DNA of 50,594 nucleotides from Pseudomonadota bacterium. GTDB lineage: Bacteria; Desulfobacterota; Binatia; UBA12015. The first letter of the stretch is position 1, and the number at the start of each line of letters is the position of its first letter. Of this stretch, positions 1 through 50,594 are shown piece after piece. The notes under the pieces were generated by a model, which worked only from the letters and a program-made list of their open reading frames with translations, was not told the DNA's origin and did no database searches. Made by a program: the position numbers and the translations under genes. The DNA is taken from NCBI GenBank assembly GCA_005777805.1, contig SXLG01000071.1, forward strand, positions 1-50,594, given 5' to 3'.

Positions 1-612
1 GCCAAGCAGGGGCGCGAACGCAAGACGCAGGCCGTCCTGCCGCTGCGGGGAAAGGTGCTCAACACCGAGAGCGCCTCACTCCAGAAGGTGCTCGCCAACG
101 CCGAACTGACCGACCTGGTCAAGGCGCTGGGCTGTGGGATCGGCCGCGAGTACGACCGCACCAAACTGCGCTACCATAAAATCTGCTTGCTAATGGACGC
201 CGATTCCGACGGCCACCACATCGCGACCCTGCTGATGACCTTCTTCTTTCGTCATCTGCCCCAGCTCATCGCCGATGGCCACCTCTATCTCGCCGTGCCG
301 CCGCTCTACCGGATCGACATCGGCAAGGAGACCTACTGGGCGCGCGACGACATCGAGCGCGGGCGCATCATCGCGAAGCACGCTGGCCGCGCGAAGCCCC
401 AGGTACAGCGTTTCAAGGGGCTCGGCGAGATGAATCCCCAGGTCCTGCGCCACACGACGCTCGACCCGGCGACCCGGACTTTGCTTCGGGTTCGAATCGA
501 GGATCTCGCCGAGACCGACCGCACCATCCGCGTCCTCCTCGGCCGTGACGTGGCTCCGCGCTACGAACTCATCATGGCCCGCTCCAGCGAGATCGGCGAA
601 CTCGACGTCTAG
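1..612 (+). CDS. parE: DNA topoisomerase IV subunit B, C-terminal part
   Basis: This gene is cut by the left window edge; frame 1 is open from base 1, leaving 203 residues. ParE is the ATPase/TOPRIM subunit that, with ParC, decatenates daughter chromosomes. The visible part begins in the TOPRIM domain (LPLRGKVLN) and carries the metal-binding acidic motif [10 protein letters not shown] at visible residues 65-74. The C-terminal signature [10 protein letters not shown] follows. The DSDG form and the [17 protein letters not shown] segment resemble ParE more than GyrB. A GTG at 55 is internal to the domain and is not the start. Nothing looks broken. The alternative is a GyrB paralogue, since the two families are close in this region. 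Confidence 0.9.
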
Positions 613-709
613 CCAGGGGGTGGTTGCGGAGGCCCGGCCGTAGACGGTCCCCGGCCTGCCCCACGCGGCCCGGTGCAAGGGCGGCCGCCCTCGGTTAGGT
701 CAGGGCATC

Positions 710-1030
710 ATGGTTTCGAGACTCGAGGTCGGACGCTTGAAGGAGATGCTCGACCACGGCGAGGATCTCGTCGTGCTCGACGTGCGCGAGCCGGACGAGA
801 TCGCGTTTGCCGCGATGCACGGTGCGGTGGCGATCCCGATGGGCGAGATCCCACACCGGCTCGCGGAGCTGGATGCTGCGCGCCCGACCGCCGTCCTCTG
901 CCACCACGGGATGCGCAGCGCGCAGGTCGCTGCTTTCCTCGTGCAGAACGGCTTCACTCAGGTCTGGAACGTGGCCGGCGGGATCGACGCCTGGTCGAAT
1001 CTCATCGACCCCAGTGTCCGCCGCTACTGA
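710..1030 (+). CDS. Single-domain rhodanese-like protein
   Basis: A 106-residue protein that is a single rhodanese domain and nothing else, so it is probably cytoplasmic. The fold landmarks are LDVREPDE (residues 23-30) and the active-site loop CHHGMR with the persulfide-forming Cys64, followed by NVAGGIDAW. Such proteins carry sulfane sulfur or act as persulfide transferases; the acceptor here is unknown. The ATG at 710 follows an AGG-containing purine stretch about 8 bases upstream. It lies 97 bases after parE, and the hydrolase downstream begins 3 bases after its stop, so the two are probably cotranscribed. Confidence 0.88.
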   Translation: MVSRLEVGRLKEMLDHGEDLVVLDVREPDEIAFAAMHGAVAIPMGEIPHRLAELDAARPTAVLCHHGMRSAQVAAFLVQNGFTQVWNVAGGIDAWSNLIDPSVRRY

Positions 1031-1033
1031 GCG

Positions 1034-2047
1034 ATGCACGACAAGTCTGTAACGCGCCCGGTCGGACGGGGCTTCGCCTCCGTCGGCGGGGCATCCGCCG
1101 CGAAGGGCCGGGCACCCACCCTGGCCGCGCACCGGGCCGAGCCCAAGCCCGCCGCTCCTGCGGTGCATCGGGTTGCCGTGGCAGGAACCACGCTGAGCGT
1201 GCTCGAGTGGCCGGGCGAGAGCGGGTTGCCGGCGCTCCTGCTGCTGCACGGCGGGATGGGCCACGCGCGCTGGTTCGGCCCGCTCGCCCGCGCTCTGGCC
1301 GGTCGCATGCGGGTGCTGGCGCCCGACCGCCGCGGGCATGGGGAGAGCGATTGGCGCGAGCCCGCGCACTACGGCATCAAGCGCGATTTGCAAGACCTGG
1401 AGGCCATCGCCGCGCATTTCGGACTGGCGCACTGCCTCGTGGCCGGGCATTCGCAGGGCGGACTGATCGCCGTACCGCTGGTGCTGCGGGGCCGGCTCTC
1501 GTGTGCCGGGCTGGTCCTGCTCGACGTGCCCACGGATCCGCTCGCGCCGCACCTGATCTCGTCAGGCCATCTCTTGAGACGGATCCCGCAGATTCGCTAC
1601 CCGACACTCGAGGCGGCCCTCGAGCGCTTCCAGCCCTGGCCGACCTCGCACCGGATCCCGCCCGAGACGCTCGATGAAATCGGGCGCGCGAGTTTCAAAC
1701 CCCTGCCCGAGGGCGGATACACGGCCCGTTTCGACTGGCGACGGATGCGCGACGCCCCGGCCGAGGTCCCCCACCCCTTCAGCGGCTTCCGCGCCCAGCT
1801 CGCGGCTCTTCCGATGCCCGTGCTGGCCGTGCGCGCCGGCGATTCGACCGTGCTGAGCGCGACCGATCACGCGGCGGGGCTCGGGGAGCTCCCCAACGGG
1901 CGCGGCCTGGTCGTGCCCGAGACGACCCACAGCCTCCACGCCGAGCGGCCTGACGTCATCGCGGATGCGATCGTCGGCTTCGCCTCGGAGATCACCCACC
2001 ACGGCGGTGCGCTCATGTGCCGCCCCGATAAAAAGGAAGCAAGATGA
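1034..2047 (+). CDS. Alpha/beta hydrolase
   Basis: A 337-residue alpha/beta-hydrolase-fold protein. The oxyanion-hole motif LLLHGGMG lies at residues 69-76 and the nucleophile elbow GHSQGG has Ser140. The catalytic His is probably within [10 protein letters not shown], near residues 299-302. The first 44 residues are Ala/Gly/Arg-rich, not a signal peptide, and may be an artefact of choosing the first ATG; the domain itself begins near [10 protein letters not shown]. Substrate cannot be told: lipase, esterase and haloperoxidase-like members share these motifs. Its stop overlaps the cyclophilin start (ATGA at 2044-2047), indicating translational coupling. Confidence 0.85.
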
Positions 2048-2604
2048 AATCTCTCGACACTCCGGCCCCGGCGGTCTCCGTGCCCGGCGAGGGCGCGCTG
2101 CACGCCGATCTCGTGACTTCGATGGGCAAGATCGTGGTGTTGCTGCACGAGGCCGAGGCACCGCGCACGGTGGCCAATTTCGTTGCGCTCGCGACCGGAA
2201 CCGTCGAATGGACCGGGCCCGACGGCAAGCCGACCATGCGGAGGCTCTACGACGGCTCGATCTTCCACCGAGTGATTGACGGTTTCATGCTCCAGGGCGG
2301 CGACCCGAAAGGCAACGGCACTGGCGGCCCCGGCTACCGTTTCCGCGACGAGATCCACCCCGATCTGCGGCATGATGTACCGGGCGTCCTGTCCATGGCC
2401 AATGCCGGACCCAACACCAACGGCTCGCAGTTCTTCATCACGCAGGTCCCGACGGCCTGGCTCGATGGCAAGCACGCGGTTTTCGGGCGCGTGGTCGAGG
2501 GCATGGATGTGGTCAACGCCATCGCCAAGGTGCCGACGGGAGCGCAGGACCGGCCGCGCCAGGACGTTCTGATCGAGTCGGTGACGATCCGCCGCGCCGG
2601 CTGA
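2044..2604 (+). CDS. Cyclophilin-type peptidyl-prolyl cis-trans isomerase
   Basis: A 186-residue cyclophilin that catalyses cis-trans isomerisation of peptidyl-proline bonds. The domain begins near residue 20 ([14 protein letters not shown]). Active-site elements are [14 protein letters not shown] (residues 74-87, catalytic Arg76), SQFFIT (128-133), Trp139 and His144, so the catalytic set looks complete. There is no signal peptide, so cytoplasmic action is likely. It overlaps the hydrolase stop by 4 bases and ends the rhodanese-hydrolase-cyclophilin run. It converges on the membrane-protein gene that follows. Confidence 0.94.
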
Positions 2605-2645
2605 GCAGGGCCGAGACGGCGGGCGCTGGGGGGGCTCGTGCGCCT

Positions 2646-3689
2646 TCAGGTCTGCCCGCCGCGTCCGCCGAGCAGTTCGCCGAGCGGGCGCGTCGGTTCG
2701 AGCCGTTCGGCGAGGATCCGCAGCACCGCGGTAAGTGGCGTCGCGAGCAGCATTCCGACCACGCCCCAGAGGGTGCCCCAGATCACCAGCGCAAGCAGGG
2801 CCGTGATCGGGTTCAGGTCGACCGTGCCGCCGATCAAGGGCGGCTCGACGACGTTGCCGATCACGAAATGGATCGTGCCCGGGATCACGATCGCCAGCAC
2901 GGCTGCGGTCGGGCCAACCTCGGGGTTGACCAGCACGATAGGTAGGGGCAGCAGCGTCGCGACGATCGAGCCGACCGTCGGGATGAAGTTCAGCAGAAAA
3001 GCGAAGAGGCCGAATACCACGGCCAGTTCGACGCCGAGGATGGCGAGCACGCTGCCGACCAGAACGCCGGTCACCGCCGAAATCAACGTCTTCGCCACGA
3101 TGAAGCGGCGCACCCGGGCCTCGGCCGCGGCCCATACGCCCCCTGCCGTGCGGCCGGTCCAGCCGGCGAGCAGGTAGACCAAAAAGACCATGACCAGCAT
3201 CGCCTGCGAGACGAGGTCAAGCAATGCGTTGGTCGTTCCGAGAAGGAAACCCGAGATCGAGCCCTCGGGCAGATCGATCAGGGAGGAGAGATCGTCGGTA
3301 CCCTTGATGCCGAAGCGTTCGCTCGGCAGGTGCTCCCGCGCCCAGGCCAGCATCTCGCTGAAGCGGGCCTGGTAGAGCCCGGCGTTGGCCGCGAGCTGGG
3401 TGACCGAGGCCGTCACGACCTGCACGACGAGCCAGAGCAGCACCAGCGAGACGAACAGAGTCGAGAGGATGGCGAGCGCGCGCGGCAAGCGCAGCCGCCG
3501 CATCTGCCACTCGGCCAGCGGCTCGAGGCCGATCGCGAGCAGTGCGGCCAGGACGAAGGGGATCAACACACCCTTGAACCAGTAGAGCACGAAACCGAGC
3601 GCGATCGTGGCGAGCACGAGCAGCGCCACGGTCTGGATGCGGTTCTCGGTGCTCACCACGCCGCGTGATTCGTTGCTCTGAGGGTTCAT
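2646..3689 (-). CDS. AI-2E family (PerM-like) membrane transporter
   Basis: An integral membrane protein of about 347 residues from the ATG at 3689; an in-frame start at 3707 would add six residues. It has the AI-2E/PerM pattern: two N-terminal hydrophobic helices around VALLVLATIALGFVLYWF and VLIPFVLAALLAIG, the LEPLAEW segment, a long soluble insertion, then several hydrophobic helices with GxxxNFIPxVG (FLLNFIPTVG) and VEPPLIGGTVDLNP. Those last two segments are the family hallmark. Substrates are poorly defined: autoinducer-2 export and sodium-proton antiport have both been reported for members. It stands alone, convergent with the cyclophilin and divergent from the crotonase. Confidence 0.88.
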   Translation of the reverse strand: MNPQSNESRGVVSTENRIQTVALLVLATIALGFVLYWFKGVLIPFVLAALLAIGLEPLAEWQMRRLRLPRALAILSTLFVSLVLLWLVVQVVTASVTQLAANAGLYQARFSEMLAWAREHLPSERFGIKGTDDLSSLIDLPEGSISGFLLGTTNALLDLVSQAMLVMVFLVYLLAGWTGRTAGGVWAAAEARVRRFIVAKTLISAVTGVLVGSVLAILGVELAVVFGLFAFLLNFIPTVGSIVATLLPLPIVLVNPEVGPTAAVLAIVIPGTIHFVIGNVVEPPLIGGTVDLNPITALLALVIWGTLWGVVGMLLATPLTAVLRILAERLEPTRPLGELLGGRGGQT

Positions 3690-3797
3690 GCCCGCTGCCG
3701 ATCTCACGCGCGCCGGATCCGGTCAACCCGCGGGGACTCGCCTCGGCCGCTGCCGTGCTGCTAGCGTCCCGGCGGGACGAGTTCCCGCGAGGTGACG

Positions 3798-4601
3798 ATG
3801 AGTCCGTTCAGTACGATTACCCTTGAAGTTGAAGAGCGGGTGGCGACGATCACCCTGAACCGCCCCGAGCGCCTCAACGCGATGAACCAGGCGATGAAGG
3901 ACGACTTGCGCGCGGCCTGGACAACCGTGCGTGACGACCCCGAGATCTGGTGCGCGGTCCTCACCGGCGCCGGGCGGGCCTTCTCCAGCGGTGCGGACGT
4001 CGAGTCTCTCGACCGCGGCGGCTTCACCAAGATCGATCGTTTCCGCGAACTCGCCATGATCGAGAACATCCGCGCCCTGCCTACGCCGCGGCGCATGGGC
4101 GTGATGAAACCGGTGATCACGGCGGTGAACGGGCTCGTCAATGGCGTCTCGCTCGACCTGGTGACCGAGGCCGATATCCCGATCGCGTCCGACCGGGCGC
4201 AATTCTTCGATTCGCACGTCTCGCTGGGCTACGTCTCATCGCACGAGATGGTGAACATGGCGCGTCGCGTGCCGGTCGCCGTCTGCATGCGGATGGCATT
4301 GCTCGGTTCGCAGGAACGCATGAACGCCGAGCGCGCACTCGCGGTCGGCCTGGTCACGGAGGTCGTGCCGCACGAGAACCTCATGGCTCGGGCCCGTGAA
4401 CTCGCCACGATGATCTGCCGCAATGCCCCGCTCGCCGTCTGGGCGACCAAGCTCGGCGTCCTGCGGGGCCTCGGTCTGCCCGTCGAGCAGGCCGAGGAGA
4501 TCGCCGCCGGCTACCTCGAAGTCGTCGAGCAGAGCGAGGATCACGCCGAAGGGCCACGGGCCTTCATGGAGAAGCGGCCCCCGGTCTGGAAGGCGCGCTG
4601 A
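3798..4601 (+). CDS. Crotonase-superfamily protein without the usual catalytic glutamates
   Basis: A 267-residue crotonase-fold protein (enoyl-CoA hydratase/isomerase superfamily). The N-terminus (VATITLNRPERLNAM) and the first oxyanion-hole loop (SSGADV) are typical. The second oxyanion region reads VNGVSLDLVTEADI in place of the usual GGGxELA, so the first catalytic Glu aligns with Asp. The second Glu position reads FFDSHVSLG, aligning with His or Ser. It therefore probably does not hydrate enoyl-CoA by the standard two-glutamate mechanism; an isomerase, lyase or hydrolase activity is more likely. The start is the ATG at 3798 behind GAGGTG; a GTG at 3792 is in frame. It is monocistronic. 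Confidence 0.85.
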   Translation: MSPFSTITLEVEERVATITLNRPERLNAMNQAMKDDLRAAWTTVRDDPEIWCAVLTGAGRAFSSGADVESLDRGGFTKIDRFRELAMIENIRALPTPRRMGVMKPVITAVNGLVNGVSLDLVTEADIPIASDRAQFFDSHVSLGYVSSHEMVNMARRVPVAVCMRMALLGSQERMNAERALAVGLVTEVVPHENLMARARELATMICRNAPLAVWATKLGVLRGLGLPVEQAEEIAAGYLEVVEQSEDHAEGPRAFMEKRPPVWKAR

Positions 4602-4739
4602 GCACGCGGCCGCGGAGTCAAGCGGCCCCGATCTGCTGGACACCTCGATGATGCAGCCGAGCCCGTTCGGACTGACGCTCTCGTTCGCCTCGCCCGTGCC
4701 CCATCCCTGAGCCTGGGACAGGGGCGAATTGCCGCTCGC

Positions 4740-6335
4740 TCAGCCCCCGGCAAGGAGGTCGAGGGCGCTGCCGGTGAGATCGCGCGCACGGGTGCGCAGC
4801 GCGGGCTTGTCCACCTTGTGTGTTCCGGTGCGTGGGATGTCGTCCTCGGCAAGTGCGAAGAGGTGTCGCGGAACTTTATAGCTGGCGAGTTCGCGACGGC
4901 AATGCGCCAGGATCGTCGCGGGCTCGACCGCCCTGCCCGGCTCGGCCACCACGAAGGCGGCGACGTTCTCGCCGCGCTCGGGATGCGGCACGGGCACGAC
5001 GAAGGCAAATCGCACTCCGTCGGCGGTAGCGACGCAGGCCTCGACCTCGGCGGCGGCGACGTTCACTCCGGCGGTCTTGATGACTTCCTTCAAGCGGCCG
5101 TCGAAGAGCAGCGTGCCGTCGCTGTCGAGGCGACCGAAATCACCGGTGCGGAAGAATCCGTCCGGATCGAAGGTCTCTGCGGCGGGTACGCCGAGGTAGC
5201 CGAGCATCAACGAAGGCCCGCGCACGCGAATCTCACCAGTCTCGCCGACCGGCACGCTGGCCCCGGTCGTCGGGTCGATGAGGTCGAGCTCGACGCCGGG
5301 GGTCGGACGACCGAAACCTCGCACGCGGATTTCCGCTGGATCGTGGAAATCCGCCTGCGTCACGCAGGTCGCGGTCTCGCTCATGCCGTAGACCGCAACC
5401 GTGCGGTGGTCGGGAGCGAGCAGGCGCGTCGCGGCCGGCATGTCCGACCAGATTCCCTTGCACAGGTTGAGCCGCCGCGAAGGGAAGCTCGGGTGGTCCA
5501 CCAGCGCCTGCGCGAGCTGCCAGCCGGCGTAGAGCGTGATGTCGTGGCGCTCCATCAGATCGAGAGCGACCCCGGCCTCGAAATGATCCTGCAGCACAAG
5601 TCCCGCGCCGCTGCCGAACGCGCTGAGCGCCATGATCACGAAACCGCCGGTGAAGAACATCGGTAGCGCGCCCCAGACGCGGTCCTCGGGTCCAAGACCG
5701 AAGCGAACCGGGAGCGTGTAACCCTGATGGACGAGCGAGCGATGCGCGTGGACCACGCCCTTGGGCCGTGCGGTCGAACCAGAGGTAAAGAAAATCATCG
5801 CCGGATCGTCCGGCCGCGAGCAATCGGCGGGTGGCGCCGCTGGTGCGGGCGTGCGCAGCGCGGCGTAGTCGACGGCGCCCGCAGGCAAGGATCGGTCCGA
5901 CCGCACGGCGATTCGCGTGCGCAGCCGCGCGCCCACTGCGGGACGTTCGGCGACGACCTCGGCGAGACGACTTTCGTAGTCGTGGCGGAGAAATCCGGGC
6001 GTGGAGGCGAGATGGGTGACCTCGGCGTGATCGAGGTAGAAGCCGAGCTCCGCTGCGGTCGCCATGGTATTGAGCGCCACCACCGTCGCCCCGAGGCGTG
6101 TCGCGCCAAAAACCAGCGAGAAGACCTCGGGCCAGTTGGGCAGCAGCACGCCAAAGCGCGTCCCGGGTCCAACGCCAAGCGTGCTCAGTCCGGCGGCCGC
6201 GCGCTCGCTCTCGGCGAAAAGCTGCGCATAGGTCCAGCGGGTCTCTTGCCAGGCGATCGCGAGCCGCTCGCCGTGTCGAGACGCGCTCTCCGCCAGGAGT
6301 CCGGGCAAGGTTGCGGCGGGGTGAGCCTGTACCAT
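4740..6335 (-). CDS. Long-chain/medium-chain acyl-CoA ligase (AMP-forming)
   Basis: A 531-residue member of the ANL adenylating superfamily, which forms acyl-CoA from a carboxylate, ATP and CoA. The ATP-binding loop is FTSGSTARPKG (residues 183-193), the A5 motif is YGMSETATC, the A7 motif is FRTGDFGRLD, and the hinge is GRLKEVIKTAG. The C-terminal catalytic lysine lies in RTGTHKVDK. All are present, so it should be active; the acid substrate is unknown. The ATG at 6335 gives MVQAHPAAT; longer readings run into the preceding gene. It is the last gene of the acyl-CoA operon, 74 bases after the PaaG-like gene. Its start lies in a 38-bp sequence repeated exactly 70 bases upstream. Confidence 0.92.
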   Translation of the reverse strand: MVQAHPAATLPGLLAESASRHGERLAIAWQETRWTYAQLFAESERAAAGLSTLGVGPGTRFGVLLPNWPEVFSLVFGATRLGATVVALNTMATAAELGFYLDHAEVTHLASTPGFLRHDYESRLAEVVAERPAVGARLRTRIAVRSDRSLPAGAVDYAALRTPAPAAPPADCSRPDDPAMIFFTSGSTARPKGVVHAHRSLVHQGYTLPVRFGLGPEDRVWGALPMFFTGGFVIMALSAFGSGAGLVLQDHFEAGVALDLMERHDITLYAGWQLAQALVDHPSFPSRRLNLCKGIWSDMPAATRLLAPDHRTVAVYGMSETATCVTQADFHDPAEIRVRGFGRPTPGVELDLIDPTTGASVPVGETGEIRVRGPSLMLGYLGVPAAETFDPDGFFRTGDFGRLDSDGTLLFDGRLKEVIKTAGVNVAAAEVEACVATADGVRFAFVVPVPHPERGENVAAFVVAEPGRAVEPATILAHCRRELASYKVPRHLFALAEDDIPRTGTHKVDKPALRTRARDLTGSALDLLAGG

Positions 6336-6420
6336 CGGATCAGCGTCCCGTCTGAGGCTGGTGGGCAGCGCGCAGGCGGCGCGCGGCGGGGTGAGCCTGT
6401 GCCATCGGATCAGCGTCCCG
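6313..6420. repeat. 38-bp direct repeat, two copies 70 bases apart
   Basis: Bases 6313-6350 and 6383-6420 are the same 38-bp sequence with one difference (A at 6331, G at 6401). The first copy holds the start codon of the acyl-CoA ligase. The second overlaps the end of the PaaG-like gene and carries a relic ligase start (ATG at 6405, reading MAQAHPAA) that runs into a stop after about 20 codons. The exact 70-base offset suggests a local tandem duplication whose remainder has diverged. Confidence 0.85.
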
Positions 6421-7207
6421 CGAAGCGGGGCGCGCGCTTCTCGGCAAAGGCCCGCACGGCCTCCTTGTGGTCTTCGGTCTCGCCGAGGGCGCCTTGCGTC
6501 CAGGCTTCCCTCTCTGCGGCCTCGTCGAAGCTGCTGGTGCGTGCGAACTCGAGAATGCGGCGGGCCTCTCGCACCGCGAGCGGGGCCTGCTCGCCGATCC
6601 TTGCTGCGAGTTCGCCGGCGCGCTGCCGGTCCGCTCCCGGCGCAGCCAACTCGTCGCAGAGGCCCAGGCGGTAGGCCTCCTCGCCGCCCACCGGGTCGCC
6701 GGTCAGCACGATCCGCTTGGCCCGGCCGATCCCGACCCGGCGCACGAGCAGCCAACTCGTGCCGCAGTCGGTCACGAAACCCACCCGTACAAAGCTGAAA
6801 TGAAAGCGGGCGTCGGGTGCGGCGACGACGATGTCGCAAGCCAGCGCCCAGGCACAGCTCATGCCGGCGACGGCGCCGTGCACTGCGGCAATCGTCGGTT
6901 TAGGGAATTCGAGGATGGCACGACTACCGGCGCTGCCGTGCTGCCCCCGCGCGTGGCCCTCGATGGCGCTGCGACCGAGCCGCCCGGGCTCGCCGAGGCG
7001 GTTCAGATCGGCACCCGCCGAGAAAGCCTCGCCCTCACCGGAGAGCACGAGGCAGCGCACGCGCTCGTCGGCCGCCGCTTCGTCAAGGCGACGCCGCGCC
7101 TCGTCGGTCATCTCCGGCAGCAGTGCGTTCTTCCGCTCGGGCCGGTTCCACAGGAGCCAGGCGGTGCCTTGCGCATCGACCTCGTAGCGGACCAGGGAGA
7201 CGCTCAA
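6410..7207 (-). CDS. PaaG-like enoyl-CoA isomerase (crotonase superfamily)
   Basis: A 265-residue crotonase-fold protein. The first oxyanion loop is FSAGADL. At the two usual catalytic Glu sites it has Ala (GAVAGMSCAWALACDI) and Phe (ARFHFSFVRVG). It keeps an Asp in VGFVTDCGTSWLL, as PaaG-type isomerases do; those use that Asp to shift double bonds or rearrange ring-oxepin CoA esters. An isomerase fits better than a hydratase. The start is a TTG at 7207 that overlaps the TGA of the CoA transferase (TTGA), with GGAG seven bases upstream. Neighbouring PaaK-like ligases suggest aromatic or cyclic acid metabolism, but no PaaABCDE epoxidase genes are present. Confidence 0.88.
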   Translation of the reverse strand: MSVSLVRYEVDAQGTAWLLWNRPERKNALLPEMTDEARRRLDEAAADERVRCLVLSGEGEAFSAGADLNRLGEPGRLGRSAIEGHARGQHGSAGSRAILEFPKPTIAAVHGAVAGMSCAWALACDIVVAAPDARFHFSFVRVGFVTDCGTSWLLVRRVGIGRAKRIVLTGDPVGGEEAYRLGLCDELAAPGADRQRAGELAARIGEQAPLAVREARRILEFARTSSFDEAAEREAWTQGALGETEDHKEAVRAFAEKRAPRFAGR

Positions 7208-8430
7208 GGCAAGGCTCCGACAGCTCTGAGGCGCGCCCGTTCGTTCGCGTCCACGCCGAGTTCGGCGAGAACCTCGTCGTTGTGCTCACCGAGTCCCGGT
7301 GCGCCACGGGTCACCGTGGCCGGGCTCGAGCGGAAACGGATCGGGTGGTTGAAGATCTCGATCTCCCCCCGGACTGGATGTTTCACCCGGACGAAGGTCT
7401 CGTTGGCCTCGAGCTGCGGCAGCGCGAACAACTCCTCGAGCGAGTTGACGCGGCAGGTCGGGATGTCCGCTGCTTCGATTGTCTCGAGCCAGTAGTCGAC
7501 CGGCCGGGTCACGAAGACCTCCTCCAGCTCGCGCGCCAGCTCGGCGCGATGGCGGACGCGATCGCGCATCCCGCGGTAGCGCGGATCGGCGAGCATCTCC
7601 GGGCGGCCGATGGCGGCGGGCAGGCGCTTCCAGAAAGCGCCGGTCAAGCACGCGACGATGAAGTAGCCGTCCTGGGCCCGGAAAGCCTGATAGGGTGCGA
7701 TGTCGGGGTGGCCCGTGCCGACGGGCCCGAAATGCAGGCCGGCAACCCGTGCCTTGAGGCCGACATCCACCAGCAAGCTCATCACCGCGTCGAGCATCGA
7801 GAGGTCGACCTTCTGGCCGACACCACTGCGCTCGCGTTCGTAGAGGGCTGCCGTGACAGCGAGTGCCGCGTAGATGCCGGTCGTGATGTCCGCCACCGGC
7901 GGTCCGGCCTTGACGGGCGGACGGTCGGCACTCTCGCCCGTGATTGCCATGATGCCGCCGGTGGCCTGCAGGATGAGGTCCATCCCCGGTTTCTGGGCCA
8001 TCGGGCCTGTCGTGCCAAAGGCGCTGATCGCGCAGTAGACCAGCCGCGGGTTGAGCGGGCGCAGATCCGCGTAGCCCAGTCCCTTGCGGTCCATGACACC
8101 CGGGCGAAAGTTCTCCAGCACGACGTCGGCCTGCGGCACGAGCCGCCGGATCAGCTCACAGCCCTCGGCGACACCGAGGTCCACCGTGATTCCGCGCTTG
8201 CTGCGGTTCAGGCCCCAGAAGTTCAGGCTGCCGAGTTCGAAGGAGTATTCGCCCTGAGCGTGACGAATGGCGTCGCCGCGTCCGGGTTTCTCGATCTTGA
8301 TGACATCGGCGCCGAGATCGCCGAGCAACGTGGTCGCCCACGGGCCGGCCGCCTGGTGACTGAAATCGAGCACGCGCACGCCGGTCAAGGGCGCCGGCCG
8401 CCGTCCATCATCGCTTTGGTTGGTGCTCAT
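7204..8430 (-). CDS. CaiB/BaiF family (class III) CoA transferase
   Basis: A 408-residue class III CoA transferase, which moves CoA between carboxylic acids through an aspartyl-CoA anhydride. Typical signatures are LTGVRVLDFS, LLGDLGADVIKIEKPGRGD, ENFRPGVMDRKGLGY, and AISAFGTTGPMAQKPGMD with the likely catalytic Asp151. Length is normal for the family (about 400). The alternative in this family is an acyl-CoA racemase; the motifs seen do not separate the two. The ATG at 8430 gives MSTNQSDDG and lies 7 bases after the stop of the preceding gene. Its own stop overlaps the PaaG-like TTG start. Donor and acceptor are unknown. Confidence 0.92.
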   Translation of the reverse strand: MSTNQSDDGRRPAPLTGVRVLDFSHQAAGPWATTLLGDLGADVIKIEKPGRGDAIRHAQGEYSFELGSLNFWGLNRSKRGITVDLGVAEGCELIRRLVPQADVVLENFRPGVMDRKGLGYADLRPLNPRLVYCAISAFGTTGPMAQKPGMDLILQATGGIMAITGESADRPPVKAGPPVADITTGIYAALAVTAALYERERSGVGQKVDLSMLDAVMSLLVDVGLKARVAGLHFGPVGTGHPDIAPYQAFRAQDGYFIVACLTGAFWKRLPAAIGRPEMLADPRYRGMRDRVRHRAELARELEEVFVTRPVDYWLETIEAADIPTCRVNSLEELFALPQLEANETFVRVKHPVRGEIEIFNHPIRFRSSPATVTRGAPGLGEHNDEVLAELGVDANERARLRAVGALP

Positions 8431-8437
8431 GGGTTCC

Positions 8438-9682
8438 TCATCGGTCCCTCACCGGTCCCGTCGTGCTTGCGGCCTGCGCGCTGCCGGTTGCCGTCAGAAT
8501 GACTTCGCCTTCGTCATCGATGTAGCCGAGATCGGGGGTACGGAACCACCCGTCCTGCAGCACCTGGCGCGTCGCAGAACTGTCGCGGTGGTAGCCGCGC
8601 ATGACCATCGAGCCACGCAGCGCGATCACGCCCGGCCGACGGGCGCCGAGAACGTGACCATCGGGCGCCAGCGCGCACACCAGCACCCCGGGGTGCGGCG
8701 GGCCGAGCCCGTCGGGCTTGCGCGCGAGTGTATCGCCCCGGGCGAGCAGCACGTCGCCGGCGGTCTCGGCATAGCCCCAGGCGCGCAGGATAGCGGCCTC
8801 GGGAAGAGCGTCCTGAAGGCGGCGCAATACCGTCCGGGGCAGCGCTTCGACGCGCACCACGAGGCGACGCAACGACCGGAGGCTGCGCTCTGGGAGGCCG
8901 CCGAGCAGCGCGTCGAGCCCGCTCTCGCCCAGCGTGAGCAGAGCCGGCCGGCCCGCGTCGAGCGCGTGCAGCAGCGCCTCTCGTCCCTGGCCCGAGACGA
9001 TCCCGACGAGGCCCCCCGCGAGCAATGGCGCGATCACGTCGCTCACCAGCACTATGGCATCGCTCGGCGGTCGGGTGCAGAGCACGGTCTCACCGGGACT
9101 GTGGGTGCGAGCGGCGGCGACCCGGAGGGCGCTCGCCACGATGTTGGCGTGGGTCAGGAGGGCTGCCCGCGCCGGGCCTGTGCGTTCGGTCCAGGCGTGA
9201 AGTGCGACATCGGTCCGGCGCGCGGAACCGGCGCGAGCCGCGCCCTTGGCACGGGTATCGGGCCGCAGCGTCTGGCCACGCAGCACGGCGATGGCGGGCG
9301 GATTGCGGCAGCTCCGCGCCGCAGCGCGCGTGCGCTCGAGATGCTCTTCGTGCGCGATGATCAGACCCGGAGCGCTAAGACGCATGCGCCGGGCGAGTTC
9401 GGCATCGGCGAGGTCGGCGGCGAGCGGAACCATCGTCCGTCCCGCGTGCCAGCCCGCGAGCACAAGCGCGACCAGCGCGGGTGTTTCTGTAAGCACGAAA
9501 CCGATGGGCCGTCCCTCGGGTGCCATCCGGGCGAGGAAGAGGGCCCACTCCCCCGCCAGCGCGGCGAGGCGACCGAGGCAGAGCCGCCGCTCGAGCCAGT
9601 GGAGGGCGACCCGAGCGGGTTCACGCCTGGCCCGATCGGCGAGGATCTCCTCGGCAGTGGGAAAGGCCTGCGGCATGATCAC
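8438..9682 (-). CDS. Degenerate acyl-CoA-ligase-like protein (ANL superfamily, no C-terminal domain)
   Basis: A 414-residue relative of AMP-forming acyl-CoA ligases, about 100 residues shorter than the family. The N-terminal domain is recognisable (WHAGRTMVPLAADLADAE; LLTHANI; A5-like RAWGYAETAG; A7-like WFRTPDLGYIDDEG). The ATP-binding loop that should read SGTTGxPKG is WTERTGPARA (residues 164-173), without Lys. The protein ends just after A7, so the hinge, the small domain and its catalytic lysine are missing. It is probably not a working adenylating enzyme; a non-catalytic partner or a decaying paralogue are both possible. The frame is intact and coding-like. The GTG at 9682 overlaps the upstream TGA; the ATG at 9676 is the alternative. 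Confidence 0.8.
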   Translation of the reverse strand: MIMPQAFPTAEEILADRARREPARVALHWLERRLCLGRLAALAGEWALFLARMAPEGRPIGFVLTETPALVALVLAGWHAGRTMVPLAADLADAELARRMRLSAPGLIIAHEEHLERTRAAARSCRNPPAIAVLRGQTLRPDTRAKGAARAGSARRTDVALHAWTERTGPARAALLTHANIVASALRVAAARTHSPGETVLCTRPPSDAIVLVSDVIAPLLAGGLVGIVSGQGREALLHALDAGRPALLTLGESGLDALLGGLPERSLRSLRRLVVRVEALPRTVLRRLQDALPEAAILRAWGYAETAGDVLLARGDTLARKPDGLGPPHPGVLVCALAPDGHVLGARRPGVIALRGSMVMRGYHRDSSATRQVLQDGWFRTPDLGYIDDEGEVILTATGSAQAASTTGPVRDR

Positions 9683-10998
9683 CCGGCTTCGTCGACGACC
9701 CGCGCGGCTTTGAAATCGAAACGCGGCAGAGCCCCGCGGGCGACCAACTCGACCTCGACAGCCACGCCGAGCCGTTCGCGAGCCCGGCGGGCGATCGCAG
9801 CGACGAGGTCACCCGCCGCATCGTCCGGCCCTTCGACGCGCAACTCGAGCGCACGGCCGGGCTGTGGTCGGCGCACGAGTTGGTACTCGATCGAGGGTAC
9901 AGCCAGTTCGGGGAACTCGTGCAGCAGTAGCGCCGCGTCGATCGGCAGCATCTCGACGATCCGGCCGTCCGGGCCGTCCGGCGCCACCGCAACCGCGTCG
10001 CTGACGCGGCCGTCGTAGAACATCCGTCGGTGGGTTTCGCCACACGGGCACGGGTCGAGGTTCAGCCGGACGAGATCCTCGAGGTCGTAGCGGATGTGGA
10101 AGTTGTCCTTCTCCAGAATCGTCACGACCAGATTGCCGCGCTCGCCGTGGCCGACCGCGTGGCCGGTGCGGCGGTCGATGACCTCGACAACCGCGAGATC
10201 CTCGCAGAGATGCGCGCCGTTCTTCTCGGCACAAGCCGAGCCGAGCATCCCCAGCGCCTCCAGGCCGGCGCTGACCGCCTCGAATTGCGAGGCGGGATGC
10301 GACCCCGCTTGCTCGAAGCGCAGATCGCGGGCCGGATCGAGATTCATCTCGACCGCCGTCTCGTAGTACTTGACGCCGGCGTTGCCGAAGAGGCGGTACA
10401 TATCGGGCGCAAGGCGCTGCCAGAGCCGCACCACCTTGCGGCGGTGCTCCGCTGTGGCGGGTGGGCCGCTTGGGATGTCGAGACAACCCATGAACTCGAC
10501 GCCGTGGCTCATGTGCCAGCCGCCGGCGTAGAGGCCGTGCGGATGGGCCTGCGCAAAGACCATCCCCGGCCGCAGACCCCAGCGCCAGCGGGCCCGTGCC
10601 GCGGCCCGGTAGTCGATCTCGAGATCGCGCCGGGTCCACACGATCAGCGTCGGCCGGCCGCTCGATCCGGTCGTCTGGCCGATGCGCACCCAGCTCGCGG
10701 GGAGCGAGCCACGGTAATCGCCGAAGGGGGGCACGGCGGCTTCGCTCGCGCGCAAATCCGATTTTTTGAGCGGCGGGATGCGGGCGAGATCAGCCAGGCC
10801 GGCGACGTCGCGCGGATCGCGGATGCCGGCGGCTTCGAGGTGGCGCCGGAAGAGCGGTACGGGCTCTGCGAAGACGCGGCGGAGCTGGCGCGCCAGCCGC
10901 TCCTCCTGGAGCGCACGCAGCGGCTCGGCCGCGAGTGTCTGGATGCCGGGCTCGTAAAGCGCCTGTTCGGCGGGGCGCTGCGGGGAGGGTGAACTCAT
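9679..10998 (-). CDS. Phenylacetate-CoA ligase-like (PaaK family) adenylating enzyme
   Basis: A 439-residue PaaK-family protein. PaaK enzymes activate aryl or other carboxylates to CoA esters with ATP. Recognised elements are the N-terminal half (RIPPLKKSDLR), the ATP-binding loop TTGSSGRPT (residues 109-117), and the cysteine-containing DPCPCGETHRR typical of PaaK. The C-terminal segment that normally reads RGxNVFP is altered here (GRVSDAVAVAPDGPDG), so substrate or the CoA step may differ. The ATG at 10998 overlaps the TGA of the preceding paralogue (ATGA at 10995-10998). Its stop overlaps the next gene start. The substrate is unknown. Confidence 0.88.
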   Translation of the reverse strand: MSSPSPQRPAEQALYEPGIQTLAAEPLRALQEERLARQLRRVFAEPVPLFRRHLEAAGIRDPRDVAGLADLARIPPLKKSDLRASEAAVPPFGDYRGSLPASWVRIGQTTGSSGRPTLIVWTRRDLEIDYRAAARARWRWGLRPGMVFAQAHPHGLYAGGWHMSHGVEFMGCLDIPSGPPATAEHRRKVVRLWQRLAPDMYRLFGNAGVKYYETAVEMNLDPARDLRFEQAGSHPASQFEAVSAGLEALGMLGSACAEKNGAHLCEDLAVVEVIDRRTGHAVGHGERGNLVVTILEKDNFHIRYDLEDLVRLNLDPCPCGETHRRMFYDGRVSDAVAVAPDGPDGRIVEMLPIDAALLLHEFPELAVPSIEYQLVRRPQPGRALELRVEGPDDAAGDLVAAIARRARERLGVAVEVELVARGALPRFDFKAARVVDEAG

Positions 10999-12260
10999 CT
11001 GCCCTCCCCGCTCGCGCGCTCGACGATCGCCTCGGCGAAGGCCGGGCCGGCCGCAGCCGCGGGAATATCCGCAGGCGTGCACAACTCGACATCCACACCG
11101 ATCAGGAGAGCACCCCGCGCGGCGCGAGCGACTTCGGTCGCCAGTGCGGCTCGGCGCTCGGGCTCGGACAAGGCGGGGTCATCGACCGCAACCCTCAAGG
11201 TGGCACGCTCGAAGCTCTCGCCCTTGCGGTGCTCGACCACGAGTTGGCAAGAGCCGAGTCCAGGGAAGCGGCCGACCAGTTCGGCCACGGCGATGGGGTG
11301 CACCAGCACGCCCTTGATCTTGCGGATCGCACCGACCTGACCGAAGAACTCCACGCGTGGTGCGGCGTTGCCGCAGGGGCACGCGCCGTCGAGGAGGCGG
11401 TAGGCATCGCCCGGGGCATAGCGGACCAGTGGCAGGCCGCGGCGGCCCAGATGTGTTGCGACCAGCTCGCCGATGCCTCCGGGCACAGCCGGCTCCCCGG
11501 AGAGTGGATCGAGGAACTCGAAGAGGAGGTCGGTCTTCGAGAGATGCATGCCCTGATGCGCCCGGCACTCGCCCGCGACCGGGCCGATCTGCGCTTCGCC
11601 GATATGATCGAAGAGTTCGATGGCGAAGATTTCGCCAAGCTCCGCGCGCAGCTCCGGCGTGAGCTTCTCGGCGGTCGAGAAGCCGAGTCGGTACGGCAGA
11701 TCCCGCCGTGGCTCGAGCCCCATCTCGCGCGCCACGACACCGATCTGCCGCAGGAAGCTCGGCGTCCCGGCGTACACGGTGGCGCCCCACGCCCGGGCGA
11801 CCTTGACCTGCATTTCGGTGTTGCCGACGCCGCCGTTGATGACGAGGCAACCCGACTCCTCGAAGGCGCGATGAATGCGCAGCCCGCCCGGCATGATGTG
11901 ATAGTTGAGCGTGACGTGGGCGATATCACCGGGCCGCACGCCCATCGCCTCGATCTCCTCGACCAGGGCCGGAGTGCCGCCGCGCTCCTCGGCGATGCGC
12001 GGGATGAAAATCGGACCGGGCGAGGTGTGCAGCGAGGCGAAGTGTTCGCGTCCGACCGCGAGCAATTCGCCGAAGGGTGGCTGCTCGCGCTGGCTCTGGA
12101 CGAGATCCGCCTTGCGCAGGACGGGAACCCGGCGCAGGGATTCGGGATCTACGCGCGCCGGGTCGACACCGGCTGCGGCAAGCCGCTCGCGGTAGAACGG
12201 AACCCGTTCACACACCCAGACCAGGGTCTCGCGTAGGCGTTCGACGCTCCCGAAGATCAT
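10995..12260 (-). CDS. PaaK-family protein lacking the canonical ATP loop
   Basis: A 421-residue PaaK-family paralogue and the first gene of the acyl-CoA operon. It retains the overall PaaK layout: VPFYRERLAAAG, RVPVLRKADL, GATVYAGTPSFL, a GFSTAEKLT segment, the ACPCGNAAPR cysteine motif and KIKGVLVHPI near the C-terminus. Where PaaK has SSGTTGKPT, this protein has HTSPGPIFIP (residues 78-87), so the usual phosphate-binding loop is missing. It may bind nucleotide differently, use another activated donor, or act as a partner for the paralogue downstream. The start is the ATG at 12260; longer readings run into the tandem repeat upstream. Confidence 0.82.
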   Translation of the reverse strand: MIFGSVERLRETLVWVCERVPFYRERLAAAGVDPARVDPESLRRVPVLRKADLVQSQREQPPFGELLAVGREHFASLHTSPGPIFIPRIAEERGGTPALVEEIEAMGVRPGDIAHVTLNYHIMPGGLRIHRAFEESGCLVINGGVGNTEMQVKVARAWGATVYAGTPSFLRQIGVVAREMGLEPRRDLPYRLGFSTAEKLTPELRAELGEIFAIELFDHIGEAQIGPVAGECRAHQGMHLSKTDLLFEFLDPLSGEPAVPGGIGELVATHLGRRGLPLVRYAPGDAYRLLDGACPCGNAAPRVEFFGQVGAIRKIKGVLVHPIAVAELVGRFPGLGSCQLVVEHRKGESFERATLRVAVDDPALSEPERRAALATEVARAARGALLIGVDVELCTPADIPAAAAGPAFAEAIVERASGEGR

Positions 12261-12320
12261 TGCGCCTGCTCGGCTAGCCGGGCCCTCGGGGGGCCGCAAG
12301 CGCCGTGCGCGGTCCGGGAA

Positions 12321-12560
12321 GGAGAGGACGGACCGAGGGGATGGCACCGAGCGCGCAGCGGCACCCACCGGGAGGTCGCGCCGCCTGCCTCGTGAGGAGG
12401 ACTGACGGAGGGGCTGGCACGGAGCGCGCCGCGGCACCTGCCCGCCGGTCGCGCCCGCTGCTTCGTTGTGAGGACGGACCGAGAGGATGGTGCCGAGCGG
12501 GCAGCGCCACCCACCTGCTGGTCGCACCGGCTACCTCGTGAGGAGGACTTGCCCGCGAGA
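12321..12560. repeat. Imperfect 73-bp tandem repeat, about 3.3 copies
   Basis: The gap 12261-12599, between rhlB and the PaaK operon, contains no credible gene. It holds three diverged copies of a roughly 73-base unit, starting near 12321, 12394 and 12467. A partial fourth copy starts near 12540. Each unit begins with a GAGGA run (GAGGACGGACCGA-like), contains CACCGAG or CACGGAG followed by GCGCGC, and ends GCCTCGT, GCTTCGT or ACCTCGT. Copies differ at perhaps a quarter of positions, so the duplication is old or the unit is a structured RNA element. The minus-strand operon is transcribed through it. Confidence 0.75.
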
Positions 12561-12599
12561 AGGCACACAGCGAGCGGACGCCGAAATCTCGCGCGAAGC

Positions 12600-14156
12600 T
12601 TACGCGGGATCGCCAGCGGGGCCGGCACCGCCCGCTCCGCCGTCTGTCGCCGACGAGGCACCGCTCGCGGCAGAGGCCGTCTTGCGCTTGCGGCGACGTT
12701 TGCGCTTGCGCGCCTCGCCGGTGGCCGCACCCTCGGGCCTGGCCGACGTTCCCGATGGCACGTGTTCTGCGGGCGGGCCTGTGGGACTCGCGATGGGAGC
12801 CCGTTCGGGCGCTGGCCTGCGCTCGGGCGCCGCGCTGGGCCGTGGCCGCCCTTCGCCGCTGAAGCCCCCCCGCTCCCCCGGACGCCCCGAACGCCGATCT
12901 CCGGGACCGCCCCCGCCTCCGGGTCTCCCCCCGCCCAAACGTCCACGCCGGTCGTCGGGCCGACGTGGGGGCCGCTTGTAGTCGGCAATGAGATCGTCCT
13001 CGGGGAAGCTCGAGGGCAGCTTGAAGCCGACGTAAGCCTCGATCCCCTCGAGGCCATCGACGTAGTTCTCGCACGCGAAGCTGATCGCCGTGCCCGAGGC
13101 GCCCGCACGCGCGGTTCGGCCGACGCGGTGCACGTAGTCTTCGGGGTCGAGCGGCAGGTCGTAGTTCAAGACGTGAGTCACGCCGTCGATATGGAGCCCG
13201 CGCGAGGCCACATCGGTCGCGACCAGAATCGAGACGCGCCCCTCGCGAAAGTCGTCGAGGATCTGCAGGCGGCGGCGCTGCTCGATGTCGCCCGTGATCT
13301 GCTCGGCGGAGTAGCCGTTGATGCTGAGCGTCCGTTGCAGGTAGTCGGCGGTGCGCCGCATGTTGGCGAAGATCAGCGTGCGCTCGCAGCCCTCGCGCGC
13401 GAGAACCCCGAGCAGGGCTCCCATCTTTTCGTGGTTGCCGACGTGGTAGAGTCGGTGCTCGACGCGCTCGGCGACGACCTGCTCGGGCTGTACCTCGACC
13501 CGCACGGCATCGTTCAGGAAAACGTAGGCGAGCTCCATGACGTCGTGCGAGAGGGTCGCCGAGAAAAGCATCGACTGACGACGAGTCGGCGGCGGACAGC
13601 GGCGCAGGAGGAAGCGCAGGTCGCGAATGAAGCCCATGTCGAACATGCGATCGGCTTCGTCAATCACCACGACCTCGATGCCCTCGAGGTGGTAGACGTC
13701 CTGCTTCAGGTAATCGATGAGCCGGCCGGGAGTGCCCACGAGGAGATCGACGTCTTCACGCAGTGACTCGCGCTGTTTTTTATAGTCCACGCCGCCATAG
13801 ACGACCTGAATGACGAAGTCGGTGGATTGCCCCAGCACCCTGGCGTCGGCAGCGATCTGGATCGCCAGCTCGCGGGTTGGAGCGATGACCAGCGCACGCG
13901 GGCGGCCCGGCTTGCGGGGCACCGCATTGTGCCAGAGTCGGGTAAAGATGCTGATCAGGAAGGCCGCTGTCTTGCCGGTTCCGGTCTGGGCTTGGCCGGC
14001 GACGTCGCGCCCGGCGAGCGCGAGCGGCAGGATACGCGACTGGATCGGCGTCCCGTGGGTAAATCCGGCGGCTTCGATACCGCGCTGGACCTCCTCGGGC
14101 AGGGCGATTTCCCGGAATGCGAGGCGGGGCTCCTCCTGTGGTTGCTCGTCACTCAT
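12600..14156 (-). CDS. rhlB: DEAD-box ATP-dependent RNA helicase, RhlB type
   Basis: A 518-residue DEAD-box helicase. Motifs in order are the Q motif GFTHGTPIQ, Walker A AQTGTGKT (56-63), PTRELA, TPGR, DEAD (VVIDEADRM), SAT, and the second-domain HRVGRTARAG. The stretch CENYVDGLEGIEAYVGFKLP after the core matches RhlB rather than RhlE or DeaD. From about residue 385 a low-complexity tail follows, first Arg/Gly-rich, then Pro/Ala-rich, ending in a Lys/Arg block near KRKRRRKRK; such tails bind RNA and, in RhlB relatives, RNase E. The ATG at 14156 overlaps the small membrane gene by 8 bases. It is the last gene of the mevalonate run. Confidence 0.9.
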   Translation of the reverse strand: MSDEQPQEEPRLAFREIALPEEVQRGIEAAGFTHGTPIQSRILPLALAGRDVAGQAQTGTGKTAAFLISIFTRLWHNAVPRKPGRPRALVIAPTRELAIQIAADARVLGQSTDFVIQVVYGGVDYKKQRESLREDVDLLVGTPGRLIDYLKQDVYHLEGIEVVVIDEADRMFDMGFIRDLRFLLRRCPPPTRRQSMLFSATLSHDVMELAYVFLNDAVRVEVQPEQVVAERVEHRLYHVGNHEKMGALLGVLAREGCERTLIFANMRRTADYLQRTLSINGYSAEQITGDIEQRRRLQILDDFREGRVSILVATDVASRGLHIDGVTHVLNYDLPLDPEDYVHRVGRTARAGASGTAISFACENYVDGLEGIEAYVGFKLPSSFPEDDLIADYKRPPRRPDDRRGRLGGGRPGGGGGPGDRRSGRPGERGGFSGEGRPRPSAAPERRPAPERAPIASPTGPPAEHVPSGTSARPEGAATGEARKRKRRRKRKTASAASGASSATDGGAGGAGPAGDPA

Positions 14157-14433
14157 GCGGAGGTGTCTGGCCGGGGCGGCTACCAGAGCGCCCGCCGCCG
14201 CGCCACCTGCGATCGGCCGCAGCGAGGATCGTCTCGGCACGGCGGAGAGCAAATCGGGTGATCGCAGCGACGAACCCGATCTGTAGCGCCGAGACCAGAC
14301 CGGCACGGATGTCACCCGTGCGCCACACCGCATGCGCGAGCAGCAAGAGCGCAATGCCGGCAACCCAGGGCACGAGAGTCGACGCGGCGACGCGCGGCGC
14401 CGGCTGCATGTTGCTTGCGCCAGGGCGACTCAC
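14149..14433 (-). CDS. Small membrane protein between mvk and rhlB
   Basis: A 94-residue reading frame that exactly fills the space between mvk and rhlB. The GTG at 14433 overlaps the mvk TGA (GTGA), and the stop lies inside the first codons of rhlB. Two hydrophobic stretches (LVPWVAGIALLLLAHAVW and LVSALQIGFVAAITRFAL) suggest two membrane helices, then an Arg/Gly-rich tail. An internal ATG at 14409 is a possible shorter start. I do not recognise the family. The tight packing, with no other frame accounting for these bases, supports a real gene, but composition alone cannot prove translation. Confidence 0.6.
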   Translation of the reverse strand: MSRPGASNMQPAPRVAASTLVPWVAGIALLLLAHAVWRTGDIRAGLVSALQIGFVAAITRFALRRAETILAAADRRWRGGGRSGSRPGQTPPHE

Positions 14434-15491
14434 GCACAGCCCTCGGCGACGGGAGCGGTCACGATCTGGGCGGGCGTCGTCATGGCCATCATCAAACCAT
14501 AGGATTGCCAGCCCCGCGCGCCCAGTGCGGCCACCGCCCGTTCGCGCTCGCCTGCTCCAACGAGTGCCATCACCAGTCCGCCTCCCCCGCCGCCGGTGAG
14601 CTTGGCACCGAGGGCGCCCGCCACCAGGGCCGCCTGAACGGCCTGGTCAAGGCGGGAGGTCGAGACGCCGAGCCGGACGAGTTGTTCGTGATTGGCGGTC
14701 ATGAGCCGTCCCAGCTCGGGCAGGTCACCGCGCGCCAGCGCAACAGCGCCCTCCTCCACCAGTCCACCGATGTTGCGGAAGAGTGGTTCGAGGGCCGTCG
14801 GATCCTGTGCGTGGCGACGGGCGACATCACCGACGGTCTCGCTTGTGCGGTGGGTCGCACCTGTCTCGATCGCCACCAATTCGAGAGCGCGGGCACAGAC
14901 GAGCGGGCGAATCTCCGGGGGCTCGCCGATGCGGAAGCGGATCCAACCCGAGCTCGCGGCCGCCGCGACATCGAGGCCCGAGGGTCGGCCGTGAAAAATG
15001 GCCTCGACGCGGTTGGCCCGACGTGCCAGCTCGTGTGCGGCAAGGGGCATGTCCATGGCCACGGCCAGAGCTCGCACGAGGGCCACCGAGAGCGCAGCAG
15101 AGCTGCCGAGTCCGACCGCCTCCGGCAGGTCGCCCGACACGCAGACCCCGAGGCCATCGGCGCTGCCAGGGGGGAAGTCAAGTGCCGCAACGCGCAGGGC
15201 CTCCCGGAGCTGCGCGCCTTCGCCTTCGGCCGAGTCGCGGCGGCCTGGCGAACCCGATCTGCCCGCTCGTCCCGCCGCCCCCCGGAGGTGCAGGCCCTCA
15301 CAATCGGCGGAGTCGCCTTCGCTGGGGGTGAGCGTCACGCACAGGCCCTGTCTCAGCGGCCCGGCGATCGCCGGCTGCCCGTGCACGACCGCGTGTTCCC
15401 CGAGCAGGATCACCTTGCCCGAGGCCCACCCCGTTGCCGGCGTTGATACGTTCGCAAGCGTCACGAACCGGCCTCGTGAGGCGGAAGCCAT
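14430..15491 (-). CDS. mvk: Mevalonate kinase
   Basis: A 353-residue GHMP kinase that phosphorylates mevalonate to 5-phosphomevalonate. Its three GHMP motifs are visible: GKVILLGEHAVVHGQ (residues 25-39, mevalonate-kinase-specific HAVVHG), AVGLGSSAALSVA (125-137) and KLTGGGGGGLVMAL near residue 300. DVAAAAS occupies the position of the catalytic Asp region. The ATG at 15491 lies 40 bases after the HMG-CoA reductase stop; longer readings extend into that gene and are not credible. Genes on both sides are from the same pathway or overlap it. Confidence 0.93.
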   Translation of the reverse strand: MASASRGRFVTLANVSTPATGWASGKVILLGEHAVVHGQPAIAGPLRQGLCVTLTPSEGDSADCEGLHLRGAAGRAGRSGSPGRRDSAEGEGAQLREALRVAALDFPPGSADGLGVCVSGDLPEAVGLGSSAALSVALVRALAVAMDMPLAAHELARRANRVEAIFHGRPSGLDVAAAASSGWIRFRIGEPPEIRPLVCARALELVAIETGATHRTSETVGDVARRHAQDPTALEPLFRNIGGLVEEGAVALARGDLPELGRLMTANHEQLVRLGVSTSRLDQAVQAALVAGALGAKLTGGGGGGLVMALVGAGERERAVAALGARGWQSYGLMMAMTTPAQIVTAPVAEGCA

Positions 15492-15531
15492 CGAGAAGTG
15501 CGCGAAGATCGTGCCGCGGTGGTGGCGAGCT

Positions 15532-16815
15532 TCACGAATCGGCCTCGTCAAGTAGGGCGCGAGCCCGCTCGACCTTGACCTCGCCCGTCCGAAGCAGAGC
15601 GGTCGCGATGGCTTCGACCTGCGCCGGGGGCGCGCCCGCGGCGAGCGCCACGGCGCGGGCGTGCCGGGCCATATGACCGCGCTGGATGCCGTCTGTCGCC
15701 AGTGCACGCAGGGCTCCCAGATTTTGTGCCAGCCCGACCGCGGCCACGATCGCGGCCAACTCGCGGGCGTCCGGTCCACCGAGCAATCGGAGGGCGAGCT
15801 GTGTCCGCGGGTTCCCCTCGACCGTGGCGCCGACCGTACCGACGGCCACCGGCAGCTCGATCCGGCCCGCGAGACCGGTGTCGGTCCGGCGCCACGTCGC
15901 CAGAGGACCGTAGCTTCCGCCGTGAGCGGCGAAGGCGTGGGCGCCGGCCTCGAGCGCGCGCCAGTCGTTGCCCGTCGCGAGTGCCACCGCGTCGATTCCG
16001 TTCATGATGCCCTTGTTGTGCGTGGTCGCTCGCCACGGGTCGGCCTCCGCGAAGAGGCTTGCGTCCTCCACGCCCGCCACCACCTGGGCACCCGTGAGCG
16101 AGCCGGTTGCGAGTGCGTCGGTTGGAATTGCCACCGACGCTCTCGCCAGCCGGTGATCGGCGAGATTCGAGAGGATGCGCAGGTGAGCACGACCGCCGGC
16201 GATCGCGGCCAGCAGGGGCGCACAGGCCTCGGCGATGGCATTGACGGCATTGGCACCCATCGCGTTGCCCACATCCACGTACAGATGGACCACGACGAAG
16301 CAGCGGCCGAGGGGTGCTTGAAGGCGTCGAACCTCGATCCCGCGGGCGCCGCCGCCGCGCCCCACCATGCCGGGGGCGGCTCGATCGACGGCCGCGACGA
16401 TCTCGGCGGTAGCGGCGCGCAGGCGGGCGCAGGCGGCGTCGGGGTCGGCGACATCACAGAGCTGCACCTGCGCCGTCATGACCGGCGGGTCGGCCCCGGC
16501 CCGGAAGCCACCGCCCGCCAGCGCCAGTCGTGCCGCGTTGCTGGCTGCGGCGATGACCGAAGGCTCCTCGGTGACCATAGGCACCAGCACGGGTCGATCG
16601 TTGACCACAAAATTGAGGCCAATGCCGAGCGGCAGCACGTGCAAACCGATCGCGTTCTCGGTCCGTCGCGTGGCACTGGCGAGCGGCAGCGGGCTCTCGT
16701 CGGCCAGCTCGGCCAGGTCGCTCGGGTCGAGACCTGCGGCGGCGGCCAGTACCTTCCAGCGTTCGTCGAGCGGCAGACGGTCGAAGCCGGTCAGGCGTGA
16801 GTTCCGAATGCTCAT
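15532..16815 (-). CDS. mvaA: 3-hydroxy-3-methylglutaryl-CoA reductase, class II
   Basis: A 427-residue HMG-CoA reductase, matching the bacterial class II length (about 430), with no membrane anchor. It reduces HMG-CoA to mevalonate (or runs in reverse in mevalonate degraders). Signatures are TENAIG (52-57), PMVTEEPSVIAAAS with the catalytic Glu region, VNAMGANAVN-like DVGNAMGANAVNAIAE, and THNKGIMNGIDAVALATGND with the catalytic Lys and Asp. IQRGHMARHA near the end holds the catalytic His. The ATG at 16815 overlaps the fni stop (ATGA at 16812-16815). In this setting, beside all lower-pathway genes, a biosynthetic direction is expected. Confidence 0.95.
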   Translation of the reverse strand: MSIRNSRLTGFDRLPLDERWKVLAAAAGLDPSDLAELADESPLPLASATRRTENAIGLHVLPLGIGLNFVVNDRPVLVPMVTEEPSVIAAASNAARLALAGGGFRAGADPPVMTAQVQLCDVADPDAACARLRAATAEIVAAVDRAAPGMVGRGGGARGIEVRRLQAPLGRCFVVVHLYVDVGNAMGANAVNAIAEACAPLLAAIAGGRAHLRILSNLADHRLARASVAIPTDALATGSLTGAQVVAGVEDASLFAEADPWRATTHNKGIMNGIDAVALATGNDWRALEAGAHAFAAHGGSYGPLATWRRTDTGLAGRIELPVAVGTVGATVEGNPRTQLALRLLGGPDARELAAIVAAVGLAQNLGALRALATDGIQRGHMARHARAVALAAGAPPAQVEAIATALLRTGEVKVERARALLDEADS

Positions 16816-17924
16816 CGCGGCGTCGTCCGATCCGCACGGCCGCCCCGAAAGAAGCGACGCCACGCGTCGAGTCGCGGCCCGATCAGCCGGGGGGCGCGGG
16901 GCAGATCGCCAATCTTTCGGCTTGCAGTCAGCAGCATCACGGTGCGGAGTTCGCGCTCGAACTCGAGGATCTGCGCGCGCGCCCCGGCTCTACCCGCTGC
17001 GCGATAGCGCTGGTAGACGGGTAGCGCGATTCCGGCCATCGACGCACCGAGCGCGAGGGCGCGGGCAACGTCGAGTCCGCTACGGATCCCACCACTGGCC
17101 ACGCAACGGAGCCCCGCAGCCCGGACCGCAAGGACGCTGGCGGCGGTCGGGATGCCCCAGTCACGCAGTACGGTGGCGACACCCGCCGACTCCGGCGCGC
17201 GCAACCCTTCGACCCGGACCCACGAGGTGCCGCCCGCCCCGGCGACGTCGACCTGACGCACGCCCGCTTCGCGCAGCCGCTCGGCGACGCTCCGCGAGAG
17301 TCCACAGCCCGTTTCCTTGACGACCAGCGGCACGTCGAGCGCGCGCACCAGCCGCGAGATGGCGGCTGTGCCCCCGCGGAAATCGCGGTCGCCCTCGGGC
17401 TGCACCAGTTCCTGCGCTACATTGAGGTGCACGCAGAGTGCGTCGGCGCGGATTCTCTCCACCAAGCGGGCCACCCGCGCGACCGGCAGCGTGCGCGCCT
17501 GCGCGATGCCGATATTGGCCAGCAAGAGGAGGTCGGGGGCCTCGGCTCGGACATCGAAGCTCCACGCGAGATCGGGCTCCTCGTCCATGGCTCTTTGACT
17601 GCCGACGCCGAAGGCGATCCCGACCTCCGACGCGAGTGTGGCGAGGTCTCGATTGATGCGTGCGGCGGCGGCCGTCCCACCCGTCATGCCAGTAATCAGC
17701 AGCGGCAGGCGCAAGCGACGACCGAGCCAGCGCACCCCGGTGTCGATCTCGCTCTCGGCGACGTCGGGTAGTGCATCGTGGACCAACTCGACGTCCTCGA
17801 GGAGTGTCGTCCGCGTGAGCGCCCCGACATCCTCTTCGAGGCAGAGCTCGAGATGGGCTTGCTTGCGCTCCGCCGTCGAGCCACGGGCGCTCGCCCGTGC
17901 GGGCTGGCCCGGGCCCTTTCTCAC
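16812..17924 (-). CDS. fni: Isopentenyl-diphosphate delta-isomerase, type 2 (FMN-dependent)
   Basis: A 370-residue type 2 IPP isomerase, which interconverts isopentenyl and dimethylallyl diphosphate using reduced FMN. Landmarks are LLITGMTGGT, GVGSQRAM, ANIGIAQA, VKETGCGLS, DVAGAGGTSW and ASGGIRSGLDVARALALGA. The family is unrelated to the type 1 Nudix isomerase. The start is the GTG at 17924, which overlaps the phosphomevalonate kinase TGA (GTGA at 17921-17924). An 8-bp perfect inverted repeat (CACGGGCG/CGCCCGTG, 17882-17899) lies in codons 9-14 and could affect initiation. The adjacent kinases supply its substrate through the decarboxylase. Confidence 0.94.
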   Translation of the reverse strand: MRKGPGQPARASARGSTAERKQAHLELCLEEDVGALTRTTLLEDVELVHDALPDVAESEIDTGVRWLGRRLRLPLLITGMTGGTAAAARINRDLATLASEVGIAFGVGSQRAMDEEPDLAWSFDVRAEAPDLLLLANIGIAQARTLPVARVARLVERIRADALCVHLNVAQELVQPEGDRDFRGGTAAISRLVRALDVPLVVKETGCGLSRSVAERLREAGVRQVDVAGAGGTSWVRVEGLRAPESAGVATVLRDWGIPTAASVLAVRAAGLRCVASGGIRSGLDVARALALGASMAGIALPVYQRYRAAGRAGARAQILEFERELRTVMLLTASRKIGDLPRAPRLIGPRLDAWRRFFRGGRADRTTPR

Positions 17925-18997
17925 GCGGCCTCCTCGAGCCGCAGCCCCTCGCTCCCGAAGCGAATCTCGAGTGGCTCGAAGCCCTGCTCCAGCCACGCCC
18001 GGCGAAGGGGCTGGTCGTCTTGCGTGGAGATGATGGCGATCGCGCAGTCGCCCCCGCCCGCGCCCGAAGGCTTGGCGGGGATACCCTGGCGTGCCGCGAC
18101 CGCGCACGCGCGGCGCAAGCCGGCGGCGTGCATCGGCAGGCCCGCGAGTCGCTCGAGGTATCCGAGCAGGAGGGCTCCCTGCCGGAAGGCCGCAAGCACC
18201 TCAGCCTTGCGGCCACTCAGGCAGGCGTCGCGGAAGCGCAGCACCGTCTGCGCCAGCACATGGCCCCACTCGCGCAGCAATTGCCCGCCCGGCTCGCCGA
18301 GCGGACCTTGTCCCTGCCAGGAATCGACGAAGCGCCGTGCGCGCGGCCCGCTCGCCGCGGGCTTGCCGGTGGCGACGATGCGGAACGCGAGCGGGTCGGG
18401 CAGCGCCAGCGGTTCGGCGTCGAGAAGCAGATCGGCGTCGATGCTGTGCGTGGTCACGGGCGAGACGCGCAGCAGTACGGGGCCACCGAGCACGGCGGCC
18501 GCCGCGTCCGCCCCGGAGCCACCTCCTTGGACCTTGCGATGGATAGCGAGTGCTTGTGCGGCCAAGGTGCGTCGCGCCGGTCCCTCGGGCAGGCCCCCGA
18601 CGAGATGCGCGTGGATCGCGCCAAGTACGGCCGCCACGACCGCGCTGCTCCCGCCCAGACCGCGTTTGGCGGTGCCATCGTCAAGGCCGTGCTCGATCTC
18701 GATCTCGAGCAGGCCCCGGGTCTCGCGGCCGGCGGCGACGCCTGTAGTCAAGTCGAGTGCGGCAGCGGCAGCAGCCGCAGCAAAGCGCAGCCCTGCGGGA
18801 AGGTTGGCCGCGGGCCCTGTCGCACGATCCCAGTCCACCCTGAGATCACCCGAGCGCAGGGCGACCCGCTTCGGGCGGACCGAGCCCGCAACCCGACAGG
18901 TCAGCCGCTGGTCGAGCGTCGCAATCACGGCCGGCTCGCCGACGAGCACGCCATACTCCCCGATGACGAAAAGCTTGCCTGGTGCCGAGACCCTCAC
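17921..18997 (-). CDS. Phosphomevalonate kinase (GHMP family)
   Basis: A 358-residue GHMP kinase that converts 5-phosphomevalonate to 5-diphosphomevalonate. Motif 1 is APGKLFVIGEYGVL at the N-terminus, motif 2 is KRGLGGSSAVVAAV, an adjacent QGGGSGADAAAAVLGG is typical of phosphomevalonate kinases, and motif 3 is PSGAGGGDCAIAI. The specific assignment rests on QGGGSGAD plus its place between mvaD and fni; the paralogous mevalonate kinase lies two genes downstream with a different motif 1. The start is the GTG at 18997, overlapping the mvaD TGA. Confidence 0.9.
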   Translation of the reverse strand: MRVSAPGKLFVIGEYGVLVGEPAVIATLDQRLTCRVAGSVRPKRVALRSGDLRVDWDRATGPAANLPAGLRFAAAAAAAALDLTTGVAAGRETRGLLEIEIEHGLDDGTAKRGLGGSSAVVAAVLGAIHAHLVGGLPEGPARRTLAAQALAIHRKVQGGGSGADAAAAVLGGPVLLRVSPVTTHSIDADLLLDAEPLALPDPLAFRIVATGKPAASGPRARRFVDSWQGQGPLGEPGGQLLREWGHVLAQTVLRFRDACLSGRKAEVLAAFRQGALLLGYLERLAGLPMHAAGLRRACAVAARQGIPAKPSGAGGGDCAIAIISTQDDQPLRRAWLEQGFEPLEIRFGSEGLRLEEAA

Positions 18998-20025
18998 GAC
19001 CACGGCGGCGCTCCCTCGATCATCTCGACGCCGGCCCCGCTGCGTGCGCGCAGCACCGCCTGGACGCCGGGTACGGTTGCGAGCCGGGTCGCGATGACCT
19101 CGAGGTCGTTCTCGAGGCAGAGGGCCTTGACCTGCGGTCCGGCATCCATCGTGAACCACGCTGCCACGCCCTCGGCGCGCAAGCGCCGGATCTCGTCGAT
19201 CACGGCGAGCGAACCCGGTCGCCAGTACATCACCGGCGGGCGGGCCGCGAAGCAGGTCGCGTGCATACGCAGGCAATTCTGCTCGGCGATCGTGCCCAGG
19301 GCCGTCAGGTCGTGCGCGCCGACGGCTTGGCGCGCTGCGGCGAGGTCGGCATCCTGCCCCGCGATCCAGGCCTCGAAGAAAGGTGAGGTTTGGGCCACGT
19401 GCTCCATCGCGTCACGCGACGGAATGGCCTTGGGGCCGTGCTCGATCACGGCCACGGCCATCGCCAGCGGCCAGTTGTCGCCGCCTGCAAGCGGCTCGGC
19501 GAAGGAGTCTTCGCCGTCGGGGCGCCGTCCGCGGTGCCATTCCACGAGCCCACCGAAGACCGAGCGCGCCGCCGAGCCCGATCCCTGCCGCGCCAGCCGC
19601 GACAGCTCACGCCGGTCGCGGCTCAGTCCGAGCGCCGAGAGACCCGCTGCCGCCGTCGCGCAGAAGATCGCCGCCGAGGAGGCGAGACCTGCACCCACGG
19701 GGAAACCGATTCCGACCTCGACCGCGAGGGGCGGAGCCCCGGGAGCGAACTCTCGCAGGCGCTCGAGAAAGGCCTCCATCCGGCGTGCTGCCGTGCCCTC
19801 GACCGCCTGGCCCGCACTCATGAACGCTGGCGCGCCCGCCGCTCTGGGCCCGACCGAGGCCGTCGCCTCCAGTCCCGCCAGCGTCAGCGAGAGGCTGCCG
19901 ACAGCCGGGAGGTTCAGTGGGCCCGGTCGCTTCCCCCAGTACTTGACCAGGGCGACGTTCGCTCTCGCGCATGCGGTTGCGGGCATTTTGGATCGAGCCG
20001 GTCCCCCGCCGGCATCGCGCGTCAT
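18994..20025 (-). CDS. mvaD: Diphosphomevalonate decarboxylase
   Basis: A 343-residue GHMP-superfamily enzyme that makes isopentenyl diphosphate from diphosphomevalonate with ATP and loss of carbon dioxide. Diagnostic segments are ANVALVKYWGKR (22-33), NLPAVGSLSLTL, FPVGAGLASSAA, and RQGSGSAARSVFGGLVEW, which holds the Ser/Arg substrate contacts. FTMDAGPQVK near the C-terminus is also typical. The ATG at 20025 is used; another ATG at 19986 would give a start 13 residues later and still keep the first motif. This is the first gene of the operon, with 169 bases to the divergent XRE gene. Confidence 0.94.
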   Translation of the reverse strand: MTRDAGGGPARSKMPATACARANVALVKYWGKRPGPLNLPAVGSLSLTLAGLEATASVGPRAAGAPAFMSAGQAVEGTAARRMEAFLERLREFAPGAPPLAVEVGIGFPVGAGLASSAAIFCATAAAGLSALGLSRDRRELSRLARQGSGSAARSVFGGLVEWHRGRRPDGEDSFAEPLAGGDNWPLAMAVAVIEHGPKAIPSRDAMEHVAQTSPFFEAWIAGQDADLAAARQAVGAHDLTALGTIAEQNCLRMHATCFAARPPVMYWRPGSLAVIDEIRRLRAEGVAAWFTMDAGPQVKALCLENDLEVIATRLATVPGVQAVLRARSGAGVEMIEGAPPWS

Positions 20026-20069
20026 TGTCGCGGACGCCTTGCCGAGTGCAACCTCACGGGCCGAGCCGC

Positions 20070-20090
20070 GGCATCCGGAACGGGGATGCC
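20070..20090. promoter_or_regulatory. Inverted repeat in the mvaD/XRE divergent intergenic region
   Basis: GGCATCC (20070-20076), a 7-base spacer and GGATGCC (20084-20090) form a perfect 7-bp inverted repeat 45 bases upstream of mvaD and about 105 bases upstream of the XRE gene. Size and symmetry suit a dimeric helix-turn-helix regulator. A separate 8-bp palindrome, ATGCGCAT, lies at 20131-20138. I cannot define -10/-35 boxes with confidence in this region. Assigning either site as an operator is inference. Confidence 0.35.
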
Positions 20091-20194
20091 CGGGCCGAGC
20101 CCCCATCGCCTGCCCACCAGAGTGCCTTGAATGCGCATGTAGGTCTCGCCGTCTCATCCGCGAAGATGCGGACAACCGCAAGGAGACAGTGATC

Positions 20195-20431
20195 ATGTTG
20201 AATGGCAACCAAAATCCCATCCGTGGACTCCGGCGTCGTCTCGAGATGACCCAGGAGGAATTCGCCCACGCTCTCGGCATCACCGTCAGCACGGTGAACC
20301 GCTGGGAGAATGGCCACGCGAGCCCGAGCAAGCTGGCACGGGCAACGATCGCGCGACTGGCGGCGGAGAACCAGCTGTCTCTCGTCACCGAGTCCGACGG
20401 TCTGGTGGCGCTGCGCGCGGCTGCCGGCTGA
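20195..20431 (+). CDS. Small XRE-family helix-turn-helix regulator
   Basis: A 78-residue protein that is one XRE/Cro-type helix-turn-helix: IRGLRRRLEMTQEEFAHALG with the recognition helix VSTVNRWENGHASPS. The WENG segment is typical of the family. No effector domain is present. The ATG at 20195 follows AGGAG (20181-20185) with 9 bases spacing; a GTG at 20189 is in frame but too close. It is transcribed divergently from mvaD, the usual arrangement for a local regulator, so it may control the mevalonate operon; that is inference. Similar small XRE proteins with this layout are also found as antitoxins, but no toxin-like gene adjoins. Confidence 0.85.
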   Translation: MLNGNQNPIRGLRRRLEMTQEEFAHALGITVSTVNRWENGHASPSKLARATIARLAAENQLSLVTESDGLVALRAAAG

Positions 20432-20440
20432 TGATCCCGG

Positions 20441-20467
20441 GAGGGGCTCTCTCGCCGAGCGCCCCTC
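20441..20467 (+). terminator. Hairpin after the XRE gene
   Basis: Ten bases after the XRE stop, GAGGGGC (20441-20447) pairs with GCCCCTC (20461-20467), and inner CTC pairs with GAG around a 5-base loop. No T-run follows, so it is either a weak terminator or a 3-prime stabilising hairpin. It sits between convergent genes, where a terminator is expected. Confidence 0.4.
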
Positions 20468-20548
20468 TATGCTCGAGGCGGCGGGACGACGACCAAGCCA
20501 AGATTGAGCCTGGCCCGTACCAGACTTACCGCGGGTCGCCGGAGCCAC

Positions 20549-21187
20549 TCAATCGGGCCGAGCCGCGGTGGCGCGCTTTGCCCGCGGCCGTGCCGGGGGC
20601 TTGCGGGGCCTGCCGCCGCCGTTCCCCTTGCCGCCCTCGTCGGGGGCGTAGCCCTGGCCGAGGCGGCGCTCGAGCAGGCCGTCAGCGCGTGCCAGCAGAT
20701 CGGCGTCACGGGTGCGCTTCTCGATCATGTAGCTCAGGTCGCCGAGGTCGTGGATAAGCATCTTGACGGCACGATCGCGCCAGGCCGGGTCGCGCACGAC
20801 TTGCAGCAGGTCGACCACCACGTCCTCGAGTTCGGAACTCTCGAGGTCGAGCGCCATCTCGAAGCTGCGCTCGAGCGTGGTGCCGTGCCTGACCTCGCGC
20901 CGGAACCCGGTCAGGAGTGAGCGCAGGCGGATGCCGGTGGTGGTGTCGAACAGGATTCGCGTGGCCAGGCCAAGCTCGGGATCGTTGCGCAGGATGCAGC
21001 CGACGAGCATCAGCGCGCCGCAGTGTCCGGCCTCGTTGCGGGCCATGGCGAACCAGAACTGGCGGAGTTCGGCGTCGTCGCCGAAGTGGCGCATCAGATC
21101 GGCGTAGAGCGCCATGGTCCTGCGCTCCAGATCGAGGGCCAAGTCGAGCACCTCGCCAACGGTGGTGCGTCGAATGCTGCTTGCCAC
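20549..21187 (-). CDS. Ferritin-like/rubrerythrin-type domain protein
   Basis: A 212-residue protein with a ferritin-like helical domain and a basic tail. LDLALDLERRTMALYADL supplies the first-helix Glu, and ARNEAGHCGAL the ExxH pair. ALDLESSELEDVVVDLL supplies the third-helix Glu. The fourth helix reads LIHDLGDLSYMIEKR, where the usual ExxH is not obvious, so the di-metal site may be incomplete. The last 35 residues are Gly/Pro/Arg/Lys-rich and may bind nucleic acid or membranes. It is probably an oxidative-stress or iron-related protein. The start codon at 21187 precedes ASSIRRTTV; it is monocistronic. Confidence 0.7.
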   Translation of the reverse strand: MASSIRRTTVGEVLDLALDLERRTMALYADLMRHFGDDAELRQFWFAMARNEAGHCGALMLVGCILRNDPELGLATRILFDTTTGIRLRSLLTGFRREVRHGTTLERSFEMALDLESSELEDVVVDLLQVVRDPAWRDRAVKMLIHDLGDLSYMIEKRTRDADLLARADGLLERRLGQGYAPDEGGKGNGGGRPRKPPARPRAKRATAARPD

Positions 21188-21233
21188 GCGGCGTCTCTAT
21201 CACCCGACCGCGATGAGGGAAAAGTGCGCGCCG

Positions 21234-21650
21234 CTACGGGTGACGGCCGCCCCAGGCGAGCGCCTCGCGGCCCTCGATGGCCGCGGGGGTTGCCGTGTAC
21301 GAGCCATCCGTCGTGACATTCCAGATCCCGGCCGCAGCTTCCTCGTTACCGAGAGTGAGCGCGCCGGTGACGCCCCCCAGTTCGGCGCCGAGGAGACCGA
21401 CGATCAGCCGGACCGGCATCACGACGATGTTCAGTGCGACCGCGCCGAGCGAGGTCAGGGCACGCTCTCCCGAGGGGATGACGGGCTGCGGGCGCGCGAC
21501 CAACTCGGTCTCCTCGCTGAGCGCCAGATCGTCCTCCCAGGCCGGAGTCCCCTGTGCTGCCGCCGGCGCGGCGACCCACACGCCCAGCGTGACCACCGCC
21601 ACCATGCGCCCGATGCGCCACCCATCGCGAGTTGTCTTCTGCTCAATCAT
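21234..21650 (-). CDS. Secreted or membrane-associated hypothetical protein
   Basis: A 138-residue protein of no recognised family. It has a signal peptide (RIGRMVAVVTLGVWVAAPAAAQG, probable cleavage after AAA near residue 32). A second hydrophobic, glycine-rich stretch (LTSLGAVALNIVVMPVRLIVGLLGAEL) may be a membrane helix. The C-terminus is rich in Gly, Ala and Thr. The ATG at 21650 overlaps the stop of the DsbA-like gene (ATGA at 21647-21650), so the two envelope proteins are probably cotranslated. It could be a membrane-anchored periplasmic protein; nothing indicates an enzyme. Confidence 0.7.
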   Translation of the reverse strand: MIEQKTTRDGWRIGRMVAVVTLGVWVAAPAAAQGTPAWEDDLALSEETELVARPQPVIPSGERALTSLGAVALNIVVMPVRLIVGLLGAELGGVTGALTLGNEEAAAGIWNVTTDGSYTATPAAIEGREALAWGGRHP

Positions 21651-22654
21651 CGTGCGTCCTCCACGCGGGGCTTCAGCTTGCCCTCTGCGGCGGTCTTGGG
21701 CAAGGCAGCGGACGGCGGCGCGACCTTGGGTGTCGGCGCCCCGCTCCCCTTGCTCGCGGCCTCTCCGGGGGGCTCGTTCTGGAGCTTGTCGAGGAGGTCG
21801 TCGACCACGCCGACGAGTTCCTCGGGGTTGGCTCCGACGACCTTGCGACCGTTGACGAAGAACGTCGGCGTGACCGAAGCCCCCATGAAGCGGGCGGTCA
21901 GGACATCGCGCTCCACGGCGTGCAGCGATTCGGGCGACGCCAGATCCTTCTCGAAGCGAGTCCGATCGAGCCCGAGTCCCGTGGCCATCGCAACGAAGTC
22001 GACCCCTTCGAGCTTCGGCCCTGCGGCGAAGAGAGCCTGTTGCATCGCCCAGAACTGATTCTGGCGGGCGGCCGCCCAGGCGGCGCGCGCGGCCTCGAGG
22101 GCACGCTTGTGGCGGCGCCCGGGGCGGTTGCGGAAAACGTAGCTGACAAGGTCGGGATGCGCCTTGGCGAGATGGGCGCCGATCCCCGCCATGCGCTTGC
22201 AGAAGGGGCATTCGTAGTCGCCGAACTCGAGGATCTGGATCGCGGCGTCAGGCCGACCGAGCCGCGGTCCGGTCTTGACGGCGCGCCCGAAGAGCTCGCC
22301 GGCATCGAACGCCGGCTCGGCCGCGTCGCGCTCCTCGCGGGGAGGCGCGATCATCAACCCGCGGGCCAGCATGGCATCCATCGTCGACTGCAGGCGATCG
22401 ACCGACTCCTGGAGGCGCTGGAGCTTGGCCTCGACCGCCTGAGGGTCCGTATCCTGCTCGGGCATGGCGGCGGTGGCCGGCACGGCAGCGAGGAGAAGAA
22501 GACTCAGCGCGGCGAGAGTGCAGCGCCACAGGTAGTTGAAGGGCCTTGGCCGCGCGGCAGCGACCCGAGGGAGGCTCGGACCTTGGAGGAGCCCGGTCGC
22601 GTACCGGAAGCCGGGGAGCGGGTTTGGGGCCGAGTGACGCATCGAGCGGAGCAC
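21647..22654 (-). CDS. DsbA-like thioredoxin-fold protein, exported
   Basis: A thiol-disulfide oxidoreductase of the DsbA/Thioredoxin_4 type, 335 residues from the start at 22654. A hydrophobic segment (LAALSLLLLAAVPATAA) is the likely signal peptide. It is preceded by about 45 polar residues, so the true start may lie further in. A coiled-coil-like region follows (VEAKLQRLQESVDRLQ), then the thioredoxin fold with active site GDYECPFCKRM, an insertion rich in Ala/Arg, and the cis-Pro loop SVTPTFFVNGR. A low-complexity Pro/Ala/Lys tail ends it. It acts in the periplasm or at the inner membrane. Only 34 bases separate this start from the divergent gene. Confidence 0.85.
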   Translation of the reverse strand: MLRSMRHSAPNPLPGFRYATGLLQGPSLPRVAAARPRPFNYLWRCTLAALSLLLLAAVPATAAMPEQDTDPQAVEAKLQRLQESVDRLQSTMDAMLARGLMIAPPREERDAAEPAFDAGELFGRAVKTGPRLGRPDAAIQILEFGDYECPFCKRMAGIGAHLAKAHPDLVSYVFRNRPGRRHKRALEAARAAWAAARQNQFWAMQQALFAAGPKLEGVDFVAMATGLGLDRTRFEKDLASPESLHAVERDVLTARFMGASVTPTFFVNGRKVVGANPEELVGVVDDLLDKLQNEPPGEAASKGSGAPTPKVAPPSAALPKTAAEGKLKPRVEDAR

Positions 22655-22688
22655 CGACGTCTGCTACCACGCGCGGCCCGGAGCCGGA

Positions 22689-23474
22689 ATGACGCAATTC
22701 GCCCGCTGCTATCTTCTCGTGTTTGGCCAACTCGCCGCCGGCGGTCTGCTCGCGCTGGCGGTGCCGCCCTTCCACGACATGGCGCGCGGCTACTACAAAT
22801 CGAGCGCCGGCGTGTTCCTCAGCATGTTGCTGCTCGGCGCGGGCGGGACCGGCTGGCTCTGGTGGACCCGGCCGGAGAGCGGCATCAGCGGTCTCGATCC
22901 CCTGCTCTGGGCACTCTTCACCCTGCTCTTCGCCGCCTACATGGCGACTCTGTGGGGAGAGCGGGAGATCCTCCGCGCCCGGCTCTACCCGGCTGCATTG
23001 CTCGCTGGCCTCGTCGCCGTGGGTGTCTCGGCGGCGGGCCTGAGCCCGGCCTGGCCGGTGCTGGGCGTGCTCGATGGCCTCGCGTCGGCGCTGGTGCTGG
23101 GCGCCGTCGTGAATGGCATGTTGATCGGTCACTGGTATCTCGTCGATCCCGGACTGAAGATCGCTCCATTCGCGAGCTGCTTCCGCTGGTTCGTGGGCGC
23201 GCTCTGGCTGCAGGTCGCGGTCCTCGCGTTGGGGCTGGCCGTCCTGTGGTCAGGTCACGGGGCGCCGGATCTCGCGCTCCATCTGCCCTTGATCGGGATG
23301 CGGCTCGCGCTCGGTCCCGTCGCCGCGCTCGGCATGGCCGCACTCCTCGGTCGGGTGCTCGCCATCCCGCAGACGATGGCCGCCACGGGTCTCTTCTACA
23401 TCGCGAGCCTGGCGGTCCTGGTCGGCGAGATGCTCGGTCGATACTTGACGTTCCGCAGCGGCCTCCCGCTCTGA
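22689..23474 (+). CDS. Polytopic membrane protein of unknown function
   Basis: A 261-residue, strongly hydrophobic protein with about eight predicted membrane helices (for example LLALAVPPF, LLWALFTLLFAAYMATLW, LLAGLVAVGVSAAG, LVLGAVVNGMLIGHWYLV, LQVAVLALGLAVLW). The segment GMLIGHWYLVDPGL has a His and a Trp between helices, a pattern seen in haem- or quinone-linked membrane proteins, but I cannot assign a family. The start at 22689 is well placed after the divergent gene. No signal sequence or soluble domain is visible. Confidence 0.75.
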   Translation: MTQFARCYLLVFGQLAAGGLLALAVPPFHDMARGYYKSSAGVFLSMLLLGAGGTGWLWWTRPESGISGLDPLLWALFTLLFAAYMATLWGEREILRARLYPAALLAGLVAVGVSAAGLSPAWPVLGVLDGLASALVLGAVVNGMLIGHWYLVDPGLKIAPFASCFRWFVGALWLQVAVLALGLAVLWSGHGAPDLALHLPLIGMRLALGPVAALGMAALLGRVLAIPQTMAATGLFYIASLAVLVGEMLGRYLTFRSGLPL

Positions 23475-23544
23475 GGCGGAGCGAGCGGAGATCGGTCGCT
23501 CATTGCCGCGCTGGGGGTGGCGCTGTAGCGTACTGTTTTTGGCG

Positions 23545-24078
23545 TTACGCCGGGCGCACGGGGAACAGACGGCAGACCCGCAGCCCGCGTGAGGTCCAGG
23601 CCACGTCGTAGCCCACCACGACGCCCTCCCGGAGCCATTGGGGTGGCTCGGCACTCGCACGGCCGCCGGTGTCGACGAAGCGCAACTCGAACTCGAGTTC
23701 GCGCCCTGTCGCGGCCCGCAGCCGGCCCGTGCCGAGGCCGCGCGCGAGATGGATCACCGTTCCTGTCGAGACCAGCACGGGCGGTGCCGGCTCGGAGGAG
23801 TCTCCAACGACGTCCCGCGATCCCCCCACCGGACTCGTCGAGACCAGTGCTGCGGGTTCGCCTGGGGGCGTGTCTGTGCCGGATTCGGCAACGTCGTCCC
23901 TGCCCTCTGGCCCGCTGGTCGGCTCTGGTTCGTTCTCCTCCGCGATCACCGCCTCGCTGGTAGCAGCTTGCCGGCACGATTCCCCTCGGGGCGGGGTCCT
24001 CGCGCGCGCGGGCCGGTACCGACGAGCATTACGCCCTGCCTTGCCGAATTTCGCCATGCGAGACGCAGCCGGCGCCAT
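23545..24078 (-). CDS. Low-complexity protein with a cold-shock-like C-terminus
   Basis: A 177-residue protein with no confident family. The ATG at 24078 is backed by a strong ribosome site (AAGGAGG), which argues for a real gene and against the longer reading. Residues 1-40 are basic. A middle acidic, Ser/Gly/Pro-rich linker follows. The last 75 residues (GTVIHLARGLGTGRLR ... ELEFELRFVDTG ... LREGVVVGYDVAWTSRGLRVCRL) resemble an OB-fold or cold-shock domain: GTV-start, GxG, a beta strand, GxxVxxDV and RGLxxxxL. The RNA-binding aromatic residues of true CspA proteins are not evident. The fold assignment is inference. Confidence 0.55.
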   Translation of the reverse strand: MAPAASRMAKFGKAGRNARRYRPARARTPPRGESCRQAATSEAVIAEENEPEPTSGPEGRDDVAESGTDTPPGEPAALVSTSPVGGSRDVVGDSSEPAPPVLVSTGTVIHLARGLGTGRLRAATGRELEFELRFVDTGGRASAEPPQWLREGVVVGYDVAWTSRGLRVCRLFPVRPA

Positions 24079-24125
24079 CAGCTCCTCCTTGCGTGCGACC
24101 CGGATGTGCGTGCAGCCTGCGCTGG

Positions 24126-24258
24126 AGCCGTCGGGCCCCCGCCCTCTGTTCCTTCTCGCGGGCGGCCGCAGCGCTCGTGCTTCGTGCGCCACAGCCGTTG
24201 GCCCGCCCCCACCCGTCCCCTGCTCTTTCTCGCGGGCGGGCGCGGCGCTACCGAGGCG
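24126..24258. repeat. Imperfect tandem duplication of about 67 bp
   Basis: The gap 24079-24261 holds two related copies of a roughly 67-base GC-rich unit, beginning at 24126 and 24193. Both start AGCCGT, contain TTCTCGCGGGCGG (or TTTCTCGCGGGCGGG), and continue GCAGCGCT or GCGGCGCT. Copies differ by several indels. It lies between divergently transcribed genes and may carry both promoters, which I cannot define. Confidence 0.5.
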
Positions 24259-24261
24259 CGG

Positions 24262-24732
24262 ATGCTTCGCGTCCTGCATGTCACCGCGACCGGGCTCACG
24301 CTCGGTGTCTCGCTTGGGATCGCCTTCGTGCTGGTCCCGCGCAGCCGACGCCGCGGCGATGCCGGGGCCGTGCGGTCGGCGCTGACCTCGGTCTTGCGGC
24401 TGGTCGATCCCCTGCTGATCGCCCTGCTCGGTATCCTCGTGATGACCGGGGCCTACGGCGTCACGGGCCTGAAGCAGATGCTCGGTGCCGACTACTTCGA
24501 GGTGGTGCAGCGTTACCTGGCGCTCAAGCTCGGGCTTGCCTTCCTCGTCGTGATGACCGGCACCTGGCTCGCGATGGGTATCGGCCATCGTCTGGTGCGG
24601 GCCGAGGGCTGGGGCGATCCTCCCGATGCGCGCCAGATCGCGTCCATGGCCACACGCCTCCAGACGGCAGCACTGCTACTCGCCGTGTTGCTGATCACGA
24701 CGATCGTGATCTCGCTCCGGCGCGGAGGCTGA
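24262..24732 (+). CDS. Four-helix membrane protein, DUF2269/CopD-like
   Basis: A 156-residue membrane protein with about four hydrophobic helices. The pattern fits small CopD/DUF2269-type proteins: an N-terminal VLHVTATGLTLGVSLGIAF with a helix-embedded His, LLIALLGILVMTGAYGV, LKLGLAFLVVMTGTWLAMGIGH and LLLAVLLITTIVISL. The His residues in helices 1 and 3 could bind haem or metal, as proposed for some relatives. ATG at 24262 gives MLRVLHV; longer readings run through the repeat and are low complexity. Function is unknown. Confidence 0.7.
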   Translation: MLRVLHVTATGLTLGVSLGIAFVLVPRSRRRGDAGAVRSALTSVLRLVDPLLIALLGILVMTGAYGVTGLKQMLGADYFEVVQRYLALKLGLAFLVVMTGTWLAMGIGHRLVRAEGWGDPPDARQIASMATRLQTAALLLAVLLITTIVISLRRGG

Positions 24733-25033
24733 GGCGGCTGTCCGCAAGTGATTCGACCATTCGATGTTGACAAGGGATCTGTCCGCTCCGAACTCGGGCA
24801 GTTCTCTCGGGCGCCTGGATCGCGGGCCGAATCCCGATCCCTTGGTCGCTCATGGGCTCGGCCCCCTTGACCAAAGGTCTCCGCTGGCGGTCGCTGCCGC
24901 TCGCCCTCGGGAGCGGTGAGATTGTGTGGTCGCGCTCGCCGGACCCCGTCTGGCGCTCTGGGGTGCGGCCGCCAGCGGCGACGGTTAGGAAGTTCGGGCT
25001 ACTCGTGGCTTCTCGGAGGAAGGTTTCGGATCG
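24733..25033 (+). promoter_or_regulatory. Leader region of efp, no gene seen
   Basis: This 301-base stretch contains no convincing coding frame. A perfect TTGACA lies at 24767-24772, but the sequence 17 bases on (GAACTC) is a poor -10, so a promoter is only possible. GGAGGA at 25015-25020 and AAGG just after it precede the efp ATG by 10-13 bases. I see no riboswitch consensus. Confidence 0.35.
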
Positions 25034-25600
25034 ATGCAGATCAGCGCTACCGCCCTGCGCCAGGGCATGGTGATCATTTACAACGGCGACCTGCACCGGG
25101 TCGCCAACGTGCTCCATGTGACGCCGGGCAACTGGCGCGGCATGGTGCAGACCAAGCTGCGCAACCTGCGCAGCGGCAACGGCACCGAGCACCGCTTCCG
25201 TTCCGAGGACAAGGTCGAGCGGGCGACTCTCGAGCAGCACGAAATGGAGTACCTCTACGCCGACGGCGAGCAGTGGCACTTCATGAACACCGAGACCTTC
25301 GAGCAGATCGCTTTGGGCAGCGAGGACCTCACCGGCAACGAGGTCTACCTGCTGGCCAACACCCGCATCCAGGTCGAGTTCCACGACGGACGCCCCATTG
25401 GCATCGAACTGCCCAAGACCGTCGATCTGGTGATCACCACGACGGCACCTCCCATCAAGGGTGCGACCGCGGCCGCCCAGCTCAAGCCGGCCACCACCGA
25501 GACCGGCCTCATCGTTCAGGTGCCGAGCTTCATCGAGACGGGTGAGGCGATTCGCGTCGAGACCGCCACCGGCGAGTACGTCTCGCGCGCCAAGGGCTGA
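25034..25600 (+). CDS. efp: Translation elongation factor P
   Basis: A 188-residue EF-P, normal length, which binds stalled ribosomes at polyproline stretches and helps peptide bond formation. Domain I begins ISATALRQGMVI. The loop that reaches the peptidyl-transferase centre reads HVTPGNWRGM: aligned with Escherichia coli VKPGKGQA, the lysylated Lys34 corresponds to Asn, not to Lys or to the Arg that is rhamnosylated in EarP systems. Domain III ends with the family motif GEAIRVETATGEYVSRAKG. No modification enzyme gene (EpmA, EpmB, EarP) lies in this window. It stands alone, 301 bases after the preceding gene. Confidence 0.96.
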   Translation: MQISATALRQGMVIIYNGDLHRVANVLHVTPGNWRGMVQTKLRNLRSGNGTEHRFRSEDKVERATLEQHEMEYLYADGEQWHFMNTETFEQIALGSEDLTGNEVYLLANTRIQVEFHDGRPIGIELPKTVDLVITTTAPPIKGATAAAQLKPATTETGLIVQVPSFIETGEAIRVETATGEYVSRAKG

Positions 25601-25706
25601 CCGAGCGCGCGAATTTCACGGATTCATGGCTCGAATGGTGGCATCTCGCCACCGCCTCGCTTCCGCCGTGATTTCTGCGCGGACTCCGAGTCGCCCGAAG
25701 CGCGCC

Positions 25707-26492
25707 TCAGCAGCCGCTCCAACGTGGCTTGCGCTTCTCGGCGAACGCAAGAGGCCCCTCGCGGGCATCGTCCGAGGTGAAGAGGGTCCGGACCGCCGGG
25801 TAGAGCGCCGGTGAGATGGATTCGGCCAGCGGGCGGTCGAGGCTGTCCAGCGCGGCCTGCTTGGTCGCCCGGATGCTGAGCGGTGAGCATTCCAGGATCC
25901 GCGCGACCCAGCGCTCGACCGCGGCTTCGAGTTCGCCGAGCGCCACCACCTCGTTGACGAGTCCCAGCTCGAGCGCAGGCGCGGCCGGGAGCGTCTCGCC
26001 GGTCAACAGCAACCCCATCGCCTGTTTGAGCGGGAGCTGCCGGACCAGACGCTGCGCCCCCCCGGCGGCCGCCATCAGCCCAACCCGGGGTTCGGGCAGA
26101 CCGAAGCGCGCATGGTCGGCGGCGATGATCAGATCGCAGGCCAGCGCGAGTTCGACGCCGCCGCCCAGAGCCAGGCCGTTCACTCGCGCGATCAGTGGCT
26201 TGACGAGATCGAAGCGGCCGCACAGGCCACCGAAACCACCCGGCGGAAAGGGCGGCATGCGGCCTGCGTTCTGGGCGGTCCACTTGAGGTCGTTACCCGC
26301 CGAGAACGCCCGCTCGCCGGCCCCGGTGAGCACCGCCAGCCAGATGTCGGGATCGGTCGCGATCTCGTTCCAGATCGCCTCGAGCCGATCGTGACAGGGG
26401 GGATGAAGCGCGTTCATCACCTCGGGCCGGTTGAGCGTGACCCAGGCCACATGGCCCCTGCGCTCGAAGAGGATGTCTTCCTTGCCTGCCAC
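25707..26492 (-). CDS. Enoyl-CoA hydratase, both catalytic glutamates present
   Basis: A 261-residue crotonase with a canonical active site. The oxyanion loop is AFSAGNDL; GGGVELALACDL holds the first catalytic Glu and FGLPEPRVGLM the second. The C-terminus ends in AFAEKRKPRW, shared by hydratase-type crotonases and by the other two crotonases in this window. It should hydrate 2-enoyl-CoA in fatty-acid or similar degradation. The start is at 26492 (AGKEDILFE); the first codons after it match the family N-terminus (HVAWVTLNRPEVMNAL). It is flanked by efp (convergent) and a gene-free interval. Confidence 0.92.
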   Translation of the reverse strand: MAGKEDILFERRGHVAWVTLNRPEVMNALHPPCHDRLEAIWNEIATDPDIWLAVLTGAGERAFSAGNDLKWTAQNAGRMPPFPPGGFGGLCGRFDLVKPLIARVNGLALGGGVELALACDLIIAADHARFGLPEPRVGLMAAAGGAQRLVRQLPLKQAMGLLLTGETLPAAPALELGLVNEVVALGELEAAVERWVARILECSPLSIRATKQAALDSLDRPLAESISPALYPAVRTLFTSDDAREGPLAFAEKRKPRWSGC

Positions 26493-26563
26493 GATGCTCC
26501 GTCCCCTTTTTGCTGCGCGTCGATCCCGTCGCCCGATTTCTCGCGATGTGGAGAGCGCGCTTA

Positions 26564-26592
26564 TTTACAGCCGCGAGGAACCGGCGTAGCAT
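26564..26592 (+). promoter_or_regulatory. Possible sigma70-type promoter on + strand
   Basis: TTTACA (26564-26569), 17 bases and TAGCAT (26587-26592) resemble a -35/-10 pair on +, within a short AT-rich patch of an otherwise very GC-rich gap. It would start a transcript near 26600, running through the structured RNA element and ending at its T-run near 26957. Neither box is a perfect match. Confidence 0.35.
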
Positions 26593-26789
26593 TCGCTCAG
26601 ACCCGGACGAACACAGCGTCCGAGAACCGGCGCGCGGCACGGGGCCGACGCGTCGGTGGGTCAAGCCCGGAGGGTGGCAGCGGCGGTCATTGGACGGGTG
26701 ATCGATGCGGGACTGGCCCCGCGAACTGGTCGACGACCGAGGGGTTATCGACGGCGCCGGGAACGGGAGGTGATCGTCAAGTGAGCGAA

Positions 26790-26957
26790 AGTACTCAGGT
26801 GACCTGTGAGGTGGTGGCCTCCTAGGCCTGTCCACGATATTTCCGTTCGTGGTGGCCTGGAGATGCCAGGCGCCACCGGCCCCGGGGACACCCCGCTCCA
26901 CCAGCGGGGCCGCATCGGCGACAGTCGATGCAGGATGCGTCCCCGGGGCTAATTTTT
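26790..26957 (+). ncRNA. Candidate structured non-coding RNA ending in a terminator-like T-run
   Basis: This part of the 530-base gap 26493-27022 has no credible protein but a dense series of perfect hairpins on one strand. They are GGCCT/AGGCC (26816-26828), CCACGA/TCGTGG (26832-26852), and GCCTGG/CCAGGC (26855-26871). Then an 11-bp stem, GCCCCGGGGAC (26879-26889) with GTCCCCGGGGC (26939-26949), encloses two more hairpins: CCCCGC/GCGGGG (26891-26909) and GCATCG/CGATGC (26912-26931). Five Ts follow at 26953-26957. The T-run makes + the likely strand, while both flanking genes are on -. I cannot match it to a known RNA class; 5-prime end unknown. Confidence 0.55.
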
Positions 26958-27022
26958 ACGCGGTGCCGCTGACCAAATGGGCCGCAGGAGAAGTCACAGG
27001 GCCAGCCTGTGCGGCGACTCGT

Positions 27023-27256
27023 TCAACCTCCGGCGAGCGGCGGGAAGAGATCGAGTTCGTCGTCAGGTCGAAGTGCGGCGGTCATTTCGCACTTCTCGCC
27101 GCCGGCGAAGGCCACGCCGGCAAATCCCTCGGGGATGCCCAGCGCCCGGGCCACCGTGGCCGCACTCGCCCCGGCGGGGACATCGATCTCCACGACGTTG
27201 TCGCTGGCGCCCGGCGGCAGGTAGCCGCGCAGGCCTGCGTGCAATCGCACCCGCAC
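27023..27256 (-). CDS. MoaD/ThiS-family sulfur carrier protein
   Basis: A 77-residue ubiquitin-like protein that ends exactly in Gly-Gly (LFPPLAGG), the tail that is adenylated and thiocarboxylated in sulfur carriers. Other fold marks are VEIDVPAGASAATVARALG and DELDLFPPLAGG. The start is the GTG at 27256 behind GGAGGG; a second GTG two codons in is possible. It follows the rhodanese-ThiF gene by 19 bases and is the obvious substrate of that adenylyltransferase. Whether the sulfur goes to molybdopterin, thiamin, cysteine or another product cannot be told; no moaE or thiG is here. Confidence 0.9.
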   Translation of the reverse strand: MRVRLHAGLRGYLPPGASDNVVEIDVPAGASAATVARALGIPEGFAGVAFAGGEKCEMTAALRPDDELDLFPPLAGG

Positions 27257-27275
27257 TCGCCTGCCCTCCGGCGCG

Positions 27276-28457
27276 CTAAGCCGTGTGGCCCGCGCGCAAC
27301 CCGCAGAACTCTTCGTAGTCGATCAGTTCGCGGATCGTCGGCTGCTCGCCGCAGACCGGGCACTCGGGATCCTTGCGCAAACGCATCTGCCGGATCTCCA
27401 TGCTGAGCGTGTCGAAGTGCAGCAGGCGCCCGACCAGCGAGCGCCCGACGCCGAGGATCTGCTTCACCGTCTCGACCGCCTGCACGCAGCCGATGAGACC
27501 GGGCAGCACGCCGAGCACCCCGGCCTCGGCACACGAGGGGGCTGCCCCCGGAGGCGGCGGCTCGGGGAAGAGGCAGCGGTAGCAAGGCCCTTCGCTGGGC
27601 TTGAAGACCGTGGTCTGGCCCTCGAACTGGAAGATGCTGCCATGGATATTCGTCTTGCCGGTGAACACACAAGCGTCGTTCACCAGGTAGCGGGTCGGGA
27701 AGTTGTCGCAGCCGTCGACGATGATGTCGTAGTCGGCGATCAGGCGCATGATATTTTCAGAGTTGACGCGCTCGCGGTAGCCGACGACCTTGACGTCGGG
27801 GTTCAGTCCCTCGAGCGTGAGTCGGGCGGACTCGACCTTGGCCATGCCGACGCGTTCCTCGTTGTGGAGGATCTGGCGCTGCAGGTTCGAGCGGTCCACC
27901 ACGTCATCGTCGACGATGCCGAGCGTGCCCACCCCCGCCGCGGCCAGATAGTACGCCGTGGGGGAGCCGAGTCCGCCCGCGCCGATCAGCAGAACACGCG
28001 CATCGAGGAGCTTCGCCTGCCCCACCTCGCCGACCTCGGGCAGCAGGAAATGGCGGCTGTAGCGCTGGATCTGATCAGGACCGAACTGGCGGTCGGCGAC
28101 CCAGCGGTAACCGGCGCCCTTCCAGGCGCCGAAACCACCGGCCATCGACACCACGTTGCTGTAGCCCATGTCGCGCAGGATGCGGGCCGCGATCAGCGAG
28201 CGCGTTCCGCCCTGGCAGTAGGCGATGACGGCGGCGTCACGATCGGGCACCGCCTCTTCGATCCGCATCTCGAGAAAGCCGCGTGGCACCGAGACCGCGT
28301 TCTCGAGATGGCCCTCGCGGTATTCCTCGCGCTCGCGGACGTCGATCAGGTGGATCGCTCCGCCGTTGCCCTCGAGCCGGGAGCGGGCCTGATCGATCGT
28401 CACCTCCGGCACCGCTGCGCGGGCTTCTTCGAGAAGCTGAATCCAGGTTCGTTTCAT
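27276..28457 (-). CDS. Rhodanese-ThiF/MoeB fusion adenylyltransferase
   Basis: A 393-residue E1-like enzyme. Residues 15-120 are a rhodanese domain with active-site Cys in AYCQGGTRS. Residues 130-390 are a ThiF/MoeB adenylyltransferase: RYSRHFLLPEVGEVGQ, the ATP loop GAGGLGSP, the SNLQRQ segment, DGCDNFPTRYLVND, and zinc-type cysteine pairs CYRC and CPVC. It activates the Gly-Gly tail of a sulfur carrier and probably also loads its sulfur. In MoeZ and MOCS3 the rhodanese domain is C-terminal; here it is N-terminal. The ATG at 28457 overlaps the membrane gene stop (ATGA). The MoaD-like partner is 19 bases downstream. Confidence 0.92.
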   Translation of the reverse strand: MKRTWIQLLEEARAAVPEVTIDQARSRLEGNGGAIHLIDVREREEYREGHLENAVSVPRGFLEMRIEEAVPDRDAAVIAYCQGGTRSLIAARILRDMGYSNVVSMAGGFGAWKGAGYRWVADRQFGPDQIQRYSRHFLLPEVGEVGQAKLLDARVLLIGAGGLGSPTAYYLAAAGVGTLGIVDDDVVDRSNLQRQILHNEERVGMAKVESARLTLEGLNPDVKVVGYRERVNSENIMRLIADYDIIVDGCDNFPTRYLVNDACVFTGKTNIHGSIFQFEGQTTVFKPSEGPCYRCLFPEPPPPGAAPSCAEAGVLGVLPGLIGCVQAVETVKQILGVGRSLVGRLLHFDTLSMEIRQMRLRKDPECPVCGEQPTIRELIDYEEFCGLRAGHTA

Positions 28458-28744
28458 GGGCCCCTCCGGTGTACCTGCGCGCTAGCAGAGCTGGGGTTCG
28501 TCTGCCCGACGCCCGCTTCCACGGCTGGCGACGCGTGATCGGGAGCCTGCGTGCCGTCGGCCAGCAGCCGGCCGTGGACGGTGGCGACGATCGCCGCGAA
28601 GAGCTGCAGGACGAGCGTGGCCATGCCCGCGTAGATCAGAGTCTCGAGGGCCGCGTTGCCCCGGCCGGCGGCGACGCCGATGCAGAGGGTCACCACCCCC
28701 GCTACGAGTGCGACCCAGGCCAAGAGTGCCGCGATCAGCTCCAC
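28454..28744 (-). CDS. Small two-helix membrane protein
   Basis: A 96-residue protein with two hydrophobic segments (LIAALLAWVALVAGVVTLCIGVAAG and LIYAGMATLVLQLFAAIVATV) and a polar tail. I do not recognise a family. The start is a GTG at 28744 behind AGGA; the stop overlaps the ATG of the rhodanese-ThiF gene, so it is probably in the same operon. It lies 58 bases after the Lon-domain gene. A membrane role in redox or sulfur handling is a guess from context only. Confidence 0.7.
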   Translation of the reverse strand: MELIAALLAWVALVAGVVTLCIGVAAGRGNAALETLIYAGMATLVLQLFAAIVATVHGRLLADGTQAPDHASPAVEAGVGQTNPSSASAQVHRRGP

Positions 28745-28802
28745 GCCGAGGTTCCTGCGCTTTGCGTGGACGAGGCCTGTGGCTGGCGCGGCGAGGTCGG
28801 CC

Positions 28803-29444
28803 TCAATGACACGGCCCGCGTCCCTCGCGGGGTACGCGGGCCTCGGCGACCCGGAACTCGACGATCTCGACGAGGCGAGCCGCGCGTGCCGAGCAGCCGG
28901 CGCATTCGAGCAGAGCGAGCTTCTCCAGCGGACTCAGCGGCAGAACGAACGCGAGGTGGTCGACGAGCTCCGACACCTCGGTCGGCATCCCGGACCAGAT
29001 GTCGATCGTCGTTTCAGCGCGGCCGCGCAACAAGGCGTCGACCGCCTGGCGCAGGGCCGTGAGCACGGCCTCGGCGGGTGCCTCACGCGGATCGTCGAGC
29101 CATTCCACGCGCGCCCGCCGGTAGGGCTGACCCGTGAACTCCTCGACGATTTGAAACCGCCGTCGGCCGAGCAGAACGAGGTTGGAGCGCCCGTCGGGCA
29201 GCGGCTCGCGTTCGACGATCCGCCCGACGCAGCCCACCGGATAGATCTCGGGCGAGCCCTCATAATTCTGCTGCCAGTCCCCGCGCAGGACCACCATGCC
29301 GATCAGACCCGAGCCCGCGGCAGCCGTGGCCACCATGTCGCGATAGCGCGGCTCGAAGATATGCAGGGGCAGCCGGGTGCCCGGGAAGAGGACGACGTTG
29401 GGCAAGGGAAAGAGCGGAATCTCGTCGTCGAGGGTGTCGTTCAC
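28803..29444 (-). CDS. Lon N-terminal (substrate-binding) domain protein
   Basis: A 213-residue stand-alone LON domain, without the ATPase and protease parts of Lon. The fold begins IPLFPLPNVVLFPGTRLPLHIFEPRYRDM, the signature of the family. Then GSPEIYPVGCVGRI and GRRRFQIVEE follow, and a helical bundle ends it. Such proteins are usually annotated as LON substrate-binding or PUA-like proteins; their function is uncertain, possibly binding unfolded proteins. The start is the GTG at 29444, overlapping the DUF3501 stop (GTGA), with GGGGAG upstream. Its operon partners are DUF3501 and the small membrane protein. Confidence 0.9.
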   Translation of the reverse strand: MNDTLDDEIPLFPLPNVVLFPGTRLPLHIFEPRYRDMVATAAAGSGLIGMVVLRGDWQQNYEGSPEIYPVGCVGRIVEREPLPDGRSNLVLLGRRRFQIVEEFTGQPYRRARVEWLDDPREAPAEAVLTALRQAVDALLRGRAETTIDIWSGMPTEVSELVDHLAFVLPLSPLEKLALLECAGCSARAARLVEIVEFRVAEARVPREGRGPCH

Positions 29445-30034
29445 GAGAGGCTCCCCTCGGTGGTCAGATCGGCGGCCAGCGAGGCCCGCTGGTCCTCGTC
29501 GAGCGTCGTCCGGTGTTGATAGTTGACATGGTCGGCGACGAGTTCGACGCGCGAGTCGGGTCGGCACAAGGACGCGCGGCAGTCGGCATCGAGCGAGAAG
29601 CGCAGGTACTGCACTGCGGAGATCCGGTCGGCCTGCGATCGCCCGGATTCGAACAGCGCCCGCGTCGGTCGCCCGTCGATTTCGAGCCGGACGTGTTCGT
29701 CGAGCCCCACCAGGGCCTCCAGCGCCGGCCGGATCTGCGCCTGCTCGGTGACCTCGACCAGCAGCGTCGCCGAAAGCTCGCCCGCCTCGGGTAGGAGGCC
29801 GTTGTAGACCTCGACTTCCTGGCGCACGAGATCGAGGTCGGTGATGCGTTCGACGAAAACCATCTCCTGGGTCTGGAAGAGGATGGTCTCGAAGTTCTCG
29901 AACACCACGCTCACGCGGTCACCGAGGGCGACGCGCCGGATGCGCTTGAGATCGATGATCCGCCGACGGCGGTCGCCGCGCAGCCCGGCGTAGCGGGCAG
30001 GCCCGATGATGTCTTCGAGGGTGACCCGACGCAT
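29441..30034 (-). CDS. DUF3501 family protein
   Basis: A 197-residue protein recognised as DUF3501 by [51 protein letters not shown] and [18 protein letters not shown]. Function is unknown; family members commonly lie beside rubrerythrins, as here, which suggests a role in peroxide or iron-related redox chemistry. The ATG at 30034 is preferred over the GTG at 30049, since GTGAGG then lies about 9 bases upstream. A perfect 16-bp hairpin lies between it and rubrerythrin. Confidence 0.85.
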
Positions 30035-30055
30035 GGCGCAGGACCTCACGCCGTG

Positions 30056-30093
30056 CCGGGAGAGGCGGGCCCCGGTCGGCCCGCCTCTCCCGG
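30056..30093 (-). promoter_or_regulatory. Perfect 16-bp inverted repeat between rubrerythrin and DUF3501
   Basis: CCGGGAGAGGCGGGCC (30056-30071), six bases and its exact reverse complement (30078-30093) form a very stable hairpin. It starts about 10 bases after the rubrerythrin stop and ends about 10 bases before the DUF3501 ribosome site. No T-run follows on -, so a simple terminator is unlikely. It could stabilise the rubrerythrin mRNA or attenuate the downstream genes. Confidence 0.7.
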
Positions 30094-30103
30094 ACTCCGG
30101 GTC

Positions 30104-30526
<423 letters not shown>

Positions 30527-30615
30527 GTCGAGATCTCCTTTTTTCTGGAGTTGCACGGGGCGACGGAGCGAGCCTGCTCCGGCCCGGAAGTTGTCACGAT
30601 TCGTGAGGCTGCCTA

Positions 30616-30873
30616 TCACCCGGCCCCATCGCCGCAACCCGAGGCTCGCGCCAGCACGAGCATTTCGGCGATGCGTGGTCCGCAGCGTTCCGCCTTGCAG
30701 GGGCCGGTGGCGGCCCGCGTCAACCGGCGGACATCACCGAGCGAAGTCGCACCGGCGGCGATCGCCTTCTGGATGGTGCCGCGCCGGATCTTGTTGCAGA
30801 TGCAGACCACCCGGTAGGAATCGATCACGGCCTGACGCCGTGCCTCGAGATCGGGCGTGCTCTCGGCGCTCAC
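30616..30873 (-). CDS. BFD-type [2Fe-2S] protein
   Basis: An 85-residue protein with the BFD-like [2Fe-2S] fold. The four cysteines appear as CIC and, about 35 residues later, CKAERC (C-x4-C), the variant seen in the BFD-like domains of amino-acid oxidases rather than the C-x2-C of bacterioferritin-associated ferredoxin. It would transfer electrons. The start is uncertain; the GTG at 30873 is used, and the sequence upstream shows no strong ribosome site. It lies 89 bases before rubrerythrin in the same direction, so it is a plausible electron donor for that protein. Confidence 0.8.
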   Translation of the reverse strand: MSAESTPDLEARRQAVIDSYRVVCICNKIRRGTIQKAIAAGATSLGDVRRLTRAATGPCKAERCGPRIAEMLVLARASGCGDGAG

Positions 30874-31050
30874 CCCGGGTACGCTAGCATTTAGCACGCT
30901 TCCGAAAAGCACCCCGGGGTTTGTTGCGTGCCGGGACCGCTCCGCCCGGACCAGAGGGCGGGCACGGAACAGCCGCGCACCCCCACGCGGCGGCGCGTAT
31001 CGTCGGTGCCGAGTTGACTCCGGCCCGAGGTCTCGCGAAAGTCGGTCGCG

Positions 31051-32292
31051 ATGTCGGGCGGGCGGAGGCGGCGGGTACTCGGCATGGTCATCGCCGGCGG
31101 CGAGGGCACACGCCTGCAGCCGCTCACCCGCGAGCGGGCCAAGCCCGCCGTGCCCTTCGGCGGGAAGTATCGCCTGATCGACTTCGTTCTCTCGAACTTC
31201 GTCAACTCCGACATCTTCGCCATCTACGTTCTGGTGCAATTCAAGTCGCAGTCCATGATCGAGCACATCGCTGCCGGCTGGCAGTTTGGCGGCGTTCTGC
31301 CGGACCACTTCGTTTCCCCCGTCCCGGCACAGATGCGAGCGGGACAGACCTGGTACCAGGGCACGGCCGATGCTGTTCTGCAGAATCTAAACCTGATCGA
31401 GAACTTTGCCCCCGACGTTGTGGCGGTGTTCGGGGCGGATCACATCTATCGGTTCGACATCCGGCAGATGGTGGATTTCCACGACGAGATGGGCGCGCAG
31501 GTCACCGTGGCCACGATGCCGGTCCGGCGCGAGGACGCGACGGAGTTCGGCGTGCTCGCGGTCGACGAGGAGCGACGGGTGACGGCTTTCGTCGAGAAGC
31601 CGGTCGAGCCGCCCGAAATCCCGGGACGGCCGGGCTGGGCCCTGGCATCGATGGGCAACTATCTCTTCGAGACGGGCTATCTGATCGAGGTGCTGAAGGC
31701 GTTCGGCGACCGGCCCGCCGCCGATCTCGACTTTGGCCACAACGTGCTGCCCCAGGGCCTCGATGGCGGACGCACGTTTGCCTACGACTTTGCGGCCAAC
31801 CGAATGCCGGGGGAGCCGACAACCTTGACGCCCTACTGGCGCGACGTCGGCACCGTGGACGCCTACTTCGCGGCCAACATGGATCTTTGCGAGGGCACGC
31901 CGGCACTCAACCTCTACAACCCGCGTTGGCCGGTGCGCTCGGTGTCAAGTCCGGCGCCACCGGCGAAATTCATCTTCGACGTGGAGGGCCGCCGTGGCAG
32001 TGCCACCAACTCGCTGATCTCCGAGGGATGTCTGATCGAGGGCGCCAACGTGCTCGGGTCGGTCCTGGGGCGCAACGTCCGTCTCGAGAGCGGGGCCGAG
32101 GTCGAGGAATGCGTCATCCTCGACGGCAGCCGGATTGGATCCGGGGCGCGGCTGCGACGCGTCATCCTCGACAAGAATTGCGTGATTCCCGCCGGGGAGA
32201 CGATTGGCTTCGATCTCGCAGCAGACCGCGCCCGCTTCCCGACGACGGAGAGCGGGCTCGTGGTCCTGCCCAAGGGCTGGCGGCGGATTTAG
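31051..32292 (+). CDS. glgC: Glucose-1-phosphate adenylyltransferase (ADP-glucose pyrophosphorylase)
   Basis: A 413-residue GlgC, normal length, which makes ADP-glucose from ATP and glucose-1-phosphate for glycogen synthesis. The nucleotide loop is VIAGGEGTRLQPLT; KPAVPFGGKYRLIDF, QGTADAVLQNL, GADHIYRFD, and FVEKP with its catalytic Lys follow. The C-terminal left-handed helix (ISEGCLIEGANVLGSVLGRNVRL) is typical. It is usually an allosteric tetramer. No glgA, glgB or glgP lies beside it here. It diverges from the BFD gene, with 177 bases between them; no clear ribosome site precedes the ATG. Confidence 0.96.
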   Translation: MSGGRRRRVLGMVIAGGEGTRLQPLTRERAKPAVPFGGKYRLIDFVLSNFVNSDIFAIYVLVQFKSQSMIEHIAAGWQFGGVLPDHFVSPVPAQMRAGQTWYQGTADAVLQNLNLIENFAPDVVAVFGADHIYRFDIRQMVDFHDEMGAQVTVATMPVRREDATEFGVLAVDEERRVTAFVEKPVEPPEIPGRPGWALASMGNYLFETGYLIEVLKAFGDRPAADLDFGHNVLPQGLDGGRTFAYDFAANRMPGEPTTLTPYWRDVGTVDAYFAANMDLCEGTPALNLYNPRWPVRSVSSPAPPAKFIFDVEGRRGSATNSLISEGCLIEGANVLGSVLGRNVRLESGAEVEECVILDGSRIGSGARLRRVILDKNCVIPAGETIGFDLAADRARFPTTESGLVVLPKGWRRI

Positions 32293-32315
32293 CGCCGCCG
32301 CTCGCGAAACCCGAT

Positions 32316-32951
32316 CTAGAGCGCGCCGAGCCGGCGCACGCTGTCGCGCTTGCCCAGCCGGTCGGCGTAGCCGCGCAGGGCAGGCATGTTGTTCGGGATC
32401 TCTACCTGACGCTGCACGAGAAGAAGCAGACGTGGCGCAAAGGCAGCATCGGCGATCGTGAACTGCTCGCCTCCGAGCCACAGCCGCCCACCCTGCAGGG
32501 CCTCCTCGAGGATCTGGAAGGTCTTGTCGACCTCCTCCTTGGCCCGGCGCAGGCGCTCGGGATCGCGCGATTCCGCTGGCTTGGCGTGCTCGGCCAGCAG
32601 CGTGCCCGCCGCGAGCACAAAGAACTGATCGGCGTGGTCCTCGAGTTCGCGGATGCGGGCCCGAGCCGCGGAGTCGCCACTGCCGGGCAGCAGCGAGGGC
32701 TCGGGGTACTCGTCCTCGAGGTACTCGTCGATGATGGTCGAGTCCTGGACGATCAATTCGATCTCGCCGTCGTCCTCCTCGACCAGAACCGGCACGCGGT
32801 GCAGCGGGTTCAGGGCGAGGAACTCCGGCGTGTGCTGCTCGTTCTTGCGCAGGTCGACGAGGACGAACTCGTAGTCGAGCTGTTTCTCGGCGAGAACGAT
32901 CCGCGTTTTCTGCCCGTAAGGACACTGCGGATAGTCGTACAGCTTCAGCAT
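32316..32951 (-). CDS. Glutathione S-transferase family protein
   Basis: A 211-residue cytosolic GST-fold protein. The N-terminal thioredoxin-like domain starts MLKLYDYPQCPYGQKTRI with a Cys in the CPYG position, as in beta/omega-type or glutaredoxin-like GSTs. NPLHRVPVLVEEDD (cis-Pro) and VQDSTIIDEYLEDEYP form the glutathione-binding part. An all-helical C-terminal domain follows, with FTIADAAFAPRL. Substrate is unknown. The ATG at 32951 follows GGGGAAGAG; longer readings are out of the domain. It converges on glgC, 23 bases away. Confidence 0.9.
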   Translation of the reverse strand: MLKLYDYPQCPYGQKTRIVLAEKQLDYEFVLVDLRKNEQHTPEFLALNPLHRVPVLVEEDDGEIELIVQDSTIIDEYLEDEYPEPSLLPGSGDSAARARIRELEDHADQFFVLAAGTLLAEHAKPAESRDPERLRRAKEEVDKTFQILEEALQGGRLWLGGEQFTIADAAFAPRLLLLVQRQVEIPNNMPALRGYADRLGKRDSVRRLGAL

Positions 32952-33044
32952 TCTCTTCCCCTCATCAACCGCGCCCGATGGAGAGCGGCCTGATAAGGGA
33001 AAGCTCACGGCCAAGCAATGCTCAGGCCGATAAAATGCCCGGAA

Positions 33045-33704
33045 TTAGGACCGAGCGGGACACTCGCGGGATCGAATCTCGAAGATTTTCCGCAGGATGG
33101 GCTCGGCCACGCGGACCGCGTCGGTCACCGTGATCTCGCGTCCGGGGCATTCCGACTCGAGCGAGGTCATCTCGACCCCCGCCAGGCCGCAGGGGACGAT
33201 CGCACGGAAGCCTGCGAGTGAGCCTCGGCGGACGTTGAGGGCGAAACCGTGTCGGGTCACACCCCGGCGGACCCCGATCCCGATCGACCCGAGCTTGCGC
33301 GGCGGCTCGCTCCGGGTCCACACCCCGGTCAGGCCCGGTCGCCGGGTGGTCGCGAGTTCAAAGGCGTCGCCGATCTGAAGCAGGGCCTCCTCGAGCGCCC
33401 GCAGATGGCGGTGGGCATCACCCGCCCGACGACGGAGGTCCACGATGACCCAGCCGACGAGCTGACCCGGGCCGTGGTAGGTCGCGTCGCCACCCCGGCT
33501 GAGCCGGTGCACCGGGAGTTCTCCGGCGTGTGCCGCGTCGGGCAGATGGGCCACCGCACCACCGCGGCCGGTGGTGTAGACGGGCTTGTGTTCGAGCAGC
33601 AGGACGGTCTCGTGGCCCGCCGCGCATTCGAGCGCGGCTTGTTCTTGCAGGATCAGGGCCTCCTCGAGAGGAAGACAGCCGAGCCAGCGCACGACCAGAG
33701 CCAC
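33045..33704 (-). CDS. lipB: Lipoyl(octanoyl) transferase
   Basis: A 219-residue LipB, which moves octanoyl groups from acyl carrier protein to lipoyl domains. Hallmarks are RGGDATYHGPGQLVGW, GVWT, KLGSIGIGVRRGVTRHGFALNV with the catalytic Lys, and IVPCGLAGVEMTSL with the catalytic Cys. The start is the GTG at 33704. It lies 14 bases after the lpd stop in the same direction, and its likely client, the lipoyl E2, is two genes upstream. LipA is not in the window. Confidence 0.95.
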   Translation of the reverse strand: MALVVRWLGCLPLEEALILQEQAALECAAGHETVLLLEHKPVYTTGRGGAVAHLPDAAHAGELPVHRLSRGGDATYHGPGQLVGWVIVDLRRRAGDAHRHLRALEEALLQIGDAFELATTRRPGLTGVWTRSEPPRKLGSIGIGVRRGVTRHGFALNVRRGSLAGFRAIVPCGLAGVEMTSLESECPGREITVTDAVRVAEPILRKIFEIRSRECPARS

Positions 33705-33718
33705 TCGAGGCGTCCCCT

Positions 33719-35104
33719 CTAGAGATGGATTGCCCGCCCGAGGCAGGCGCGCGCGGCCTCGCCGATGGCCTCGGCAAAGCTCGGGTGGGGATGAATCGTT
33801 GCGGCGAGTTCGTGGACCGTGGCCTCGGCCTCGACCGCGAGCGCGATCTCGCCGATGAGATCACTCGCCGCGGTGCCATAAACGTGCGCGCCGAGGATCT
33901 CGCCGTGCTGCGTATCGGCGAGTAACAGGAGGAAGCCGGCATCGTCGCCGGCCGCGACGGCGCGCCCCAGCGCGCGCCAGGGGACGCGGCCTTCGCGGAG
34001 TTCGTGACCACGGGCGCGGGCCTCGCGGCGGGTCAGACCGATGCTGGCAATTTCTGGGTGGACATAGACGCAGACCGGCATCCGGCGCGGATCGAGCCGA
34101 CCCTCCGGGCGGACGCCGGCCAGCATCTCGACCGCGGCGATGGCCTCGGCCGTGGCGACGTGCGCCAAGGGCGGCGAATCGATGAGGTCGCCGACGGCCA
34201 GCACGCGGGGGCGATTGGTCCGGTACTGGGCATCGACCCGGATTCGCCCGCCCATGAGTTCGATCCCCGCGGCGTGCAGGCCGAGGGTCTCCGCATCGAC
34301 CCGCCGACCGACCGCGACGAGACAGCGTTCCGCTTGTAGTTCGATCGGTGCGCCGCGCTGCTGGCCCTCGATGCGAACCCCGTCGCCCTGGCGCACCACA
34401 CTGCCGATGGCGGTGCTGGTGTGAACGTCGACGCCACGGCGGCGCAGCCCGCGCTCGAGTTCGCGCCCGAGCGTTTCCTCCAGGCCGGGGAGTAGTCCGG
34501 GGCAGGCCTCGATGATTGTGACCGCCACGCCGAAACAGGCCAGCGCGTGCGCGAACTCGACGCCGATCGGACCGCCACCGATGATGGCGATCGACTGCGG
34601 CAAGGTGCTCTCGGCGAGGAAGTCGCGACTCCCGAGGATAGCCGGCGGATCGAGTGGCACGCCGCCAAGGCGGGTCTCGACGGTACCCGTCGCTAGCAGA
34701 ATCGAACGCGCGGCAATCTCGCCCTGACCATCGACGAGCAGAGTTCCCTGCTCGTCGAGGCGCGCGTCGCCACGGATCTGGGGGATGCCGGCACGGCTCA
34801 GCAGCCCTTCGACCCCGTGCGCCATGCGCGCGGCGGCTTCCCGGCTGTGTTCGATCACCCGCGGGTAATCGAAGCCGAGCGTGCCGGGGCGCAGCCCGAG
34901 GGCTTCGCCGCCGCGGGCTCGTGCGTAAGCATCGGCCGACGACAGGATCGCCTTGGAGGGAATGCAGCCCCAGTTGCCGCAGAGTCCGCCGGCGCGCTCT
35001 CGCTCGATGATCACCGTGCGCAGGCCGAGTTGGGTGGCGCGCAGCGCTGCGGCGTAGCCGCCCGGACCGGCGCCGAGAACCGCCAGATCCCAGGGCTCAG
35101 CCAC
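33719..35104 (-). CDS. lpd: Dihydrolipoyl dehydrogenase (E3)
   Basis: A 461-residue flavoprotein disulfide reductase that reoxidises dihydrolipoyl groups with NAD. The FAD loop is VLGAGPGGYAAALRA; the redox pair is in GLCGNWGCIPSKA (Cys-x4-Cys, as the family requires, though the usual TCLNVGC reads LCGNWGC). The NAD loop is IIGGGPIGVEFA, and the C-terminal HPHPSFAEAI carries the catalytic His. The start is the GTG at 35104, overlapping the E2 stop by 8 bases. It forms an operon with E2 and lipB. Confidence 0.94.
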   Translation of the reverse strand: MAEPWDLAVLGAGPGGYAAALRATQLGLRTVIIERERAGGLCGNWGCIPSKAILSSADAYARARGGEALGLRPGTLGFDYPRVIEHSREAAARMAHGVEGLLSRAGIPQIRGDARLDEQGTLLVDGQGEIAARSILLATGTVETRLGGVPLDPPAILGSRDFLAESTLPQSIAIIGGGPIGVEFAHALACFGVAVTIIEACPGLLPGLEETLGRELERGLRRRGVDVHTSTAIGSVVRQGDGVRIEGQQRGAPIELQAERCLVAVGRRVDAETLGLHAAGIELMGGRIRVDAQYRTNRPRVLAVGDLIDSPPLAHVATAEAIAAVEMLAGVRPEGRLDPRRMPVCVYVHPEIASIGLTRREARARGHELREGRVPWRALGRAVAAGDDAGFLLLLADTQHGEILGAHVYGTAASDLIGEIALAVEAEATVHELAATIHPHPSFAEAIGEAARACLGRAIHL

Positions 35105-36662
35105 CCGACCCGCCCTCTTCGTCGTCGCCGTCCCGGCGCACCGCCAACAACAAGCTCACGGGATCCTCGAGCCGAGTGCGCAGGGCGCTGAGCAGGAGGC
35201 CCGCCTGGGCTCCGTCGACGGCACGATGATCGCACGAGAGCGTCAGCACCACACAAGGAGCGACGATCACCCGGCCGTCGCGCACGACTGGCTTCTCCGA
35301 CACCGCACCGACGGCCAGAATCGCGGCTTGCGGCGGATTGATCACCGCGGCGAACCGCTCGACGCCGTACATTCCAAGATTCGAGACCGAGAACGTGCCG
35401 CCGCTCAGCTCCTCGCTGCGCAGCCGGCGGTCACGCGCCCGCTGCGTCAGGTCGCGGGCGCGTGCCGCGAGGGCGAAGAGGTCGAGTTCATCGGCCCGCC
35501 GCAGCACCGGCACCACCAGGCCGTCGGGAACGGCGGTGACGATTCCTAGATTGACCTCGTGCACGATCTCGACGGCGTCGCCGGCGAAGCGCGAGTTGAG
35601 GGCGGGCTGTTCCCTGAGCGCGGCCGCCGTGGCGCACAGGATGAGATGGTTCAGGGTCACGCCCGCCACAGACCCACCCTGGCGGCGCAGCGACTCGCGC
35701 AACCGCAGCAGCTCGTCGAGGCGGGCCGAGGCCTCGACGTAGAAATGCGGCACTTCGCGTTTGCTGAGCGTCATGCGCCGGGCGATCGAGGAACGCATCG
35801 GCGAGAGCGGCACGCGCTCGATACGGCTCGGGGGCGAGACCTCCGGCGCGTCGGCCGGGGCACCGGCCGGGGCGTCGCGCGCGACGCGAACGACCCCGAC
35901 GCGGCCTCGCTCGCCTGCGGCTGGGGACTGCGCTGCCGCGATCTCGGTTCTCGTCGCCGCCGCTGCGGTTATCGGCGTTGTCGGCGTTCGCACTGCGGGC
36001 GCGGGCACCGGCGTGCCCTGCCCGCGCGCCACCGCTGCGGGCACCGACGTGCCTTGTCCTCGCGCCGCCGCCGCGGCCTCGACGTCGCGCTGCAGCACCC
36101 GGCCGCCAGGGCCACTGCCCTGCACCTCTGTCGGGTCAAGACCGAGATCGGCGGCACGGGATCGCGCCAGCGGTGAGGCCCTTCCGCTCGGGGGGACGCG
36201 CGGCGGAAGGAGGGGTGGCGGAAACTCCGCGTCCCCCCCGCCCGGCGCGAGCCCACCTACGGCCGGAGTGGCCGCCGCTGCAAGCGGGTGTGCAGGTGGC
36301 GGTGCGTGGATGTCACCCTGCCCCTCGCGTGCGGCCGCGTCCCCAGTGGCGCCAGCGACCGACTCGACGATGTCGGGAGCGCCCCCCGCAGCCCCAAGCG
36401 GTGCGATTGCGTCGGCGGCGGCGCCACCGGCCGACTCGACGAGCGCGATCACCGCGCCCACCGGCACGCTCTCTCCCTCGGCGACGCGATGCTCGACGAG
36501 TACACCGGCCAGCGCGGACTCGACCTCCATATCTGCCTTGTCGGTCTCGACCTCGACCAGCACGTCGCCGACCGCGATCCGATCCCCGGCTTGCTTCAAC
36601 CAGCGCAGGATTCGCCCGCCCTCCATCGTGTCGGAGAGCTTGGGCATCGTTACGTTCGGCAT
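35097..36662 (-). CDS. 2-oxo acid dehydrogenase E2 component (dihydrolipoyl acyltransferase)
   Basis: A 521-residue E2, probably of a pyruvate-type complex. It has an N-terminal lipoyl domain (MPKLSDTMEGG; lipoyl Lys in VETDKADME), an Ala/Gly/Pro-rich linker, a peripheral-subunit-binding domain (SPLARSRAADLGLDP ... GPGGRVLQRDV), and a second long Ala/Pro linker in which ARGQGTxVPA occurs twice. The catalytic domain carries SCDHRAVDGAQAG with the active-site His and Asp. The MPKLSDTMEGG start is typical of pyruvate dehydrogenase E2. No E1 gene is present between this gene and rnhB. The ATG at 36662 begins the lipoyl domain directly. Confidence 0.92.
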   Translation of the reverse strand: MPNVTMPKLSDTMEGGRILRWLKQAGDRIAVGDVLVEVETDKADMEVESALAGVLVEHRVAEGESVPVGAVIALVESAGGAAADAIAPLGAAGGAPDIVESVAGATGDAAAREGQGDIHAPPPAHPLAAAATPAVGGLAPGGGDAEFPPPLLPPRVPPSGRASPLARSRAADLGLDPTEVQGSGPGGRVLQRDVEAAAAARGQGTSVPAAVARGQGTPVPAPAVRTPTTPITAAAATRTEIAAAQSPAAGERGRVGVVRVARDAPAGAPADAPEVSPPSRIERVPLSPMRSSIARRMTLSKREVPHFYVEASARLDELLRLRESLRRQGGSVAGVTLNHLILCATAAALREQPALNSRFAGDAVEIVHEVNLGIVTAVPDGLVVPVLRRADELDLFALAARARDLTQRARDRRLRSEELSGGTFSVSNLGMYGVERFAAVINPPQAAILAVGAVSEKPVVRDGRVIVAPCVVLTLSCDHRAVDGAQAGLLLSALRTRLEDPVSLLLAVRRDGDDEEGGSGG

Positions 36663-36762
36663 CGTCGCGTCTCCGTGGCGGGGCGGGCGGCCGGCCCGGC
36701 GGTCCATTCTGGCGCTGCGCGCCCGGCGCGCCAAGCGTGGCGCGATCCGCGCCCGCCCAGGC

Positions 36763-37443
36763 TCAAACCGGCGCCGTGGCCGACAGGTCGGCGAAGGCGT
36801 GGCCCCGGTCCTGGGCGGCGCGGCGCACGGGGGCGTAGCTCAGTCGGTGGATCGGGCACGGGCCGAGCCGCGCGAGAGCTTCGAGATGGGCCCGGGTGCC
36901 GTACCCGACGTGCCGCGCAAAGCCGTAGGCCGGAAAGCGTTCGTCGTAGGCGTGCATCAGGCGGTCCCGGAAGACCTTGGCCACGATCGACGCCGCGCCG
37001 ATCGAATGGATGCGCGCATCGCCGCGCACGATCGCCGTCTGCGGCACACCCACCCCCGACAAGCTGCGCGCGTCGATCAGCAGATGGTCGGGCGCCTCGG
37101 GCAGCGCGTCGAGGGCCCGTCGCATTGCACAGAGTCCCCCCTGGAAAGGGTTCAGCACATCGACCTCCGCGGCCTCGACCACGCCGATGCCGATGCCAAG
37201 AGCGGCGGCGCGGATCTCGCCGTCGAGTCGCGTCCGGCGGGCGGCCGAGAGCTTCTTCGAGTCGCGCACCCCATCGACATGGCCACCCGGAGGCAGCACG
37301 ACCGCGGCCGCCACGATGGGTCCGGCGAGAGGGCCGACGCCGACCTCGTCGAGTCCCGCGACGCGCAGAAAGCCGCGACCCCAGAGATCCTGCTCGAGCA
37401 GCAGCAGCGACTCGTCGCCCCGCCCTTCACCCCGCTGCGCCAC
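36763..37443 (-). CDS. rnhB: Ribonuclease HII with altered GRG motif
   Basis: A 226-residue RNase HII, which cuts RNA at ribonucleotides embedded in DNA. The catalytic Asp-Glu pair is present in GLDEVGVGPLAGP, and RDSKKLS, LLIDARS, RGDARIHSIGAASIVAK and RDRLM carry the other conserved sites. In place of the GRG (or GKG) that contacts the ribonucleotide junction, it reads GVG. Downstream, YGFARHVGYGTRAH replaces the common HKGYxT. These changes may alter substrate choice. The GTG start at 37443 precedes a normal N-terminal segment. It does not overlap its neighbours. Confidence 0.9.
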   Translation of the reverse strand: MAQRGEGRGDESLLLLEQDLWGRGFLRVAGLDEVGVGPLAGPIVAAAVVLPPGGHVDGVRDSKKLSAARRTRLDGEIRAAALGIGIGVVEAAEVDVLNPFQGGLCAMRRALDALPEAPDHLLIDARSLSGVGVPQTAIVRGDARIHSIGAASIVAKVFRDRLMHAYDERFPAYGFARHVGYGTRAHLEALARLGPCPIHRLSYAPVRRAAQDRGHAFADLSATAPV

Positions 37444-37562
37444 CGCGGCCGAGCCTGCCGGACATCCACCGGCGCGTCCAGTCCATACGCGTGGATCGGC
37501 GCGGGTCTCCGAGGTTGCGCGCTCCGGAGGCGGGTGGTGAAGCAGCGCCCGGAGGAATCACG

Positions 37563-38735
37563 ATGTCCGAGAGTGCTGACACCGATCTGATCGCTGCTGT
37601 TCGGAGCTTCGTCGAGAAGGAGGTCAAGCCGGTCGCCAACGAACTCGAACACCGCAACGAGTACCCCCAGGCGCTGGTCGAGCAGATGAAGGCGCTGGGC
37701 CTCTTCGGGGCCACGATCCCCGAGGCTTTCGGCGGCCTCGGCCTCAGCGTCACGACCTACGCGCGCATCGTCGAGGAACTCTGCCGCGGCTGGATGACCC
37801 TCTCGGGCATCCTCAATACCCATTTGATGGTGGCTTACGTCATTCGTGTTTTTGGCAACGACGAGCAGCGCCAGCGCTTCCTGCCGGCCATGGCACGCGG
37901 CGAGAAACGCGCCGCCTTTGGCCTCACCGAGCCTCATGCCGGCAGCGACGCCCAGGCGATCCGCACCCTCGCCCGGCGCAGTGGCGACGCCTACGTCATC
38001 AACGGGACCAAGATGTGGTCGACCAACGCGCGCACCGGCACGATGTTCGGGCTGGTCGTCAAGACCAACCCCGAGGCCGAACCGCGCCACACCGGCATCT
38101 CCTACCTGATCGCCGAGAAAGGCGGGCCCGGCTGCACCATCAGCCGCGACCTGCCCAAGCTCGGCTACAAGGGCGTCGAGTCGGCCGAGGTCTGTTTCGA
38201 GGACTTCCAGATCCCGGCCGCGAATCTGATCGGGCGCGAGGGCGAAGGCTTCAAGTACATCATGACGGGCCTCGAGGTTGGCCGCGTGAACATCGCGGCG
38301 CGTGCTGTCGGCGTGGCGCAAGCGGCCTTCGAGGACGCCCTGCGCTACGCCCAGGAGCGCGAGACCTTCGGCAAGCCGAGCTGCGAGCACCAGGCGATCC
38401 AACTCAAGCTCGCCGACATGGCGACCAAGATCGAGGCGGCCCGCCTCCTCACCTATCGCGCCGCGGCGATGAAGGACTCGGGCGAGCGCAGCGACATCGA
38501 GGCCGGCATGGCCAAGCTCTTCGCCTCCGAGACCTGCCAGGAGGTCGCCCTCGAAGCGATGCGCATCCACGGCGGCTACGGCTACAGCCAAGAGTTCAAT
38601 GTCGAGCGCTATTACCGCGACGCGCCGCTGATGATCATCGGCGAGGGCACCAACGAGATCCAGCGCCTCGTCATCGCCCGCGGCCTGCTCCGGCGCGCCG
38701 GCTACGTCCGCCCGCCGCACGTCCGCGACGACTGA
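37563..38735 (+). CDS. Acyl-CoA dehydrogenase
   Basis: A 390-residue flavoprotein acyl-CoA dehydrogenase, normal length. FAD and substrate motifs are FGLTEPHAGSDAQ, MWSTNARTG, FGKPSCEHQAIQ and IHGGYGYSQEFNVERYYRDA; the catalytic Glu is in IGEGTNEIQ, the position used by short/medium-chain type enzymes. It oxidises acyl-CoA to 2-enoyl-CoA, which fits with the crotonases and CoA ligases elsewhere in the window. The ATG at 37563 lies 6 bases after GGAGGA. It is monocistronic, divergent from rnhB. Confidence 0.94.
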   Translation: MSESADTDLIAAVRSFVEKEVKPVANELEHRNEYPQALVEQMKALGLFGATIPEAFGGLGLSVTTYARIVEELCRGWMTLSGILNTHLMVAYVIRVFGNDEQRQRFLPAMARGEKRAAFGLTEPHAGSDAQAIRTLARRSGDAYVINGTKMWSTNARTGTMFGLVVKTNPEAEPRHTGISYLIAEKGGPGCTISRDLPKLGYKGVESAEVCFEDFQIPAANLIGREGEGFKYIMTGLEVGRVNIAARAVGVAQAAFEDALRYAQERETFGKPSCEHQAIQLKLADMATKIEAARLLTYRAAAMKDSGERSDIEAGMAKLFASETCQEVALEAMRIHGGYGYSQEFNVERYYRDAPLMIIGEGTNEIQRLVIARGLLRRAGYVRPPHVRDD

Positions 38736-38828
38736 CCGGGCTTGGCTCGAGCGGTCTTCCCACGCGAGCTGGACAGGGGATGGGCTCCAAGACCCGCAGG
38801 AGTCCTCTTCAAGTTCGCTCTTCCGAGC

Positions 38829-39340
38829 CTACTGCGGCACGCACCCTGCGCCGTTGAGGAAGACGCTCCCGCCGACAACGCTCAGCGACGGCATTTCTGT
38901 CTTGCAGGTCGGGTTGGTTGGCTGGCTGCAACCAATGAGGTCGAAGGCCTCGGTGTGGAGCGAGGGCGGAATGTCCTGCTCGCAGGCATTCCGCACGTAG
39001 TCCTTCGCCGTGCCCGTTCCCGCGCAATCGAGGTTGCTGGCAAACTGCACAAACGAGAACGACCGGTCGGCGCCGCAACGAATGTCGTTCGCCGAGTTCT
39101 CGTGTTGCTGCCCAGTGGGGCCGACTGCCCGCCAACCGTGGCAGTCCGAAGCCGCCACGTCGACGGGTCACGCAGGGGTGTTCTGGCCGCCGCAGGCCGA
39201 ATTGGGCCGGGTCCTGAGCCAGACCACGGGCGACACGCATTCCTTTGCCGGGATCGGCGCGCCGCCGCCCTCGTCAGACCCGAACAATCTGCCAGTAGCC
39301 CCGCGAAGAGCACGCCGCCGAACTTCCCCTTCCTGCGCAT
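38829..39340 (-). pseudogene. Broken lipoprotein gene
   Basis: A small exported lipoprotein gene interrupted twice. The ATG at 39340 has an excellent ribosome site (GGGGAGG) and starts a signal sequence, MRRKGKFGGVLFAGLLADC, whose Cys would be lipidated. At 39279-39280 one missing base moves the frame; restoring it gives CSGSDEGGGAPIPAKEC, a normal mature lipoprotein start. In that frame a TGA at 39168-39170 interrupts the reading, and the same frame continues (DVAASDCHGWRAVG) to the stop at 38829. The mature part has nine or ten cysteines, suggesting a disulfide-rich surface protein. Two errors in the assembly would be the alternative to decay. Confidence 0.65.
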
Positions 39341-39439
39341 CCTGATCCTCCCCTTCTTGGGTAGGCTCCGTCCGAATGAAGACGAGTACGGGCGCCGGAG
39401 GAAACGAGCCCGCACGCCGGGGGCCCCGCGACCGTCCGG

Positions 39440-40579
39440 TCATCCATTCATGATCCCGGCGAGATCCGCCAGCGCCTCGCCGACCGGCCATATCTCGATC
39501 CCGTTTTCGTGCCAGCGGCGCGGACCGGTGTGGAGCAGGTAGGAACGCGCCATGGGGAAGTCCTCCCGGAAGCGACGCAGACCGCGCAGATCCTCGCTGC
39601 GCACGCGAGAGGATCGCTTCACCTCGATGGCGATCAGGCCGCGTTCACCATAGAGTACAAAGTCCACCTCGTCGCCGGCCGCGGTGCGCCAGTAGTGGAT
39701 CGAATAGCCGAGGTCGAGATAGTCGTTCCACGCTCGGAGCTGTTCCAGGACGAGGGTCTCCAGCGCTGGCCCCTCGATCTCTTCGGTGGCGTCGAGCGGT
39801 CCCCGCGGTCGCAACGCGTGAAACACCCCCACGTCGAAGAAAAAGAACTTGGGATGTGCGACGAGCCGCCGCTGCGCGCGGCGCTTGAAGACCGGCAGGC
39901 GGACGGCGATCAGGAGGTCCTCGAGGATCGTGAAGTAGTCCTCGACCACCTTGGCGTGGACGCCACAGTCACGTGCGACAGCGGCCATGTTGAGTGGAGC
40001 GGCCTGAGAGAAGCTCGCGGCCTGCAAGAAGCGACTGAAGGCGCTCAAATTGCGGGCAAGGCCCTCCTGCTGAACCTCCTCGCGCAGGTAGCTCGTGACG
40101 TAGCTCGCAAGATAGGCCTTGGGATCCCGGGTCGTACAGGCGAAGGGAAGGCCGCCGTAGCGCAGTGCCCGCCCGAGTTCGAAGTCCTTGCCGAGTTCGG
40201 ATGCTGTCAGCGGATGCATGAAGCGCGTCAAGGCGCGTCCGGCGAGCAGATTGACGCCACGGGCACGTAGCTTACGCGCGCTCGATCCGGTCAACGCGAA
40301 GCGCAGTCGTCTCGATTCGATCAGGCGATGCACCTCGTTCAGGAGCTGCGGCACTCGCTGCACTTCGTCGATCACCACCCAGCCCCGGTGCGCTGCGGGG
40401 ATCAGGGATCCGAGGAGTTGGGGCGTGGCCAGGAGCCGCGTGTAAACCTCCGAGTCGAGCAGGTCGAAGGTGGGCATGCCGGAGAAGCGCTCGGTGATCC
40501 ATGCGGTCTTCCCGGTGCCGCGCGGCCCAAAGAGGAAGAAGCTCTGGCGCTCGGGGGCCCTGAGCAATCGCGAATACAT
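39440..40579 (-). CDS. AAA-family ATPase with C-terminal DUF4143
   Basis: A 379-residue member of the family combining an AAA_14 ATPase and DUF4143. Walker A is FGPRGTGKT (residues 18-26), Walker B is WVVIDEVQRV, and sensor-like ALTGSSARKLR follows. The second part has the PLTASELG motif and a C-terminal nuclease-fold segment (DEVDFVLYGERGLIAIEVKRS). The latter matches the restriction-endonuclease-like E-x-K pattern (Ile-Glu-Val-Lys). Function in most bacteria is undefined; these genes are scattered and often mobile. The region just upstream is unusually AT-rich for this window, which is compatible with transfer. Confidence 0.9.
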   Translation of the reverse strand: MYSRLLRAPERQSFFLFGPRGTGKTAWITERFSGMPTFDLLDSEVYTRLLATPQLLGSLIPAAHRGWVVIDEVQRVPQLLNEVHRLIESRRLRFALTGSSARKLRARGVNLLAGRALTRFMHPLTASELGKDFELGRALRYGGLPFACTTRDPKAYLASYVTSYLREEVQQEGLARNLSAFSRFLQAASFSQAAPLNMAAVARDCGVHAKVVEDYFTILEDLLIAVRLPVFKRRAQRRLVAHPKFFFFDVGVFHALRPRGPLDATEEIEGPALETLVLEQLRAWNDYLDLGYSIHYWRTAAGDEVDFVLYGERGLIAIEVKRSSRVRSEDLRGLRRFREDFPMARSYLLHTGPRRWHENGIEIWPVGEALADLAGIMNG

Positions 40580-40978
40580 AAGTCCTTTTTATACTTAGAA
40601 AACGACTCAGCAAGTCGGAACTACACCGCAGGATCCACGCCCCACCCTCTGGCCCACCCGAGCCTGTTCCCCCGGAACGGACTCGGGGACGTCCCGCCGA
40701 TCCAACGCCGCCGCGCATCGGCGCCGTCGGCCTCACGCCGCCGTGCGACGTTTCTCCTCTGAACATGGATTGTCTGGGGTGCTCAAGAGGCCTCCCGTGA
40801 GGCAGCGGAGGGAATCGCCGGCCACCGGGGTCATCTGCGGGGTCTACCTCCGGCGTGGCTGCGAATCCTCTCGAAGCATGAGCCGCTTCCGATCGCGGGC
40901 GCGAGCATGACGCATCCGTGCGGCGGTATCAGCGCGAGAACCTGCGAGATGGACGAGGCGCCGGCGGGGCGGAGGTCG
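40580..40978. promoter_or_regulatory. Upstream region of the ATPase gene, otherwise empty
   Basis: This 399-base gap has no convincing gene. Next to the ATPase start lies the most AT-rich patch of the area (40580-40602), with AAGGA (40583-40587, minus strand) as a ribosome site. A 5-bp inverted repeat (CGACT/AGTCG, 40603-40617) could be an operator. The remainder (40620-40978) is GC-rich, and I see nothing in it. Confidence 0.4.
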
Positions 40979-42181
40979 CTACTCGCCCGCGGAAACGACC
41001 CGCGATGCCGAGGCCGGACGAGAGCCGTCGATCCGCTCGACCATCTCGGCGACCAGGCGGACACCGTCGAAGTACTCGCGGGCGAGTTCGCGGGCGTGGC
41101 GGGCGTGGCGATCGTAATCCGCCTCGACGCTGCGCAGGGCCGCCACCGCGTCGTCGGCTGTGCTGAAGGACACGAGCCCATCGCCCCAGGGCACGCCTCC
41201 CGCCGGGCCGGTGGCGGGCGTTACGACCGGGCGACCCGCCGCGAGGTAGCAGACCGCGCGATCGCTGAACCAGCCGGATTCAGTATCGACGTAGATCGGC
41301 TTGGCCGGCGTCAACTCGCCGCGCGAGTCGCGGATGAAGCGGCGGTACTCGTCCGCATCGGCGGAGATCTCGACCGGATCGGCAAGTTCCCAACCGCCCG
41401 CGCGGAAGGACTGCACCTCGTCGGCGCGGTCGGGTTCGAGCGCCCCGAGCGCGCGTACCCCGGCGCGTCCGGGCACGGCCGCGAGAGCACGGAAACCCGC
41501 GTCCTTGGACCAACGCAGCCGGCGGCCCTGCCAGAGCACGTCCTTGCCCTCATTGCGCCAGGTCCCGAGCGTCGTCCACGCGGCTCCCGGCGCGGCCGGC
41601 GCGGCCTCCCAGAGGTCGGTGAGCACGGGCGGGCGGGTGCCCGTCCATTCGAGCCCAGCCGGGCAGCGACCCGAGCGATCAAGAATACCGGGGCCGTAGG
41701 TGAAGCGGACCGGATGCCGGCTCAGTTGCTCGCGCAGTGCCGTGTCGCCCTCGACGGCCCGGATCTGCTCGGTCAGCGGATCGGTCTGGACGTAGACGAG
41801 CGTCGCGCCGCCGCGTTCGTGACGCTCGTCGATGCGCGCCGCGCCGCAGATGTTCCAGATCGAGTGCGCACTGGCGAGCAAGTCCTCGACCTCGTCGGCC
41901 GGAAGCCCGAAGCCCGAGCCGTCGCGCGGATCGCGCAGTGCCCAGCAGTCATCAAGGCCGAATTGCCCGAGCGCTTCACCCAGAAAGCGCGCGCTGGGCG
42001 CGGGATCGGTGATCATTGTCTTCTCGCGCGGCGCGTAGAGCGGGCCGCCGAGATCCTCGACGTAGGTGACGTCGAAGCCGAGGCGCCGCAGCGGGATCAG
42101 GTAGTGCAGCGCCTGCCACACCATGCCGGCCATCGGCCAGCGTGCCACGAGTCCGAGCACCACCACGCGGGGTCTGGTCAC
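40979..42181 (-). CDS. GT-B glycosyltransferase, CgeB-like
   Basis: A 400-residue glycosyltransferase-like protein. The N-terminus (VVVLGLVARWPMAGMVWQALHYLIPLRRLGFDVTYVED) fits a GT-B Rossmann half. The C-terminal half has ESGWFSDRAVCYLAAGRPVVTPATG, the nucleotide-sugar-binding pattern seen in CgeB-type family-1 transferases. Acceptor and sugar donor are unknown. The start is the GTG at 42181. It is downstream of the ABC exporter and the glycosidase-GT2 fusion in the same direction, so it probably serves the same glycan pathway. Confidence 0.82.
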   Translation of the reverse strand: MTRPRVVVLGLVARWPMAGMVWQALHYLIPLRRLGFDVTYVEDLGGPLYAPREKTMITDPAPSARFLGEALGQFGLDDCWALRDPRDGSGFGLPADEVEDLLASAHSIWNICGAARIDERHERGGATLVYVQTDPLTEQIRAVEGDTALREQLSRHPVRFTYGPGILDRSGRCPAGLEWTGTRPPVLTDLWEAAPAAPGAAWTTLGTWRNEGKDVLWQGRRLRWSKDAGFRALAAVPGRAGVRALGALEPDRADEVQSFRAGGWELADPVEISADADEYRRFIRDSRGELTPAKPIYVDTESGWFSDRAVCYLAAGRPVVTPATGPAGGVPWGDGLVSFSTADDAVAALRSVEADYDRHARHARELAREYFDGVRLVAEMVERIDGSRPASASRVVSAGE

Positions 42182-42365
42182 GCGCGGATTCTCACGTGCG
42201 AACGCTCAGGATTCGCCGCACACATCCCCTGCCGCTGCGTGGCGGCGCCATCACGGAGTGAGGCGAGTCGAGAACTGAAGGGGAGATCGGAGGCCGCCCG
42301 CCCTCGCCTCGTGCCGGCGCCAGCGTCGCGTCGGCCGCCTGGCCTCGTTTGCTCGCCCGCTCGAT

Positions 42366-44138
42366 TCATCGACCAGCCGCCGCCGAGGCCGCCGTGCGGG
42401 GGGCGTCGCCGTCGATTTGAGGTGCGGTGCCGCCGGCATGCGCTGCGCTGGGTGTGGCGGGCGCGCGTCGATCCAACTCGCGCGGCCGCGCCCCGAGATC
42501 GAGGAGCACATCGGCCCGGTCGCGGAAGCGCCGGGCATGGCTCGCGACGATGCAGATCCGGTCGCGGGCCAACTCGGCGAGCAGCGTGACGATGCGCTCG
42601 GCGTTCTCGGGGTCGAGCCCGAGCGTCGGTTCATCGAGCAGAAGAATCGCAGGATCACCGAGAAGTGCGCGCGCGACCGTGAGCCGCACTCGCTCGCCCA
42701 CGCTGAGGCCATCCCCTCCGCCCGAGAGCATGGTGTCGAGCCCCTCGGGCAGCTCGCGCACGCGCTCGCCCAGAGCCACCCTCTCGAGTCCCCGCCAGAG
42801 GGCTTCGTCCGAGAAGCCGCGCCCGAGGGTGAGGTTCTCGCGGATCGTCAGCGGCAGCACGAGAGGCGGCTGCGTCCCGAGCGCCACCTGAGTCCCGAGC
42901 GAGGACAGGCGCAGCGCCTTCAGGTCGAACCCGTCGAGACGAATCCGCCCCGCATCGGGATCGCGCAACCGGGCGAAAAGTTCCAGCAGGGTCGTCTTGC
43001 CGCAGCCACTCGGTCCAGCGAGCACGACCAGTTGGCCCCGGCGTGCCGTCAGATCGACGCCATCGAGGAGGGGACGCTCCTCGGCGTACGCGAAGCCCAG
43101 ACCGCGGACCTCGAGAACCCCCGGGCGGTTGGGCAGGTCGTGCGTACCGTCGGCGACGGCGGGGGCGAGATCGAGAATCTCGCGAACCCGCCCGAGCCCG
43201 GCCCACGCCTCGCGCAAGAGGCCCCGCGTGTGACTCAGAGTTTGCAGAGGGCCGTAGAGGAGACTCAGGTAACCGAGGAAAACGACCAGATCGCCAAGAC
43301 TCATCGCTCCGGCCAGCACGAGCCGGGCTCCGGCCAGCAGGACCCAGCCGGTGGCGACCGCCAGTGTGGCCGCGACCACCACACCATAGCCGCCCTGCAG
43401 GGTGTAGATCTTCTGTGCGGCGAGCAGTGCGCCGCGACTGCTGCTCTGCCAGCGTTCGCGCGCCGGTCCCTCTGCGCCAAGCGCCCGGATCGCGCGCAGG
43501 CCCGAGGCCTCGCCCTCGGCCACCGTGTAGAGAGTGCTCTCGGCGAGGCGCGCCGCCGCGGCCCGTCGCGAGATCGCCGGGCCAAAGAGACGCAGCGGGA
43601 TGATCAGGAGTGGCAGGGCGAGGAACGCGAGCCCGGTCAAGACAGGACTCAGCGCAACCGCGACCACGGACAGCCCGAGCAGGGTCGCCAATGCCGTGAC
43701 CATCGGCACGAAGGCCGTGGTGGCGACGGTCTGCAGGGCGAGCGTGTCGGCGGCGAGCCGGCAGACGAGATCGCCGGTCTGCAGCGCGCGCCCGCGTTGC
43801 GGCGTGGAAATCTGGAGTGCACGAAAGGCCGCGTCGCGCAGCTCGGCGACCAGCCCGTGCCCGACCACGATCGTTGCCCGGTCGGCGAGGAAGCGCAGCA
43901 ACTCCGCCAGCACCTGTGCTGTGACGAAGACCCAGATCGCCGGCAGCAGCGTATCGGGCTCGGCAGGTGCACCACTGCGCCCGCCAAGTACGTCGTCGAT
44001 GATCCATTTCAGAGGCCAGGGGCGCACCAGCCCGGCGGCGGTCGCACCGACCGCCAGCAGGACGCCCCCGAAAAGCCTGAGCCGGAACCCACGGGTGCGG
44101 CCCGCCACCCAGGACAGCAGCCCCGCGGATCGGGTCAT
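42366..44138 (-). CDS. ABC exporter, fused membrane and ATPase domains
   Basis: A 590-residue half-transporter. The first 320 residues are a six-helix ABC transmembrane domain (for example LLSWVAGRTRGFRL, IWVFVTAQVLAELLRF, LATLLGLSVVAVALSPVL, VVVAATLAVATGWVLLAGA). The ATPase domain has Walker A GPSGCGKTT, a Q-loop, signature LSVGERVRLTVARAL (a variant of LSGGQ) and Walker B ILLLDEPT, with a His in VASHARR. It ends in a Pro/Ala tail. Type I exporters of this kind move lipids, peptides or glycolipids. The ATG at 44138 overlaps the stop of the fusion gene (ATGA), so the products are probably made together. Confidence 0.93.
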   Translation of the reverse strand: MTRSAGLLSWVAGRTRGFRLRLFGGVLLAVGATAAGLVRPWPLKWIIDDVLGGRSGAPAEPDTLLPAIWVFVTAQVLAELLRFLADRATIVVGHGLVAELRDAAFRALQISTPQRGRALQTGDLVCRLAADTLALQTVATTAFVPMVTALATLLGLSVVAVALSPVLTGLAFLALPLLIIPLRLFGPAISRRAAAARLAESTLYTVAEGEASGLRAIRALGAEGPARERWQSSSRGALLAAQKIYTLQGGYGVVVAATLAVATGWVLLAGARLVLAGAMSLGDLVVFLGYLSLLYGPLQTLSHTRGLLREAWAGLGRVREILDLAPAVADGTHDLPNRPGVLEVRGLGFAYAEERPLLDGVDLTARRGQLVVLAGPSGCGKTTLLELFARLRDPDAGRIRLDGFDLKALRLSSLGTQVALGTQPPLVLPLTIRENLTLGRGFSDEALWRGLERVALGERVRELPEGLDTMLSGGGDGLSVGERVRLTVARALLGDPAILLLDEPTLGLDPENAERIVTLLAELARDRICIVASHARRFRDRADVLLDLGARPRELDRRAPATPSAAHAGGTAPQIDGDAPRTAASAAAGR

Positions 44139-46816
44139 CGACCCCCCGCGACGCCGATGATCGGCTCGGGAACCTCCGCTTCGGGAACGGGTTGCAGCAC
44201 CCGCTCCGGCACCGGGTGGCGTACGACCCGGCCGCGTTCGAGCACCATCCCGCCGCTGGCGGCCGCGACACGCTCCAGAGCCGCCAGCACCCGGCGGCGA
44301 CCGCTACCGAGAGTGCTCGCGGCGCCGGTGAAGAACGCAGCCACAGCACCCGAGGCGAGTCCGACGCCGAGCCAGCCCCGCTCGAGCAACGAAGTCACGA
44401 GGAGCGGCAGAAAGGGGACCAGAATGACCAAGGCCATGGCCGGCAGGCGCGGCCGGAAGGCAAACCGCATCAGGCGTCGCCCGGCACCGTGCTCCTCGAC
44501 CACGGCGCGGCCGTCGATCCGCCACCACAGGCCGCAGAGTGCACGGAAATCGAAAGGCGCGTAGCCCCCGCCCGATACCGGGTCGAGTTGCTGGCGCTCG
44601 AGTTCGACCACCAGCGAGTCAAGCACTTCACCCGGCTCCGGGGCGTGTTCCCACCACGTCTCGCCGCGCCATTCCAGGCCGCGTGCCCAGCTCAGCCGGC
44701 GACGCCAACGACCGAGACCCGGGCGCCCGGAAGCTTCGTCGCGCGCGAGTCCGCGCTCGGCCAGCGCACGCATCTGGCCGTAGCGCCGTACCGTGCGACC
44801 AGCGAGGACCAGCCAGGTCAGCAAGGCCAGATGGATTCCGGGGGGGCTGTCGTCGGCGCGCGTGCGTTCGAAGGCGGCAGCACTCACGCGCGCCCGGGCG
44901 CGAGCCTCGCGTACCGCCGCGAGCAGCGTCGGCAGCAGCATCGCGATGCCCGCGGCCGTGACGGCAACGCCATCGACAAGGCCCGAGAGCACGGCGAGCA
45001 GGCCGCCGACCAACCACTCGGGCGCCAGCACCACGCTGCGGAAGGCGTGATCCCCGGCCGCGCCGTAGATCCCAAGATATCCGAGTGTGCCGAAGGGCTG
45101 GCGGTAAATCACTGGTTCACTGCCCCAGAGCGGGCCACTGCCGTCGCCACCGTAGATCAGCCCGGTCCAGCCCGGTGTGCCGCCGGGCGAGCAGCGCCGT
45201 GCGTGCCGCGTGCGCAGCGAGGCCTCGGCGCGGCCGTAGCCCCGCTGCTGGCGGAGGTATCGGCGCACGGTGCGACGGCGCTCGTGCCAGACCACGCCAA
45301 GCGGTGCGAAGCCGATTTCGAAGCCGGCATCGAGCAGGCGCCAGCAGAAATCGGCATCGTCGCCCGCCGAGGTGAACTGGGGATCGAAGCCACCGATGCT
45401 CGCGTGTACGTCGCGGCGCACCACCAGATTACACCCGGCGAGGTGCTCGGCCCGGTCGTGCGAGGTCAGGACATGAGTCGGCGCCCCCGGGGCGGCGGCC
45501 AGTGTCGCGTAGAGGCGTCCAGGATGGGGCATCGAGAGGTTCGGGCCGCCGGCGGCAACGACGTTGCCGGCGATGACGGGCACGATCCAGCGCAGCCAGT
45601 CGGGATCCGCCACGCAGTCGGCGTCGGTGTAAGCGATCACCTCGTGGCGCGCCTCGGCGGCACCGCGATTGCGCGCCGCCGAGAGCCCCTGCGGCGGCGT
45701 CCGCACGACCCGCACGCCGGCAATGGCCTCGGCGCGCGCGGCGGTCGAGTCGGTCGAGCCGTCGTCGATGACGAGAACTTCCAGCGGTTCGTAACGCAGC
45801 CGAACCAGCGAGCGCAGCGCCGCCTCGATGGTGTCCTCGGCGTTGCGCGCGCACACCACCACCGTCACGCCGGGCGTCTCGGGCGCGGCCTGTGGAGGCG
45901 CCGTGAAGGCCCGGCTGGCCGCGGCAAGGGCTGGTTTCGGACGACGATCGACCGTCGTGACACCGAACGACCAGCCCTCGATATCGTGGCCACCGTCGGC
46001 CGAGGGCACGAACCACTCGTCGGTCCAGGAGAACACGAACGCCCCGGCGGCCCCGCGGCGCCATGCCACCCGGAGTTGCTCCTCGATGTGGGCCGCCTGG
46101 AAGCCTTCGCCGTGCGTTCCCGCGTCGGCTCCGATCTCGCCCAGGACGAGCGGCCGGCCGTCGGCGATCGTCAGCAAGCGGGCGAGATAGGCATCGAGCG
46201 AGGCGGCGTCGTTCAAGTGCACGTTGGCGAGCACAAGATCGGCCGGCACGGTCGCCAGATCCTCGGTTGGTGGAAAGGTCGCAAAGGTGTGCAACGCATC
46301 GGGTGCTGCCGTGCGAGCCGTCGCGATCAGGTCGCCGAGGAACTCACTGACCCGACGCGCCCCGTACCAGCGCACGACGGTCTCGGGAACCTCGTTGGCG
46401 AGCGAGCAGCCGAGGAGTGCCGGATGGCACAGCGCTTCGACTTCGGTGCGGATCCGTGCGCGGATGGCCGCGGCCTCGTGCCGGCTCTCGAGGAAGCAAA
46501 CGTGCTGGTTCCAGGGCAGGCCGACCAGGACGCGCAAGCCACTCGCCTCGATCTCATCGAGCACCCAGCGCGGCGGCGGGGTGTAGACCCGCACGACATT
46601 CGCGCCGGCGCGGACCATCGCCGCGAGGTCTGCACGTGCGCGGGCCGGCGAGGGAAAATACTCATCTTGCCGGAGCCCCCGAAAGGGTCCCCACGTAAAG
46701 CCTCGGACGCATACCCTGCCTTGGTCGTCTTCTAGAAACGGACCGCGACAGCGCACTTTTCCAAGGAGCAAACCATTCGCCGACGCCACCCGGAGCACCG
46801 ACCGCCCTTTCCGCAT
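44135..46816 (-). CDS. Glycosidase-glycosyltransferase (GT2) membrane fusion protein
   Basis: An 893-residue, three-part protein. Residues about 20-300 are a TIM-barrel glycosidase: VRGFTWGPFR, a Asn-Glu acid/base pair in SLANEVPE and a candidate nucleophile Glu in VLGEIGAD, as in GH2/GH5-type enzymes. Residues about 310-560 are a family 2 transferase (VTVVVCARNAEDTIEAALRSL; VLVIDDGSTDST; YTDADC; FTSAGDDADFCWRLLDAG). The rest has several hydrophobic helices and a soluble segment with a WWRIDGR-type patch. It is probably anchored at the inner membrane and both builds and trims a glycan. ATG at 46816 is preferred over TTG at 46819. Substrates are unknown. Confidence 0.88.
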   Translation of the reverse strand: MRKGRSVLRVASANGLLLGKVRCRGPFLEDDQGRVCVRGFTWGPFRGLRQDEYFPSPARARADLAAMVRAGANVVRVYTPPPRWVLDEIEASGLRVLVGLPWNQHVCFLESRHEAAAIRARIRTEVEALCHPALLGCSLANEVPETVVRWYGARRVSEFLGDLIATARTAAPDALHTFATFPPTEDLATVPADLVLANVHLNDAASLDAYLARLLTIADGRPLVLGEIGADAGTHGEGFQAAHIEEQLRVAWRRGAAGAFVFSWTDEWFVPSADGGHDIEGWSFGVTTVDRRPKPALAAASRAFTAPPQAAPETPGVTVVVCARNAEDTIEAALRSLVRLRYEPLEVLVIDDGSTDSTAARAEAIAGVRVVRTPPQGLSAARNRGAAEARHEVIAYTDADCVADPDWLRWIVPVIAGNVVAAGGPNLSMPHPGRLYATLAAAPGAPTHVLTSHDRAEHLAGCNLVVRRDVHASIGGFDPQFTSAGDDADFCWRLLDAGFEIGFAPLGVVWHERRRTVRRYLRQQRGYGRAEASLRTRHARRCSPGGTPGWTGLIYGGDGSGPLWGSEPVIYRQPFGTLGYLGIYGAAGDHAFRSVVLAPEWLVGGLLAVLSGLVDGVAVTAAGIAMLLPTLLAAVREARARARVSAAAFERTRADDSPPGIHLALLTWLVLAGRTVRRYGQMRALAERGLARDEASGRPGLGRWRRRLSWARGLEWRGETWWEHAPEPGEVLDSLVVELERQQLDPVSGGGYAPFDFRALCGLWWRIDGRAVVEEHGAGRRLMRFAFRPRLPAMALVILVPFLPLLVTSLLERGWLGVGLASGAVAAFFTGAASTLGSGRRRVLAALERVAAASGGMVLERGRVVRHPVPERVLQPVPEAEVPEPIIGVAGGR

Positions 46817-46945
46817 CAAGCCTTGCCGGACGGCGGCGGCAGTTCAACCGCACAGGAGAAGATTGCCCGGGCTTCCATCAGAATAAACTCGCCGGCGCGC
46901 GTTAGCATTCCCGGCTCGCGAGCGTGAGACCATGCGAAAGAAAAA

Positions 46946-47029
46946 TGCCGGGGGCGGGACTCGAACCCGCACGGCCTGGTGGCCCGGACCTTTTAAGGGT
47001 CCTGTGTCTGCCGATTCCACCACCCCGGC
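46946..47029 (-). tRNA. tRNA-Leu (anticodon UAA)
   Basis: A complete cloverleaf on the minus strand, 84 bases without CCA. The acceptor is GCCGGGG paired with CCCCGGC, with discriminator A. The anticodon stem is GGACC/GGTCC around loop CTTAAAA (anticodon TAA). A variable arm is present, as leucine tRNAs require, and the T-loop is TTCGAGT. The CCA end is not encoded, and TTTTTCTTT follows, a likely terminator. Confidence 0.95.
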
Positions 47030-47044
47030 AGGCGGCTCGTGCGG

Positions 47045-47198
47045 CCCGGTCGCTCGTGCAGCTCAGTCGCATCAAGCGGGCCCGATCGGATGGCCGGGCC
47101 CGGTCGCTCGTGCAGCTCAGTCGCATCAAGCGGGCCCGATCGGATGGCCGGGCCCGGTCGCTCGTGCAGCTCAGTGCCATCAAGCGGGCCCGGCCCCA
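47045..47198. repeat. 54-bp tandem repeat, three copies
   Basis: Copy 1 (47045-47098) and copy 2 (47099-47152) are identical. Copy 3 (47153-47198) is shortened and differs after CTCAGT. Each unit starts CCCGGTCGCTCG and contains GGGCCCGATCGG and GGCCGGG. The third copy runs through the stop of the RNase D gene. Identical copies argue for recent expansion. The array lies just upstream of the tRNA-Leu gene on its transcribed strand. Confidence 0.9.
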
Positions 47199-48370
47199 TC
47201 CCGAGAGGCGAGCGGGAGGGTTCGGATCCCGCCCGAGCCGTCGCTCGCCAGAGCGATCTCGCCACGGCCCAGCTGGTCGAGGGCCCCGGCCACGATCTCG
47301 CGCCGCCAGCCCGAACCTACCCGCGTATCGGAGCGGCCCGAGAGGTACGCTTGGACGTCGCCACGGCTGGCGAGCATCGAAGGCTCGAAGCGTCGCTCTG
47401 CGGCGATCCCCGCCACCAGGGCCACGCCAAGAGCGACCAGTGGCCCGGCCTCCTCGAGGGGCGGCTCGCCACGTGGTGGCACCCGGATCTGATCGAGCGG
47501 CATCGCCAAGCCCCGTTGCACAGCTTCGAGGATCTCGGCTGCGGTCGTTCCCCGAGCCGCGCGCGGATCCCAACCGCGTACCTGTTCGAGATCGGCGGCG
47601 TCGTTGGGCGAGCGATGGACGATGCCGGCCAGAGCGAGTTCCGAGAGGATGAAGCGTGGGGGCAGGTCCCGTCGCGCAGCGCTTCGCTCGCGCCAGCCGG
47701 CAACCTCCTGCGCGACCGCCTTCTGGCGTTGCGGCAACCCTCGACTGCCCTTGATCCGCCACCACGCCGTCTCGGGATCTGGTGCCCCCACGGGGCGTGA
47801 ACGCATCCGTTCGCATTCCTCCTCGATCCACGGCAGCACGCCTGCCCGCTCGGCCTCGCCGCGCAACGAACTTTCGATCGTCAGCAGGTGGGCCACATCG
47901 GCGGCGGCGTACTCGAGCTGCGCCCCGGTCAGCGGACGGCGCGTCCAGTCGGTGAGCCGATCGCCCTTGGGCAGCCGCTGCCCGACCACGTCCTGCACGA
48001 GGCGGGCGAGCGATGCGAACCCGCGGCCGAGAAACGATGCCGCGATCTGGGTGTCGAAGAGTCGCGCCGGCCCGCAGCCGCAGACGTGCTGCAGAACTTC
48101 CAGATCCTGTTCGGCGGCGTGCAACACCACCAAGCCGGGGCCGGCGAGAACCCGGCGCAACGGCGCCACATCCACAGCCAGCGGATCGACCAGCGCCAAC
48201 CCGTCACGCCAGGCGAGTTGGAGCAGTGCGACGCGCGGGAAGTACGTTTTTTCTCGGTGAAATTCGGTGTCGAGCGCATAGATCGGCTCGGCGCAGAGTG
48301 TCTCGACCAAGCGTTCGAGTCCGACGGGTTCATCGATCCAGAGAGTTTCCTGTTGCACCGGCGTGCCCAT
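47180..48370 (-). CDS. rnd: Ribonuclease D
   Basis: A 396-residue RNase D, a 3-prime exonuclease of the DEDD family used in tRNA maturation. The four acidic motifs are visible: ALDTEF, HAAEQDLEVL, FDTQIAASFLG, and YAAADVAHLL with the Tyr of the DEDDy class. The HRDC-like helical region follows (PPRFILSELAL). The ATG at 48370 is used. The gene lies between two tRNA genes. Its last codons overlap the third copy of the 54-bp repeat, so its C-terminal end (SRDGAGPA) derives from repeat sequence. Confidence 0.94.
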   Translation of the reverse strand: MGTPVQQETLWIDEPVGLERLVETLCAEPIYALDTEFHREKTYFPRVALLQLAWRDGLALVDPLAVDVAPLRRVLAGPGLVVLHAAEQDLEVLQHVCGCGPARLFDTQIAASFLGRGFASLARLVQDVVGQRLPKGDRLTDWTRRPLTGAQLEYAAADVAHLLTIESSLRGEAERAGVLPWIEEECERMRSRPVGAPDPETAWWRIKGSRGLPQRQKAVAQEVAGWRERSAARRDLPPRFILSELALAGIVHRSPNDAADLEQVRGWDPRAARGTTAAEILEAVQRGLAMPLDQIRVPPRGEPPLEEAGPLVALGVALVAGIAAERRFEPSMLASRGDVQAYLSGRSDTRVGSGWRREIVAGALDQLGRGEIALASDGSGGIRTLPLASRDGAGPA

Positions 48371-48558
48371 ACCCCAGCGGCCGACCGATCTGCCAGCCGC
48401 CCTGGTTCATCGCCGTGCCACAGCAGTATGCAGCACCCCGGCAGGACAGGTGGGCCGATCGGCCCACACATCGCCGCGCTGCGGCCGCACGGAGTTCCCC
48501 GTTGCTTCATTTGGGGAGGGCAAGGGGCCGCGGCAGAGTTGCGGTCGCGGCAGGCGAG

Positions 48559-48631
48559 AGGCGGCGGCCGGATTCGAACCGGCGAATAAAGGTTTTGCAG
48601 ACCTTCCCCTTAACCACTTGGGTACGCCGCC
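48559..48631 (-). tRNA. tRNA-Cys (anticodon GCA)
   Basis: A complete minus-strand cloverleaf of 73 bases without CCA. The acceptor is GGCGGCG paired with CGCCGCC, and the discriminator is U, as cysteine tRNAs require. The anticodon stem AAGGT/ACCTT flanks loop CTGCAAA (anticodon GCA). The T-arm is GCCGG TTCGAAT CCGGC. The CCA end is not encoded. Confidence 0.95.
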
Positions 48632-48745
48632 CGGCGGGAGCCCGGCACCCCGTAACACGACCTCGGACCGACAGCCACGGCGCAGGCGTGCCGCGCTGTG
48701 ACTCCGAGCACGAGCAGGAATCCGCCGTCGGCCCTGCGCACGCTC

Positions 48746-49840
48746 TCAGTCGATCTCGCCGCCACCCGGAGCGGGATCGCTCTGCAAGGCACGCTCGACA
48801 TCGGCCAGATGCGAACGTGCGACCGCAGCCCATTCGCTGCCCGGCTCGAGCTGGAGGAAGCGCTGCCACTGGCGGCGCGCCAGCACCCGGCTGCCCAGCT
48901 TCTCGGCCACCAGGGCCAGGTTGAAATGCGCGTCGCCGTACGAAGGCCAGTAGACCAGTGCCTGGCGATAGGCCCGCACCGCACCGAGCAGATCACCCAG
49001 CTCATCGCAGGCGTTGCCCAGGTTGAAATGAGTTCGCGGGTTATCGTTGTCGATCGCCGCGGCACGCGCGTAGATCTCGCGGGCGCGACCGAATTGCCCG
49101 AGTTCGTAATAGACGTTGCCGAGGTTGATCAGCGAGGGCACATGACAAGCATCGATGTCCAGCGCCCGCTCGTAAGCCGCGATTGCCGTGGCAAAGCTCG
49201 CCGGATCCCGATCGGCGCTGAAGCCCACGTCGAACCAGGCGTCGGCGGAGTCGGCGTCAATCGTTAGATCGATCCGCTTGGGCCGTGGTCGGTCGCGGGT
49301 TGCGCCGAAGCCGAACTCGAGTTGGCCCGAGCTTCGGTTCTGCAGCCGGGCCATCGCCTGGCTGAAGGTCGCACCTGCGGCCAGCAGCTCGTCGACTTCG
49401 CGCAAGACGCGCAGATCGCGGAAGCGCAGGCCCACGCCGTTGGGGAGATCGATCGGATGCACCAGCCCGCGCCGGATCAGCGCGCGGCGCTGCGCGTCGG
49501 TGAGGCGGGGATAGAGGCGACGCGCGTGATCGTGCGGGACCACGTCGCTCAGGTCCACCCCGAGATCGGGTGCGATTTCGAGTTCTCCGACCAGAGCGAG
49601 AAATTGCGCTTCGCTGATCGTGTGCCGACTACGCCGCGCGCCGCTGCCGCCACCGGCGAGGATGAGCAGGTCGGGATCGCGCGCCACCACGGTTCCGCCC
49701 GCGGCGCGGACGAGCCGCATGGCGTGCTTGCGGTCGCAGCTCAGCAGACGCCCGGCGAACGCGATACGTTTGCCCGCGATGGAGCCGAGACCCGACGCGG
49801 TTGCCTCCTCAGGCCCGCGCGACACATTCCTTCTGCCCAC
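48746..49840 (-). CDS. BRCT, MerR-like HTH and TPR protein
   Basis: A protein of about 364 residues with three parts. Residues 18-90 fit a BRCT domain (IAGKRIAFAGRLLSCDRKHAMRLV ... AAGGTVV). Residues 90-165 resemble a MerR-type winged helix (LTDAQRRALIRRGLV ... GLRFRDLRVLREVDELLAAGATFSQAMARL). From about residue 195 there are four to five tetratricopeptide repeats (VPSLINLGNVYYELGQFGRAREIYARA, THFNLGNACDELGDLLGAVRAYRQAL, AHFNLALVAEKLGSRVLARRQW). Start GTG at 49840 is uncertain. No enzyme motif is seen; it may link a DNA- or protein-binding head to a scaffold. It lies downstream of the RRM gene in the same direction. Confidence 0.8.
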   Translation of the reverse strand: MGRRNVSRGPEEATASGLGSIAGKRIAFAGRLLSCDRKHAMRLVRAAGGTVVARDPDLLILAGGGSGARRSRHTISEAQFLALVGELEIAPDLGVDLSDVVPHDHARRLYPRLTDAQRRALIRRGLVHPIDLPNGVGLRFRDLRVLREVDELLAAGATFSQAMARLQNRSSGQLEFGFGATRDRPRPKRIDLTIDADSADAWFDVGFSADRDPASFATAIAAYERALDIDACHVPSLINLGNVYYELGQFGRAREIYARAAAIDNDNPRTHFNLGNACDELGDLLGAVRAYRQALVYWPSYGDAHFNLALVAEKLGSRVLARRQWQRFLQLEPGSEWAAVARSHLADVERALQSDPAPGGGEID

Positions 49841-49871
49841 ATGGGCTGCATTCCGCAGCCGGCGAGCGATG

Positions 49872-50414
49872 TCAAGATTCCGCGGCGCGATCGATCAGGA
49901 TTGGGCCCGTGCTCCCGGCCACGAGATCCAGGACCGCACGCAGCGCCGCTTCCGGTTCGGCGCGCAGAATGCGCAGGCCAAGAGCAGGTACGCTCCCGAT
50001 CCAGGCGCAGTCGTCATCGCTCCACCAAACCTCGATCCGTTCGCGGACGCGATTCCCGCGCGTGTCATCATTGCGTCGGGAGCGGAGCGGGCCGGGCCGC
50101 CCGCCACCGTTCAGCGCGACGGGCGTGCCGTTCCCACCGGGGGCGTCGATGCCGTCGATACCCGCGCGGCCACGGGCGCGTGCGACGGCCAGCCGGCGGC
50201 CTCCGAAGCGACTCTCGTTGAGCGTCGCCGTGGCCAGCGCCGCGTGTTCTTCGTCTTCGAGTTCCACGAAAGCGTAACCGCGACTGCGGCCACTATCGCG
50301 ATCGTGGATCAGGCGGATGCGCTGCAGTTCACCATAGGGTGCGAAAACAACGCGGAGGTCCTCTTCGGTGGTGCTGAATGGAAAATTACAGACGAACAGA
50401 ACGTTTCCGGACAT
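49872..50414 (-). CDS. RNA-binding (RRM) protein with HicB-like C-terminal segment
   Basis: A 180-residue protein. Residues 1-80 are an RNA recognition motif with RNP2 LFVCNF and RNP1 RGYAFVEL; the form is that of bacterial Rbp-type RRM proteins. A Gly/Arg-rich linker follows (ARGRAGIDGIDAPGGNG ... RSRRNDDTRGNR). The last 45 residues (IEVWWSDDDCAWIGSVPALGLRI ... EPEAALRAVLDLV) match the HicB pattern: a strand, a DDxxW turn, SVP and an E-x-AL helix. The ATG at 50414 follows GGAG; upstream residues in that frame are not a domain. The HicB-like part is inference. Confidence 0.85.
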   Translation of the reverse strand: MSGNVLFVCNFPFSTTEEDLRVVFAPYGELQRIRLIHDRDSGRSRGYAFVELEDEEHAALATATLNESRFGGRRLAVARARGRAGIDGIDAPGGNGTPVALNGGGRPGPLRSRRNDDTRGNRVRERIEVWWSDDDCAWIGSVPALGLRILRAEPEAALRAVLDLVAGSTGPILIDRAAES

Positions 50415-50594
50415 GAGGGCTCCGAAGTACCACGACCGCACGGTTCCCCGGAACACAAAAATCCTGAAACCGGCGCCCGGGGGTGGCCCCCTCGATCCCC
50501 TCAAGTTGGCGTTGGCTGGCGCGAAGTGGGTCGGCGGCAACGAGGCGGTGCTCGCCGTACTCCAGACCGCAACTCCGAACGTGAGCGTGCCGGC

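Follow-up and report, generated by a model that had tools for sequence, protein, structure and literature searches.

A cluster of hairpins in the window, by which we mean the whole 50,594-nt stretch of DNA analysed here, is identified by sequence comparison as the 3′ half of a predicted independent small RNA gene containing a tiny coding frame, 14 codons in this copy. We lean, by a modest measure, toward the view that this single-copy, independently transcribed RNA (~360 nt), which has diverged from its relative, the actinobacterial sRNA Ms_IGR-5, would be a translated, structure-gated sRNA in which the codons of the frame also take part in the fold.

Transcription unit and folded elements

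The RNA lies in a gap without genes (about 26493-27022) between two minus-strand genes (Table 1), and the hairpins, closing stem, T-run and promoter described in an initial annotation were all found in place when the sequence was re-inspected. Six perfect stems fall within 26817-26949 of the plus strand. The three 5′ stems of the cluster are GCCT/AGGC, CCACGA/TCGTGG and GCCTGG/CCAGGC; the 11-bp closing stem, GCCCCGGGGAC/GTCCCCGGGGC, encloses CCCCGC/GCGGGG and GCATCG/CGATGC and is followed by TAATTTTT. The fold of 26780-26962 has an energy of -100.2 kcal/mol versus -74.2 on average for shuffled sequences (z -5.3, 0/200), and the opposite strand is equally stable (z -5.5), so that folding energy says nothing about the strand. 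The plus strand is instead assigned from the promoter, the reading frame and the T-run.

A promoter scan of the region returned TTTACA-17-TAGCAT as its sole hit (0.1 expected), thereby recovering the boxes of the initial annotation, and these line up in 22/22 relatives from the class amid flanking DNA that is mostly unconserved. In most other phyla the boxes are placed for an RNA start 12-16 nt before the Shine-Dalgarno (SD) element. Within the 5′ domain, the four outer pairs of the hairpin nearest the expected start are intact in 18/18 sequences (72/72 cells; shuffles reach at most 67), as counted by script; the MAFFT alignment slipped there. A terminator scan of the region, which takes loops of 3-8 only, reported none, the terminator here being branched. 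Comparison among relatives establishes a promoter and an intrinsic terminator predicted to belong to the RNA itself, and the predicted plus-strand transcript spanning 26599-26957 is well supported. The earlier picture, in which a structured RNA of some 360 bases is read independently from the plus strand between a promoter and a terminator of its own, is in this respect upheld by comparison.

Table 1. Predicted features of the RNA locus and its flanking genes (window coordinates).
Feature	Position	Strand	Basis or remark
Enoyl-CoA-hydratase-like gene	25707-26492	-	flanks gap
Sigma-70-type promoter TTTACA-17-TAGCAT; start expected near 26599	26564-26592	+	boxes aligned in 22/22 class relatives
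5′ hairpin GGACG-AACACAG-CGTCC, conserved CACAG-type loop	26605-26621	+	outer pairs conserved with compensatory changes
5′ domain hairpin GCGGGACTGGCCCCGC	26707-26722	+	conserved in class (alignment)
Shine-Dalgarno element GGGAGGTGATC	26765-26775	+	11 bp with 16S 3′ tail
Micro-ORF, GTG start, MSESTQVTCEVVAS, TAG stop	26781-26825	+	frame conservation
GGTG in ORF, 5′ side of proposed pseudoknot with 26899-26902	26798-26801	+	GGUG/CACC almost invariant in class
P1 5′ strand GGTGGT, within codons E-V-V	26810-26815	+	covariation
P2 hairpin GCCT-CCT-AGGC, contains stop codon	26817-26827	+	covariation; a sense codon shows C-G to U-G to U-A steps
P3 hairpin CCACGA/TCGTGG	26832-26852	+	covariation, 31-sequence alignment
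P4 hairpin GCCTGG/CCAGGC	26855-26871	+	covariation, both alignments
P1 3′ strand GCCACC	26872-26877	+	covariation, both alignments
P5, 11-bp closing stem of terminator; P6 (26891-26909) and P7 (26912-26931) inside	26879-26949	+	double changes in 10/10 counted pairs
CACC in P6 loop, 3′ side of proposed pseudoknot	26899-26902	+	class invariance; covarying counterpart in Actinomycetota
Terminator T-run	26953-26957	+	sequence; relatives' T-runs longer
MoaD/ThiS-like gene	27023-27256	-	flanks gap on other side

Searching at the DNA level recovered copies from across the window's genus, family and class. Among 12 family members, 97.9% of cells are paired and 11 pairs show double changes, counted on a hand-made structure in an alignment that was not fitted to a model. 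Because MAFFT misplaced the terminator stem when applied to the whole class, modelling began with the window's family, and the covariance model R1 derives from these 12 sequences only. R1 lands on the correct place in the actinobacterial copies (best E 4e-5); its matches extend to the remainder of the class, to Rokubacteria and to Nitrospirae, with weaker ones in Myxococcales and Actinomycetota. In the 31-sequence alignment A4, 97.5% of cells are paired, and its covariation score is 0.459 versus 0.141 for shuffled alignments (0/500) and no more than 0.072 when the partners are slid; fitting to R1 biases A4 toward the structure, a bias that the 12-sequence alignment does not share. Double changes occur in 33/43 pairs of A4, so that preservation of the stems by paired changes in relatives, the check proposed with the initial annotation, was borne out.

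Two variant architectures were noticed within the class. In most of four loci from families f11 and f13 (L020, L021, L024 and L026), an insertion of ~20-150 nt separates the stop hairpin from P4 and has a second SD-like motif, TGAGGTGAT, at its end, immediately upstream of the conserved GCCTGG hairpin. Family f2 (L189-L194) has a distinct type with the promoter directly before the SD, a peptide ending in C-E-V-A-E/G-T, and a 9-bp helix directly after the stop; P1 covaries there (GGUGGCUGAG/CUCAGUCACC, GGUGGCUGGG/CCCAGUCACC).

Relation to Ms_IGR-5 and distribution

The RNA had been regarded as an orphan, a view contradicted by the Rfam covariance-model search that had been proposed as a check. 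Rfam model RF02471 (Ms_IGR-5, 'Actinobacteria sRNA') matches 26763-26957 over model positions 1-184 (35.7 bits, E 1.4e-6), and this is the best RF02471 place in the genome. The match runs end to end, consistent with homology over the whole RNA, and its score lies below the RF02471 gathering score of 45; by score the window RNA is no member of the family, and by descent it is a predicted relative, part of a multi-phylum group. Actinobacterial relatives score 63-176 bits against the same model and one Zixibacteria locus 55.9 bits, and loci in several other phyla depart from the restriction of RF02471 to Actinobacteria. The remainder of the earlier reading, a structured independent RNA on the plus strand, stands, although it missed the conserved micro-ORF. 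That it could not place the RNA in the common classes is also in line with the searches: the Rfam search gave no match at the locus to 6S, RNase P, SRP or riboswitch models, and neither ARAGORN nor Rfam placed a tRNA-like domain there that would suggest a tmRNA or tRNA-like identity. A serC leader match (E 2.7) was at noise level and was discarded. A 93-nt tRNA-Arg (CCG) called by ARAGORN on the minus strand elsewhere in the window (19673-19765) is absent at the Rfam tRNA cut-off, suggesting an atypical gene or a false call.

The name Ms_IGR-5 traces to IGR-5 of Mycobacterium smegmatis, according to a passage in PMC10454040 that cites the original work. RNA-seq supports Ms_IGR-5 in S. lividans (PMC8079986), and in S. 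avermitilis it is an sRNA transcription unit (PMC8780764). A search of the open-licence literature returned no paper reporting the frame or copies outside Actinobacteria, no occurrence of the peptide strings, and nothing for Rv0812 and Rv0813c. The window copy and Ms_IGR-5 share the same order of elements (SD, GUGAGGUGG core with TAG, P1, branched terminator stem), and the actinobacterial copies likewise have a micro-ORF. The window copy differs in its long 5′ domain with hairpins of its own, its weaker SD, its peptide end C-E-V-V-A-S, and a terminator loop with CACC versus GUCC in Ms_IGR-5. Furthermore, Ms_IGR-5 is entered in Rfam as a non-coding sRNA of Actinobacteria, whereas the window RNA has a reading frame and lies outside that group.

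A pattern scan using one genome per species (SD element, core and TAG; start codon not required) gave at least 120 loci, with about two chance matches estimated in the whole collection from the length of the pattern. Among the matches listed (80 record titles), Actinomycetota predominate, accompanied by Acidobacteriota, Rokubacteria, Zixibacteria, Myxococcales, Lujinxingiaceae, Leptospirales, Spirochaetia and Nitrospirae, as well as one assembly titled 'Deltaproteobacteria' that belongs to the window's own class (same place as G025). Predicted relatives of the RNA are thus found in about eight phyla, including Actinomycetota, Acidobacteriota, Rokubacteria, Zixibacteria, Myxococcota, Spirochaetota and Nitrospirota. 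Within the window's own class, the sequence pattern places the RNA in 52/118 genomes, never more than once per genome, and R2, a model built from A4, in 51/118. Fits in a phylum-wide draw of 148 genomes were nearly confined to that class (three of its five genomes, plus one apparent chance match), which indicates that the RNA is patchy within its phylum. Several families of the class (f9, f10 and f12) have good completeness and no copy by pattern or model, suggestive of loss or strong divergence. The RNA is single-copy, one per genome, and the neighbouring genes and their strands are not conserved among relatives. Viral contigs gave no match, and the search of plasmids returned one copy, on a Nocardia megareplicon.

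What has been filed as an actinobacterial non-coding sRNA would accordingly extend over about eight phyla and include a conserved frame with structural codons, the Rfam cut-off and label having concealed the distant relatives of RF02471. Such wide conservation of a single-copy sRNA is unusual outside the housekeeping RNAs and points to a basic role, probably near translation.

The micro-ORF and its codons as structural partners

Common to the copies are, in order, an element of the GGAGGTG(A/G)TC type, the start codon, a segment that varies between copies, and x-GT-GAG-GTG-G; the resulting frame of 12-20 codons ends x-E-V-(V/A)-x-x-stop. Among the matches listed, 120/120 loci carry an in-frame start (ATG, GTG or TTG) 7-13 nt downstream of GGAGG, with no stop between start and core. 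When class relatives are included, a well-placed start and an open frame are present in 162/162 unique copies (10 and 0 in the other frames), and the comparison establishes the conserved frame as a predicted feature of the group. The peptide is 12 residues long in almost every copy from Actinomycetota (MYSNRTREVAVR, MIASWTCEVAAR) and 12-20 elsewhere (MTSSDGSCSKRPGEVAAT, MINYLKATGEVALF, MCNPTVICEVVAS); its N-terminal half is poorly conserved and variable in sequence and length. The 24 nt preceding the core average 45% GC versus 65-67% around them. Searches of NCBIfam and Pfam with extended peptides gave nothing, as expected at such length.

Pairing between the SD and the 16S 3′ tail extends over 15-20 bp in most relatives and 11 bp in the window copy, where other matches of 10-11 bp to the tail are also present in the window. 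In an RNA-bearing genome, a 16S gene was confirmed to end with the GGATCACCTCCTT tail; the 70%-complete assembly of the window's own genome did not yield its 16S tail. The idea of a 13-mer exclusive to 16S and this RNA was dropped, as G016 and G020 contain 16S-tail-like 13-mers that are not 16S genes. Many of the Actinomycetota copies (L032-L151) combine the strongest SD elements with the weak start TTG. The core GUGAGGUGGU (26806-26815 in the window, and the same in all copies) is itself SD-like, and lies ~9 nt before the stop, where a terminating ribosome could base-pair with it through the 16S tail. Contact with ribosomes is supported by published mycobacterial Ribo-seq, in which MS_IGR-5 homologues of M. 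abscessus and M. smegmatis have significant ribosomal reads, with the caution that reads appear on many non-coding RNAs (PMC4974804). Translation of the micro-ORF in the window organism is what we infer from these observations.

The last codons of the ORF pair with a strand just upstream of the terminator to form P1, a predicted helix that covariation demonstrates. In Actinomycetota it is often a 10-bp helix (GGUGGCUGUC/GACAGUCACC, GGUGGUUGUC/GACAACCACC, GGUGGCUACG/CGUAGCCACC), and within the window's class its pairs are mostly invariant. Among the matches listed, all five variable positions pair in 67/120 loci versus a maximum of 35 in 2000 permutations, with kinship ignored; the test is anchored, locating the partner by its invariant part only, and replaced an unanchored search that was too lax. 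A pseudoknot between codons further upstream and the terminator loop is supported, mainly in Actinomycetota, where the candidate counterparts are GGACN with NGUCC and GGAUG with CAUCC. The N of GGACN/NGUCC is paired in 50/81 cases, as compared with a mean of 34 and a maximum of 48 in 5000 shuffles, kinship again being ignored.

Proposed mechanism and competing explanations

In the proposed mechanism, transcription would start at the RNA's own promoter and end at its intrinsic terminator, and the SD, which in most relatives is complementary to the entire 16S 3′ tail, would recruit a ribosome to read the 12-20-codon frame ending E-V-(V/A)-x-x-stop. In the finished RNA the last codons would pair with the pre-terminator strand and the upstream codons with the terminator loop. 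As the bases engaged by the ribosome are also those of the fold, the two states would be mutually exclusive and the RNA would switch between them, alternating between an open, ribosome-occupied form and a closed one: translation would open the RNA, and the finished, untranslated RNA would close. The lack of conservation of neighbours and their strands makes a cis target unlikely and suggests a role in trans, with one of the two forms presumably acting, most likely either on the loading of ribosomes or on further RNAs; the peptide itself could be a by-product or else a second product. A more far-reaching version, which we offer tentatively and hold to be doubtful, is that of a ribosome-gated RNA class in about eight phyla, in which a ribosome captured via near-complete 16S-tail complementarity would read the micro-ORF and open the helix and the terminator pseudoknot that lock its codons; the RNA would in this way signal the supply of ribosomes in trans.

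Dual-function sRNAs such as SgrS/SgrT, SR1/SR1P and RNAIII likewise combine a short ORF and conserved RNA structure in a small independent transcript, and the window RNA, with its predicted conserved ORF in such a transcript, fits this description. They are limited to narrow lineages, whereas the group described here spans many phyla and, unlike them, would use the codons of its ORF as structural partners.

That the RNA is a plain small mRNA, with the 12-20-residue peptide as its product and the 3′ structure only stabilizing and terminating the message, would explain the frame intact in all 162 copies and the conserved peptide end E-V-(V/A)-x-x; we consider it unlikely, however, given a peptide N-terminal half that varies freely in sequence and length, codons tied to pairing with the 3′ part, and a 3′ part no less conserved than the frame. 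A non-coding decoy that binds the 16S 3′ tail through its SD and holds 30S subunits, the frame being a relic or a subunit positioner, appears slightly less likely again. The 15-20 bp complementarity of most relatives, far above that of random stretches, and the common weak TTG starts of Actinomycetota are in keeping with a decoy, but start codon, frame and stop are preserved everywhere and the window copy has 11 bp only.

Leader-peptide attenuators of the trp and erm type have a short ORF whose translation changes pairing beside a terminator, and translation of the window ORF would similarly alter pairing near its terminator, by opening a helix beside it in the classical layout. A cis-acting attenuator of a downstream gene is nonetheless very improbable here: transcription would stop at the terminator, the gene downstream lies on the opposite strand, and among relatives neither its kind nor its strand is conserved, leaving no conserved same-strand gene to regulate. 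Chance hairpins in GC-rich DNA, which the equally good fold of the opposite strand would favor, have a negligible probability and are refuted by the covariation, the conserved promoter, the conserved frame and the homologues in many phyla.
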